A stretch of DNA of 64,000 nt, taken from assembly GCA_950295325.1 (NCBI GenBank), contig OX485804.1, positions 50,828,429 to 50,892,428 on the forward strand, read 5' to 3'. Position 1 is the first letter of the stretch. Each line of letters begins with the position of its first letter. The notes under the pieces were generated by a model that saw only the letters and a program-made list of their open reading frames with translations, searched no databases and was not told the DNA's origin. The DNA is from Polytrichum commune. Taxonomy: Eukaryota; Streptophyta; Polytrichopsida; Polytrichales; Polytrichaceae. Positions 1 to 64,000 of the stretch are shown piece by piece. A program made the position numbers and the translations under genes.

Positions 1-139
1 AACGGGTTTTCCGTTGAGGCGAGGCAAAATGCTCGACTCAACGGAAATCAAGAGAGCCGTAAGGCTGAAAATCAGCCATTGGCCGATTTTTTTTTAATAT
101 TTTTTTTCCCCGGTTTTTTTTGGGCATGTATTAAAAAAA

Positions 140-332
140 TCAGCACCTTCACTTTTTGGTGTGTGGTCATTCCTCTTGGTCCACATTTGGTTTACACCTA
201 GTGAAGGGCCCATGAACCATGAAAACTAATATTTTAGTAACTCGGACCACGGAAGTCGTCCCATGAAGTCGTCCCACGCAAAATAGGCCTCTTACGTGGG
301 ACGACTTCATGGTCCATAGTGTAAACCGCCCC
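140..332. repeat. Right-hand end of a TTA-flanked MITE (family E)
   Basis: This stretch matches 760-947 of the next element, including a CACTTTTTGGT-like block and the terminal segment reading back as a GTTTACACTATGGACCATGA-type inverted end. It stops at 332 and is followed by TTA (333-335). No matching left end is visible, so it is either cut by the window edge or truncated. TTA flanks and GG/CC ends are typical of PIF/Harbinger (Tourist-like) MITEs. Positions 1-139 hold only T-rich sequence. Confidence 0.5.
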
Positions 333-374
333 TTAGAGTTGAAGACCACAAAACTCCAAAATCAAATGATCTTA

Positions 375-947
375 GGGTTGTTTACATCATGGACCATGAA
401 GTTGTCCCTTGCTCCTCTAAAATATGTAATTGGTCATTGAACTCATCCTAGGACCACTTGGTTTACATCAAGAAAGAAATGTAAGAGTGACCATGAAAGT
501 TGAGGTCCCCAAAATGCTTATTTGTAGGCCTACAATATCCACTCGCATGATCCAATGGATTTCTCAGTGGGAGAGGCAAAAGAGGTTCTCTCGTTGCAAA
601 TATCACATGACCATGGCAAAGAAATGCCATTTAAAATGTTTTTTTTATCGTGATTTTTTTAAAACAAATCTCCAAACCTTTTTTCATAGTCAGGAGGAAA
701 GAAGGGGAGAAGGTCAGACATGAAGAAAATTGCCAAAATTGCCTTTTCTAGACATATATTTTGAAAATGAGCACATCCACTTTTTGGTATATGGTCCATG
801 TTCAATTACCACCTAGTCAAGAGCCGGAAGGCTTTAAAAATGCATTCTTTTAGAAATTGGACCATGGAAGTGGTACCATGAATTGTGACCATGAAAATAT
901 GCCCTTTAACATGGGACAACATCATGGTCCATGATGTAAACAACCTC
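375..947. repeat. Complete MITE with TTA target duplication (family E)
   Basis: The left end GGGTTGTTTACATCATGGACC and the right end, which reads GAGGTTGTTTACATCATGGACC on the other strand, form inverted repeats of about 35 bp. Both sides carry TTA (372-374 and 948-950). Length is 573 bp. No coding capacity is seen; a 97-codon open frame at 430-723 looks accidental. The TTA duplication and GG-type ends fit a non-autonomous PIF/Harbinger element. Confidence 0.65.
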
Positions 948-950
948 TTA

Positions 951-1913
951 TTTGTTGAGAACAGTGAACCAAGGTGCTTCTATTAGGATCCATATTCAAA
1001 GTAGCAACAACACTCTCCCGTTAAATCTCATCAGTCCGCACCCAATAATATAACCATCATGTTTAAGACACCAATTCTCAAGCATGGGTCCAATCTTGGG
1101 TCCAAAAGTAATGCCCATAAAGGGGTGCTTTGGACCCAAGTTACGTGGATCCGGACCCTAATTGAAATGCACCCTTAGGGTGCATCCGACCCCACCTCCA
1201 ATCTTATAGCATGGGAGTCGTCTTCAACGGTTGAAAGGACCGGTGCAATAATACGTCCACAAACAAGGACATTTCAATGAATAAAGTGAACAAAGGGTTG
1301 GTGGAATTAGGTACTATGGGAAACAACGATAACAACTCTAATGAGAAACCATGCAAATCGAAAGCATTGTGTTATAGATGGCCTTACTAGCTCACCCACT
1401 TTGAGAGTCCGGTAGCATAATTGCTTAACTCTTAAGAGCATGTTCGTTGGTTCTTCATCCAATGGGCCGGAACGGAAGAGTGCCATGTTTTACCTTCAAG
1501 ATGGACCCATGCGTCATGCCTAATCGCTGTAATTCCGTTGGCGGGGTCTCTAGGGTTGGAATAGCTTGGGTATATTGCACCCCAACTTTCAACTCCTCTA
1601 TAAGTGTCGATGCATGTGGGGTCCCAAATCCCAAGTCTCACTCATATCAGCAAGTTCCAACATGAAAGCAAAGTTCCAACTTTTGAGCCTTAGGAAACCA
1701 TTGAAGTATGGTTAAGTATCATTAAAGTCAGATCTTGGTTATTTAATGCAAAAAATGTTCATGGGATTTGTATTGCAAGTTGGGTCTAGCTTTTTGCTCG
1801 ACCCAACTCTCAACACAAGTCCCAAGCATCACCTCCAAAAAGCGTTGCCATGTAGGCATCCATGTCATACTTGGGACATAGGACTTGGGACCCCACGTGA
1901 AGTGGTGAGTCCC
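951..1913. other. Intergenic, no gene recognised
   Basis: Only short accidental open frames are present. Words such as TTGGGACATAGGACTTGGGACC recur loosely here and in the next element, suggesting old repeat debris. Confidence 0.4.
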
Positions 1914-2327
1914 AACTTCCATGCTCGCAACAGCTAAGATTACATGGATTGACCTCGACTGATTTGGGACTTAGAACTTAGGATCCCATGGGAACAGTTA
2001 GAACACGATCACCCACTATACATCAAACGCTAACACAAGAGGTGCTAAAGCATGTTACATTATTTGAGAGGGGAGTAGTCTCATTATATGTCCCACATGT
2101 CCACTCTATATGAGCTTCATAAATTGTGGGTCCCATGATCAACACCAATATCTTTCTATACAAGGGGCTTTACATAGAAACAATCGAAGCTAGTATTCTA
2201 TTTGGCCAAGGGATGTGAGGTATCAATAGTTGATTCTCATGGGATCACATGGGTTCAAATGGGATCCCAAGTTCTAAGTCCCAAATCACTTGAGGTCAAC
2301 CCATGTAATCTTAGCCGTTGAGAACAT
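1914..2327. repeat. Foldback (long inverted repeat) element
   Basis: Arms at about 1914-1991 and 2252-2327 are inverted copies. Both contain GCTAAGATTACATGG, then TTGACCTC, then GATTTGGGACTTAGAACTT and GGATCCCAT. The arms are about 70-75 bp with few mismatches, separated by about 260 bp without coding capacity. This is a foldback or MITE-type element; no clear target duplication was found. Confidence 0.65.
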
Positions 2328-2439
2328 GGAAGTTCTATATCAAGACTATATATGTATAAGATGAGGTGAGAGAAATGGGTCCATTAAAAAAACTAACAAT
2401 TCAATCAAAGTTTAACATTAACTTACTATACATAGCAAT

Positions 2440-4430
2440 GTATAAACAAATGGAAAAGGTTGGTTCACTATTGGCTTTTAAAAGATCCTTTGTGAAAAAC
2501 CATTGTTTCATATTGGAATGGGATCATTGCCATTGACTATAAATTTCATGTGGAACACAATGATACTTATTGTGACCTTCCTAGCACCTTCATTTTGGAT
2601 GAATTGCTTTCAAGAGTCATTCATAAACCCAAATAAAAGTTGCTTTGGAAGTTGGGGGTTAAACCAACCCTTGGGCTCATTGAGCATGTTTTTTGGACTC
2701 TACACGGATAAGTGGTATGCATGATTGGCTTAGCAAAGTGGATTAAGGTAAGCATGTGTTTAATGGGCATGCTAAGCTTTGCACCCACTTCTTGCAGGAT
2801 GCAAATTCGACAAGTAATGTGAGATAGTTCAAACCATGTCCTCATCCATTTGCTTAGTAATTTTTGGAGCTCATATTAATATTTTAATAATTGTTAGAGT
2901 GAGGATTCTTGGCGTAATATATTGGTTCCACCCCCATTATGTAGACTAATGAGTCTAGATTTGTAACCATATTTTGAGCATGTGATGAAATCTCTTTTTA
3001 ACACCGTTTTGGTGCGTGTTCTTACATCCACACCTTACCAAAAACCACTCAAATCTATATAGATGTTTGATATTGGGGGGGGGGGGGGAACCATGACAGG
3101 CTTGCCTTAGACATAGTAGAAACAAAAAAACAATGTATTTTATTTGAATATACTACAAATATTTGAAGTTTCATACCCTAGCTATTTAAGTCCCTACTTA
3201 GATCAACACTTTTCCCACTACAAATGACCCTAAAATGATCCCACCAATAGTCCTATTCATCCTCGATTTTTCCCAAAACCACCACCACACTAAAATCAAC
3301 ATTCCTTCCAATAAAGAATAGATCCGTTATAATTTTTGCATATAGAAACTAAAATAATAATAGATAAGTGGCCCAACCCTAATTACATCCTAGCACTTGC
3401 CCAATACCAACACTACATCCTCCCATAATCGCTCCACTTATACCCAAATTTTCCCCCACTTTGCATTGGAGACATTAGGATTGTGTACTCCGGTTATGGG
3501 ATTAGGAGGCTTGCTAAGAGAGTGCTTTTGGAAAAGGGATAGAAATAGTATTTTGTCATTTAATCTCACCGTACTTGCAAAGACATTGAGCCTTTGCAAC
3601 CCTACTTCACACCACTTGAAATATTATAATTGTTTTTCATTGATACACAAAGGCTTAAGGTTCATAACCAATAAGGGAGTAAACATTTGACAACCTATAA
3701 TTTACTATACGATTCTTTTATGGCCCGAAGGTTGACGGAAAGGAGGAGTTATCCTATATGAGGATGTGTTCCATTCATCCCACATAAAAGCCTCAATATA
3801 GTATACAACATAAAGGTTAATTTTTGAACTTGATATGACGCCAAAATTAGCTATAGAGACACCAATTTAGGTTACACGAGGTCAATTGAGAAGAATTGGC
3901 AGCAAATCCATAAAGTCAAGTTTTAATGTTGGATGGATGAGAAGTACACTCATATTCGATAATTCCCTCTTTCCACGATTAGGAATGTAATAGGGATCTA
4001 GTAAAAATATGATCCCCATAGTTCAAGGTTGTTTCATGTCAACTATGTCCCTTGAAACGGAGTGAGGATTACTAATGAGCTAATCCATTGGTCAACGGAT
4101 CCTACAAAAAAGACATTAAACAAACATGAACTGCATTTTCAACTTGGATAATAGTGGTAGGGCCTAGCTCCAATAGGTGGGCATTGAACTATGGCGTACT
4201 TTCAAGCATTGTGTGTTAAACCATAACTTCCTAAGTGGCCATATTTGGGATTATGAATGACTCTTGAAAGAAAATACATCCAAAATGAAGGTGCTAGGAA
4301 GATCACAATACGTATCATCATGTTCCTCATGAACTTCTCTTGTCAATGGTGACATTCCCATTCCAAACTGGAAAGACAGTTGTTCACAAAAAAAATTTAT
4401 ACTCAATAATGAACTAACTTTCTTTGATAG
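2440..4430. repeat. About 2-kb element with long divergent inverted repeats
   Basis: Sequence around 2480-2720 recurs inverted at about 4200-4420. For example CTTCCTAGCACCTTCATTTT at about 2580 is read backwards near 4290, and GGAATGGGA is matched by TCCCATTCC near 4365. The arms are long (over 150 bp) and moderately diverged. The interior has no recognisable transposase; it includes a G12 run (3077-3088) and small chance open frames. It is probably an old non-autonomous DNA transposon. Outer limits are approximate. Confidence 0.5.
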
Positions 4431-7400
4431 TCAATGTATCAATATATATATATAAGAACACATATTATTTTTGATTGAAAATTGTCAAACATCTAGGACA
4501 TTTATTTGTTACCTCGAAGTGTACATTTTTTCTTAACATGATCTTGATAGTTTGGACTATAATTTTATTGCATGTATTTATTATAATTTATTAAAGTTCA
4601 AAGATAGAATCAACTATAAATCAATCATGAAAATACAAAATATTATACATATATTTCTATTGTATTGATGTGATTTTAAAATTAATGGCAACAACTTGTC
4701 CTTTATGTACAACAAAACCCACAATACACTCCAAGTAGGTAAGGGTTAAATGGTCACAAGCCTCAAAATTAGTTTGATGACAATGGTCAAAATTTAAGGG
4801 AAAGGGTCCAGTTATTCTCAGCATTTGCAATTCTTTTGTTGTTTACTCTTTAGTTTTTGGGATAAGTGTTGCTCTAAGCATAATATCATTTAGTAGTCTA
4901 CATAGTCCGAGTCCACACATTGAGCCTAGGGAGAGAACAACCAAATGAGCTAGCAAAACCAAGCAAACAATTTCAAGTCAAATGGTAACTATCCAACCAT
5001 ATTGCACACACACCTCTTCTAGGGGATCACTAACATCGGGTATTCACAACATTCCATCAATAGTTTCATGAAACATAACATCACTCAACACTAGGGTGTT
5101 GCACCCTTGGTTTCACGAATGAAGCAATAATGATTCCTCTTGTATTCTAGGTCATCTTTGCAAAACGAATAATATTCAACCTAAGCACTGGTGACTTTGT
5201 GAGGGTGGATGCAAAGTGGCAAACATCTGGCAGAGCGTCGGGATAATCCACCCGTTAGTTTATTTCGCAACCATCATATTGTGTGGGCCCAGCCACCAAC
5301 TCGGTAGGTCGCCCATCAACGTTGGCTAGTTGCAAATATCCTTAACTATTAGTCAATTTTAGCCATGTACCTCGCTAGGGAAAAACATTATCCATTTATA
5401 TAATTAAAAATTAAAAATTAAAAAACCTACAACGAGCAATGTTATGAACATCTAGAACTCATTACAAGATAATACATGCCAATATAAGTGACAAACAACC
5501 TAATCAATCTTTGATGAAATGAAATTCAATTTAAATTTGAAGAAAACAAATGGCTTATGGGACAAAGAGTACATTAGAATTGGTGTCAAACCGGCTAATT
5601 TTCTAGTGTGATGGAGTATGGTAGCCTCTGTGAGACTGAGGCTAATATTGTGATTGTTGTCACATGCAATAAATTTTCCAAAACTTATATAGTTCTTTCC
5701 AGCCACTTTACCCCCTCCCATATTAAAAATATAAAAATACTAAATAAAGACTCCTCTCCTCAAGTGTACATGCAATTAGAATCAATCACAATAAGTTTTG
5801 AAGCTCATGTATGGGGTCATATACACAAAATCCATAAATTTTCAAAAGAATCGACTTGATAAGCTCACCCATACGGAAAGTCAAATTCAATGAATTATAT
5901 TATGACCTTGTGTTGTTACTTTATCATAAATACTTGGCTTGATTCCCAAATTTGCATGAGAGACCACCAATTAATCCAATGAAGATTGGTTGGAATAAAC
6001 ATTATTTCAAATTATAATAACATGTGTTTACTTCAGCCCCTTAATCCACAATGGATAACCAAAATGCCATATATGTGTAAGAATGTCATGTTCCACATGT
6101 TTGCAATTTATGTCACATGTGTATTCACTTCGTTGAGAACACTGCAAAATTTTAGAGCACTCTGATATGTCTTGACCCATGACAAATTAAAAAGATGGAT
6201 ATGTGAAAGAAAAAATGCTCTCCAAAGCAATAGCTAAACGGAATACGACATGACTTGATCATGAAAAAGACATCAGAGAACATAGACGAAGCTAATGAAA
6301 CCCAATTGAAATGAATCGGTCTTTATAATCCACAAGATGCATGTTTTGACTACAAACCCTTCATCTACAATGGATGACTTTACCATAATGCCACAAAGCT
6401 CGAGTCCACCCTCCTATATGCATAACGGTATGCAAGTACCTTATGCATTGTACGGTTTATTTTCCAAGCTACGCCACCTAGTTGAGTATGCCGTAAAAAT
6501 GTGAAGTATTCCAATATGACCCGGGCTAAGGCAAGTTGAGAGAAGGACGAGTGGAAGGAGCCTTCAAAAGTGGCGTGGAGTGGATACAACATAGCAACAT
6601 GTTGCTTCCCAATAATGGGCCTTACAACCCAATGTGTGGGTTTCCCATCAAGGACGTCTCCATGTGTAGCTTTTGTGCAATGGCCACATCATCCCATCGG
6701 GGACCTCTAATAATGTTAGCTTTGAGCCCCCACCACCTATCGCTAGGTGTGCATCCTTTTCAAGTGATCGTTTTTTGGGTTCATGATGTGGCTTAATTTT
6801 GTTGGGTCTAGGCAAGCCAATCCAAGCTGCTCTCTATTATTGTGTCACGAAGTTTTTTCCAAACAAAACATGGCTTCATCATTATGAACTTTGTGACGAT
6901 TGTCATCCATTGTTTTGAAAAGATGTGGTAAGTTTCAATCCATGGACGTCGTCCCAAGTAGAGGAGCGAGAAGTGAGAGAGAAAACAAGAAAAAGAAAAG
7001 CCAACGTCAGGCAGTCCAACATGAATTTGAGTATGTTTGTCTTACCATGTTCAAATGTTCCCTTGATGCGGTGCATGGTTTACTGCCTACCTTGCGGTGA
7101 GAGTGAGAGAGAGAGACCATATGGTTCAAATATATGTTTTGTGATGCAACTGCATCTTCAAACTGCATCACAGTTCTTGGAATGGAACTGCGATGATTGT
7201 AAGGTTCACAAACCAGCCTGCCTCTTCGAAAGTGCCAATCAAAGTCAGATACTCAATATGCTAGGTTTCACTACACGAATTGCAATTTCTCAAAATCCAT
7301 TTTTGTTCCACTAAATGCTTTTATGATCAACTACAATAAAAGATTTCCATATTGTTATTTATATATTTCAAACATGACCAGTGGAAGAAAATCAATAGTG

Positions 7401-8624
7401 TTTGTATGACATCACTTGCATTTGGTCATGGTAAAAAATGAACTCTACGATGTGAATGTTAGAGGTATGTTGAACAGTAAGGGTTGTGGTGAATCCTAGT
7501 GAGCGGTTATGAATGAGTGTGATATACCCGTTTGTCAAATGAATCACTAAATAAACATGTAATAAACATTGTTTTGCTATTGAATGGCATCTAGTAACCA
7601 TGCAATAGCATACATAGAGGCATGCGGAGGTGGGCAAAGATTCATGCCTGTAAGTTAAGTTCTAGGTAAAGAAGATTTGAGCGCCCCTCATGGTTTGGAT
7701 TTTGTTTTTCATAGAGAGCTCGACCCCAGAAGTAGCATCAGAAATGTCGAACTAGGTTGGTGAGATCTAGTTAGGATTAACAAACCCTAACCCTATAGAA
7801 GGTCGAGATTTTTACTGGACCTCAAGTGGCACAAATTCCAAGCACATGCGGGGATGGTGTTTTCCATATGCTTTAGCTACGTAAGTTCCGACATTTGGAA
7901 GGCGAAGACCCCATCGTACGGTTGTGTGTTAGGAGGATTGGGTGAAATTCCCATACTACTCTCGGAACATTACCTTAAGGCCCATCCCCACATGGCTTTA
8001 TCTAGACAACCAAAGTCTTTCCTAAAAACCAGGGAAAGCTCCCTCGGTAAGGGCGGAGGCACCCGGCTGTTCCATTGCCCTACGAGAACTTGTTCTGGAG
8101 ATTCTTGAGTAGGTTTAAAATTGGTAGCTTTTCACACACTTTTCCTTGTTTTATCTACCAAACAATGACATGTTGCGATTTTTTTTTCTTCCCATCCCCG
8201 AATGCCCCACCACTCATCTATTTTACCCTTGGTTTTTGTTGATGGAGTTTCTCATACCATCATGGCTAAGACTGAAAGCAACAAATCACATGGGCCAGAG
8301 GCGACAATTTTAAAGGTCTCACCTTCTTGCCTCATCGATAGGTATTGATGGAAGGGTCGGTGCTTGAGGTTTGAAACCTCCGTTTTTTAACCATGCCACG
8401 TCCCTTGCCAACTAGGCTTGGGAGTAGATAACATTGATGGTGTGAAGGCCATGTTTTTAGAACAAACTTTTAAGCTGAGCTAAAGTCACGTGGGAAGGGG
8501 GCATTAGCCATGTACAATTATTCTCTATTTTGTTTCCACAACTTCATATCTTCATCGTAGCTACGGTTTGAATCTCATGTAGCTGAAGATATTGTTAAAT
8601 ACGAAAGTACATGGACCATTACAT
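4431..8624. other. Intergenic, nothing recognised
   Basis: AT-rich sequence without supportable genes. Open frames of 60-130 codons (for example 6925-7314) overlap one another in several frames and show no known motif. A short GA-rich run lies near 7089-7113. Confidence 0.4.
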
Positions 8625-9085
8625 CGTTAACATTATTCAATGTCAAGTGCACTATTGACAACACAACCTGAACTAGATGTCTAGAGGTCTCAAAGTGTCG
8701 CTTTTGCTAATTGTCAACATAATACTATTTGTCAACACAAGTAATTTTTTGAAGCTAAAATATGTTTACATCATGACATGTAGCATAGCTTATTGAAGAA
8801 CTTGAGATAATAATGTTGTGTGTTTAATATGCAATCGAAATGAAATATTCAACATTCTAATGCCAAGTGTCATTTGTGTACACTTTTAATGAACTTGTAG
8901 ACTGTTGTGTAACATAGCTTATAACACTACTATACGCGCTCCTGCCAAGATATTAACAAGCACACTTGCACATCAGGTGTCATGAGGTGACACTAATGAT
9001 GAAGTCGTTGATCATTAGTGTAACCTGTTATACGCTTCAAATTAGGGTAAGTGACACTCAATCCCTGAAATGTTGTAGACAACTC
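8625..9085. repeat. Dispersed MITE family B, degraded copy 1
   Basis: Shares blocks with 32,083-32,562 and 35,704-36,252 in the same order: a CAAGTGCACTATT-like start, GATGTCTAGAGGTCTCAAAGTGTC, TTTGTCAACA, ATGCCAAGTGTCATTTGTGTACA, GTGTAACATAG and a terminal GTGACACT. The terminal TAGTGTCAC inverted repeat is poorly preserved in this copy. No coding capacity. Confidence 0.6.
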
Positions 9086-12000
9086 TTCGATCCCTCTTCT
9101 TTAGTATAGCTTGGATAAAGTTTTAACCTCCTTTTCATAGTCACTGAAAGATATGAGATTCTCAAGCATTGCATCAAATTCATACAAGCTTCATTCTTAG
9201 TTTATGTTGGGCTAAGAGAACAAGCTAGCCAAGTTAAATAGTGTTATAAAGGTATTGTATTGAGTTGTCTAGGTGTTGTTTATGACTGGAATAGTTTACA
9301 TACTTGTAACAAGGTAAGTTCTTTTATAGAGCCGCATGTCTTGGCACCTTGGCAAACTCGTCCATTTCGGAGGTAAAACCAGTCTTGAACTGTCATGACT
9401 TTTTTATGATGCTATTTTGATATCATATATAATGGGAAGTTTACACTCTTTTAAGCACATAAGGTAGGGGTATTTGGGGATGATTTTGACTCAAGTAATG
9501 AATTGGGCACCTATACAAAAGTTATTTTATTTTGTGATACTCACCAAATATCAAGAATGGATTGGTATTATGATTTTGGTACCAACCGGGTGGGTTATGG
9601 ATATCATTGTTCACTTTGAATATTGATACCATGTATCCATTTGCATATAAGTCCAAACATTGGTAAAAACTAAATGGGGTATTTTAAAGCATGGACCTTG
9701 TTGTGATAATGCCATTCAACTCAAAAAGTGACATCGAAGATCCCACTATAGTCTATCAAAATGAAGCAACCCTCAAGTCAACTATATTGGGTTTGCTTTT
9801 ACCATCTCCCCTGCAACCAAAATAAACAAAAATTATGAAGACACCTCAAAGCATGTGTCAACATTAGTGGCTACCAAATTAGATAGGGGGAATCGGTCCC
9901 TTTGAGCACGGGTTGAATAATTGTCATATAGCATGACTATCTTTAGTTTTAAATTTCAACACACATCTGCCTCTACATCAAAATTAGGTTTAGAGAGCTC
10001 GATTTTAATCCACACTAGTGTCAATGTCATATTATTATTGAAGTCTATACATTGACATCCAAGTAAGCAAGGTTATAAATAACTTGATTATGTGAATGAG
10101 TTGTGCAATTCAACTTCCACATTGTTTACTCATCCATATTACTGGAACATTTTAGTATTATGGAATTTATGAATACTAAAATTGATCATAATTTTGGAAT
10201 GGGGGTCCATAGAACCTACATCTTTGTGGCTTGTTCATCCCACCTATAAGTCCATAGCATTCATAGTAATTTAGGGGCCCCGGGGTGGTTTAAACCGGTG
10301 TTCCACTAGAAAATGTGGTGAGATAAACTATATGATCTTATTTAATGTTTCAAAATAAAAATGAAATGTTTTTGTGAAAATTCCATGGTAGTATAAATTC
10401 ATTCTAAGTATATAATTGTATTCTTAGAATATTCATTAAAATTGTGGAATATCCCATGCATGTGCACATGATTTCAGAACCCCTTGATTATCCCATTATT
10501 GCACATGATTTATATCTGTACATATTCCAAGATCAAGCACATTTAAAAAATGAAATCACGAGCTATAAGGGGTTCCCAATGTTTCACCTCCAACTTGCAT
10601 TTTTGCAATGACCCTTGGCTTGTGACACCCTTATAGACATTTGGATTGGTCAATTACACGTGGCTTGCGAAATGGTCCACATTGAAAAGGCAAAAGATGT
10701 AGACGGGAACGTAGAAGTGCCTATCAAGGACACTTTGAGCACCAAGGTCCCTTACCTAACCCATACAAGTGATCCATTATCAAGTTTGGACTAGCAATTA
10801 CGCTAAGAACACAACAACATGACGATCGCATGAATCAACGCGTATCTGAAATCTACAAAGTTGTTCAAAGCCACAAACCTCATTTGACCCTTCCTAGCCA
10901 CATGCATACAGTAGCTTCCCAGACCCCAACGTGGACAGTGTCGATTATCGACACTACGTCCCCTCCAACCAATAAGTTGGATGTTCATCCCTTGGAATAA
11001 AACAACGAGTGTCCACAATGAAACATGTAGTAGGTCGCCCACTTTATTGAAAAAGTAAATGTTAAAATTGGAGGCACGGTCGGAATTGAACGTTTCTACC
11101 TCACGATGGTTTCCTTTGGCACTTGTTTAAAGGTTGTGTGTGATGTAGGACGGTTTACTATACACTCGGTAGATTTGTAAGTCAAGGCATGCACTTGGGG
11201 TGTGTTTTCTTGTATATTTTGGGTGTAAGTTAAAAGCTCCCGAGTCTCATTCCCCCGCATTGCTTGGTGCACATCAAGGAATGGAAACGAGGTTCGTGTA
11301 CCGAAGGTTGTCTTTGGCACTTGTTTAGACTTTGTATGTGACGTTGAGAATTCAATCCTTTCGGGGACTTAGTCTCTCTCGCTCGTCACCAACCAACATC
11401 ACAACCGCCCTTCTTTTTAATAAAGCAAAATAAAAGTCCCTTAATATTTTTCTTCTTTCTTTTGGGTGGTTGGCCCATAGCCGGAGGGGCGGGCGGGCGG
11501 GCGGCAAGGTGACGGAAGGTGGATAACCGTGCACCGCAAGCTCGTAATACACAAAGTCAAACATCACTCCCATAGGCCCCTATCCCCTTCTTACTACACT
11601 CATTGTTTCAATTAGTGCGTGTGGTACTAATTCCCGAAACATGCATTATTTTTGTCAACTCTCAACAATAGCGAGGGGTGAGTCTTTTATTGAGCGATAC
11701 TAAATTCATGAGTACATACTCAGTTACCATACATTTCAAGAGGATTAGTTTGTATTTTAAAATGTTTGTAAAGTGATACAAAAAAATTTATACCCAAAAC
11801 TGAATTTTGCCAAGATGAAAAGTGCCGGTACTTTCAATGAGTAGTAATCTAAGTGAAGTTGGGATGAACAATGCTTTCTACATCTTTTGGTGGGACTAAT
11901 TTAACATCGTAAAGAAATTCAACATCAACTTCGCTAATTGCCCACAATCACGATTATGCCTCCATCAGTAATTGGGATAATTAGTGTACTTAAGAACTTG

Positions 12001-13373
12001 AAAATAGAGGAAGTGTCCAAAGAGTCTTGTTGTCATTCACAAGGTATATTACCCTATGACCGACCTACGTGTTTGTAGAACCATCCAACTTATAATCAAG
12101 GCCGGGCCCAGATACCAAGTTCCAGTTGGATGTATGAGAGCTTCAAGCACTCATAGGCACATGTACTACAACTATACTTAAGGCAAACGGTGCTAAAACC
12201 AACACCTATAAACGCCTCCCAGTCGCCAACACTCTACCACCTCGAGTTGTTCCCCATGGTGTAGGAGTGTCAAAGCCAACAGAGTGATGGTTTTAGGTGC
12301 CATTAGTGGTGCTACTTCATAGCAACATCCATTACCTTCATGTAGGGTAGGTAACGGGCTCCACTTTATCTCAGGTCAGTTCAAGGTGGCTTTAGGGTGG
12401 CTTGTCAGTGCCTATTCTAACCATTCTATTCGCGGAAAGGGCAGGGGTAGGGGTGTCCAACCATTCTATTCACAAAGCGAAGAAGGTACACCCACAATGC
12501 ACGAAGGGTGTTGGTTCTAGGCGTACAGAGGGTTGATACCCAAGATGTAAGATGATAGTTTTGCAACCAAACCGGGTGGGATCATGGAGGTGGCCATGTG
12601 CATTGTGCGTTGTTACTAGTTGGGCTTTAATCTAGCTTGAGGCTAGGACCCAACTATGTTATGTTGGCTTTAGGCAATGAAGGTGGGGGTCCTTATCATA
12701 TGCAAGGTCATCATACACTTTGCATATGATAGAAGGGATTGGTTTAAGGAAGCTAATATTTTAACTTTGAATATTCATCAAATATTTATATTGAGGCTTG
12801 TTTTTCTCTTTATCCTATGTTTAGCCCAAAGACTTATATATATATATATATATAGCCATATGTATATGCAATAGCTCGAAGTGTTGGTTTAAGCACCCTC
12901 TGCCTTTGACATGATCATTCCTCCTTTGAAGCATTTTAGCATACATAAATTATCATATAACATCTTTTTTGGAGGTCCTTGTTGGCAATTGAAATAGGAC
13001 TCCAAAACATCACAACATGTAGTATTTAGGCACCATATGTGTTAAGGAGGTGGCTTTGCCACTCTTTCCTTGTTCTAATGATGAATGTTGCTGCCATATT
13101 ATTCATCTTTTTGTTTGAGTACAGTTTCAATGGGTTGGGTCATACTTTTTGCTTGGGTTGCATAATCATGTCACACCAATTTCGCTACATATTAGAGTTG
13201 TTCATAAAGTAAAGCACGTGAAACCATAAGTTTAGTCCTAAACCGTGAGTTTATGAGAATGAACACAAAGTCACCCAAGTTTTGTTAGGGCTTCAATTAT
13301 CATACGCAAAGAGTGGTGTTGGGTTATTAAAAATCAACTTTCTAGTTTCTTCGATTATAACAGGTGGGTTTAA
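9086..13373. other. Intergenic, nothing coding recognised
   Basis: AT-rich DNA. A phrase containing CTTTGGCACTTGTTTA occurs twice (about 11,113 and 11,308), which may be a decayed direct repeat. A (TA)n run lies at about 12,837-12,854, and a short GGGCGGGCGGGCGG run at about 11,487. No gene is supportable. Confidence 0.4.
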
Positions 13374-13475
13374 GGGTTAATGTCCATACATGCCGCTCAC
13401 CCACCAGATTCCACTTAGTGGCATCTACATTTCCACTAGATTGTGGTGGGTGAGCGACCTACATGGAAACCAACC
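13374..13475. repeat. Palindromic mini-MITE (family F), copy 1
   Basis: About 102 bp, nearly all inverted repeat. The left arm GGGTTAATGTCCATACATGC plus CGCTCACCCACCA pairs with a right arm reading GGTTGGTTTCCATGTAGGTC plus CGCTCACCCACCA on the other strand. Flanks are TAA and TTA. A second, more decayed copy is at about 37,594. Confidence 0.6.
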
Positions 13476-13487
13476 TTAAGCTAGCCT

Positions 13488-14642
13488 TGCACTTGCCAAT
13501 TTAGGATTTAGGTCAGTGGGTCCCACATGCATACTCTATTTTTAAGTCTTGAAATTTTGTCAAAGTTTTAAAGTTAGAAAGTCCCAAAAATTTCAACCCA
13601 ACTTTCAAAATGGGCTCCAATACACAACAAGCTAACAAGGTCTTAGGTCTTTATCAAATAAGGATCAAACCCGTGATTTGTCCCCCTTTGACGGACTTTA
13701 TGGATAACTTTATTCTATGGGCGCTACGTCTTAAGTCCCAATTTGCAAAGGCCTAACTTCATAGGTCCTAGATACTACTAAAGAACGTGGAAAATGCTTT
13801 TCACGGGACTTCAGTTGGCAAAGTGTAAACAACACATTTCCAAGTGCAAGTCAAATCCCATACACTTAACCACATGTATTTATAGAATAAGTTTTGTAGA
13901 GCTTCTTATATGTGAAGCCAACACGATCTTATTGCGCTTGCTCTATTCATGATTTTAAAACATATCATTGTAGGCATGTTGTTGTTACCACAAATGTTAA
14001 GTTGATCATCGTGATGATGGTATTGATGGTTGAAAGTGATAGAATTAGCAAAACAAAAATAATATGGCAAGTTCCAAGAGTGAGTGTATTTGTGGACCAA
14101 ATGCTCTTGGGTACATATTTGGAGGATGAGTTTTTATTGAGCATAAAGGCGAGTCCATCTACATTCAAGTAATTGTGCAAAATGCTAGGCACATTTTGAG
14201 ATCATTCAATACGCATTTTGAGAAATTATTGCTATAAAGACTACAATTGCATTAGTGCTCAATGAATTGGGTATGAAAAACAACGTGTTGATTTGTGTTG
14301 TTATATATGGGTCTCATCAAGTTAATCTTCTATCATTGGTAGGGAGTATTGTGAGACAATGAAGACTCTCTTAAAACCATTGGTATCTTACAAACCGACA
14401 TACCCATAAGTAGATGTTAACTTTGAGACCCTTCATTGTATTCCATACGTGATCAATGCAATAGATGGAAGCAAATTCCTATAAATACACCTCCTAAGGA
14501 TCCAACATTGTAGTACTCCTAAAGAGGATTATATTCAGACCTACATAAAGATGTAGTCCATGCAAAGTGTGATTTTAGGACTCTGACTTGGTGGGATTCG
14601 TTGCATCCATGATTGGATTGTATTTCAAAAAAAAAATGAAAG
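13488..14642. other. Intergenic, nothing recognised
   Basis: AT-rich, with only small overlapping open frames around 13,906-14,192 and no known motif. Confidence 0.35.
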
Positions 14643-14789
14643 CATAACATTATTCTGATCCATAACAATGTTTTGTGAAAGTGACAATGTTCCACAGAAT
14701 ATTCTCCAGAGTTAGGCTAAATATAGGGAATATTATGTGGAATAATGTTAGTCCCACAAAACATTGCTATGGATCTGAATAGTGTTATG
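14643..14789. repeat. MITE family D, copy 1 (147 bp, 35-bp inverted ends)
   Basis: Ends are near-perfect inverted repeats: left CATAACATTATTCTGATCCA, continuing TAACAATGTTTTGTG, against a right end reading CATAACACTATTCAGATCCA on the other strand. The centre is AT-rich with paired GAATATT words. A sister copy of the same length lies at 50,959-51,104. Confidence 0.75.
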
Positions 14790-15569
14790 AGAGATGCTTA
14801 TGATGTACAAATCAATTGGTGATGATGCATGTCATGCGCGACCCAAATTTTATTCTTTGTTCAAATGTGAAAAGAAACACTATCAAGGGAAAAATATGGT
14901 GCATACTACTAAAAGGAATTGGCGTGTGCTCATTACATGATGCAATATGTATTAGAGATTTGGTGGGCGATATAGAAGTTGAAAAATAACCACGAATATA
15001 GAAAGGAGGAGACCATAGAATAACAAGAGGAGAAGGTGCAAGAATGTTAACGAAGCCAACAAGAGTACACGAGTTATTGGCAAAGTGCTTTTAAAAAGAA
15101 GATTTTGCTAGGAAGTCACCATCTCATTTTGAAGAATGTTCAAATTCGGAGATACATCTATTTCTTATCAATGAAGCGACCCATTTGACACTTTACTTTT
15201 TCTAGCAATTCATTATACTGAATATGGCATTTAGTATCATATGGTGTTTTATGTCACCGGGGTAACCTTTCTAGTAACATATATCATTAATTTCTACAAA
15301 TACTCTTATCCCAACTTACTTTTTGTTCATCAAAATGTGAAGTATTGAAACAAAGTTTGTATATTCTGCATAGTACTTACATGTGTGGAATGGTATATAG
15401 TCACGGATGACTGAAATATGGATGAAAATTGCTTCATAATTGATGATTTTTTACAACAGTGTAAATCTACAATGCCCAATTTTTTACAAGGAACAACAAA
15501 CCAATGTTAGGTTTACATTTAGTGTTGGTGACAATGGGTGGTTTACAATTAGAATGGAGCAAGACTAAT
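14790..15569. other. Intergenic, nothing recognised
   Basis: AT-rich, no supportable gene or repeat. Confidence 0.35.
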
Positions 15570-15900
15570 AGAAATGGACTAAAATGTGATAACATTACAT
15601 TAAATTGATGTTTTCTATAAATATTTATAACGGTGCCTTCAAGTTTATCATGAATTCAAGGAATATGAAAAAAAATCCAAATTCAAAATATTAAAGGTCA
15701 TGAAATCTATGTCCAAAACTAGATTTATCCATTACCTTTTGAGCAACACTTTTAATGATGAGTTTTGAAAATCTCACATTGATATTCTATATTTGAGTAC
15801 CTAACACAACAATAAAGGGCGTCATATAATTTTTTAATTTAAACAACATTTTGCTACTACTTTTAGGTGTTAGACCAAAAATATCATGGTATATTGGAGC
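15570..15900 (+). repeat. Dispersed repeat, partner of 48,210-48,530
   Basis: Collinear with 48,210-48,530 over about 300 bp. Shared blocks include CAAATTGATGTTTT/TAAATTGATGTTTT, GTGCCNTCAAGTTTAT, AAGGAATATGA, GGCATGAAATCTAAGTCCAA-type words, GATATTCTATATTTG and TAACACAACAATA. In both places a LINE remnant follows on the + strand. Function unknown; it could be an old non-coding element or an unrecognised part of a longer repeat. Confidence 0.6.
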
Positions 15901-15924
15901 ATTTATGTCATATACCGTGCTTGG

Positions 15925-17865
15925 TCCCTACAATATTTGCCTTAAGAACTCATCTAAAAGAAAAGCTCATCAACTGGATGGATTTTCCAATGATAAGCTC
16001 AAAGCAATCCCAACAATCTTCCATAATATATTGTACCTATTTTTCCTACAATGCTACCACCAAAAATCAATACCAAAAAATTGGGAGCATATCACAAATA
16101 TACTACTTCACAAAAGAGGCACAACTCTCCACCCTATTAAAACGCGGAGAGTCGACCAACTATAGACCCATAGCACTTGCAAGTACAATCGACAAATTAT
16201 TCACAAGCACGCTAACATCTCTACTTACTACATTCGGAGGAAACCACAAAATACAACATCACAACCAAGAACGTTTCCGCTCCAAGAGAAATACAACCAG
16301 ACAAATCCAAGCAATCATAGCAACCTCAAAAGATGCCAAATTCACAAATAAAGACATTGACCTCGTCTACATAGATTTTATTTTCTTTTCTTTTTTTGGC
16401 ACAATTTGAAGAATCAATTGCAGAAAGAACTCAAAATACAATATACAAAATAAATTTAACTACCAATGATTACTTGCCATAATGGAAGACTTGTCTACCC
16501 CCCCGGATGCCTTTGAACTTATAGGTAATATTTATGCTAAATCATCCACGTCCTTCCCATAATCCCACTTCACCCTACCCAACCCATTATAATCAACTGC
16601 AAAACAATCCAAGGGACACCTTAAGCCCATACATATTTATCCATTTCTTTTTACCTCTGCTATGGTGGCTACAAAAAGACCAATTGAGGTACCACTTTAG
16701 TCCATCACCACCTCTGCATACGCAGATGACCTCGCCATTCTATCAAACAATATAGAAAACATACAACCTTGACTAGACAAACTCCAACAATATGCGGATC
16801 GGGCTCATATGGATGTAGATATGTACAAATGTGCAAGCACAAGCTACGCCAATAAATTGAATTACAAGCCCTAACATTCACTACGTACCTCAAAGCACAA
16901 AATATTAACTACAAAAACCAACAACTTCCCATTGTGCCACAAAATGAACCAAACACCTACCTTGGCATCAAAATGATACCTTCCCTCAAATGGGTCATCC
17001 AAAATGAAGTCACCATATATAAAATCAATAAAAAATGCCACACTCCTTATCTACCCCACCTCCTTACAACAAGATTCTAAAAGTCTCATCGCATTAATCA
17101 CCCAGTCGCTAAATACATATTACACGTCTCACCCTTCTTGATTCCCGACGTTAGAAAACTAGACAAGCTCCTCATTATACTCACAAAAGCTATTTGTAAC
17201 ATCCCCGTGGACTCACCTGACATCTTTAAACAACTCTCAAAAGTACGTTTGGGATTGAAACATTCTCCTTCCTACCAAGATATGCTACCATACTTATTGA
17301 ACAACTCACATGTACATTCAACACTTGTCCCCTCGTAGATATCTACCAAGGTTTAGTAAAATTCACAATGAATAAACATGGTGGAGTTGAATATCTACCA
17401 CTTCACGAAGAACAAGCTTGCTCCAAGTCACCCACTTCAAGAGCCTTGTACATCTTGAAACCACACTTCCACATCCATAGACTCTTTAGACACCGCCATC
17501 CCCGCCTAATTGAGGATCGGTACAAAAGCCCTCTCTATACCTCCCTTTCTGCTCATCAAAAATCCAATACATAGAAATTCATCAAATAACTCACCACCTT
17601 CAACATTACTTCCCTCCCCCAAATCCAAGACCCTAATTGCACCCGAATACTAACTCACCAAGAATTGCAACAAACATCCTAAACTAAATCCAAAATAATA
17701 AAACATGCCTTCCTACAAGCCACCGTTGTCTTCCCCACCGTCACATATTATACTCAAGTCCCACCACCCTTGGCGCCTCCCATGCCCCACCCACCAAACC
17801 CAATATCCAAACCTACAAATAACACTACTACCCTAAAACTTGGAATCCCCATATCATAGATTTCC

Positions 17866-17866
<1 letters not shown>
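15925..17866 (+). pseudogene. Old LINE copy 1, 5' part: decayed reverse transcriptase
   Basis: Translating the + strand across shifting frames gives recognisable RT blocks collinear with the young LINE. These are an NLSNNKAPG-equivalent region near 15,935, NYRPIALASTIDKLFTSTL near 16,160-16,215, TTRQIQ, VYIDF near 16,366-16,380, SAYADDLAIL at about 16,713-16,742 and, past the RT, IYQGLVKF and FNITSLPQIQ equivalents up to the proline-rich linker near 17,800. Frameshifts and stops are abundant, so it is dead and old. The N-terminal endonuclease and first ORF are missing. It breaks off at 17,866, in codons equivalent to the IID of the young element, and resumes at 27,152. Confidence 0.8.
17855..17866. 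repeat. Target-site duplication, left copy
   Basis: CATAGATTTCCA, identical to 27,152-27,163. The two copies bracket the young LINE exactly, the left one abutting its (TATC)n tail. Confidence 0.85.

Positions 17867-17896
<30 letters not shown>
17867..17896 (-). repeat. LINE 3' microsatellite tail (TATC)7
   Basis: Seven GATA units on the + strand plus GA. The run directly abuts the left target duplication on one side and the 3'-terminal hairpin region on the other. Short tandem tails at the 3' end are common in non-LTR elements and reflect RT slippage at target priming. Confidence 0.8.
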
Positions 17897-17900
17897 AACT

Positions 17901-17921
17901 CCGGTCCCTTTTAGGGGCCGG
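17901..17921 (-). other. 3'-terminal hairpin of the LINE RNA
   Basis: On the element strand CCGGCCCCTAAAAGGGACCG folds with the next G into CCGG-C-CCCT / AGGG-A-CCGG, a 9-position stem with one mismatch and a three-base loop, four bases upstream of the tail. In several LINE clades such a hairpin is the RT recognition site for reverse transcription; that role is inferred here. Confidence 0.6.
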
Positions 17922-18041
17922 CGTGAATGGAGTGTCCGTTCGTAATGCCAACAACCCGATGCCCACAGGACATGGGGAAGCTGGGACAAAACTACTCTCC
18001 TCTTTCGAGGATGGACACTATAGTAACCGAGAAACAAATAA

Positions 18042-18063
18042 CGTGGGCCGATCATGGCCCACG
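18042..18063 (-). other. Second perfect hairpin in the LINE 3' UTR
   Basis: CGTGGGCC and GGCCCACG are perfectly complementary across a 6-base loop (GATCAT). Role unknown; it may belong to the 3' UTR structure recognised by the element's own RT. Confidence 0.55.
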
Positions 18064-18116
18064 GCGGTGCATGCCTTTTAGGTATAATTAGTGTTTTTGT
18101 TATGAGAGTGAACGCC

Positions 18117-18345
18117 AAGTCATGATTCCTCGGTTGGTTGTGGGAGGATGTTTGAGTTAAGACGTTCCGGGTTCGATTTCAGTCGAGTCCGTATGATCGT
18201 CTAAAATGTAACGCGTGACTTGGTGCTGCAAGTGAGTAAAAAGCAGGAATTTGTACCAACCAACCGGCACCAATCCCTCATTCTGAGCTGTAAATAGATA
18301 CTAAATATTAAATATTAAATATTAAATATTATATATATATATATT
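18117..18345 (+). mobile_element. Possible tRNA-derived SINE inside the LINE 3' UTR
   Basis: On the + strand, opposite to the LINE, TCGGTTGGTTGTGGGAG (about 18,130-18,146) resembles a tRNA D-arm/A box. GGTTCGATTTC at 18,170-18,180 matches the B box, about 40 bases downstream as in tRNA genes. A body of about 110 bp follows, then an (AAATATT)n-type tail at about 18,299-18,334 and a TA run. This is the standard layout of a plant SINE. No clear target duplication was found, and the boxes could be coincidental, so limits are approximate. Confidence 0.45.
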
Positions 18346-18355
18346 TTGGTGGGTT

Positions 18356-18640
18356 TTATGGAGGGTCTAAGTTTTGGGGGAGCGGTTGGTGGTTTTCAAT
18401 TCTCCTCTTATGGAGGAGGATGGACATGGCATGTTGTATTGCAATGGTATTAATGTTTTTAAAGGTATTTTTGATGGTAACCAGGGGTATTTTGAGATTT
18501 TCTTCTAGTATTTTCATAGATGGGATGTGGGCCGTAGCTCGGGCCCCAACTGTGATGACAATAAGTGGTTCGATTTTCCATCCTCTGGAAGCAATACTAT
18601 CAATCAAAGGTTTGTATTTGTTGTTTTTTGCTTCTATTGT
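18356..18640 (-). pseudogene. LINE second ORF, C-terminal end of the restriction-like endonuclease
   Basis: This open stretch of 94 codons lies in the same frame as the ORF above it and is separated only by the TAA at 18,641-18,643. It has no start codon of its own that need be used. It begins TIEAKNNKYKPL, with a KY pair where R2-type nucleases carry their conserved lysine, then WKIEPLIVITVGARATAHI, the hydrophobic strand and GA-type loop seen at this point in the nuclease C-terminus. The same block, unbroken, is found at about 33,600-33,815, where the position of the stop is a CAA (Gln) codon. It ends at TAA 18,356-18,358, taken as the true terminator. Confidence 0.7.
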
Positions 18641-21163
18641 TTATGGGGAAAATCTGTCGTTACAATATGTGAATTCAATAAATTGTATGGTGAGGTTAGG
18701 GTCAATGTCAATGGGAGGGTCATTTTGATATGGTAATCCTTTAACGCAGAGTATATCAGGTCGAAATCTTGCGTTGCAATGACATCTTTGTGTGTTACAT
18801 GTACAGGGGAGTAGCCAATTGGGGACTGTATTTTCTTGGGGGTTATTATTGAAGGTACCGGCATTCATGAGAGTAAAACATCGGGATTTTTCGGACGAGA
18901 TTAGAAGCTTCCTAATTTCTCCGACTGCTTTGTTATGTCTTTTAATTCGTAGTGAGTGTATATGTTGTTGGTTGCATTTCAGTAGAACATGTAGCCAAGT
19001 GTCTGGATCGTTTGAATTGCATATAGGGCATGTGATAGAGGGGTACCTCTGGTGACCGAAGAACATTTGTTTTCTAGCATTACCCATGTATGTTCCTGTA
19101 CGGAATTTAATAAGGCATGATTTTTGTTTGTCCGTGATTAAGGGATTTGTCCAGAATTCGTTGGACAGTTCTTTGTCAATGTCTCTATTTTCTGTCCATT
19201 TACACGTGTTGGGGGTTTGTGTGGCCATGATTGCTATATTGGTTTCCCTATCATATTTTTTAATTTGTTTTTCTAAGAATCTTACTGGGCCTTTGTCTGG
19301 GACGTCTGCCATCGAGGCCCAGACGTCCTTTTGGTAATAGTACGGGATGGCGTGGGCATGTTCGTATGGGTGGATGGCAATTCTGTGTTCTAATTCTAAC
19401 CCGGCTTTTGCTAGTTTATCCGCTTTTTCATTACCGTCAATGTTGACGTGTGCTCTGACTTTGTATAGTGTGATTGGCTGTGTACGGTCTTGGAGGATTT
19501 TTACCATGGAGTTGAGTGTGGTTTGGTCGGGGTGACTATTGTGGAAAGTGGGGTGTTTAATTTGTGTATTGAGTAGGTATAATACGTTTAGACTGTCTGT
19601 GAATATGTATGCGGGTTCATTAGGGAATTTTGTATTGATGATTCTTAGTGTTTTGTGTATAGCCATCATTTCTGCACGTAGTATGTTTTGATGCCCATGG
19701 AGTCTTTTGGCGATATTTAAGCCTTTGGGGCTATAGATACCGTATCCAGCTCTTTCTCTTCTCCATACCCCAGGGGCAATTTCTTTGGGTTTTATAAAGG
19801 ATCCGTCCGTGTAGTAGCTAAATTGGGGGTGGAATTTTAGCGGTAAGTTAGTTTGGTAGTTTGGAAGTTGTGGGGTGGGGATATTATTGTGTAGGGGTGT
19901 GTTTGGGTAGTTTGATTTAGCCCATTTTTTACTAGGGTTAACGGTGGTGTTTAGAGGGGTGGGTGGTGCAGTTTGTGTGTGACTTTGTAGTATTTGGAGG
20001 TTATTTGCTGTGTCGCTTATTAATTTCATTTGTTCGTAGGTGCCTATGTTATTGTTTTGGTGATGGATACAAAATATTTGTATGGTAGATGGTTCTTTTC
20101 TTGTGGTATTGAGCTCGGAGGGTATTGTGGGTTCCTCATACGTGATCGTATCAGCGGCGAAATGGGCAATGACGTGTGTGTCTGGGAATGGGCCTGTGTG
20201 TGGGTTGGAGTTTTGGTACCAATTAGTATCCGGAGATATAAGTATAATGATTGTATATGGATCATTTTGGGCCGCTATGCGCGCCCAGTGAATAGCTTGT
20301 TGTAGGTCTGTTGTATTATGAGGGTGTGCGTAACCGATTCCTTGCCATTTATGGTCAAACGCTTTACCTAGGGATCCAAATATTATGTCTCGCGAGAATG
20401 GTGAGTAGAATTGGATGAATTGTGTGGGGCATGTAACTGGGGATGAAAAATATGAGTGGTTAATATTGAATGTTGTAATCAGGAGATCTAATATTTGGGT
20501 TGGTATTGTATATTGGGCTCGTTTGAGTGGGTCATTTTTTGGGATACGGTATTTGTACCTTTGGTATAACCAAACAATTTTAGTTTCGAACGATTGGGTA
20601 GATGGTTCTAGACCGTGTGTGTTGTTTTTTGCCAATTGGAATTGTTTCCATAGCCATGTTAGTCTAGCTTTCGGGATGGTAATGAGGTGTCGGCCATTGT
20701 CTTCGTATATGTGAGCGACATCGAATTGTGTTTGGATGGTATCAGAGTTTGTTTCGATGTCGTTTTCTGGGTTGCATTCATTAATAGAGATATGTGCTAG
20801 TGGAATTATTGTGGTTGGTGTGACGTATCTTGTGTCTCTATGTTGTTCTGTGGAGAAGTAGGCATTAATTATGTTTGAAAAAACTTTGTGTTGTCTTTCT
20901 TTGTAGTAATAAATAAGTAGGTCTGTGTTGTGATTACATGTGTTGGCTTCACAGTAGGGGTATAGGTCCCTTTGAGTTCGCCATTTGTTATATGTGTTGT
21001 TATTTGTTGTAGTCCATTGACATAAGTACGACGTGACTGTTCTTTTTATTCCGTTATGGTCATTGGATTGTTTTTGTTTATGATCGATTATTCTGTGTAT
21101 GGGGAATTGTCGGGGGTCTTTAAGCATGTTGTTGGGAGGAGGGGTAGAGGGGGGATGGGGAGG
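18641..21163 (-). CDS. LINE second ORF, RNase H - CCHC - restriction-like endonuclease segment
   Basis: Open from the TAA at 21,164 down to the TAA at 18,641; counted from the ATG at 21,127 it is 828 residues. Residues 1-230 are unassigned. About 238-330 (FGSLGKAF, KWQGIGYAHP, then IIILISPDTNWY) resembles a phage-type adenine methyltransferase layout, but the NPPY motif is absent. RNase H occupies about 436-575 with YTDGS (D441), AEM (E486), TDS (D511) and EKADKLA (D570). At 700-718 CPIC, H713 and C718 form a CX2CX9HX4C knuckle, followed by RHNK (730-733). RPDIL (789-793) and IEFTYC (817-822) form the nuclease core of the R2 type, with an unusual extra CTC...CHC cluster at 775-784. The real protein would be continuous with the RT upstream; the TAAs are lesions. 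Confidence 0.85.
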   Translation of the reverse strand, partial: PPHPPSTPPPNNMLKDPRQFPIHRIIDHKQKQSNDHNGIKRTVTSYLCQWTTTNNNTYNKWRTQRDLYPYCEANTCNHNTDLLIYYYKERQHKVFSNIINAYFSTEQHRDTRYVTPTTIIPLAHISINECNPENDIETNSDTIQTQFDVAHIYEDNGRHLITIPKARLTWLWKQFQLAKNNTHGLEPSTQSFETKIVWLYQRYKYRIPKNDPLKRAQYTIPTQILDLLITTFNINHSYFSSPVTCPTQFIQFYSPFSRDIIFGSLGKAFDHKWQGIGYAHPHNTTDLQQAIHWARIAAQNDPYTIIILISPDTNWYQNSNPHTGPFPDTHVIAHFAADTITYEEPTIPSELNTTRKEPSTIQIFCIHHQNNNIGTYEQMKLISDTANNLQILQSHTQTAPPTPLNTTVNPSKKWAKSNYPNTPLHNNIPTPQLPNYQTNLPLKFHPQFSYYTDGSFIKPKEIAPGVWRRERAGYGIYSPKGLNIAKRLHGHQNILRAEMMAIHKTLRIINTKFPNEPAYIFTDSLNVLYLLNTQIKHPTFHNSHPDQTTLNSMVKILQDRTQPITLYKVRAHVNIDGNEKADKLAKAGLELEHRIAIHPYEHAHAIPYYYQKDVWASMADVPDKGPVRFLEKQIKKYDRETNIAIMATQTPNTCKWTENRDIDKELSNEFWTNPLITDKQKSCLIKFRTGTYMGNARKQMFFGHQRYPSITCPICNSNDPDTWLHVLLKCNQQHIHSLRIKRHNKAVGEIRKLLISSEKSRCFTLMNAGTFNNNPQENTVPNWLLPCTCNTQRCHCNARFRPDILCVKGLPYQNDPPIDIDPNLTIQFIEFTYCNDRFSP

Positions 21164-21739
21164 TTAGGGGGGTGTACGGGGGGGGGGGGGGGTTGGTGGG
21201 TGTGGTAGGATATTGTGGTGTCTTATTATATATTTATTTTTTAGGGATCTTAGTGGATGGTATTGTTGGCATGGTAGGGGGCATTGATTTCCAGGAGGGT
21301 GGCAAAATAATTGATTAGCTATGTTAAGTGCGCTTTTGATAAGTTTAGAAGGAGTGGAGTGGTAGATTTTGAATTCGTCCGGGTTCATTAGAGTGGTACC
21401 ATTAGGCATGGTAATTTGGTCTAGTGTGATTATATTATGTACAAGTAGTTTGTGTAGTAATTTAAGTGAGGTGTTGGGATTTAGGCCATGAAACATTTGT
21501 GCTTCCTGCATCCATGCAGTTTCAAGTGGGGATGGGGTTAGTAGGAAATTGTTTATTGTACTTTTTAGGTGGACTCCGGCTTTATGTTTGAGCAAGAATA
21601 ATGTTCTAGTGATGGGTGATCTAACACAGTGGTGGTATTTAATGCGGGTGATTTCCTTAGAGCCCCCATATTTGGCGAGTATGAATTGAAGTAGACCAAC
21701 ATATATTTTCCCAATTCTACCTTTATCATTGAGTGCGTT
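21164..21739 (-). pseudogene. LINE second ORF, linker between RT and RNase H segments
   Basis: An in-frame continuation between two TAA codons (21,740 and 21,164). It starts NALNDKGRIGKIYVGLLQF, an RT-thumb/connection-like helical region with counterparts at about 17,330-17,400 in the old copy (IYQGLVKF). It ends in a proline-rich run (PPTPPPPRTPP), interrupted by the second TAA and resuming PPHPPSTPPPNN. A G15-type run on the + strand (around 21,178-21,191) encodes the prolines. The ATG at 21,595 is internal and unlikely to be a start. Confidence 0.7.
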
Positions 21740-23644
21740 TTATAGTTGTTCTCCAATGCATCTTAAATAGGCATTTTGTAGTGAGAATGCTTCGATTCCG
21801 AATAGATTGTGTGGGAGTTGTGTAGCGATGTTAGATGTGCATTTGGGTATTCCGCATATCGTTTTGTGAAGTGCTATGATTTTTTTATCGAGTTTTTTGA
21901 TAGCTGGTATGGAGTATGACACTGCGTAGAAGCTGTATGCTATTCCAACACGTATGACTGTATCTGCCATGTTTATTTTTTGTTTCATAGTAGCTGGGCA
22001 TGTTACAAGGGCTTGACACTGTTTTATTACTTTAGCTGTAGTGGTATTTATTTGTGTTTTCCATTTGAATGATGGTGCAAGATTTATTCCTAGATACGTG
22101 TATGGTTCATGTTGGTTTAAGACTGGTATAGGTTGGTTTCTGTAGTTGATATTGGTAGATTGAATTAGGGCTTTAAAGGTTGTGGGGTGAAGTTTGGATT
22201 TGTTTGGGCATCCAGTTATTGCACATTTGGGTATTCCAAGATCCATTCCTGCCCATTCGCAGAATTTGTCTAGTTTGTTGAGTTGTGTTTGTAGTGTCTC
22301 TAGTTTATTGGCGATTGCTGCTAGGTCATCTGCATATGCTGCTGATGAGATTGTAATTTTAGATGTACCAAAAGTGTATCCATTATTCCCTTGTTGTAGC
22401 CATCTGAGGAGGGGTTCTAGGAATATGATAAATAGATATGGGCTAAGGGTATCACCTTGTATTGTACCTCTTTGAATGAGGATTGGTAAGGTTTTACCGA
22501 AGTGTTCACCAGTGAATATTGTTGAGGATTGTGAATATATGTTTCCTATGAGATTTATGGAGTCAGTGGGATATCCTAGATCTTTCATTATGGCTAAAAG
22601 TCTGGCGTGATCAATGGAGCCGAAGGCGTTTTTGAAGTCAATGTAAAGAATATATATATCTTGGTTCGTGAGTCTTGCGTCTTCAAGCACTGCGATTAAT
22701 AATTGGATTTGCCTAGAAGTGCTTCTCTCTGCTCTAAACCCTTCTTGACTATCGTGTAATATTTGGTATTTTTCTCCATACGCTGATAGGATAGAAGTTA
22801 ATGTACTCGTGTAGAATTTATATATGGTGTTAGCTAGTGCAATAGGTCTATGGTTTGTTAGTTGTGATGGGTTACCTTTTTTGTATAGTAAAACTGTTAG
22901 ACTGGTTTTCCATGATGCAGGGATTTGTTTTTGTTTATAACAATGTTTAAAAAATAATAAGAGTAATTTATGGAAGCGTGGAGGCATGTTTTTTAGAATT
23001 GAATTGGGTATTTTGTCTGGGCCTGGGGCTTTGTTATTACTTAGGTTTTTAAAACAAAAGTCGTATATTTCTTGGTCAAAATACGTGTGTAGAGGAGTTT
23101 GGGGTTCTCCTCGTTTGTCAATGATATATCCGTCTAAGTCATGCCATGGATATTGCCGGACTCCACATGTGCAGTGTAATGGGTGTGTATTTTGATATTG
23201 GCATGTGGGAACTGTAGGACGGTTACTGATGGATTGTTGCGTGTATATTTCTGCTGCGATATCTTCTGGGTTAGTTAATATATTGTTTTGTCTATCAATG
23301 ATGGAGTCCAGGGGTGAGGTTTCAGTGTTCTTGAAGACTTTTCGATTTATCTTTTTGGGGCTTTTTTCATACATTTGACGGTATTTTGATACGGCCTTTA
23401 GAATGCAGTCTTTGGTGTATTTTGTGGTGATTTTCCTGGCTTCTTTATTTGCATTTTTTGCGATGGTTGCTATGGCATCAATCCATTCAGTAGGAGGTGC
23501 CGTTGTAACAGGTGGATGTGGGATGTTTGTGTGTTGGTGGTTTCGTATATCGTTTAGGATGGGATGTGCTTGCCAGAGTGGATCGTGTTGTGCAATGTAT
23601 ATGGTTTTCTGATGAGGTGATATGTGTTGAGGTGTCTTTTCCAT
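21740..23644 (-). CDS. LINE reverse transcriptase segment
   Basis: 634 residues in this frame. It makes cDNA from the element RNA at the nicked target. RT motifs in order: NKAPGPDKIP (204-213), NHRPIAL (264-270), QEGFRAERST (300-309), YIDFKNAFGSIDH (334-346), QGDTLSP (396-402), AYADDLAAI (436-444) and a GIPKC block (about 470). The catalytic aspartates are D336 and D439-D440, so the core is intact. The first ~100 residues overlap the endonuclease ORF in another frame. A 1-nt gap in an A4 run near 23,605-23,608 would join the two, so the ATG at 23,644 is probably not the natural start. The frame stops at TAA 21,740-21,742, then continues open. Confidence 0.92.
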   Translation of the reverse strand: MEKTPQHISPHQKTIYIAQHDPLWQAHPILNDIRNHQHTNIPHPPVTTAPPTEWIDAIATIAKNANKEARKITTKYTKDCILKAVSKYRQMYEKSPKKINRKVFKNTETSPLDSIIDRQNNILTNPEDIAAEIYTQQSISNRPTVPTCQYQNTHPLHCTCGVRQYPWHDLDGYIIDKRGEPQTPLHTYFDQEIYDFCFKNLSNNKAPGPDKIPNSILKNMPPRFHKLLLLFFKHCYKQKQIPASWKTSLTVLLYKKGNPSQLTNHRPIALANTIYKFYTSTLTSILSAYGEKYQILHDSQEGFRAERSTSRQIQLLIAVLEDARLTNQDIYILYIDFKNAFGSIDHARLLAIMKDLGYPTDSINLIGNIYSQSSTIFTGEHFGKTLPILIQRGTIQGDTLSPYLFIIFLEPLLRWLQQGNNGYTFGTSKITISSAAYADDLAAIANKLETLQTQLNKLDKFCEWAGMDLGIPKCAITGCPNKSKLHPTTFKALIQSTNINYRNQPIPVLNQHEPYTYLGINLAPSFKWKTQINTTTAKVIKQCQALVTCPATMKQKINMADTVIRVGIAYSFYAVSYSIPAIKKLDKKIIALHKTICGIPKCTSNIATQLPHNLFGIEAFSLQNAYLRCIGEQL

Positions 23645-26091
23645 TTTCTCGCAAGTTTGCGTGGCAAAAACCCACCTTGTTGTGATGTTCTGTTCGTAAG
23701 GTTGGGTAGTGGGTCTGCTTTACAGGTTTCTTCAATCGTTTCTAAAATTTTGTATACAATGTGGTCGAATGTTGTACAGGCTTCCGCCCATTGATCCGGG
23801 CTTAAGTGTTGGTGGTTTTTGAGTAGGGTGGTAAGGGCTTTTATTTGTGCAGAGTTTTTTTCGAAGAATGTTATGTTGAATTTTTTGATGTTTTCTGGTG
23901 GTATTGGATTTAGTATTCTAGTTGGTGACGTGTTTGTGGGGGGTGGGGATCTGGCTATAAGGGTGTTGTGGGGGATATGTAGTACAACTGGATAATGGTC
24001 TGAGTTTAGATTGATGTTTGTGATTGTGGTAGAAATGAATTTGTTGTTGTCTGGTGAGTGAATGTAGAATCCATCTATTAGACTTGTTGATGTGTAATTA
24101 TAGCCTCCTTGTCTGGAGATGCTAGTGTTAGTTGGGATATATTCTAGGTTGAGTGATGCGGTGAAAATTTTCCATTGGTAATCTTCTTCTTGTGGAGGGG
24201 TGTTAATGTTGTTATTTTGTCTGCCTCTAAGTGCGATATCTCGGTTAAAGTCCCCACATAATGAATACATGTGATTGGGGTGTATAGTGATTTCGTTAGT
24301 GATTTCGTTCTTAAGTTGTGGAATGAGGCATGTGTCTTCTAAGTGTGTAGGCATGTACATGTGTATGATTAGCCAAGGTATTAGTGGATGGTTGTTTATT
24401 TTAATTATTTGTAGGTATGGAGATATATTTACTGGCGTGGGAATTTTGGTGATATTCCCAGGGAATGCATATTTCTTGTGGATAAGTGTGAGTAAGCCTC
24501 CTTTTCCAGGGGTATAGGGCATTCTTTGTTGTATGCATCTTGTGAGTGCATGTGTGTTGTTGAAAATGAGTTTAAATTCCGGAAATAGGTTTTGTATGTA
24601 TTTTGTAGATTTATTTGCGGTTAGTTTGGTTTCTTGGATATGTATGATTGCTGTGTTGTTTAGCGAGTTGTTTATTAGGCTTTGTAGGTTTGGTAATGAT
24701 TTGTTGAATGATGACGCATTCCATGTTATTATGTTTGTTTCGTGCTCGGTGTCGGTGTTAATTCTTGGGGTTGGTGTGGGAGTAGCTGGGGGTGGGGGTG
24801 GGTGTGAATATTCGTTGATGCTTTCTAGGCATCGGAGTGCTTCGGTGATCAATTGATTTGGGAGGAAGGGAAATTTATTTTGAAGGGTGATTGGTGTTGG
24901 TGTAGTATCTTGGTTGTGGATAAATTCATATATCTCTGTGTGTATTGAATTTTTTGGGTATATTATATCTTGATTGTTTTCTACAAAAGTTGTGTAGGGG
25001 TGAGGTGTTGATATATGCCTTTCGGGGGGGTTGGTGAGGTTGGCCAGTCTGATAATCAGTGTGTTCGTCCATATGTTATTAAAGTGGTAGTTTTGGGGTT
25101 GGGCTAGTATGTTATTGCATGTGTCTATTGAGGGGTGGATGGTGATGATTAGAGCGTATAGCATATGGGTTAGTGGTGATTGCCTTTGTGTTTGGATATA
25201 TTGATGTAGATGCGGGTAGGTGGTTATTGCTTGAGGGTGTAGTGGGTGTGTGTTTTTTAGTATGGGGGTAAATGTGTTTGCTATGTGTTGGTATTCAGGT
25301 TGTAGTTTTATAGTGTTTGGAATGAAGTAGATGTTGGCTCTTTTTTTGTGTGTAGCAGGGTGTGTATGTAGGATGTTAGGTATTGGTCCGGGGTTGGGTT
25401 CTATGTCCCCGCATTTTAGCAATTCTAGTTTGTTAATAAAGTAGTATCCGTGGGAATGGAGTGTTTTTGGATTTTTCATGTGTGTTTTTAGATATATTAT
25501 GATTGTGAACTTGGTTGTAGTAAAGAGGTTAGGTATAGCGTGTATGATGTTTTCTATTTGTTTGGGTGAGAAGTGTGAGTTTATATTTTTTATAGATTTT
25601 TGGCTTGTTATTGAGTTAGGTCTCCAGTTATTTATGAAGTGGTATATGTTATTATTTGTGTGGCGAGGCCGGTAGGCCGAGGCCATTGTATCTTTTGGGT
25701 GAGGTTGGTATTTTGAATGAGGGTTTAATAGGTGTTTGAAATAGGGTTTGTGATGGTGTTTGATGTTGAGGTGAGGTTTATTTAGGGCGAGTAGTTTATA
25801 TTTACTTCTTGTAAATAGATTAGGTAAGGCAATTATTGTTTTTTGTGTAGTTTTTGGGAGGTAGTGTATAGGTTTAGTATGTTGGTGGGTAGGCTTTGTG
25901 ATTGTGTTAATGATGGGGTTGAGGGAGTTGTAATGTATATATCTTGTTAGTTTTATTTTGTGGTGAGGCCGGTAGGCCGATGCCGTATTGTGTACTTTGT
26001 TGTATTGGTTAGGATATTGTTGTATTGTGAGTAAATAGATTTGTTTTTGTGAGGTGTTGGGGGGGTTTTCTTTGTGAATTTTAGTATTCAT
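23554..26091 (-). CDS. LINE second ORF, N-terminal module, 2A-like site and APE endonuclease
   Basis: 845 residues from the ATG at 26,091. Residues 37-236 are two diverged ~100-residue units, each opening ASAYRP and containing ALPNLFT/AIPNLFT. The second ends in CGDIEPNPGP (227-236). Residues 430-445 are proline-rich. The APE/exonuclease III-type nuclease spans about 452-707: ITWNAS (N458), HIQETK (E487), LCGDFNRD (613-616), LIDGFYI (D673) and SDHYPV (697-702); all key residues are present. This enzyme nicks target DNA. Beyond HLIRK (about 827) the frame leaves the homologous sequence, which continues as TIYIAQHDPLW in the RT frame, so the last ~18 residues are frameshift product. The protein is rich in N, H, T, I and P, reflecting an A/C-rich coding strand. 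Confidence 0.88.
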   Translation of the reverse strand: MNTKIHKENPPNTSQKQIYLLTIQQYPNQYNKVHNTASAYRPHHKIKLTRYIHYNSLNPIINTITKPTHQHTKPIHYLPKTTQKTIIALPNLFTRSKYKLLALNKPHLNIKHHHKPYFKHLLNPHSKYQPHPKDTMASAYRPRHTNNNIYHFINNWRPNSITSQKSIKNINSHFSPKQIENIIHAIPNLFTTTKFTIIIYLKTHMKNPKTLHSHGYYFINKLELLKCGDIEPNPGPIPNILHTHPATHKKRANIYFIPNTIKLQPEYQHIANTFTPILKNTHPLHPQAITTYPHLHQYIQTQRQSPLTHMLYALIITIHPSIDTCNNILAQPQNYHFNNIWTNTLIIRLANLTNPPERHISTPHPYTTFVENNQDIIYPKNSIHTEIYEFIHNQDTTPTPITLQNKFPFLPNQLITEALRCLESINEYSHPPPPPATPTPTPRINTDTEHETNIITWNASSFNKSLPNLQSLINNSLNNTAIIHIQETKLTANKSTKYIQNLFPEFKLIFNNTHALTRCIQQRMPYTPGKGGLLTLIHKKYAFPGNITKIPTPVNISPYLQIIKINNHPLIPWLIIHMYMPTHLEDTCLIPQLKNEITNEITIHPNHMYSLCGDFNRDIALRGRQNNNINTPPQEEDYQWKIFTASLNLEYIPTNTSISRQGGYNYTSTSLIDGFYIHSPDNNKFISTTITNINLNSDHYPVVLHIPHNTLIARSPPPTNTSPTRILNPIPPENIKKFNITFFEKNSAQIKALTTLLKNHQHLSPDQWAEACTTFDHIVYKILETIEETCKADPLPNLTNRTSQQGGFLPRKLARKWKRHLNTYHLIRKPYTLHNTIHSGKHIPS
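25384..25425 (-). other. 2A-like (ribosome-skipping) motif
   Basis: Residues 223-236 of the second ORF read ELLKCGDIEPNPGP. This fits the 2A signature D-(V/I)-E-x-N-P-G-P with the usual upstream leucine-rich stretch (LELLK). In such motifs the ribosome fails to form the Gly-Pro bond, here G235/P236, releasing the upstream ~235 residues as a separate protein. 2A-like motifs near the N-terminus are known in several non-LTR elements. Activity here is inferred. Confidence 0.8.
25384..25983 (-). repeat. Two tandem 300-bp coding units before the endonuclease
   Basis: Unit 1 encodes residues 37-136 and unit 2 residues 137-236. Both start at a shared GC-rich block, GAGGCCGGTAGGCCGA on the + strand (about 25,665 and 25,965), exactly 300 bp apart in otherwise AT-rich DNA. 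The products share ASAYRP and an IPNLFT/LPNLFT motif with similar spacing. Divergence elsewhere is large, so the duplication is old or under selection at these motifs only. Confidence 0.65.
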
Positions 26092-26213
26092 GAATACTAT
26101 AGGTAGGGTTTTATTTTTAGTATATATTACTAATTTAATTATGTTTTTGTTTTTAGTATATAAATATACTATAAGTAATTTATAATTGTACGCCGCCGGG
26201 ATGTTTGTCGAAA

Positions 26214-27107
26214 TTAGTTTGTCAAGTCCATATTGTTTTCAATTTCCGATATGTCCGGATGAGCCGCTTCTATAGCATCCAAGGTAATCTTCATTTGCCT
26301 TTGAAGGAGTTGTATTTGGAGCTTGGAATTCTTGTTTGACTCCGCTTGCACATGGTCGGCATAAACCTTAGCCTCTTGCACAATCTCATCTTTAAGGTTC
26401 ACCATTTCCTTTCGTATTTCATCCGTCCCCTTTTTTACCGTTGCTTCTACCATTTTGTTGAGATCTTTGTTGGTGATGTTTTGGTGCGGTCCATTCTCCA
26501 GAGCTTGGATGGTGTTTGCAAGTGCGGTGTTCACGTCTGAAAATCCAAGTCTAACTAGCTCTTCTTTACTAGGTGCATTTATCCCGTCTAGACTTTTTGG
26601 ATGGGGGGTAAATTCAACATATTTACCAAATATTTTTTCATTTTTCTTAACAAATTTCTTGTAGACAAACGAGTTGAGGCATTGGACATTGCATGAGCCC
26701 TTATGCTTCCCGTTCTCAAGTCTAAAGTAAAAACCGGGAACATTTAGTTCTCCCATGCATTTTCGGATTCCTTCTTCGATTTGCATGGTTGTTTTTACCT
26801 TATTGAGGTTACGGGCGATTAGAATGAGTGCATTCTTTCGGGCTTTATCATCTTCTGAGAGTTTTTCATTACTTGCAAAGTTTACATCTACTATTTCATT
26901 AAAAAATGAAAGTTTGAGTGCTTTAATTCTTTTGGCTTCCTCTGGAGAGGGTGCTTTAATCCAAGCAAACTCTGCATCCACCGATTTTTGCACATTCGTT
27001 ATTTCAAAGTCAAGGCCCCGTCGAAATCCATCCCCAACTATTTCTACAAACAAATCATACCATTCTTTACCCTTGATTGACGGGGTTGTGATTTTGACGG
27101 AGAGCAT
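26214..27107 (-). CDS. LINE ORF1: RRM-like and coiled-coil RNA-binding protein
   Basis: 297 residues from the ATG at 27,107, the first ATG inside the element. An open frame reaches 27,290, but the target duplication shows everything above 27,151 is host sequence, so the longer start is rejected. About residues 95-175 have an RRM-like alternation: NALILIARNL (strand 1), helix IEEGIRKCMGEL, GSCNVQCLNSFVYKKF and KYVEFTPHP. After a linker (SLDGINAPSKEELVRLGF), about 215-280 form a charged coiled coil (VKKGTDEIRKEMVNLKDEIV onward). ORF1 proteins of this type bind element RNA and form the RNP with the RT. It is intact, and its K/E/V-rich composition contrasts with the second ORF. The ~120-nt spacer to the next ORF has stops in frame. 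Confidence 0.75.
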   Translation of the reverse strand: MLSVKITTPSIKGKEWYDLFVEIVGDGFRRGLDFEITNVQKSVDAEFAWIKAPSPEEAKRIKALKLSFFNEIVDVNFASNEKLSEDDKARKNALILIARNLNKVKTTMQIEEGIRKCMGELNVPGFYFRLENGKHKGSCNVQCLNSFVYKKFVKKNEKIFGKYVEFTPHPKSLDGINAPSKEELVRLGFSDVNTALANTIQALENGPHQNITNKDLNKMVEATVKKGTDEIRKEMVNLKDEIVQEAKVYADHVQAESNKNSKLQIQLLQRQMKITLDAIEAAHPDISEIENNMDLTN

Positions 27108-27151
27108 GGATGCAATTGCAATGGTATCAAAGGATTTACACACTTTGCCTA

Positions 27152-27163
27152 CATAGATTTCCA
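27152..27163. repeat. Target-site duplication, right copy
   Basis: CATAGATTTCCA, identical to 17,855-17,866. It joins the 5' end of the young LINE to the resumed old copy 1. Confidence 0.85.
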
Positions 27164-28234
27164 CGTTCAAAACAACACATAGAAAAGACACATGGAGCTC
27201 CAAAACACATACAAATACCTTCCATTGCCATTGGAACCATCCACTCCGTAACTTCGCAACATGGGTCACACATAATACTCCTAATCCCAAATAACATCCT
27301 TTATGAACACAATCTCTTACTAATCATGCAACCACCACAAAACATCAAATAAGAAGCCATAAAACAAAAACGACTTCTCAAACAAACCATACAAACCCGG
27401 GATAAACAATCCAAGCCTTTTCCATCCCGCACCTCACACTACAAATTCAAGAATGCAACTTGGACAAAGACATAGTAGCCACAAAACCCACCATACAAAT
27501 CTACCCGCTCGAGCCACAAATACATGATAACAAATACAACTAACAAGTCATCATCCCACTTGAAAGACTAACTTGTCTATGGCAAAGATTTTCAACCCAT
27601 GCACCCACATATATTGCCAACCCCCCCCCCCCACACAACAAAGACTAATTCTTTGGCTCTCTAGCCCCACTTTCTCCACTCAATGGAAGGGAGAAAGATT
27701 CTCCCACGTACATAGACCTCCTACCAAAAGACATAAAATGGGCTCAACTAGAGGCACAAACAAACCCATTCTCCATCACAATTGTCCGTTAATTTTGATG
27801 ATTGGTCCACCAACATGCTTAACCTACTACAACTAAATAATGTCACTGCCAATCCATCCCACCGCTCACTATCCAATATACACCACCCCTAAACCTCCTT
27901 ACTATAGCCGCAAAGAACCACCACTTACTTCAATCATGATCACCTCTCATACAACCCACTACACAAATATACCACTATTTCTACACAACCTCCCCGGCAC
28001 ACTCCTCCCATTATGTACCATATTCCCGTATAAACCTCGCCCACAAATGTACACACTACCTCTCAAAATTCCTAAGGCCTTGCACATAGCCCAACCACCG
28101 CCATACACAAATACATTTACACCCTATTCCTACCACCATCCGCCACAAACATCCTCCCCCTACGCTTCCCACCAACTTACGCAAATTGCACATACGGCTC
28201 CGTTAAACCCCCCCCCCCCCTCCCCCGCGGGCCT

Positions 28235-28832
28235 GATGGAGAAGGCAGAGGGAAACATTGCAGGCCTAGTGTATTCAATGGGCCATTGAATATCAACATT
28301 GTAGCTAAACTACTATGTTATCCAAACATCTTTATTGTTGAATTATATCATTTATTACTAGCAGTAGAACACACCAAAGCACTCACCACTAGCACATATA
28401 TATTTTTACAAATACTTTGAACATTATATACCTATTATTAAACCTTACCAAAGACCATTCTTCCCAATTTGACCACCTAGACAACTCCCCGTAACTCCCA
28501 TTATTATTGCCACAAGGAACTCCCCCCACCCCCGCCCCGATGGAGAAGGCGAAGGAAACATTGCAGGCCCAATGTATTCAACGGGCCACTAAATATCAAC
28601 ATTGTAGCTAAACTACTATGTTATCCAAACATTTTCATTGTTGAATTATATCATTTATTACTGGCAGTAAAACACACCAAAACACTCACCACAAGCACAT
28701 TCATATTTACATATACTTTGAACATTGTATACCTATTATTACACCTTATCAAAGACCCTTCTTCCCAATTTGACCACCTAGACAACTCCCCATAACTCAC
28801 ATTATTATTGCCATAAGGAACTCGTCCCCCCA
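28235..28832 (+). repeat. Tandem duplication (about 2 x 300 bp) of an RNase H segment
   Basis: 28,235-28,538 and 28,539 to about 28,832 are direct copies, both opening GATGGAGAAGGC and sharing AACATTGCAGGCC, CATTGTAGCTAAACTACTAT and CCACCTAGACAACTCCCC. They differ by scattered substitutions and small indels. C-rich runs occur at the junctions (28,208-28,225; 28,521-28,538). It arose after the old LINE copy landed. Confidence 0.8.
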
Positions 28833-29690
28833 ACATAACTATACTTAAAAATAGAGCTCACACAAATGATTATTGCCAACGACAAAGTAGACAAATTGGC
28901 CAAATGAGGTGTTGAGGAACCACAAATCATGCACACATCCTTCCACAATATCGGCCACCCACCCCCTATTCGCCCTCAATTCCCCCAACGTCTACCCAAC
29001 ATGGCAGGTGGGTCCGTAACACCTCCAAATATATATTGAGAAAGAATACAAAAGTGCACTCATAGCACATGCCACAAATAAAATACCAAATGTAAATAAA
29101 TATCTCACCAAACAATCATCTACACCTAAAATGATCAAACTTTGTTTTGGATCCCCCTGTGGATCACAATTGCCCAAATCACACAAGACCTCAAATTCCA
29201 CTATGGGAGATATCTTGGTAGCTACTGGAAAAAACACATTCTCAAACAAGACATTTCCCTCCTTTGCAACCTCTGCACAACACAACAAAATGATAATTGG
29301 CTCCACCTACTATCATGCTGCAAAATCAAACACATTGACAAACCTTTGTACCAACCGCCACAACAAAGCGGTTCAAGCAATAGCCAACACACTCTTAGCC
29401 CATCCCACGACATGTTGCTTCACAATATGCTTTGTTGCAACTACTCCTAACCCAACCGGGGTGGAAAGAGCTATTGGCAATCATCATCACTACTTGCATT
29501 AGAGGAATTATCTACACCAACACCATGCAATGCCTCGAGGACCTTCACATAACCCCCCATAATACTCATAAATTAAAGGAGACCATCTCCCAAATAGCTA
29601 ACATATATCTAAAACATATCATTCTCAATGAACGAAACTATAAAAGAAACGAGCACAAGTCCCTCATGTAATCTTTACTAACCTACACCT

Positions 29691-30123
29691 TCTATAATTA
29701 AGAATTAAAACTTTGAAATTTATTACTTACTAATGGTCCACCTATCAATTATAGGTACTAGGCCACTCTTGCACCCATGCGGACAAGGATTGAGATTGGT
29801 GCACAAACATTGCACGTCAGAGGCACTCAAACACTAATATATACCTTTATTCATTTCTTTATTTATTTTCAAGCACAACGTTTGTCAATTATGACTTTTG
29901 TATTGTTTGAAGAGAGCATTGAATTTATTTTAACAAGCAATGCCAACCCTTGCAAAACACATGAAATTTAGCTACCATTCGTGCATGTACACAAACTGAA
30001 GTATCAAATCATGGATGAAAACAATCACAAAATGATCTCCATCCCTAATTGGGAGGAGGGGGGGGAGCATGAGCTAATTTCAAAGTCCCTAATCAACCCT
30101 AATATGAATATATAGAATTCACC

Positions 30124-30162
<39 letters not shown>

Positions 30163-30974
30163 CCCTTTGTTCTTCCCTTTTTTGACAAACTCTACTTCCA
30201 TCTCCCCACAAAGAGCAATCAAGGCCTCCCCATCACATTCTTGCCAATGCATTTTACTAATGTCATCTCCATCTCCACTTGTTGCAAACCTTGAGCCTTA
30301 ATTTGATTCGTTGCCTTTCATGTTTACTTCTTTTAAACATTTGTTGTTCTTGAGAGTTGTTGCTCCTTGCATCTTGGGGCTAGTTGATAGGTAGTACACC
30401 TTCTTCCTATTCTCACATTGAAGTGATTGGATTGCCAATGGTTGTTTCAACATTCGAATTACTACAACCTTCATTTCAATCAAACAAGTGTAAGTGGAAC
30501 CCTTCATTACTTGGAGCGAAAAATATCCGGAGTAACCAACTCTTCCCCATTACGCGCAAGAAGGGATTTAAATAAATAAAATCTTGCTTCTTCAAGAAAA
30601 AAACACACAATGTTCAATAGCGAGCATAAAACCGAAACACCATAGGGGAAAAGAAGTGGCAAGTTTTGCTCTTCTCCGAACCAATATTGGCTCTTTTAGT
30701 CCAACAAACCAATGTTTTGTTAGATCTTGCATAATTTCTAATGAAAAAACATTGTTAGGGTTTACCCTTGGTGTGGGGCAGAACCAATAGATAACTCCCC
30801 ACAATTTGGCGCTATAGAGGACGATGGAATGTAGGATTTGGGACCTATCATTAACCCATGAAGACTTTGCTCTTCACCGATCACATGACTCAAACAAAAT
30901 GGGCATTAGGAATTGAGATGTAGTGCAAAGTGGCTCTTAAACTCCATGTTTGGGTATGAGAACGGGAAGCCTTA
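29691..30974. other. Intergenic with (AT)n run and a weak LTR/PBS-like end
   Basis: (AT)n at about 30,128-30,161. At about 30,797-30,830, CCCCACAATTTGGCGCTATA resembles the 3' end of a Ty3-type LTR (CA) followed by a TGGCG-type primer-binding site, but no protein remnants or matching LTR are seen. A 30,592-30,804 open frame looks accidental. Confidence 0.3.
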
Positions 30975-31473
30975 GGGCCACTTCACACACGAGACCGAGT
31001 GCCCGTGCCATTACACTTCAAGCACTCTCATTCGTGGAAAAGGTGGCGCCGGTCAAAGTTCACTTCACACTACGCTCGAGGGACCTATGGAGTAAGTGAA
31101 TGCAAGAGGGATGTAAAGTCTACATGGATTCCTACATGCCATCGAATGGATCATGTTTCATGGTGACTTGAATTATTTTCAAAAACCACCTCTTGGACGT
31201 AGGCCTAACACAAAACACGGAGACCATGGCACTCTGAACACTCACAACTATTGGTTTATTCTATTTTATCATGTGTGAAGACCTGCATGAATAGAAATTC
31301 ATTTAAATAGCATTTGGTTGAGGGTCTGGTCACATATGACTTGACATCACACTTGAGGGTTTGTGACCACACCACATGATTTTGGAGGTGGTCTTGAGAT
31401 GGCGTTTGGACACTTTCTTTTGGGCTCTCACAATTACATGGTCACGGCTCTTGGCTTGTGCGTGAAGTGGCCC
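30975..31473. repeat. MITE family A, copy 1 (499 bp, TTA-flanked)
   Basis: Ends GGGCCACTTCACACAC and GTGCGTGAAGTGGCCC form an inverted repeat; TTA lies at 30,972-30,974 and 31,474-31,476. The interior has no coding potential and includes the marker phrases GTAGGCCTAACACAAAAC and TAAATAGCATTTGGTTGAGG. A TTA duplication with GGGCC ends fits PIF/Harbinger (Tourist-like). Confidence 0.8.
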
Positions 31474-31476
31474 TTA

Positions 31477-32082
31477 AACTCTACCAAAACTTAATTGTTG
31501 GATTTTGTACATGTCTTCATTGGCTTGCCTTGGACCTATGCCAAATCTCCACAAACACCTTGAACCCTAGCGCTTAGTTCCAAGTCACTTTCGGTAAGTC
31601 GGCAACGATCTCTCCATGCAACTTTTGATACGATAAATCATTGGACCATTGTGTACCGTCACAAACACATTCCAAGGAGGAGTGTATTTTCTCAAGTCCA
31701 ATCATGACCAATAGTTGCAAAAATAACACCAACAAACTACAACTAGTCTAGTGTACGATTCCATTTTAACAACACCTTCACTTCAAAACCTAAGCTTTTA
31801 TATCTATACAAAACAGGTTCGTGCTCCATCTTTCCGGCAGGCTCCCAATCCTTTATACTTGTAATGTCTCTCCAAAAGAAAGAGGAAACAAAATTAACTG
31901 GCATGATTCACCCAACCTCGAGCGTTATATATTTGTAGGAACTAAGAGTTAAAGTGTCCCTCAGCTAGTCCTCAGGCACATAGTTAATTGGCTTTGCTTC
32001 CATGTCTTTTTGGGTGAGTTCAGTGCTCTTAATTAACGGTTGTTACATACAAGACGAGAACGTAGTGTAACATAGTCCCAAC
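31477..32082. other. Intergenic, nothing recognised
   Basis: No supportable gene or repeat. Confidence 0.35.
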
Positions 32083-32562
32083 AACATCATTTATGGTATT
32101 AAATGTCACGTGCACTATTTGTGAAGGGCCTAAGTTAGATGCCTAGAGGTCTCAAAGTGTCACGCCCGCTATCTGCCGACATGGTTTCATTTGTCAACAT
32201 GAGTAACTTCTTTAAGTGAAAAAACATCTACACCATGGCATTCAAAGTAGCACGTTGGGATACTTTAGATGACGGTCTTGTGGTTTAGCATGCAAAGAAA
32301 AGATATTTTAGAGCATACTAATGGCATGTGCTATTTGTGTGCACTTTAGTCAATTGATAGACCATTGTGTAACATAGGCATGCACCTCATACCACTATTG
32401 AACATGCTCATGCCAATATTTTGGTAAGCGCACTTGAATGCCAAGTGTCATAGGGTGAAATTTATAATGAAGTTGTTAGTCATCAGTGTAGCCTAGCATA
32501 CGCCTCAAAATAGTGTAAGTGACATTTTTACGCATGTGGCACTAAATACCATAAATAGTGTA
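32083..32562. repeat. MITE family B, copy 2
   Basis: The left end CATTTATGGTATTAAATGTC and right end GGCACTAAATACCATAAATA are inverted repeats. Internal blocks (GATGCCTAGAGGTCTCAAAG, GTGTAACATAGGCATGCACC, GCCAAGTGTCAT) match copies at 8.6 and 35.7 kb. Non-coding. Confidence 0.7.
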
Positions 32563-32655
32563 TTGTCTAACTCCCTTTTACCTTTTGAAACTAGAGGTAG
32601 CTCGTGTGTGATAATTCCCTCTTTCTCTCTCAAAGCATAACATTGTTTAAGCAAT

Positions 32656-32746
32656 GTGTGCCCTAAGAATATAATCATGGGATGCCCCAATATGAGTCTT
32701 CATGCACTAGGTTGGGACATCCCATGCTTATATTCTCAGGGCCCAC
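32656..32746. repeat. Small perfect-type foldback (~35-bp arms)
   Basis: GTGTGCCCTAAGAATATAAT plus CATGGGATGCCCCAA is matched inverted by TTGGGACATCCCATG plus CTTATATTCTCAGGGCCCAC, across a ~16-bp loop. About five mismatches in 35. Possibly a tiny MITE or a foldback RNA source. Confidence 0.65.
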
Positions 32747-32849
32747 ATCAACTAACGCGTATTGTTTAATAGTGTTATGATGAGACACGAGGAGACTTGT
32801 AAGTGAGTTATTAGGAGCCAAATAATAATAATAATTCAAAACAATTCAG

Positions 32850-33960
32850 AATAATCATCAAACCCAAGAAAAACCAACAAGCACCCCACACATCCACATT
32901 GCCCATCCGACCCCATACTGGCTAGCCAGCTGTCCAATAGCCACACACGATGGCGCCATCCGCAACCTACGCACATTCATATCAAAAGAACATGGAAACC
33001 AAGAAAAAACCTTTGCCAAAACCAAATTTCCATACGTAGACAAATGGTTATCAAACACCCAAATAAATCAGAGACTCTCTAACCACTTTTGGCATAATGA
33101 CAAAATACCAGATACCCAAATCACCCAACACACTAAAATTTCGATATGCCCAATATATGGGCAACCACAGGAAAAACATATTTTGGCTCCTCACACACCA
33201 AAACCCCAACTACACACTGTGTCATAGGAACGAATGAGACACGTGGCCCCACTTACTATCTACATGCGAACACCCATACCTAAAAGGGCTTAGAATCGCA
33301 AGACATAACAAAACAGTACACCTTATCACCCAGGACACTACAAGCCAATAAAAACAGCAGATTCCTTACCATGGTCAATGCACGTCATCTCAACAATCGC
33401 CTACAAGAACAAACCGTACCAGACTGGCTACTACGATGCATATGCCAACAACAACCATGCCAATGTGAAACTAAACTTAGACCCGACATCCTATGCAGGA
33501 TTGGAGCCCCCAACCATATAACACTTCCTATATGGCCATCACCTAACCACACATTACAATTCATTGAATTCACATATTGCCACGACAAATCCACTGAACA
33601 AGCCATTTCACAAAAACACGCCAAATATGACCCACTGAATAACACCATCCATAACAATGGCTGGAAAACCAACCCCATCATAACAATCACGGCAGGAGTA
33701 AGAGGAGCCATACATGAACACTCCATTCAAAAACTCACAAAATTAAAAATCCCAAAATCAAACATAAAAAAACTCATGAAGACCTACACCAAAATGCCAT
33801 TAAATACCTCACCTATCTAGTATTAAACAAACAAAACTAGACAACAAACATACACCAATCCCCCCACCATAACAACAATGGACTACTAGTGACCCATCAG
33901 AGCCCACCTCCCGAAAGGAGGCATAAAACCATATACTGCATCACGGAATACCGTGATCAG
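32850..33960 (+). pseudogene. Old LINE copy 3: CCHC knuckle and restriction-like endonuclease
   Basis: A 5'-truncated relative. At about 33,135-33,300 the + strand reads RYAQYMGNHRKNIF, a stop, then DTWPHLLSTCEHP and RIARHNKTVHLI, the knuckle and RHNK block. The nuclease is then open for 149 codons (33,371-33,820): WLLRCICQQQPCQC, LRPDILCRIG, LQFIEFTYCHDK, the KYDPL lysine, and TNPIITITAGVRGAIHEHS. This is the best preserved nuclease C-terminus in the window and shows CAA where the young copy has TAA. The 3' UTR holds hairpins CCTCCCGAAAGGAGG (33,909-33,923) and ATCACGG/CCGTGAT (about 33,940-33,957). Confidence 0.82.
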
Positions 33961-34371
33961 TATAAGGCCAACGGGCTCGAAGTCACCCCGGTATGCCAAT
34001 ACATGCGTTATTTTTTCTTTTCAAACCTGATGAAGTTTTATTTAGTTGGACAATTTCTTGGGAGTCCAGCTACGCAAGCGTGATATGAACTTTGTGGCGG
34101 GACACCAGTGCCCCAAATAAATTGGAGCCTCCCCAACGATTGGTTTTGTGGTTGTAAGTGATCGAAAATGAAAACCAACTTTGAACATCAGAGCATGTAC
34201 AAGATGTTGAGACAATCTCAACGCCGCTTTGATTACCTTCAACTCAACATATTTAACATTAACACAGGCTTTAGGGTTTAACCAATGTATTATGAAACAC
34301 CGGTGTCCCGCCATATATTCATATGGGCACCTATCATATCATGCACTTATAACTACAAGTAAAGCAAATTG

Positions 34372-34535
34372 GCGAGGTCGAAGGTGAAGCATTCATTACA
34401 TGAGAGGGAGTTTGAGTGGTATGTTAGGTCCCTAGTAGGTACCTATGACACTTTTGTCCCGCAACCTAGTATTAACTTACTCCCGACGGACCTAAGTTAG
34501 TAGTATCCATCCAAACATCCATCAAAACAAACGCG
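34372..34535 (+). repeat. Dispersed repeat G, copy 1
   Basis: Collinear with about 37,071-37,205: GAGGTCGAAGGTGAAGCATT/GGTTGCCCAAGGTGAGGCATT, CATTCATTACA, then CCTATGACACTTTTGTCC, CAACCTAGT and a CCATCC-rich end. Nature unknown; non-coding. Confidence 0.55.
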
Positions 34536-34683
34536 GACCGAGACTCAACCCTAACGGCAATAACTATGTTTTCAAATACAAATATTTAAACACTTTGAAT
34601 CTTGCTTACTATTTTGGACAGCTTCATGGTCCAGCTAGGCGATTCCTTGCTTGAGATACGTGGGTTTTATTCAGTTCATTTTA

Positions 34684-35687
34684 GGGCCACTTCACACACA
34701 AGCCAAGAGCCGTGACCATGAAATCGTGAGAGCCCAAGAGAAAGTGTCCAAAGGCAATCCCAAGACACCTCCAAAATCATGTAGTGTGGTCATCGATCCT
34801 CGAGTGTAGTGTGAAGCCATATGTGACCGGTTCCTCAACCAAATGCTATTTCAATGATTTTCTATTCATGCGGGACCTCACACATTATAAAATAGAATAA
34901 ATCAACGGTCGTGAGCATTCGGAGTGCCATGGTCTCTCGGTTTTGTGTTAGGGCCACTTCACACACAAGACTGAGAGCCCGTGGCCATTACACTTCAAGC
35001 ACTCTCATTGGTGGAAAAGGCGGAGCCAATCCAAGTTCTCTTCATACTAAGCTTGAGGGACCTACGGAGTATGTGAGTGCAAGATGGACGTAAAGTCTAC
35101 ATGGATTCCTACATGGTATCGAATGGGTCATGTTAATTGGTCACTTGGACTATTTTCAAAAACCTCCTCTTGGATGTAGGCCTAACACAAAACCAAGAGA
35201 CCACGACACTCTCAACGCTCACAACCGTTGGTTTATTCTATTTTATCATGCGCGAGGACCCGCAACAATAGAAATTCATTGAAATAGCATTTGGTTGAGG
35301 TACCCGGTCACATATGACTTCACACTGCACTTGAGGATTTGTGACCACGCTACATGATTTTAGAGGTGTCTTGGGACGGTCTTTGGACACTTCCTTTAGG
35401 GCTCTCGCAATTTCATGGTCATGGCTCTTGTCTCGTGTGTGAAGTGGCCCTTAGGCCTACCTCCAAGAGGTGGTTTTCAGAAAATAATCCAAATGACCAT
35501 GAAACACGATCCATTTGGTGCCATGTCGGAATCCATGTAGACTTTACATCCATATTGCATTCACATAGTTCCGTTGGTCCCTCAAGCATAGTGTGAAGCG
35601 AATTTGGACCGGCTCCGCCTTCTCTGCCAATGAGAGTGCTCGAAATGTAATGCTCACGGGCTCTCAGTCTCATATGTGAAGTGGCCC
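34684..35687. repeat. MITE family A, outer copy, split by a second copy
   Basis: The outer element is inverted relative to copy 1 and continuous over 34,684-34,950 and 35,454-35,687 (about 500 bp in sum). It starts after TTA 34,681-34,683 and ends GTGAAGTGGCCC before TCA (a decayed TTA). The break falls in GTGTTA|GGCCTACCTCC; intact copies at 39.8 and 41.7 kb read through that point without interruption, proving the nested insertion. Confidence 0.85.
34951..35450. repeat. MITE family A, inner copy (500 bp) with perfect TTA duplication
   Basis: GGGCCACTTCACACACAAGA at the left and GTGTGTGAAGTGGCCC at the right, with TTA at 34,948-34,950 and 35,451-35,453. It sits inside another member of the same family in the opposite orientation. 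No coding capacity. Confidence 0.88.
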
Positions 35688-35703
35688 TCACGTGTTCTCC
35701 AAC

Positions 35704-36252
35704 TACACCCGTGTATGGTATTTAGTGTCACATGCAAAACTTGCAAAGGATCTAAACTAGATGCCTAATGGTCTCAAATTGTCACGTCCATTTAATCGCT
35801 TATATGATACTATTCGTCAATATAAGTAACTTGTTGAGGTTAGAATCCATTTACCTCAGGACATACAACTTGGCACATTGGTATACTCGAGATGACGATT
35901 TGGTGTTCTAGCACGTAAGGGGAATAAATTGGTCATCATAATAATGGCAAGTGCCATGTGTTTACATTTTAATATCCAGAAGGAAGATTTTCTATAGCTT
36001 ACTAATGCCAAGTGCCATTTGTGTATACTTTAGTCACCTTGTAGCTTGTTGTGTAACATAGGCATACACCTCATAACATTATTAAATTAACATACTCATG
36101 CCAAGATATTAGTAGTTGCGCATGAACGCCAAGTTTCATGAGGTGACACTGATGACTAAGTTGTCGATCACCAATGCAACCTAACATACACCTCAAAATA
36201 GGGTCGGTGACACTATTATGCCTATGACACTAAATACCATAAACGGTGTACT
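35704..36252. repeat. MITE family B, copy 3 (best ends)
   Basis: ACACCCGTGTATGGTATTTA continuing GTGTCAC at the left and GACACTAAATACCATAAACG continuing GTGT at the right are inverted repeats of about 25 bp. Internal blocks match the copies at 8.6 and 32.1 kb in order. Non-coding, about 549 bp. Confidence 0.75.
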
Positions 36253-37070
36253 ATCAACTACATTCACTTGACAAAACTTATGTTGCATTAGCATATCTAC
36301 GATAAAGCATCATAAAAGACTACATTGAAGTGCGCATGTTTTGTAATTTAGTTATGATTATCAATAATGCAGTTACGTTGATCTTCTAACCAAATATATA
36401 TGTTCTCCCAACCGTGCTCACTATTGAGTGTGTAGTATTTGATAAAACATGAAGACATGGTCTAATTTCTTTAAGCATGTGATCTTATGGGAGTTTCTTC
36501 TTCCTCCTCACCATACTTCACTCCAATCGAGCATGAGGTAGATATACGGAAAACGGTGAAACTAAGCTTATTCGACCATAAAGAATGGCTCAAAATCTTT
36601 GCAATATTTTTCAGAGACGAAGTAGAGGAAATGATGAGGAATGCAAGTTGTTTCGTAATTTGATTCCATGTAAATATTTAGTGGCATTTTCCCAAAGAGG
36701 CATGTAAGTCAGACCCCCTATTTGTATAATAAAGTCTCCCCAATATGAGCATCGCATTATCCCATTATGCATATGAATGCACACAAAACAATTACCTCAA
36801 TGACTCCAAAAGTGATCACAAGTGGTGTGAAACAACACATATTGGGCTGATGAGTGCATCCTTTTCAAGACCAACACTTTTACAATTAACCAGTTTGGGT
36901 CCACACAGGAATCATTCTACCCCTAGTCTAGAGCACCAGTAGAGTAGTGTTTCCGGTTTCTCCTACCTTGTTAGTCTTGGTATCCAATTCAAAGAAGCAA
37001 CTTACCGAATAACGCACACGTACCTTCAAATATGGACAATTATTATTTAATTACAGTTAAATATATATCT
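36253..37070. other. Intergenic, nothing recognised
   Basis: No supportable gene; a 65-codon open frame at 36,745-36,942 shows no motif. Confidence 0.35.
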
Positions 37071-37235
37071 CGACTCCGAGGTTGCCCAAGGTGAGGCATT
37101 CATTACACGATAGTTGAGTAGGGCCCTACTCCCTAGGTATGACACTTTGTCCAGCAACCTAGTCATAAGTTACATGGGGTAGGCCCCATCCATCCATCCG
37201 TCCGTCCATCCGTCCGTTCGTCCGTCCGTCCGTGC
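37071..37235 (+). repeat. Dispersed repeat G copy 2 ending in a (TCCR)n microsatellite
   Basis: Matches 34,372-34,535 and runs into CCATCCATCCATCCGTCCGT repeats (about 37,189-37,233). Copy 1 ends with a shorter CATCCAAACATCCATC, so the microsatellite probably grew from the repeat's own tail. Confidence 0.55.
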
Positions 37236-37593
37236 TTCTCTTCTCATCCATCAGCGTTCATCCATATTTATCATTAATCCATCCATGGCGTCCTCATAAT
37301 CACGGCGGACGAGGAGGCTTGCGATCTGACACATCGACAGCTTTACGCTCGGCTGGTGGGGGTACGTGCGGGTGCCACGTGTCCATAAATCATTGAGAGT
37401 TTCAATGGTGGATGAATGAAAGGATGCATGGATGGATGAATTGCCCCCCCTCTCCCTTAATGCCCCATCTTGACAGCAGCATCATGGGCCACGCCCCATT
37501 ACTAAGGAAACCCTACCCCGGGGGAACTTCATGTAAGTTAGTACTTACTTGCACGCATGCCTTGGAGTCTCCTACCTCGCCTCATCTTAATTA

Positions 37594-37709
37594 GGGTTAG
37601 TTTCCATGTAGGCCCGACCACCAAATCCTAGTGGAAACGTAGATTTTCTTTGTTGGAATCTACATTTCTACAAGAATCTGGTGCGCAAGCAACTGGAGGT
37701 ACCCTGGTC
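37594..37709. repeat. Mini-MITE family F, copy 2
   Basis: GGGTTAGTTTCCATGTAGGC plus CCGACCACCA after TTA (37,591-37,593), with a decayed inverted right arm near 37,670-37,709. Related to 13,374-13,475. Confidence 0.5.
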
Positions 37710-39111
37710 GGTCAAGAATTCCAGCCTAAGATAAGGTTATTTGACACGACAATTGGTATGGTGGGCAAGATGAAGATTTTTTTTTAAAATCTTCTTAAAT
37801 TTTTATGAGGTTTGAAACATTGCCTTGAGTTGGAGTTCTCCGGAGACGAAGTTTATTATCCAAGGGTTTGAGGTTGCCCAAGAAATGTGACCTCCATAGA
37901 ACTTCCCTAGTAAAAAGTGTTACTATGTTTGGCATCCATGTAATTTTTCATTCATGCTTGAAGTTCTTCACCATAGAACTCTTGCACATAGTGTAAACCC
38001 AACCAGTGAAGAACCCATTTTGTATCCAGTCGTATTGCTCCATGCCCCTAAAGTCTTTGACTAGTGCACTTCTTTAACATAGTCTGAACCAGCCCTAAGT
38101 TCCATCTTCCTTTCCTTCACAACCAACACCTAGGGAAATGAAGTTGCCATGGATTGGTTCTAAATGGTTCCTTTGACCGACTACCCACTTGTCCTAGGAT
38201 TAGTATGAGATGGTTAGCAAATTCAAATCAAAGTCATAGCCACTTTCCTCGTAATCTTTGAAGTTCATATGCATATCTCAAAAATTAACAAAGTGAAGAT
38301 TCTTGTGTTCGTTACATGGTTGGAAACTTGTATATAGGAGGTTCTGGAGAGTATATTGCAACTACACGTGGTTCTTGGTTTCTAATGAAGGGTGCATCCC
38401 CTGGGCATCTTCCCAAGGAATGAATCTACAAAGACACCGCAAAGCTAAATTAGCCCCAAGGTTGGTTTTGAAGGTTTTGTAAATGGCCAATACATACGGT
38501 GGAGAACCCTTGTTCAATTACTTCTCTTACGATGATACCTATATTTTGAGTGCTATGTGTTTTGGTGTGGCTCCAAGAAGAAATACATAATGGATATGTG
38601 TTTGAAATAGATGGCATTGCTTTCTCAAATTGTGATAACCATTCTAAGCTCTACAACCGTCATAATTGGGGGGCGGCATAAATGACCATTTTCCAAGCAT
38701 AATAATCTTTGCTTTCGTGATGAAGAAGTTGTTCATATGAGCTCCAAAAGCTTGAATTTGGGTTTTCTAACCATCTTATACTAATTGCGTGTTTCGTATC
38801 AAAGGAGAACTGGACTAGCTAGGAAAAGTAATCATTTTAACCCTTGGGTATCTTAGTTGAATTGAATATGGACTATGACAAATCATAGACAGTAGTAGGA
38901 GTTGGCACAGAAGAGAAAGTTGTAGAGAACGAAATTTAGATGACATTCACAATAAGAAGTAGTGACATTGGTCTCCGCCTGATCATCTTGAAACCACTTT
39001 TCTTCATAAGTGATTAATTTCTTAAAGGTGTATTGAGTAGTTTGACCTTAAAATTATGAGTTTCATAGCTTGATGGGAAAAGCCATAAGTATCCATGTTG
39101 TCGACCTTGAA
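37710..39111. other. Intergenic; one short repeat shared with 52.9 kb
   Basis: About 38,755-38,870 matches 52,920-53,030 (TTTCTAACCATCTTATACTA / TTGCTAACCATCTAGTACTA, then GGAGAACTGGACTAGCTAGG / AGAAACGGGCTAGTTGGGG). Otherwise nothing is recognised. Confidence 0.4.
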
Positions 39112-39338
39112 CTACATTAAATACAATATTTAGATAATTAATGTCACTTATCATTTGAAATGACGCAATGTCATACCTATTTACTATATATCTCATATGT
39201 TACCAACAAATGTGAAATTGGTAGTTTGGACATCATAGAACACTAACAACTTTTCTTGATAAATTAAGACATAAAATAACATTGTGTAAATCCAAATAGC
39301 AAGTGACACTAAATACCATATTTAGTGTGACTTTCCTC
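39112..39338. repeat. MITE family C, copy 1
   Basis: About 227 bp with terminal inverted words (AATACAATATTTAGATAATT / ACTAAATACCATATTTAGTG). Shares ACCAACAAATGTGAAATTGG, GGTAGTTTGGACATCATAGAAC and the ends with 55,583-55,825. The terminal GTGACACTAAATACCAT also matches family B, suggesting mobilisation by the same transposase. Confidence 0.6.
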
Positions 39339-39542
39339 AAATTTGCAACCAATATGTTATAAAGAATTTCAACCACATCAAGGACGTATCTTATAGCCCT
39401 TATTGAATGATTATAATATTTTTGGTCTAATGACTAGCTTAGAAGTGACTTACTAGCTCAAAGGACAAGAAAACAAATAAGAAAAAGTAAATTGCCTTGA
39501 GAATAATATATTTGAAACAATGACGGGGAGAACCGATTGTTA

Positions 39543-40051
39543 GGGCCACTTCACACACAAGCCAAGAGCCGTTGACCATGAAATTGTGAGAGCCCCAAAG
39601 AAAGTGTCCGAATGCCGTCCCAAGACACCTCCAAAATCATACAATGCAATCATCGACCTTCAAGTGTAGTGTGAAGTCATATGTGCCCGGGCCCTCAGCC
39701 AAATACTATTTCAATAACTTTTTATTCATGCGAGTCCCCAATCATGATAAAATAAAATAAATCAACAATTATGAGCGTTTGGAGTGTCATGGTCTCTCAG
39801 TTTTGTGTTAGGCCTACCTCCAAGAAATGGTTTTTGAAAATAGTCCAAGTGACCATGAAACATTTTTCCAATCAATGCCATGTAGGAATCCCATGTACGA
39901 CTTTCCATCCATCTTGCATTCACATTCTCACTCCGTTGGTCCCTCAAGCGTAGTGTGAAGTAGCGAACTTGGACCGGCTCCACATTTCCACCGATGAGAG
40001 TGCTTGAAGTGCAATGGTCACGGGCTCTCAGTCTCGTGTGTGAAGTGGCCC
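39543..40051. repeat. MITE family A, copy 4 (509 bp)
   Basis: GGGCCACTTCACACACAAGC to GTGTGTGAAGTGGCCC, flanked by TTA 39,540-39,542 and 40,052-40,054. Contains the uninterrupted TTTTGTGTTAGGCCTACCTC that is split in the 34.7-kb copy. Confidence 0.85.
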
Positions 40052-40985
40052 TTAACCCTTAAAGGACATATGCTTTCCCGATACCACACCCAAAATATCT
40101 TTTAAAATTCATTTGAAGCATGATTAACCAATTAATTTACATAGGCTCTATTCTAAGGAAGTATAGATCTTGCTAGGGTGCTCGATTTGGCATTCTAAAA
40201 ACCCCATTTGGTGCAATGGAGTAGAAGTTTTGAACAAGATTCTCCCAAAATAATACCAAGCCCGTGGGGCAGCATTGTCCTTTACGGGTTAATTAGGTAC
40301 AGATGAATTTGTCGAGGTTCAAACTTCATCAAAACTACGTGTTATTTAGGAGGTATGTATAGAATATACTTGTACTTAGTGAAAGAAAACCAAAAGATCA
40401 CATCATGTAACCGGTCGGACTTGGAAACCTTACGAATTTTGACCGATTGTGCCCTAAAATCCCCCCCAACAATGAGTTAAAGAACCCTCGCATGCAGCCA
40501 TTTCTCGGCCTCTTGCTCATTTAGGGTTATGGACTTATCTACCTCATTGAATAGAACTCTGGCATCACATGAATTGTGATGTCAAGAATTGTGCAGGCTT
40601 TGCCTCCAATCATTTCCACCAAAATTGTAAGATAATCGGTGGGATTATTTATGAGAATCTCTTTGCTTTTGGATGTGGTGAACACCTACTTTAGTATGTG
40701 CCACACTTTCTCTCATGAAATCACCAGGAAGCTGTTTTAAAAAGTTAAAGTTAAAGTTAAAGGTCAAAGATAGAGCCAACTTGGTATATTATATAAAAGG
40801 GAGCATCGAGTTAGTGCAGTATACATATTCAATGGGACTTTTTTTCGTCGGGAGAGTAATGTAGTAGTATTTCCTATGATTCCGCATGGGTTGTTCTAAA
40901 TACAAATATTGGTGGTTTTGTGACTTTTGTCCATGTGTGGTGCATGCTTGGAGGCAGTGTTTGAATTTGAACAAGGAGCGATCTA

Positions 40986-41432
40986 CAATCTACCCTCTAT
41001 AAATGTTAACCCTCGGGAGTGGATCAAAGTTAACATTTATAGAGGTGTTAACAGTTAACAATTATAAAATTACTTTTTTGAGCAATACACAAATCTTAAC
41101 ATTTATAAATATAAGCAATTGTGAAGAGTTCTTGTGAGAGAATACCATTCATAAAATTGCAAAGCCAATCAAATCTTTATTCAATATCAAGTTTACAAAT
41201 CACGGGTGAGAGAGAGAGGAATATAATTGGATGTGTAGTTTTTATCATCCATATTATGGTTGTATTTCATTCGTTAACATTTATAGAGTCAAATTTACAA
41301 AGAAGGGAGTACCATTTTGTTAATAGTTAACACGTTTAACATTTATAGTGTGCAATATGTGGGGAGTAGAAGAAAGTTAACATTTAGAGAGGGTTAACAC
41401 TTATAGGTGTAACATTTATAGAGGGTGGACTG
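40986..41432. repeat. Pogo/Emigrant-like MITE (TA-flanked)
   Basis: TA then CAATCTACCCTCTATAAATG TTAAC at the left; CATTTATAGAGGGTGGACTG then TA at the right (inverted). The ACCCTCTATAAATGTTA core is repeated inwards on both sides. CAGT-type ends with CTCTATAAA and a TA duplication are the signature of pogo-related Emigrant/Lemi elements. About 447 bp, non-coding. The flanks 40,055-40,983 hold nothing recognisable. Confidence 0.65.
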
Positions 41433-41466
41433 TATATTGGTTTGTTTGTGGGTCACATGTATTTTA

Positions 41467-43860
41467 GGGCAACTTCACACACGAGCCAAGATCCGTGACC
41501 ATGCAACTGCTTGAGCCCAAATGAAAGTGTCCAAAAGCCGTCCAACACATAAAAAAAATCATGTAGTGTGGTCACGGACCCTATAGTGTAGTGTGAAGTC
41601 ATATGTGCCCGGGCCCTCAACCAAATGCTATTTCAATGAATGCCTATTCATGCGAGTCCTCACACATGATAAAATAGAATAAATCAACGGTTGTGAGTGT
41701 TCAAAGTGCCATGGTCTCTCGATTTGGTGTAAGGCCTACCTCCAAGAGGTGGTTTTTGGAAATAGTCCAAGTGACCATGAAACATGAGATGCCATGTAGG
41801 AATCCATGTAGACTTTACATCCATGATGCATTTTGTAGTTAGGGTTTTGGTATCACTTAGATACTCAAACAATAACAACCTAGGGAACTAGGTCTCAAAG
41901 AAGACTTAGCTAGTGTCTATAAGGGTTGATGTCACATTGGATTGAGGTGTCTAATAACATTTTATGACTTTTTTCATTCTTTACTCCCTTTCCCATTAGG
42001 TTCGTTCATTGTTAATGATTCGTTTGTGCTTATTATGTTGTGAGTGATTCAATCCTACACTCTTGTGGGCTTCTATCACTTTGAATGGACTGACTTATTA
42101 CAGTCGTGAGCTCAATAGCTTGGCAAATTGTCAATGGCTATTTGTCAGGACAAAGTTTGGGGTAATATCTTTTGAGTAACCTTATAGTCTTGAAAACGTC
42201 GTGAACTCAACTTGCAATGTTAAGAAATTAAGTTATCTTTTTCAACTTACAACCATCATATTTTATCTTCAAATAATTGTAGTTACCACCTTCATCTTTA
42301 GGTATATGGCGACTTGTCTCAAGCAATCAACCACCAGTTAATACAAAATCAATACATCAACATCTAGGCTATATCCTTTCATTAATGGTTTAGTATGTTG
42401 TGATCTAAAAATGACTTGTATTTGGTAAAGTCTTACTCCAATAAGGTAACTCCTCCTTCCTTTGGATGTATTGCCCTAGCAGCCTATAGATTGCCTTTAA
42501 TCCTTCTTTATCCTTCACACATGCAATTAACCTTCCTCTTTGTAAAGGACTTATCACCTTACTCATCTAATATTATTGTGTGACCAAGACAACTGTCTTG
42601 GCCATGGCCTACTAGACGCCTCCCCTTCTTGGAGGTTACCCATCTCAGGTCCCTACGTCATTCTCTATCTTGTTTGGTTTCAACAACTAAGCCTTGTGTC
42701 ATCCACTCTCAAGCTATGACCCTTCAGGAAGTTTAAGCTCCATTCTTATTCTCGGCGAATTATTGCCCTCTTACTTGGCCACAAATCGTTGCTCATTGTG
42801 CTCTCGATCATTTTTTCAAGATTGTTTCTATAGTCTCTCCTTACTCAATGACTTGCATGCACTTACTTGATGTGGGTTAAGTGTTTTTTTCTAAGTTCAT
42901 TGCCTCGCATACTTCTTATTGACATTATTCATTTCTTGTCTTTTTTTTCGACAAGTTTTTGGTGTCCATCAGTTCCTTCTCAAGATAATTCTCCCCGGTC
43001 CTCTTTGGCCTCTTATAGATTGTTGCCTCACACGCTCTTGTAACTCGACACAACCTCCTAATACGAGTCATTCACTTAGACTCTTTAGGTTCTTTCTCCG
43101 ATTGAGTATGACTTGGCTAATTGCCCTCACATATTCCTCTTTATCCAACTCTAGTTCATTTGACCTTGAACGCTCTCTCTCATACAAAGTTGACCCAAAC
43201 CTACTCGCCCGAACTCAATCTTGCATTGACTACATTAGACTATTTGCTTCTCATTAACAATGTTGACAATCTCTACCTCACATGTTCAGAGCTTCATACA
43301 CAAACAATCAATATCACAATCGTCTTTAAAAGTAACCAAGCAATTGCTCAAAATACTTTCAATCTTTATTGTCAAAGTTTAAAATAGAACATTGAGTTCA
43401 AATCCCTCGACTCTTTTGTCTATGGCTATCCCTCCAAGCCTCATGTTCTGGAATTTGACTTAGGCCTCATTTAAGCTATGAGTATTGTGCCTACTAAGGC
43501 TATTGCTAATGCTAATGCTAATGTTTAGACTACGTTAGATTTCTACCAAATAATAATAGCATATCTTTCCCGTACCAGACCTCCCCCTTATTACAGGGGA
43601 AGAAGGGGGTTTGTTACGGCAACTATCTTTGAGCGGCAATAACGTCATGAATCCATTCAGGATGAGTTCCTAACTACCTATTGCCTTTTACTTTTACTAA
43701 CTTTCGGCATTTAGCGTTTATGCCAAGGTATGGCCAAAATTTTGAGCTTACACATTCGCGTACTCCGTTGGTCCCTCAAGTGTAGTGTGAAGCGAACTTG
43801 GACCGGCCCCGGCCTTTCCACCAATGAGAGTGCTTGAAGTGTCATTTACCTCACATGTAA
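41467..43860. repeat. MITE family A, copy 5, interrupted by a 1.9-kb insertion
   Basis: 41,467-41,833 and 43,753 to about 43,860 are consecutive parts of one family A element (left end GGGCAACTTCACACACGAGC after TTA; right part ACTCCGTTGGTCCCTCAAGT onwards). The last ~40 bp of the right end have diverged or been lost. Confidence 0.75.
41834..43752. mobile_element. 1.9-kb TG...CA insertion with 5-bp duplication
   Basis: Begins TGTAGTTAGGG and ends GAGCTTACA, so it has TGTA...TACA ends, flanked by CATTT (41,829-41,833) and CATTC (43,753-43,757). Removing it restores the family A sequence. This fits an LTR-type integration product (long solo LTR or non-autonomous element). The + strand is pyrimidine-rich, and a PPT-like AGGGGAAGAAGGGGG lies at about 43,597-43,611. 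No convincing second LTR or protein domain; a 112-codon frame at 42,919-43,257 is unassigned. Confidence 0.6.
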
Positions 43861-44278
43861 AGTTCATTGAATGTTTGCAAACACTTATACTCAATACAAA
43901 ACAATGAGTATACAAACCTACTGTTTTGCCATATTGTGTTACTTTCTTGAACATTATCAGCCTTTTGTACACCAAACACCATGCGTTTTCACACTTATCA
44001 CGTATCTACTTAGCCTTATTGAACAATCTAAGCCAAGTGTTTCCTCCTCCGAGGATGTAAAAGAGTTTTCACATGGAAGAGTCTAGGGTTTAAGTATTGG
44101 TTTAGTAAGATATAGTGGTTGCCTTGGGTCACTAAAACCTTAAATTGTGGAGCGTGGTAATTTCCTTGACCATGGTTAGTTAACTCATGGTTGAGTACAG
44201 TGTAATATATTAACTTTGGTGTAGAGCCTACTAAGTATTTTGGGCTTTGTAGGAGGTGTTAATCAAGAGTATCACATT

Positions 44279-44342
<64 letters not shown>
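44279..44342. repeat. Compound (TA)n(GA)n microsatellite
   Basis: About 20 bp of TA then about 45 bp of GA, uninterrupted. The preceding 43,870-44,278 holds nothing else recognisable. Confidence 0.85.
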
Positions 44343-44346
<4 letters not shown>

Positions 44347-45600
44347 ATAGCCTTGATCCCGTATGTGAACGCAAGGCAAGTTTACTTAGTAGGGGCACAT
44401 GACAAGTGCTAGTGCGGCATGTTGGAGGTGGATCATGCTTGCATTTTGAGCTTTACTTAAGATGAACATCAAGAGTTAACATAATAATAAACATTTATCA
44501 TCACAATCGATTAACGATTTGTAAGAGCAACTCGCATGAAAGGGAAACCCTATGCACATGATAGGCTTCGGTAAGGCGTTCGCAACTATAATTTTCACCA
44601 CATTGACAATGTAACAATGACAAACATACAGTGATCTTGACGAAGAACAAATTTTGGTTTTTATGCCTCACCACTTTCACCATCTCTAGACTCCGCAAAT
44701 AACAAGCGAAAGTGAAGGCGTACACCTTCATGTGCGAGGCCTAAGCGGAAAACAGTTGGAGGCAATGTTGGCTTGGGGGTTGTGCAGCGGAGTCTTGCCC
44801 CCTAGCATTGACGCTGCCACGAGGCATCCCCAAACCATTGAAAACCCAAGCCACTCAACGGCCTTCAAAAACAAGCACACAAGGAGCCTATGACGACGCC
44901 ACCACCACACTTGCGCCGATTCTACAATTGAGCCCGAGGTCGGAGGTTGGAAGTCGTCAATCGAGCCTAGATACCCTGTATCTGAGCTTGAGAGAAGACC
45001 AAAGATGCGGAAAGTTCAACTCTGATCCACGGTGCGGAGTGAAGTGTACTTGAAGTGCATGTCACCTGAATGGAGGATGTTATTCAACGGCGAGCTTGCG
45101 GATACAGAAGCTGCGGAAGCAGACTCAGGCCGTAAGGAGTGCGCGGAGGACAGAAGCTGCGACGAGTTTACATCTGATTCACGTATGCGGACAGAAGCCA
45201 CATGTGATCCACGTTGAGGAGACCCCACAAGCAGCTGCGAGTCAAGGGTCACATGCAGTAGTTGCGACCCAATATCCAGTGCCTGCGAATCTACAAAGAA
45301 TAGCTGCGATTCTGCGACGCAAGATCTACAGTAGTCTACAAGCAGTTGCGAGTCTTCGCCAACTAGAATTATTCTCATCAACTCTTTGGAGCTCTTTAGC
45401 TCACTTACGTATGCTTAATTTCTCAAAAAATATCCTCTCGTCCAATAAAATGCGAAGATTCCATTTCGTACACTTATCAGGGCCTATTTCGGAGGTCAGC
45501 TAAATCACGAGTATTTGAGCTGGACTATTCTCGTGAGTATTCGAGTTAGGTGAATCACAAGTGTTTGTCGACATCTGCACCAATCCTCCTCCTCCTGTTC
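44343..45600. other. Intergenic with clustered GCTGCGA-type words
   Basis: Between about 45,100 and 45,365 the words AAGCTGCG, AGCTGCGA, AGTTGCGA and CTGCGA recur at least eight times with CTGATCCACG-like words. The region is open in overlapping frames, but no protein is recognised. Confidence 0.4.
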
Positions 45601-45605
45601 TCTAG

Positions 45606-45870
45606 CTACGGCCTGAGAAGTGGGCGAAGTTCTTTCAGAAATGAGTTTGTGTTGTTGAGGAATCCATAACTGACCATAGTGATGGAGAACTCCTGCTTTG
45701 TCATCGAAGAGCCATGAAATTCTTTGAGCATGTGTATGTAGTGTGAGCACTTTAGGCCCGCGCGCACATCTTCCCAAGTCGGCACAGCTTCAGGATTGCG
45801 ACCCAAGAATGTCAATATAGCTACACATCTCTTGTGAGATGGATTTCCTTGAGCCGAAGTTGGAGTCAGT
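45606..45870 (-). CDS. Unrecognised open segment, possible exon or gene fragment
   Basis: Part of a 174-codon open frame (45,606-46,130, - strand). The last ~85 residues look more protein-like than their surroundings: CVAILTFLGRNPEAVPTWED, then VRAGLKCSHYIHMLKEFHG and a mixed helical end LNNTNSFLKEL. The LG...W-x-D-V-R...F pattern faintly recalls the region next to the stalk of dynein heavy chains, but that is only a hint. The upstream part contains low-complexity LHNADSP repeats and is probably not coding. No splice sites can be assigned with confidence. Confidence 0.25.
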
Positions 45871-46130
45871 GTTGTGGGCCTTTGCAATGGGGAGTCAGCG
45901 TTGTGGAGCTTTGGGGAGTCAGCGTTGTGGAGCATTGAGGAGTTAAGCCACCAAAACCCACGTACCCCCGGGGTGGGAACACCTGTATAAGAATTGAACC
46001 TGAAATTTATAACAATTTTTATTACTATAAGATTATTATACTTTATAGTAAGAGGTTTGAAGAAAACATCTGCACCTGCTAGTTTGAAATTGCTTATCAC
46101 GAGAACAACTTGAAACTTAGAAATGCTCAA

Positions 46131-47304
46131 TCCATTTGAAGTTGTTACTCAAGTTTTATGGGAGTTTGATATACACCTACAATCATTCAACTAGGAAGAG
46201 CACGCATAAAGTTTGGACTTGGACATTATCAAGCACTAAGATTTGATGGATTATTACAACATTGGTTGGGAGTGCAACAAATAGATATTCATTACAAATC
46301 CAAAGTTAGAATCTACTTTTTATGTAATGCATGAAATGGACTATGCATGCAATTGTAGATTGGTGAGATTAGATCATCATATCCTACCTCCTTTGTACTA
46401 ATATGAAAAGCAAAGATGCACTAGAGACACCATAATCATCTTTAATGCGATATAACGTTTATTTATGAAGCTTGTCTTAACTAGGATCTTCAAGGCGTTT
46501 AAATATAGAGAAAAATAACGACGAACATGAGTTGTGAAGGTACATAAGAAGATACACATATGAAATTCACTGTAAAGTTTTCCAAGAGAACAACTTCATC
46601 ATGTTCAGAGGTGATGAACCATGAGAGCTTAAAATATCTCATCTTTTCTTCATGAGTTGATTCAGGCTAAAGGTGTTTTGTTGTTGTTATTTATGCTTCA
46701 AGCAAGGACTCATCCATTTTTACATAACCTAGACTCATGAGGGACATAATCCATCACTCAAGTAGTTGCCCATTTTCCCCGCTCACACACAAGTCATACA
46801 CAACACCAACAACACCAACACAAGCCCAAGCCCCCTTATGGCCCTCAACCCCTAGACCCTAACCCGCGGCTTAAGTCCCCCTAGAAGCTTCCATCCTTTG
46901 AAATTTTGCTTTTTAAAAATATAAATTTTAAACTCTAAGATAAAAAAAATATAGAGAGCTAGGGGGGTACGGACGGTGACCCCTACATGAGAAAAATTAC
47001 CTATAACAAGTCCTAAAATTAATTTTTGGACATTCATGTTTTTTAATGTTTATGGTGTCATTGGATTCCTCTCAATGTCCTCTTTCTACACATGTTGTTT
47101 TCCTTTACATAACAATAATTTGTAAACTCTTAGATGCATTAGAAGGGAATAACAAGAAGTTGTTTATGAAAAAAGAGTTGCCGCCCAGGCACCTATGAAC
47201 CTACAAAGTCTAGAAAAGCTCCCATGAGAAGTTGCGGACCTACAAAGCTTCGAGGACCTACTAAACTACATCACCATATCTTAGAGGAGGGGCCTTCCCC
47301 TCCC
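46131..47304. other. Intergenic, nothing recognised
   Basis: AT-rich with no supportable gene or repeat. Confidence 0.35.
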
Positions 47305-47520
47305 AACTCACAAGCCTTCACCATTCAAGAGATCCAAGTGGTTCCACATAGACTACAAACCGTACTTCAATAGAATAACCATGTCTAGAACTATCTATCT
47401 ATGTCATTTGTAAGGATACCTTGACTCCGAGATTACATGGGAACCTAAAACTAATTTCTTTGGCCACTATGATGATTGCGACCTAACAAACAACAAACAC
47501 CTTGTCCAAGAACATTAGAG
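47305..47520 (+). pseudogene. Ty3/gypsy chromovirus remnant (chromodomain)
   Basis: On the + strand around 47,389-47,450 the frame reads YLCHL, a stop, then GYLDSEITWEPKTNFF, matching the hallmark Y-L-V-K-W-K-G-Y-...-TWEP core of integrase-fused chromodomains. Upstream (about 47,320-47,388) IQEIQVVPHRLQ in another frame may be the integrase tail. No RT, gag or LTR is attached. A decayed fragment of a plant-type chromovirus. Confidence 0.6.
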
Positions 47521-47765
47521 CTGCACCACAAATGCTCACCTCCAATGACTACACCAAAAACATTTCCTCCAACCACAAGCTCGCGACCTTAGATTCATAG
47601 GGTGACCTCTATGTACACCTCCCACGCATCAATATAATAATCACAAAATATTATCCAGATATAGACATCTATACCAACTTTCTCGCACTACACATCACCC
47701 CACCTATTGCACACCTCCATGACTATAAGCATTCTAGATGAGTAGATGAACAACCAAGTGGTTGG

Positions 47766-47961
47766 TGTTCTGCTAGCTTGACCCGAAGCGTCAAGAGAAC
47801 TTCCTATGTATTAATTCTTATATCAATAATGAGGCTCGGCAGTGATAGGAAAATTATTGATTTGTGACTTTGTTGTTATGGCCGGGTGGAGAGTTTTCTC
47901 AACTTCCTTGTCTATCTTGATCCTCATGTCAATTTCTATTTCTAACATGGTATTAGAGTAG
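47766..47961 (+). mobile_element. LTR end with initiator-Met primer-binding site (copia/TRIM-like)
   Basis: TGTTCTGCTAGC...TTCTATTTCTAACA is about 182 bp with TGTT...AACA ends. It is followed directly by TGGTATTAGAGTAG (47,948-47,961), close to the TGGTATCAGAGC primer-binding site complementary to initiator tRNA-Met. This suggests the left LTR of a copia or miniature (TRIM) element. No right LTR or coding sequence is found. Confidence 0.45.
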
Positions 47962-48209
47962 CCACTCTATATGAACACAAACACAATCAAGTACACAACT
48001 CCACTACCCCGCATAGGTTTAAGTGAAAAGTGATTCAAAACTATAAACTAACTTTGAATTTTGTGAAGGGAAAAATCATAATCATTTGAAACCCACATTG
48101 ATCTACATATCCAAGCAATTTATGTTGACAAAAGAAATAATGAAAATCTACATATTCTAGAAGTCGGTGCAAGTAGTGCACAAGTAGGCCTATTCAACAC
48201 ACGATTATC

Positions 48210-48530
48210 ATATATTGTTTAAAATATGATACAATCACATCAAATTGATGTTTTTCTACAGACATTAGTAATAGTGCCCTCAAGTTTATAATGAATTTAA
48301 GGAATATGACCAAAAAATATATAATTTCAATACATTTTATGGCATGAAATCTAAGTCCAACACCATATTTAGCCATCATCTTTTGAGTAGTACTTTCAAG
48401 TTTTGAAGATCTCATATTGATATTCTATATTTAGGAATATAACACAACAATAGAGGGTGCCATGTAAAAAACACTTTGCTACTAATTTTGGGCATTTGAC
48501 GAACAAAATTATGGTTGTAGTATACAAGAG
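48210..48530 (+). repeat. Dispersed repeat, partner of 15,570-15,900
   Basis: Same blocks in the same order as the 15.6-kb copy, including ATGAATTTAAGGAATATGA, GGCATGAAATCTAAGTCCAA, TTGATATTCTATATTTAGGA and CTTTGCTACTAATTTT. Again a LINE remnant lies downstream. Confidence 0.6.
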
Positions 48531-48599
48531 TACATTTGGTTGTGTATGCTCCCATGCAAATTCCCCATTCATGTTGTCAACTAGTTGTAGAACCAATAC

Positions 48600-50740
48600 C
48601 AACATTCTATGAGCTCCACCATCCACCCCATCCTAGAACTACCACCAACCCAACCAAAAACCAATAAAACAACAAAAACAATTTCAACACAAAACAAGCA
48701 AACAAAAAACAAAAACAAAAACAAAACCAAACTTCACAATTTAATTAACATGGCTCCTTCAATGATGCCTCCCAGATGTACACACCCACCAACCCAATTA
48801 TACTCCCATATGCTCTCAACCGCAACACCATATCTAAGTCTATGATTTCATTCTTCATTAATTTCTTCTACTTAACACATTCCCATTGTTATGCCTCCCC
48901 TAACATGTAGCTACCCCCACCCCCCACCCTTTCCCGAACTGCTATGGAAACACTCCACTGGGCCCAATGGTAGGCCACTCAAACCCCAACACATTCAACA
49001 TCTTTGTTCTTCCCTACAATGAGTTGTACAATACACTTCAACATCTAATAGGACCCCATTGTGACACCCAAGTCCTCACACACCTCAAATACTCCCCCAA
49101 CTATGTTTCCCACAATACATAACTCGTGCGAACCACCACCATCCTCTATGTGCATCAATACGCCGCACCGACCATCATACCACCTTTGCAGAGCACATCA
49201 AAGCCTTGAAGCCACCCTACGACTCAACAAACTCTCTTCACACAAACCCTAGCGCCTTGACCACATCCACCCATTTGAACATATGCAAAATCGAAATACA
49301 CCGACCACCCTCCCCATTTCATGAACACCCTCAAAACATCTCCACACCTCTTCTTGAACATTATTACACACAACCCCACTTAAATTTCCCACAACACACA
49401 CATATAACAAATATCAATCCTTCACAACCTCCACAAAAGAAGGAGGGGAAGGCATTGTTGGACTGGGAGTCTACTATCTAGAAGGCATCGACCAAATTGC
49501 CTATTGCCTCCTGGATACACAAAAATCCTTATAGCATAATTAATAACCATATCCGCAACCCTTGACTTCATCCAAAACAACATGGCACTTCTACATATTC
49601 ATAGACAGTCTCTCAACTCCCCCTACCTCGTGAATAAGCACATTCGATACCCCTCCTCCCAAAACGATCACCCCATCAACCTACAAACTCACCCAATCAC
49701 CCTCCACAAATCCAAGCCCTCTCAAGAATACTTGGCAAAAATGCGGCAAATAAACTAGCAAAATTCGGCACTAACAAATCAATGTCCGCTATGACTGCCA
49801 AATGCACACAAACCACACAACGCCTTTTTGGCACTTCAAAATACTAATATAATACCCCAACAAGACTCCCATTTGACACTTTAAAGCATACATCCAAAAG
49901 GGATACCAAATACAACTCACAACCACAATCCTCCCACAACGCCTATACGTTGCCAAATGGCTCAACAACCCTCTCGTCTACTCAACCCTCTCCAATCAAA
50001 TATGGTCATCCCCAAAATGCATAAATGCCCAAATCATACAAACACTTGAATTGAGATATCGATGTTATATGGGAACCAACGGAAACACCCCATATGGCCC
50101 AAACAATTGCCATCATCTATGTGCCCTCTATGCCCACTTCTGGACGTCATCACATGTCTCAACTTACTCTCCATGTGCACTAGTCCCATCATCAATAACA
50201 TCCAAATGGCCATACCTAACAAAGTAGTTTAGCAGCTACATAAACTCCTCCTTTCACACTCCAAGAATAGAGACATGTGATTGGCTATACCCATGCATGT
50301 GTGCACATAGGCATTGTCAATGCCCCACCCCGACTAGAACCATACTTATTAAATTGTTTATACAACTGAAACACCATCCATTACACCACACAAAACTATA
50401 GTCCCCACTTCAATGAATTCACCTTTTGCCATGACCGAGACCTAACATTGGCTACCCAATGCAAACAAGTAATGACCAAACATAGTGGGGACCCAGGAAG
50501 ATGCCGGTTGGTTCGTCACCCTCATCATCCTCACAACAGGCATTCGCGGATAAATGCACATGGATACGAAAATATTTGATTAATGCTACATCCCCCTCAT
50601 GCCAACCCACGTATGCATACAACAAATCCACCTACTGGCCATAAAACACCTCACACTCCTCATGCTCAATAAGAAGCAAGTAGAAAATCACCAACTCCCC
50701 AAAGTACCCCAATAAATCCACAACAACAACAACCACAACA
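48600..50740 (+). pseudogene. Old LINE copy 2: linker, RNase H, CCHC knuckle, nuclease
   Basis: A + strand A/C-rich region. 48,600-49,430 is a proline- and threonine-rich decayed linker. About 49,440-49,760 reads, across frames, EGIVGLGVYYLEGIDQIAY, FYIFIDSLS and NAANKLAKFG, the RNase H strand, catalytic D and terminal motif. At about 50,050-50,130 LRYRCYMGTNGN matches the FRTGTYMGN block before the knuckle. Later text near 50,410 (NEFTFCHD) matches the nuclease IEFTYC block. Many stops and frameshifts. RT and APE are absent. Confidence 0.65.
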
Positions 50741-50958
50741 AGGACAACTAAACTCTCTCCATTAGCTTAGATAGAGGGATAAAACAACCTCCCAAAAACA
50801 CACTCGAGAATCAAAACCCAACACACTTTGCCATTGGTTTTACCCTCCAAATGTGGCATTTGTGGAGGTTGCTAGTTGTCGTGGTTTGTGTTTTTAGTAC
50901 CTTTATAATGGCAAACTACCAAACTCAATATACACCCAAAAAAAAACATGGAATTCAA

Positions 50959-51104
50959 CATAACATTATTAAGATTCATAACAATGTTATGGGGGATCAA
51001 CAATATTATGCAGAATATTCCCCACATTTCGAGTGAATATGAGAATATTCTATATAATATTGTGAGTCCCACAGAACACTGCTATGGATCTAAATAATAT
51101 TATG
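50959..51104. repeat. MITE family D, copy 2 (146 bp)
   Basis: CATAACATTATTAAGATTCA at the left, with a right end reading CATAATATTATTTAGATCCA on the other strand. Same size and centre (AGAATATTC) as 14,643-14,789. Confidence 0.75.
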
Positions 51105-54000
51105 AATAAGAACTCATAGTTAACATTTTGTCTTACTGAATTAATTTACTCATCATCACATAAACTTTGGGTGTCCTAGTTGGAGATACTTGGGTTTTCT
51201 TCACGTCCTCCTAAATTAGGCACTCTTAACATTTTCATGGCTATATATGAAACATATCTACATAACTTGCAGTAACAAATATATAAGTTTTTATAAAATA
51301 GTTCCGATCGTACAAGGTCGTTTCGGAACGGCCAAAGGATGGGCATTTAAAGTTAAGAACAGTGCTTTCGTACCATAACAACAGAGGTCAAAATATGTTG
51401 TTCATTTAAAGCGTGTGTGGGAGTGTAAGTTTTGACTTAGACCCCTCAAATCACACCACAAAATCAATACATACATAGTCCTACCTTTTCATTCCCATTC
51501 CGATGGTCTATCATGATTTTGAGTCTAATGTGGCATTCTATTGAACAATAACCCAATCGGACACTTGGACAACACGTTGGCAAGTTTATTGGAAAAACCA
51601 ATTGTCGAACGTTCTTGAAAGGGATGTAAAGCAGTAAAATCTAAGATTTACTCAATACTTGGACGGAAGTTTGTGCTTGCATTCAAGTCTAAAGTGGCGA
51701 TTGACCTCCGAAGGAACTCTATTTTAATAAGGATAATTGTGAGATTCGAGGACCGACGTGAATTAACTATCTTTGTGTGATGGGGTAGAATTGTAGCCAA
51801 GTACGGCCTCTCCATTAGGGAGATGAACATTGTCATTATAAAGAAAATATCCTTACCAAGTTCTCCCAAAGCCAAGTCCTTGCGTTCCCTCAAATGATTC
51901 ATTAGGTGTCTATGTCACTTAGACCCCCCCCCCCCGCCCTCTTCACATAACATTAACCAACAAGAAGAAGTTGCACTCTTATCTAATGTCATATTAAAAC
52001 ATAAGTTGTGAGCGGGGAGCATGTGGGGAGGGTTGTTTGGCAGTTGCCCCCGGGCTTGAGGGAGGTGTCATATTTCTGCGGGCCCTTTTCACATATTGAT
52101 GAAACTTGTATTCAATTTGAATATGATTATAAAGAGTATCTTGGAGAAACTCCACGAGGACAATTCTTCGTGGATGCCTCGACGTTGGGACAAGGCGACA
52201 TTGTTAACTAATATTATAATCGGTGGTGAATGTAGGACGAAATAATGACTTGAATTTGTACCGCCTTGGTGGTACCATAGCCTGAACCATCGAACACTTA
52301 AAGAAAACCCCACACGAGTTTAATACGAGCAAGATTTATGAGGCGTATAATGGACCGCTTGATGTAAGCAATTCCACTCAAGACTACTGCCTAAGTCTTC
52401 TAAAAATGTCACTGAAGCTAATAAGGTGATCAAATGCCTCACCCACCTTGAAAGGTTGTAAAATATAATATAACTTTGCAAAGAACCATTCAAATTCCTT
52501 GTCGACTCCAAACCCTTCTTAAATATGAAGTTGTCCTACACATGGAAACTTAGGGTTTAATATATTGATTGATCGGACCACTTGATATAGACTTGATCAA
52601 GATACCAAAGGATCACTCAAGTAGATAAAAACAGACGATGATAACATGGACTTCAACTACTACACCTAACCTCACGTTCTACTTTCATAAACACAATGAC
52701 CAAAATTGTCTTGGTGTCTCCATCACATTCGCCCCGTACATCTAAAACATCACATGAAACTTAGATTTCAACACTTCAAAATGTGCAACCCTAAACCAAA
52801 CTATGGATGTTATTACGTGTGTGATTATTAGACACCTGAATGCAACCAATGCCTATTTGGGGTAGGACCATATATATCTTTTTACCAAGCAAGGGTTGTT
52901 ACATTGCACAACCTACAACCTCGATTTGGATTTGCTAACCATCTAGTACTAATTGCTTGTTCTATATCCTAAGAGAAACGGGCTAGTTGGGGAAAGTAAG
53001 ACTCATCTACCTTATGTACTTCAGAGAGAGGAGTCCCCCCCCCCCTAATATTCACACATTCACTTTACAAGAGCACTCACAGTTGTGGGTTTCAAAACTG
53101 AAACTATTTTCTTAGAATACACAAGGCTTTGCAAGTAGAAGAAATTGGAGTTAAGATTAGATTTCCTTGAGAATAACAAGATATTGAGAGTTGATTCCCT
53201 CACACATGGGCTAGACTCCCCCCCCCCCCTCCCCTTTTTGTATTGTATATTTATAGGGTTGAAAAGACTCGAAGGAGTGAACACCTCTAATTTAGTGATG
53301 ATTAGACCATGTGGGCTTGTTAACCCCCTAGAGGTCATTTTTTCTTTTCTTTTCTTTTCTTTTCCGTGGGCAACCGTTGCTTGTCCATAGGTAGTGGACG
53401 TGTTTACTCTGTAATCCTTTGCATTGTGACATGTCCATGTGTGAAATAACCCTAAGTTTACAAACACGCCATTACAGTCAGATCCACCGTTAGAAGAAGT
53501 ACCCGTTCCGTTTTAAAGAATTGTTGAATTGGCTTGATGTTTTTTGGGCGGAATTGGCGAGTTTTGGGGCGCATTGGGTTTGGGCCTTTCACGGGTGAGA
53601 GTTTGGGCCTGCATTGATGAGGTGAGAGGAGATTAGGGTTGTCCGGAATGGCGACGCATGGTGATGCTCTTCCACAATGAATACTGCTACACAAAGGACC
53701 TATTTGGAGAGGCACGTGGAGGTACCCTAATTATGGAACGGAACAATCTCATACTAGCCTTGCTACAAGAGTACCTACGTACAAATGACGGGCTTCCAAA
53801 CACAACCAACCTACGTAGCTTGCCTTGCCCCCCTTCCTTCTTTCCCTTGTCATCATATATTCTACTACTTAAGCTAAGTTGCATACGCTAGCAGCAAAGT
53901 CAAGTTGGGAGGTTTGACTCCCGAGAGAGGGAAAAGGAAGAAGGGGAGGGGGCCGGACCTAAACTAAGCGAACTTACCCACCCCCCCCCTCCCTCTCCAA
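51105..54000. other. Intergenic, no gene recognised
   Basis: Contains C-runs (51,926-51,936; 53,036-53,046; 53,219-53,228), a TTTTC run (about 53,340-53,362) and the repeat shared with 38.8 kb (52,920-53,030). Small overlapping frames show no known motif. Confidence 0.4.
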
Positions 54001-55582
54001 CGGTTTCAAATCACAAAGGTGGAGGGCGAAGTTATTGTTGACCATAAACCGGGGTAGTTGTGGCAATTAATGCCGGAATTCTTCTGGAGTTACCGGAGCA
54101 TCTAACTTAAATTACCATGGCGGGGTTTAACTCGACTCAACCCGTAACTTCTCCTACACCCATCGGTTTCTTCCATGCTAATTTTGGCCATTGTAGGGTT
54201 GCGAAATGAACTTAGGGTGTAAAATTCTATACTAGGGTCGTCCAAGACCAAGCAAACTCCAAAACCAAGTAACCCTAATGGTCAAAAGCGCAAATTTTGA
54301 CCCAAGGACTTTGCACTACGTTGTGGGTGCGATGTGCTTTGGGTTCTTGACATCTATCGAGGGGGTGGTAGTAAAAAAAAAGAACGGTCTCTTGTAGGTT
54401 GGTTGTTGGATGATCCCAAGGTTGGTTGAGCTCAATAGAGCAATTCGGTGTCTTTGACCTTGATCAAAACTTAAGTTGGTTGGACATAGCAAACTTTGGG
54501 CTCCACGAAAAACAATCAACGTTGCCACTCTCCCGACCCCCGGTTCGTGGTCCCCCTCGATAATCGTGGTGAGCATTCACTCGGTCCGATACATGAGAAA
54601 ACGAACCGGGACTAACATGGCATCGTCACTTCCACCCCAAGAAAACACTCCTCCTAGTTCTAGAAACCAATCGTCTAGCTTGAGTCCGATCATGAAAACC
54701 AAACCATGTTGTAAACCCATCCTTTGCGGTTTCAAATTGGGTTGTTGTGGGTGCATGTTTATGAAACAAGACAATCTGATCGCTCATCTTTCTATTTGCA
54801 TGAACATGAATGGTTGGCCATGGTCAAAATGTACCTACTTGGAACATTCGAGGTCAATTAGGTGTTGAAATCTACATAGTTCACGACACCTGCCATGGGG
54901 TCGAGGTGAAAATTTACTCCTCCCAAGTTCAATGGTAGGTGATTCCCAATCGAGTCGCACTGTAGAAGTATCGAGTATAAGAGCCCAGAATCAAGCATGA
55001 ATTCTACTTGAAATAATAAAAAAATTTGGGAAAAAAAAGAAGTCCCCAGACTATACAATGCTTCCTCTACGTTTTCCCGGTCCCCTATCATAAGTTAGGT
55101 GGCACAAAAATTCACCATCCAATGTTAGTACGAAAGCCACCACAGTGGGGTTTTATATCAACTTAATCCACAGGCATCTACAACAGATTCCATTCCATGC
55201 TAATCTCAATCATTCTACGGTCCTAAACTGAATGCCTAAATTATAAGAGTTTCTGAAAAGGATCTCTTTCTACGGTGGATTAGGTTTGTGAAACCACATC
55301 CTCCCTCCGCCTGCTCATCATCTTTTTGCATGTGAACGTGGCCCCTCTGAAATGAGTGCATGGCCATGGTTAGCCTAGAATGTCAGCACGGGGTACATCC
55401 GAGAGTCGGTGTTGGTATCTATGTGTCCGACCACGGTGGCTTTAGGTCGCCCTTATTGACCTGTAGCTTCTAAAGCAGATTCTTCCATACTAATGTCGAC
55501 CGTTTCAGGGTCCTATAATTTGGCCTGAAACCAGCAGATGGCTAAGGGTATAATCTAGCCCCCTGATACATCCGAGGTGACC
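54001..55582. other. Intergenic with three loosely related segments
   Basis: About 54,150-54,215, 55,165-55,240 and 55,460-55,530 share the pattern ATTCNTTCCATRCTAAT then a GG(T)CCTA-type end. Also CTTGTAGGTTGGTTGTTG near 54,393 recurs near 56,490. These suggest decayed copies of one repeat. No gene is supportable. Confidence 0.35.
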
Positions 55583-55825
55583 ACACTAAACATGATATTT
55601 TGTGTCACTTGCTGTTTGGAATTTACGCCATGCCTCTTATCTATTTACCCTATGTACGTGTCTCGTATTTTACCAACAGATGTTAGATCGGTTGTTTGGA
55701 CACTATAGAACGGTAACAACTTTATGTGGGTGAAAAAAAATTTACATCGATGTAAAAAGAACACAGCACTGTGTAGATCCACAAAGTGAGTGACAGGAAA
55801 TATCATATTTTAGTGTAGTTGTTGG
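55583..55825. repeat. MITE family C, copy 2
   Basis: Terminal words ACTAAACATGATATTTTGTG and AAATATCATATTTTAGTGT are inverted. The interior ACCAACAGATGTTAGATCGG and GGTTGTTTGGACACTATAGAAC match 39,112-39,338. Confidence 0.6.
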
Positions 55826-56535
55826 TACCAGATTGGCAAAAAGGTCATCAGTAGATGGAAACAACGTCACTTGTGTGTTGATTCATAGACTATTCGGAAT
55901 AAAGCATATAGTAAGGCTGCCAAGTTGCCCTTTGAGTCAGGCGCTGCCGCAAATGGCGACTCATGGGATTAATACTTAATCTCAATGACGTTTTTTTTGT
56001 TTTTTTTGTTTTTTTTAATTATCACAATTTAGGGGAGTAGGGAGAGGCTGCAGGCAGTAGTAGTACAACAGTAAACTTGAAGCGAACGATAATTGAGAGC
56101 TCTTGATATTTCCCAGGAGTAGGCATGGCTGTTGAAAAAGTGCCGATCGAGTGGTTGACCGGGGTCAATGGACAACACCTAGCGGCTTTACCTCTAAACA
56201 TTATTGGGGAAAAAGGAGGAGGGCCAAACCAATGAGCGAGGAGATCCAACCGCTAGCTACAGATGAACTGGTTTCCTTTGAGGAATAACCGGCCGAAGTT
56301 CAAGATTTCATCCCAAATGTTACCCATCGTCGATAGAGGAATCCATGGAATACCCCCCGTGTTCTTAAGCAACCCCGAACTATCGTAACATGTAGTCAGT
56401 TGGATTTGGAAACGTTAGGATTATGCCTGAAAACGTCCTCAGACATGGGGTCGAATCACTACCGAGGGGGTTAATGGTAAAAATTGACCCTTGTAGGTTG
56501 GTTGTTGATTCATCTCCGTTCACAATCACTGCACG
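55826..56535. other. Intergenic with a (GT8)n-like T tract
   Basis: GTTTTTTTTGTTTTTTTTGT near 55,989-56,016. 56,460-56,510 repeats a phrase from 54,355-54,410 (GAGGGGGT..., CTTGTAGGTTGGTTGTTG). No gene recognised. Confidence 0.4.
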
Positions 56536-56800
56536 TGTTATCGCATTCGGTGTCACTTACCCTATTTCGAGGTGTATGTTAGGTTGCATCGACGAACAAC
56601 GACTTCATTATTAGTGTCACCTCACGACACTTGACGTTCAACTACGCTACTGAGATCTTGGCATGAACATGTTCAACAGTGTTAATCGGGTGTTACACGA
56701 TGGTCTACAAATAGACTGCAAACAACTGACACTCGACATGCATATGTTGAAGAATCATCTTCCTCTTGCGTACGTACTCGAATGCACACGACACTTGCCA
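56536..56800. repeat. MITE family B, inverted truncated copy 4
   Basis: Reverse complement of the right part of family B: GGTGTCACTTACCCTATTTC, GAGGTGTATGTTAGGTTGCA, AGTGTCACCTCACGACACTT and CTTGGCATGAACATGTTCAA pair with 36,110-36,215 and 32,400-32,520. The far end is missing or too diverged. Confidence 0.6.
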
Positions 56801-56904
56801 CGAGCACGCTTAACGTAGCAACAACTACTCCCCTCCGAACTATGTTGTTTAAACTCCTTTCGATCGTGACCCTAGCAGCCTAAATCGGGGCCTCTTATGC
56901 AGCA

Positions 56905-57522
56905 TTGGCAAGTCAAATCATGCATGTAAAAGAAGGAGTAGAGCGTTTTTCATGGGTGTCATCAAATTCACCCTCGACATTCAAATCCAAACGCCTGCCA
57001 AATTCGATTGCGAGTGAGTTTGGTGACTTCAACGCCCTCAGCTTCTTCGAAGCATGGGGTGGGTTTGTCATAAATATCTGTATTCATGCTAGCCAGTATT
57101 TTATCATTTTGGGCAAGGTCAAAGATCAGCTGCGAAATGATTATTTTTATGGGCCCAGACATTCTGATCACGTAGTACACCTAGTGAGGTTAAGATACCA
57201 CCCCGTTTTTTTAACTCCCGAATCCCTCCCTATTCACTGTGTCACGGGCCCAGAATCTTTGTTAATTTTGCCTTGTCCTGAAGAAGAAGGGCCCTTCCGT
57301 TACGGCCTGCTGTGTCCTTATTGCAAACCTTCTCGCAACTTGAACCTGACTCACTCGACCCATTCAGCAAGTTCTCAATTTCATGTCCATTTTATTGTTG
57401 GCTCTGTCTGTAGGACAGAGACTATGCATCAACTTCTTCGTTTCAAGAGCAAATTTCCTAACCACTTTGTGTTCGCACTTGGACGTTACTTGTTCTTGTT
57501 ATTTTTGGTCCACTTTATGTAA
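56905..57522 (+). CDS. Unrecognised 205-codon open frame
   Basis: The longest open frame outside the LINE apart from a GC-driven one near 61.6 kb. It starts MASQIMHVKEGVERFSWVSS and contains FRYGLLCPYCKPSRNL (a CPYC pair) and a hydrophobic C-terminal end LGRYLFLLFLVHF. No family is recognised. A frame of this length can arise by chance in 64 kb, and there is no clear promoter, neighbour or splice context. It may be chance, an exon, or a transposon fragment. Confidence 0.2.
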   Translation: MASQIMHVKEGVERFSWVSSNSPSTFKSKRLPNSIASEFGDFNALSFFEAWGGFVINICIHASQYFIILGKVKDQLRNDYFYGPRHSDHVVHLVRLRYHPVFLTPESLPIHCVTGPESLLILPCPEEEGPFRYGLLCPYCKPSRNLNLTHSTHSASSQFHVHFIVGSVCRTETMHQLLRFKSKFPNHFVFALGRYLFLLFLVHFM

Positions 57523-57529
57523 TGTGGAT

Positions 57530-58885
57530 GTTAACTATAGTTTATATATATATAAGTGCTCCCTAAAATGCATTGAAAGAAATCTAGTTAACTATAGTTA
57601 TTTCAGTAGTTCTTGATTATTTATTTTTAAATTTTTGGGTGATAAATGAGTAGCTTCAATCCTTGACCTGTATTCGAGAAGAAGGTGCACAAAATCCAAG
57701 AAAGGTTTGGTATAGTGAATAGCCATGAATTGACATGAGCAAAGTGGACAACTACAATTATAATCTTTCATAATAAAGGACAAAGCCTCACGGTTCTACC
57801 GTTTTCTTGTTAAGGTAAGCGCAGCCTTAAACGGCCACGTTTAACTCCACGCTTGCTTCTCGTAGGATATTGAACGTGCAATTAGTGTGGGCATGTAGCC
57901 ATCTTGAATGTGCTTTTTGTAACTCATACGATTCAGTTGCTCAAACTGAAGAACATGTTTTTCATAGAACGATCATATGGGTCATCCCGATTACGTCGGC
58001 TCATGATCCTAGAATGGGTAACGATTTTTGAGCACTTAGTCCAATTTTTTTTTTTTATGATGTCCATTCATCGATTCGTATCTAACCATACATCACTTGA
58101 TATAGTTGTTTGTTTAAGATGTGTAATCGATCGAGCATGCTTTGATCTCGCTTTGCATGTTGTATACCCACTGCCTTTGTTGACTGACAACTTAATAAAT
58201 ACACAATGCTGATAAAATTTTCAAACCAATAGTTTTTGACCGTGGACAACTCGGGAGTGAAATCTGAGATGGAATTTGGGAACATGTAGCATGCGACTAT
58301 GGTTGCATTTTGAGAAATGTATACTGCTATGTACAATTAGGTTGCACGTTTACCCATGCAAATTATCTTGAGTCTAAATTATACCACCAAAAACAAACTT
58401 TAGTTATCCACCTACATAGCGACCACGACTCTGAAATGGAAATTTTAAAATCATGAATTTGTTAATGCATCGATAACATTCAATAGTGAGGATGTGTCAA
58501 TGGATTAGCATCGGGCTACCTAATTACACATACCGGTGTACATAAGGGTCCAAAATCAAGAACTAAGTTATGAGTCCCAAACCTCCTATGATTGGAACAC
58601 ACTTCAGACCTCGTTATGCTTAAAAGTTCGACTTGTTAAAAAATAGAATGCATCACCTCTTGAGACGAGACTGATGAACCTTTTTTCCCCCAAAACTATG
58701 GGGATGTGTAAAGGCCACCTCATTGTGTTCACAACATTGGACTGTTGCCCAATTTGATCGCTCGTCTTTGAGCTTTTATTGGCATTGGGCCCTAACACAG
58801 ACACACCCAAATCACAAGGAGTTGGAGCTTGGAATTATGTAGATTGATTGCAACTATTACCATGTAAACACCGCCTCATTTTCAT
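57530..58885. other. Intergenic, nothing recognised
   Basis: AT-rich, a short TA run at about 57,544 and a T11 run near 58,046. No gene recognised. Confidence 0.35.
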
Positions 58886-58889
58886 AGCC

Positions 58890-59520
58890 ATATCCTTGAA
58901 CAATATATATCTCCAATTTGCAATCTACACAACCACCTATCAAAATGACAATTGTCTCCAATTAATTTCATGTTGCAAAAACAAACACAATACAATTTAA
59001 GAAACAACCGACACAATAAAGTGGTACATGCACTAACCATAACATTGTTAGCCCACCCTACAACATGATGTTTCACGTTGATTAACACCGAAGAATTTAA
59101 AGACCACACCCTGGATAACATAATACACTCTTGGCTCCTCTCTTGCACATGCTTCCTCCCACAAACCCTAAACCTTGTCATATTACAGCCATGCATACTC
59201 TATGTCCTAGGTGCACCACCCTCGGCCAAACCACCCTTTATCCCAAACCCCAATCCAAACACACATATAATTGAATTCACCTATTGTAACGACATGTTTC
59301 CCTCTGCCGATGTATCACGCAAACTTGACAAACGTGTTGTACTCCAACCACTCTTATCCGACAAGGTTGGGTAGTACTACTGCGCATAATCATCACTGCT
59401 TGAAGAAGAGGTACCATACACAACTATACCACCCAAAGTCTCAAAGACATCAACATAACCCCCCATAATGTTCATAAATTAATGGATACTTCCTCTTAGA
59501 TTGGAATTTGATATCCAACA
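58890..59520 (+). pseudogene. Old LINE copy 4: CCHC knuckle and nuclease C-terminus
   Basis: At about 58,996-59,060 NLRNNRHNKVVHALT matches the RHNK block. Then FTLINTEEFKDHTLDNIIHS continues to SWLLSCTCF, and HIIEFTYCNDMFPSADVSRK lies at 59,263-59,322, collinear with the young nuclease. The RPD is decayed (LVILQP). A TGA interrupts just before FTLIN. It ends in NPP near 59,466. A 5'-truncated dead copy. Confidence 0.78.
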
Positions 59521-59984
59521 CCCATCGTACCCAATAAACTAAAACTTGACAAACAAAACACCAATTCCACTGGACTAAAAACTACTCATCACCCCTCGGA
59601 CAAACAATATCCTTTGGTCTACCTACTGACAACATGCACTAAGCCATCTCCGCACACCCTGCCCACACGGGCATGGACTCGAAATGGTGAATGGACAACG
59701 CATGTCGGTTGTATTAAAAATTGACAAATTTTAATTTCTTTTTATTCAGTTGCACCATAATACACCTCTCTCATATCCATCCATGTTAAAAGCACTGGTT
59801 TGGATTTGGACCATTCTAGCCCGGCTGCACCCATGCATTTGAATTATAAATCACTTTAACATAGTCCCCCCATGGTTCAAGTATGTCACATGCGACCTCG
59901 TTGTTTCCGTCCATTGTTCTCGGAATGGTGGGGTGATGGGCTGACCATCACCACATTGTCCATTGTATAATGGATATCGCATAC

Positions 59985-60935
59985 AAGGTAATGATCAGTT
60001 TCATCTAGACTGTGCTCCACTAAATCAATTCAAGGTCTTTGATGTTATCAATGGTGTCAAATCAACATACATAACCACATAGTATTTCATGTTGGGTTTT
60101 TGTTGGACGAGCGAGAGGTACGTGAGTATGCAAGAATTCCTTCTCGCCTTCATTGGCCTTGGGCTCTAATTTAGTGTAACCCCCCTCATTTTTACGAGGA
60201 TCCGAAACTTGGAATTATATAGATTGCAATGTGGTGACATTCCCAACATATCCTATGTAAGGTTGAGGCATCTATAACCCGTAAAATAAGAGAGGTTGCA
60301 TTTGTTTAGGAGAAGCAATTTGGGGGAATTATTTCATTTATGAAGAGAAACAATTCGAAGGAGGATGCATTATTATTATTATTATTATTCATGAATATTG
60401 AATTGCTACAAAGTTTGAAGCAATATAGTTAGGGTAACACACAGTCGATGTATAGGTCAACCCATAACCGCTCATCCAAATGCAAATGCAAATGCTTGGC
60501 TATAACAATTGTCAAAACTCTTATAAGGGTAAACAAATCACAAGTTGTCGCCACATAAACTGTAACTTTGTTTGCCTAAAAAGAATATAGACCTCATTCC
60601 TGTCGGCATCACATGACCCTAGTGAACGGTTAAAATGGACATGGTCAACTATGGATGCCTCGACTTCAAGGGTTGTTTATTGGTTCATACGCATAGTGCT
60701 GCACTAAACTAATTCAAGATCTTTGATGCTCTCTTTGGCGTCAAATCAACATACGTAAAGACATATTATTTCACGTTGTCTTTGGTGGATGAATGAGAGG
60801 TACGTTTGTATGCAAGAATTCCCTCTCGCCTTCATTAAACATTGGCTCTAACTTACTGTAACCCCCCCGCCCCCCCACCCCAATTTTACGAGGACCCGAA
60901 ACTTAGAATTATGTAGATTGTAGCGGAAGGACAGC
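59985..60935 (+). repeat. Direct repeat pair (~250 bp, 680 bp apart)
   Basis: 59,985-60,235 and about 60,667-60,935 share GTCTTTGATG / GATCTTTGATG, GTCAAATCAACATAC, GAGAGGTACGT, ATGCAAGAATTCC, TCTCGCCTTCATT, GTGTAACCCCCC / CTGTAACCCCCC and GAATTATRTAGATTG. A shorter version of the last phrase is near 58,827. The spacer includes a (TTA)n run (60,369-60,389). Looks like two copies of an unknown repeat, or a local duplication. Confidence 0.65.
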
Positions 60936-61555
60936 TTGCGCTTTTAATTTGATTTTCCCCGTCCTAGGACGGAGGCCAGATGCGAGAGCCTCTGTCCCAG
61001 GCTTCAATGTCCTGCGCTTTGAAGCTGGGGCCCTAGCTGGGGCTAATACTCTCACACTAGGGTAGGCTAGTCTACTGGAGATCCAAAGGCCCTAGGGTAG
61101 CCTTGTTGTACGTTCCCAAGGGGATGATTTAAGGCTTGGGGTGGGGGGTGTCGTAGGTAGGCGTCACTAGCTACTAGGTGTCGTAGGCAGCTACTAGGGT
61201 GCGGCCTGGAAAAAGAAAACGCCTTAGTCCCACACCTATCATCACTGCAATAATAAAAACATTTTCCACACAAATAAAATAGCCAACCTGTGGACGGGTG
61301 CGGTGCTTGGAGGCGGCAGCAAGGGCGAGTAATGAAGCATAACCTCCTAAGGGACTAGATTTGATAGGAGGCCCTTGAGATGTTCTTAGAGCAAGGAGGT
61401 TATAGAAACAAATGTGTAATAAACCAGGAACGAAAATGAATTAATTGAATTAAAACCTCCAAGCGGGGATAGGGGTATGTAACTTGTAGGTGTAGGGAGG
61501 AGGGCCTACGTACTCGTGTAGGACGTAGTGAGAGGCCCAGGGTAGTAGAGATCTG
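60936..61555. other. Transition into GC-rich gene-proximal DNA
   Basis: GC content and CpG frequency rise sharply. GGTGTCGTAGGTAGGCG / GGTGTCGTAGGCAGCTACTA repeats lie at about 61,147-61,198. No gene recognised. Confidence 0.4.
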
Positions 61556-61877
61556 GCGTGGGAGCGGCACCCGGCGTCACTGTGCGGCCAGTGGCGTGGG
61601 GTGTGTCAACAATGCGAAAGCGAGGGGGTGACGCGCGTGTGCGGTGGAGAGAGGGTCGGAAAGCGGTTGTTTGCGGTCAACTGCCTCACCACCTCACGCG
61701 CGACGCGCGCAAGCTAACCTCGTTTATTATGCGGCTAGGCCCGTCAGTTGCGTCTTGTTGCGTCACGTTGCGTCAAGGGAGTTGGAAAGCGGCAGTGAGC
61801 CTAGAAGGGTAAAGAGACACTGGCTGACGGGCGGCAGAGACGCCGGCAGATTGCGGCAGCGGCGAGATACCCGGAAC

Positions 61878-61941
61878 GAGAGAGAGAGAGAGCGAGCGAG
61901 GTTGGGGGGGGGGGGGGAGAGAGAGAGAGAGAGAGAGAAGG
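61878..61941. repeat. Homopurine (GA)n - G14 - (GA)n tract
   Basis: GA repeats, a short GCGAGCGAGGTT break, a run of 14 G (61,904-61,917), then (GA)n to 61,941. Able to form triplex or G-rich structures; plant promoters often contain GA tracts. Confidence 0.8.
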
Positions 61942-62097
61942 CGTGTACGAGCGCTCGTAGTGAGCTTTCGAGTGATGATGGCAGCTATGGCGTGGCTGTG
62001 AGCTTGGTTGCATGGTTTGGGGCGCTGCGTTTTGGCTGGAGCTGCCGTTTTGTGCTCAGTTTACCAGCTTTCGGTCTGCAACTCCGATTGTTGGCTG

Positions 62098-62131
62098 TTG
62101 CTGCTGCTGTTGCTGCTGCTGTTGCTGCTTT
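62098..62131. repeat. (CTG)n / (TTG)-interrupted tract
   Basis: GTTGCTGCTGCTGTTGCTGC type repeat, about 11 triplets. A second, purer CTG tract is at 62,705-62,731. Confidence 0.8.
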
Positions 62132-62333
62132 GGAGACACACAACACACTGGGAGTTGAAGAGGAGGTTGGAAGGAAGGAAGGAAGGCGAAGATGGAAGGG
62201 CAGGAGGAGTGCAGGAAGTGGTGGCTCGGATCGGGCGCAGGCGGGAGTCAATGACCTGCGCATCCGGGGAGTTTCGATGGCCGGTTAGGCGGTGCACCTT
62301 CGCAGTTTGAGGGAGAGGGAGCGAGGTAGGTAG

Positions 62334-62383
62334 GTGCGTGCGTGCGTGTGCGTGTGCGTGCGCGCGCGCGCGCGCGTGTGTGT
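62334..62383. repeat. 50-bp alternating purine-pyrimidine tract (GT/GC)
   Basis: Strict R-Y alternation, GTGCGTGCGTGCGTGTGCGT continuing into a (CG)8-type core and GTGTGTG. Strong left-handed (Z) DNA potential. Confidence 0.8.
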
Positions 62384-62704
62384 TTGGGGCAGCAGAGAGA
62401 AGGAAGGGAGGGAGGAAGGAAGGGGGTTTCTAGTTCGAGGAGAGGGAGAGAGGGAGAGAAAGGGCGGTGGGCAGAGGAATGATTGGTGAGCTGGGAGCGG
62501 GGACGTAATCCGTGGGGGCGTGGTGACGGGAATGGGGACACTGGGAATGCCGTATGCGTGGGCGAGGAGAGGGGAGCGGAGTCATTATGGGGAGAAGAAT
62601 GACGGGCTTGGAGGGTTGCGAGGAGGCGAGAATGGGAACAGCTGCTTCGTCTGCGCTGCCAGGCTCCCTGCGTTTTGGTGTGACACCCTCGAGGTCAGGG
62701 CGCT

Positions 62705-62731
62705 CCTGCTGCTGCTGCTGCTGCTGCGATT
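62705..62731. repeat. (CTG)8-type tract
   Basis: Uninterrupted CTG triplets within the leader region. Confidence 0.85.
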
Positions 62732-63450
62732 CTGCCCTGTGACTCTCCAGGTTTGAGCAGGAAGACGAAGACTAAGAGGAAGGAAAGGAAAGGAAAGTGA
62801 AGAGAAAGGAAGGGAAGGGGTAGGGGCATTGCTGTATGGAGTGCCGTTGGGGCGAAGCGTGGGGCCACCATCATCTGCGTATTCTTCAGTGGTCTACTGT
62901 ATTCCAGCTGCCATCTTTGTGAGAATCGGGGGAACATAGCCCTCCGCATCCGAGAGAGCTGCATTGTAATTTACTTGACCGAACTTTCCACTCCACCTGG
63001 GTTCGGCGTCGTACATCTATCTGCAGGGGAAAGGTACCGCGGACTTCATGACCAGAAAGCAAGCAAGCATACATACATACATACACACCTGTGGCAAGAA
63101 AAAAAATTGGTTGTAAGTTTAGAGACTTCACATTTTTGTTGTCAGGTCGGTTGGGGTGGGTAATCCCGTTATCGGAATCCACTTCGGGAGCTGGACTGTC
63201 ATCCTCCTCCTCGAGTTATTATTTTCTTATCACATATGAGACTGCAGTTTCCGGAGACAACCCATAGCCTATTAGAGCGGTTAAAAGCATCATCGTCATC
63301 ATCATCGGTGGTCAGGATGATGTCTGTCCTGTAGCTTGCGCAAGTGGGTTCCGTGAGTCGACATTCTTGGGGGTGGGGGCATGGTGATGGGAGCAAGGTG
63401 GGGTGCGTTGTTGTAGCACTGGGGCATTATTTAGGCTAAGCTGCCGGACC

Positions 63451-63468
63451 AGGGCGCCTTGGCGCCCT
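63451..63468. other. Perfect palindrome/hairpin in the leader
   Basis: AGGGCGCC-TT-GGCGCCCT: an 8-bp perfect stem with a 2-base centre, about 145 bp before the predicted start codon. If transcribed it would fold strongly and could slow scanning. Confidence 0.6.
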
Positions 63469-63612
63469 GCCCGGTGGCTGGAGCCCCGACATATGAAATG
63501 AAAGTGGATATGCTTCTTCCCTTCATGATGATTATGTGTTGTGAAAAGACATCTGGTCAAGAAGAACCGAGGGAGTGAGGTGGGGTGAGGGATTACTGCA
63601 GCCGATAGGTAG

Positions 63613-63823
63613 ATGGCTGGTGCCCAAGCACAGACAGTTTCTCCTTCTCTACTCCGCTCCGGTGGCAATGCTCTGCTTGGAAACCAAGGCGGGGGCGGTG
63701 GGCTTTCCCAGCCAATTCTATCTTCTCTAGCCACCAGGCGGTCTCAATTTGGAGGAGTTAACATGCTGGCAGGATTCTCTAACCTCTCCTCTCTCAACGG
63801 GGTCTCCAATCCAGGACTCACAG
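63613..63823 (+). CDS. First coding exon of a probable plastid-targeted protein (partial gene)
   Basis: The ATG at 63,613 opens 70 codons ending at CAG|GTGAGC (donor at 63,823/63,824), leaving a phase-1 intron. The peptide MAGAQAQTVSPSLLRSGGNA continues with a G5 stretch and SSLATRRSQF, then MLAGFSNLSSLNGVSNPGLT. It is rich in S, A, G, L and N, has R but almost no D or E, and so is typical of a chloroplast transit peptide. The mature protein lies beyond the window. Some stromal chaperones such as ClpC have a similar GFSGLR-like end of the transit region, but this is not enough to name the gene. A continuation of the frame to 63,918 past the donor is less likely to be used. Confidence 0.5.
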
Positions 63824-64000
63824 GTGAGCATGCCTACCGAGCCATCATTACTATTCTGGGCAGGAATGGAATGGAGTACTACTGCTTGGTTGCTTGGTAT
63901 TGCAAAGAGGCTTTGTGATGATGTTCTCAGCATTGGAGCTGTCCTCGAAAGGACATGCACCATCCCCTTGGTTATGAATGTATGACAGATGTCCAGGTCT
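63824..64000 (+). other. Start of intron 1 (to window end)
   Basis: Begins GTGAGC, fitting the plant MAG|GTRAG donor consensus. No acceptor is visible before 64,000. Confidence 0.45.

What the first reader, a model, noticed from the sequence alone, without database searches (positions are those of the whole stretch)
17867..27151. A LINE with both APE-type and R2-type endonucleases (Dualen/RandI plan)
The second ORF carries a complete APE nuclease (ITWN, QETK, GDFN, SDHYPV) before the RT, and after the RNase H a CX2CX9HX4C knuckle, RHNK, RPD...IEFTYC and a KY lysine, the layout of the restriction-like nuclease of R2-type elements. Most LINEs have one or the other. The dual plan is known from Dualen/RandI of green algae; finding it with RNase H, a 2A-like site and an RRM ORF1 in a probable streptophyte genome would extend that clade.
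Basis: partly seen in the sequence, partly recalled or inferred. Interest (0 to 1): 0.92.

Follow-up and report, generated by a model that had tools for sequence, protein, structure and literature searches.

The report
Plant LINE with two DNA-cutting enzymes
A jumping gene in what looks like a green-plant genome carries two unrelated DNA-cutting enzymes, as a group first described in green algae does, and also a relative of an enzyme that marks the start of messenger RNAs; natural selection has kept all three parts.

The parts
17867..27151 (-). whole 5'-truncated LINE copy (sense = minus strand)
   Evidence: 98.3-99.1% identical to 8 other copies; all 8 share the 3' border, 5 of 8 span to 27151; TSD
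27152..27163 (.). target-site duplication, 5' side of the element
   Evidence: 12-nt exact repeat
17855..17866 (.). target-site duplication, 3' side of the element
   Evidence: 12-nt exact repeat
17867..17896 (-). 3' tail, tetranucleotide repeat (TATC)n in sense
   Evidence: TRF; same tail with 2-7 units in 18 of 20 further 3' ends fetched
17898..17924 (-). 3'-terminal hairpin just before the tail
   Evidence: RNA fold of the last 135 nt: z -2.36, 7 of 200 shuffles fold at least as well
26217..27151 (-). 3' part of ORF1 (residues 436-747 of 747); no known domain found
   Evidence: tblastn 98.7%; Pfam
25384..25410 (-). 2A-like site GDIEPNPGP in ORF2
   Evidence: ORF2 residues 228-236; D.E.NPGP in 43 of 120 listed relatives
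23977..24741 (-). APE-type endonuclease, ORF2 residues 451-705
   Evidence: AF2 pTM 0.86; LINE-1 EN top PDB match; catalytic residues
21803..23092 (-). reverse transcriptase, ORF2 residues 1001-1430
   Evidence: RVT_1 1.1e-29; phmmer to R2 RT 2.6e-30
20003..20749 (-). PCIF1-like methyltransferase-fold domain, ORF2 residues 1780-2028, NPPF replaced by HPHN
19382..19834 (-). RNase H, ORF2 residues 2085-2235
   Evidence: Pfam RNase_H 7.3e-13
18383..19285 (-). zinc knuckle plus R2-type restriction-like endonuclease, ORF2 residues 2268-2568 (a TAA interrupts it in this copy)

Best explanation
A dead, 5'-truncated copy of a currently or recently active non-LTR retrotransposon that encodes two different endonucleases in one ORF2, with a PCIF1-like domain between RT and RNase H. 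Shown: architecture, predicted folds, conservation, purifying selection, dispersed insertion with 11-12 nt duplications and a (TATC)n tail. Inferred: it integrates by target-primed reverse transcription; the two nucleases act at different steps (most likely the R2-type domain, held next to the RT as in R2, and the APE domain each cut one of the two target strands); RNase H clears the template RNA; the 2A-like site detaches the N-terminal part of ORF2; and the PCIF1-like domain, lacking the canonical catalytic tetrapeptide, recognises the capped 5' end of the element's own mRNA rather than methylating it.
For: Intact copies. APE fold and residues N458 98/98, E487 95/100, Y579 105/105, D614 104/106, N616 103/106, D673 88/91, D698 77/88, H699 86/88. 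R2-type fold and residues D2444 48/51, E2471 44/46, K2487 45/45, K2490 44/44. PCIF1 fold and family. dN/dS of query vs L069: APE 0.06, RT 0.07, PCIF1-like 0.09, RNase H 0.05, zinc+RLE 0.09 at dS 0.45-0.63. A separate intact family, L068, 64% identical over 2,357 aligned positions, keeps the 2A, APE, RT, RNase H, zinc and RLE motifs. TSDs and tails.
Against: No activity was measured; selection shows that both nucleases are needed, not which strand each cuts. TSDs were found in 3 of 8 copies examined (2 of 7, plus the window copy); four of the five misses are long copies whose true 5' end is uncertain, the fifth is C3_2755625. Within the youngest subfamily (9 copies) pN/pS is much weaker: APE 0.36, zinc+RLE 0.49, PCIF1-like 0.81, RT 0.86 (pairs not independent, several copies dead). 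The C-terminal model is only moderate overall (mean pLDDT 70, pTM 0.51), though most of the R2-type and PCIF1-like cores are above 80. One RNase H column is less fixed (D2094 47/59). The cap-reading role is a guess from homology; L068 has AHPP instead of AHPH. L069 and L070 read GDIKPNPGP at the 2A-like site.
Confidence: 0.8

Rival explanations
1. Only one nuclease does the cutting; the other is kept for DNA binding or target choice.
For: Most LINEs manage with one nuclease type (recalled); PMC4640811 describes APE elements as arising by replacement of RLE by APE (passage read).
Against: Catalytic residues, not just the folds, of both nucleases are nearly invariant, and dN/dS is similarly low for both.
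Confidence: 0.3
2. A chimera or tandem of two elements (an APE-type LINE beside an R2-type element) read as one.
For: The window holds related fragments on the other strand.
Against: One continuous 2,625-aa frame in three dispersed copies, the same order in the 64%-identical family L068 and in 89%-identical L069 and L070.
Confidence: 0.01
3. Reassigned genetic code (TAA = Q), so the window copy itself would be functional.
For: The three in-frame stops in the RT-to-RLE frame are all TAA, and table 6 opens an 1,817-aa frame.
Against: Other copies have no stop there under the standard code; other decayed copies carry TGA and TAG too; the window copy also has a frameshift.
Confidence: 0.01
4. The PCIF1-like domain is an active adenine-N6 methyltransferase acting on the element's RNA or DNA.
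For: Methyltransferase fold with conserved FGS.G segment; strong constraint.
Against: The NPPF motif of PCIF1 stands opposite HPHN here and HPPN in L068.
Confidence: 0.2

Closest known systems
Dualen / RandI group (Kojima and Fujiwara 2005, not held; passages about it read in PMC4640811 and PMC3636483)
   Same: APE plus PD-(D/E)XK-like nuclease, RNase H, microsatellite-like 3' tail ((ATT)n and (CTATTT)n in green-algal RandI, PMC3747384 table passage)
   Different: PCIF1-like domain and 2A-like site, not mentioned for Dualen in the passages read; the cysteine protease that I recall for Dualen was not found by Pfam; the host is probably a land plant, for which the table passage seen of a 2022 review names only L1 and RTE LINEs (PMC9033089)
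R2 retrotransposon (PDB 9nl3, 9dou, 8gh6)
   Same: RT scores highest to R2 among solved structures (108 bits, against 55 for LINE-1); zinc knuckle plus RLE fold
   Different: also has APE, RNase H and ORF1; insertions are dispersed
LINE-1 / I-type APE LINEs
   Same: APE fold, ORF1+ORF2 plan, dispersed insertion
   Different: they lack the R2-type nuclease (recalled; PMC3636483 passage); here the RT scores higher to R2
PCIF1/CAPAM cap m6Am methyltransferase (PDB 6irw) and giant-virus PCIF1_WW proteins
   Same: fold, SP..C and FGS.G segments
   Different: fused into a LINE; NPPF is HPHN or HPPN

Membership tests
Dualen/RandI | APE endonuclease N-terminal to RT | tested here: met
Dualen/RandI | RLE C-terminal to RT in the same ORF | tested here: met
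   frame continuity
Dualen/RandI | RNase H present | tested here: met
   Pfam 7.3e-13; RNase H is listed for Dualen/RandI in PMC4640811 (passage)
Dualen/RandI | RT phylogeny inside the Dualen group | tested here: inconclusive
   13-row tree without any named Dualen sequence; groups with P0002, whose Dualen identity is my inference
R2 clade | RLE as the only endonuclease | tested here: not met
   conserved APE
R2 clade | rDNA-specific insertion | tested here: not met
   18 readable 3' junctions of 20 fetched have flanks unlike one another by eye; no Rfam hit in the window
L1 / I groups | APE as the only endonuclease | tested here: not met
   conserved RLE
PCIF1/CAPAM | PCIF1 fold | tested here: met
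PCIF1/CAPAM | catalytic NPPF motif | tested here: not met
   HPHN in the query; columns H1921 36/38, P1922 33/38, H1923 31/34; alignment; that NPPF is catalytic is recalled
2A (DxExNPGP) | motif present in the query and recurrent in relatives | tested here: met
   43 of 120 listed relatives by exact regex; of 58 with letters there, E231 is E in 48; L069 and L070 have K there
2A (DxExNPGP) | ribosome skipping | not testable with these tools
   needs a translation assay
ORF1 RRM | RRM fold | tested here: inconclusive
   no RRM match in Pfam even at E 10 on an ORF1 segment; no structure predicted

The most novel reading that the evidence does not exclude
A land-plant LINE lineage in which APE and RLE share the two target cuts, and which has captured and re-purposed an mRNA-cap methyltransferase (PCIF1) domain, active site rewritten, to hold the capped 5' end of its own RNA. 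It would be a living counterpart of the intermediate proposed between R2-type and APE-type LINEs.
Probability: 0.3. Interest if true: 0.88.

Novelty: new variant of a known kind. Interest (0 to 1): 0.74.

Why it matters
Dual-nuclease LINEs have been read as a relic of the switch from R2-type to APE-type insertion. Here intact copies, with both nucleases under similar purifying selection, make the question 'which nuclease cuts which strand' directly testable, in what is probably a plant. A cap-methyltransferase fold inside a LINE suggests that retrotransposons can take over the machinery that reads mRNA 5' ends.

Tried and rejected
Code reassignment: rejected. Two neighbouring elements: rejected. 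Pfam on ORF2 did not report the APE even at E 1, and phmmer against PDB did not at E 0.001; Pfam hits in relatives (0 of 2 in P0126 and P0209), a weak NCBIfam xth match (E 0.0037) and the model settled it. No relatives confirmed in viral contigs or genome contigs. Literature: PF12237 in 0 papers; PCIF1 with retrotransposon terms, 2 papers, neither about a LINE-encoded domain by title and abstract; a wider search, 20 listed of 878, none by title. Dualen: 40 listed of 178, mostly unrelated words; 7 papers; no listed title is about Dualen in a land plant, but I did not open PMC4438587, PMC4455052 or PMC5753468. Kojima and Fujiwara 2005 is not held. A 2A-in-LINE search gave two reviews; in the one opened, 2A-like did not occur in the held text. 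RRM in ORF1: no support. The 14 control genomes of the genome search are no plant control: the chlorophyll family rang only in a cyanobacterium. Copy number by 3'-end pattern did not complete. RT tree: P0206 and P0210 were dropped for lack of a YADD match; P0003, P0004 and P0007 are long branches.

Full report
What is there. On the minus strand, 27151 to 17867 is one copy of a LINE. It is flanked by the 12-nt duplication TGGAAATCTATG (sense) and ends in a (TATC)n tail behind a hairpin. Searching the genome with the 840-aa frame gave 54 scored matches, 92-100% identical, out of 6,037 first-look candidates, so 54 is a lower bound. I compared 8 other copies in full or large part. In 3 of these 8, ORF1 (747 aa stop to stop) and ORF2 (2,625 aa stop to stop, 2,576 from the first Met) are intact under the standard code. 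The window copy lacks the 5' part of ORF1 and has a frameshift and three in-frame TAA; it is dead.

Architecture of ORF2 (residues of the intact copy P0001). 2A-like site 228-236; APE 451-705; RT about 1001-1430 (Pfam RVT_1 1072-1338, E 1.1e-29); PCIF1-like domain 1780-2028 (Pfam PCIF1_WW 1822-1917, E 3.5e-10); RNase H (Pfam 2090-2230, E 7.3e-13); zinc knuckle and R2-type nuclease 2268-2568.

APE. Pfam does not report it in the query at E 1, but 140 relatives of residues 215-900 exist (120 listed), many with precomputed APE domains. Catalytic columns are nearly fixed: N458 98/98, E487 95/100, Y579 105/105, D614 104/106, N616 103/106, D673 88/91, D698 77/88, H699 86/88 (denominators are relatives with a letter there, of the 120 listed). 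An AlphaFold model on 85 sequences (query plus 84 of the 120; pLDDT 85, pTM 0.86) has the LINE-1 endonuclease as its best PDB match (E 6.7e-12). Which residues are catalytic is recalled from the APE family.

Selection. Between the query and L069 (89% identical) dN/dS is 0.06 APE, 0.07 RT, 0.09 PCIF1-like, 0.05 RNase H, 0.09 zinc+RLE, with dS 0.45-0.63. Against the separate family L068 (64%) the domain values are 0.06-0.28, but dS is near saturation. For this I fetched 4 further loci out of the 150 matches, chosen for long frames; L071's frame lacks the APE part. Within the youngest subfamily constraint is weak. So selection acted on all enzymatic parts while active lineages diverged.

Insertion. 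Of 20 further 3' ends fetched (chosen from the 54 places), 18 show GGAGTTTC(TATC)2-7 followed by flanks unlike one another, all 18 beginning with T; two did not show the motif. Among the 8 copies, one (C2_42781234) has C after the last full unit. Duplications of 11-12 nt were seen in 2 of 7 copies and in the window copy. This is dispersed insertion of the target-primed kind (mechanism from established LINE knowledge).

Relationship. By phmmer the RT scores 108 bits to R2 of Taeniopygia, 72 to R2 of Bombyx and 55 to LINE-1. In a 13-row tree it groups with its metagenomic relatives and P0002 (99/99), apart from R2 and from the L1-like P0004. P0002 starts with what I read as the end of a Ulp1-like cysteine protease (recalled motif; Pfam did not call it) and may be a Dualen; that is inference. 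Papers, passages only: PMC4640811 calls Dualen a group with both APE and RLE and lists RNase H for it; PMC3636483 says the same of the two nucleases; PMC8226300 finds Dualen in Chlamydomonas and relatives; PMC12747079 in cryptophytes; PMC3747384 gives RandI tails; the table passage seen in PMC9033089 names only L1 and RTE LINEs for land plants.

Host. There are 58 matches to the chlorophyll a/b-binding family, with a tandem array near 1.75-1.85 Mb of C5. After one 620-residue chain (9vfj), the best PDB relatives of one of them are 8htu and 7xqp, which I recall as moss structures. A land plant, probably a moss, is my inference; the species is not established.

Mechanism. Shown: parts, predicted folds, constraint, insertion signature. 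Inferred: the two nucleases cut the two target strands, the 2A-like site separates the N-terminal segment, and the PCIF1-like domain reads the cap of the element's mRNA. My odds that both nucleases are catalytically used are about 0.65; for the cap-reading role about 0.35.

Noticed in passing
window 15929-17733, 28244-29653, 32844-33834, 49510-50709, 58979-59550 (all +): Five further stretches related to the same LINEs (27-91% identity to the query, P0002 or P0092 in tblastn pieces), apparently decayed.
   Followed up: partly
window 28218-28831: Direct repeats with about 300-nt spacing, 76-91% identical, inside a decayed LINE stretch.
   Followed up: no
window 25656-25684 and 25956-25984: 29-nt GC-rich repeat 300 nt apart in the N-terminal part of ORF2; a similar stretch lies beside a 3' end in L044. 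Purpose unknown.
   Followed up: no
L010, L014 (5' regions of long copies): Tandem repeats, and different upstream sequences joined at the same point about 150 nt before the ORF1 frame, suggesting exchange of 5' regions between subfamilies.
   Followed up: no
L069, L070: The open frame begins 453 and 192 residues before the first position aligned to the query (query residue 104).
   Followed up: no
L048, L050, L051: Small contigs of the assembly look like contaminants: a GIY-YIG-like frame beside a cytochrome b-like stretch, and phage-like proteins (read by eye).
   Followed up: no
G000 contig C5, 1.75-1.85 Mb: Tandem array of 14 chlorophyll a/b-binding genes with equal scores, suggesting recent amplification or gene conversion.
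   Followed up: no
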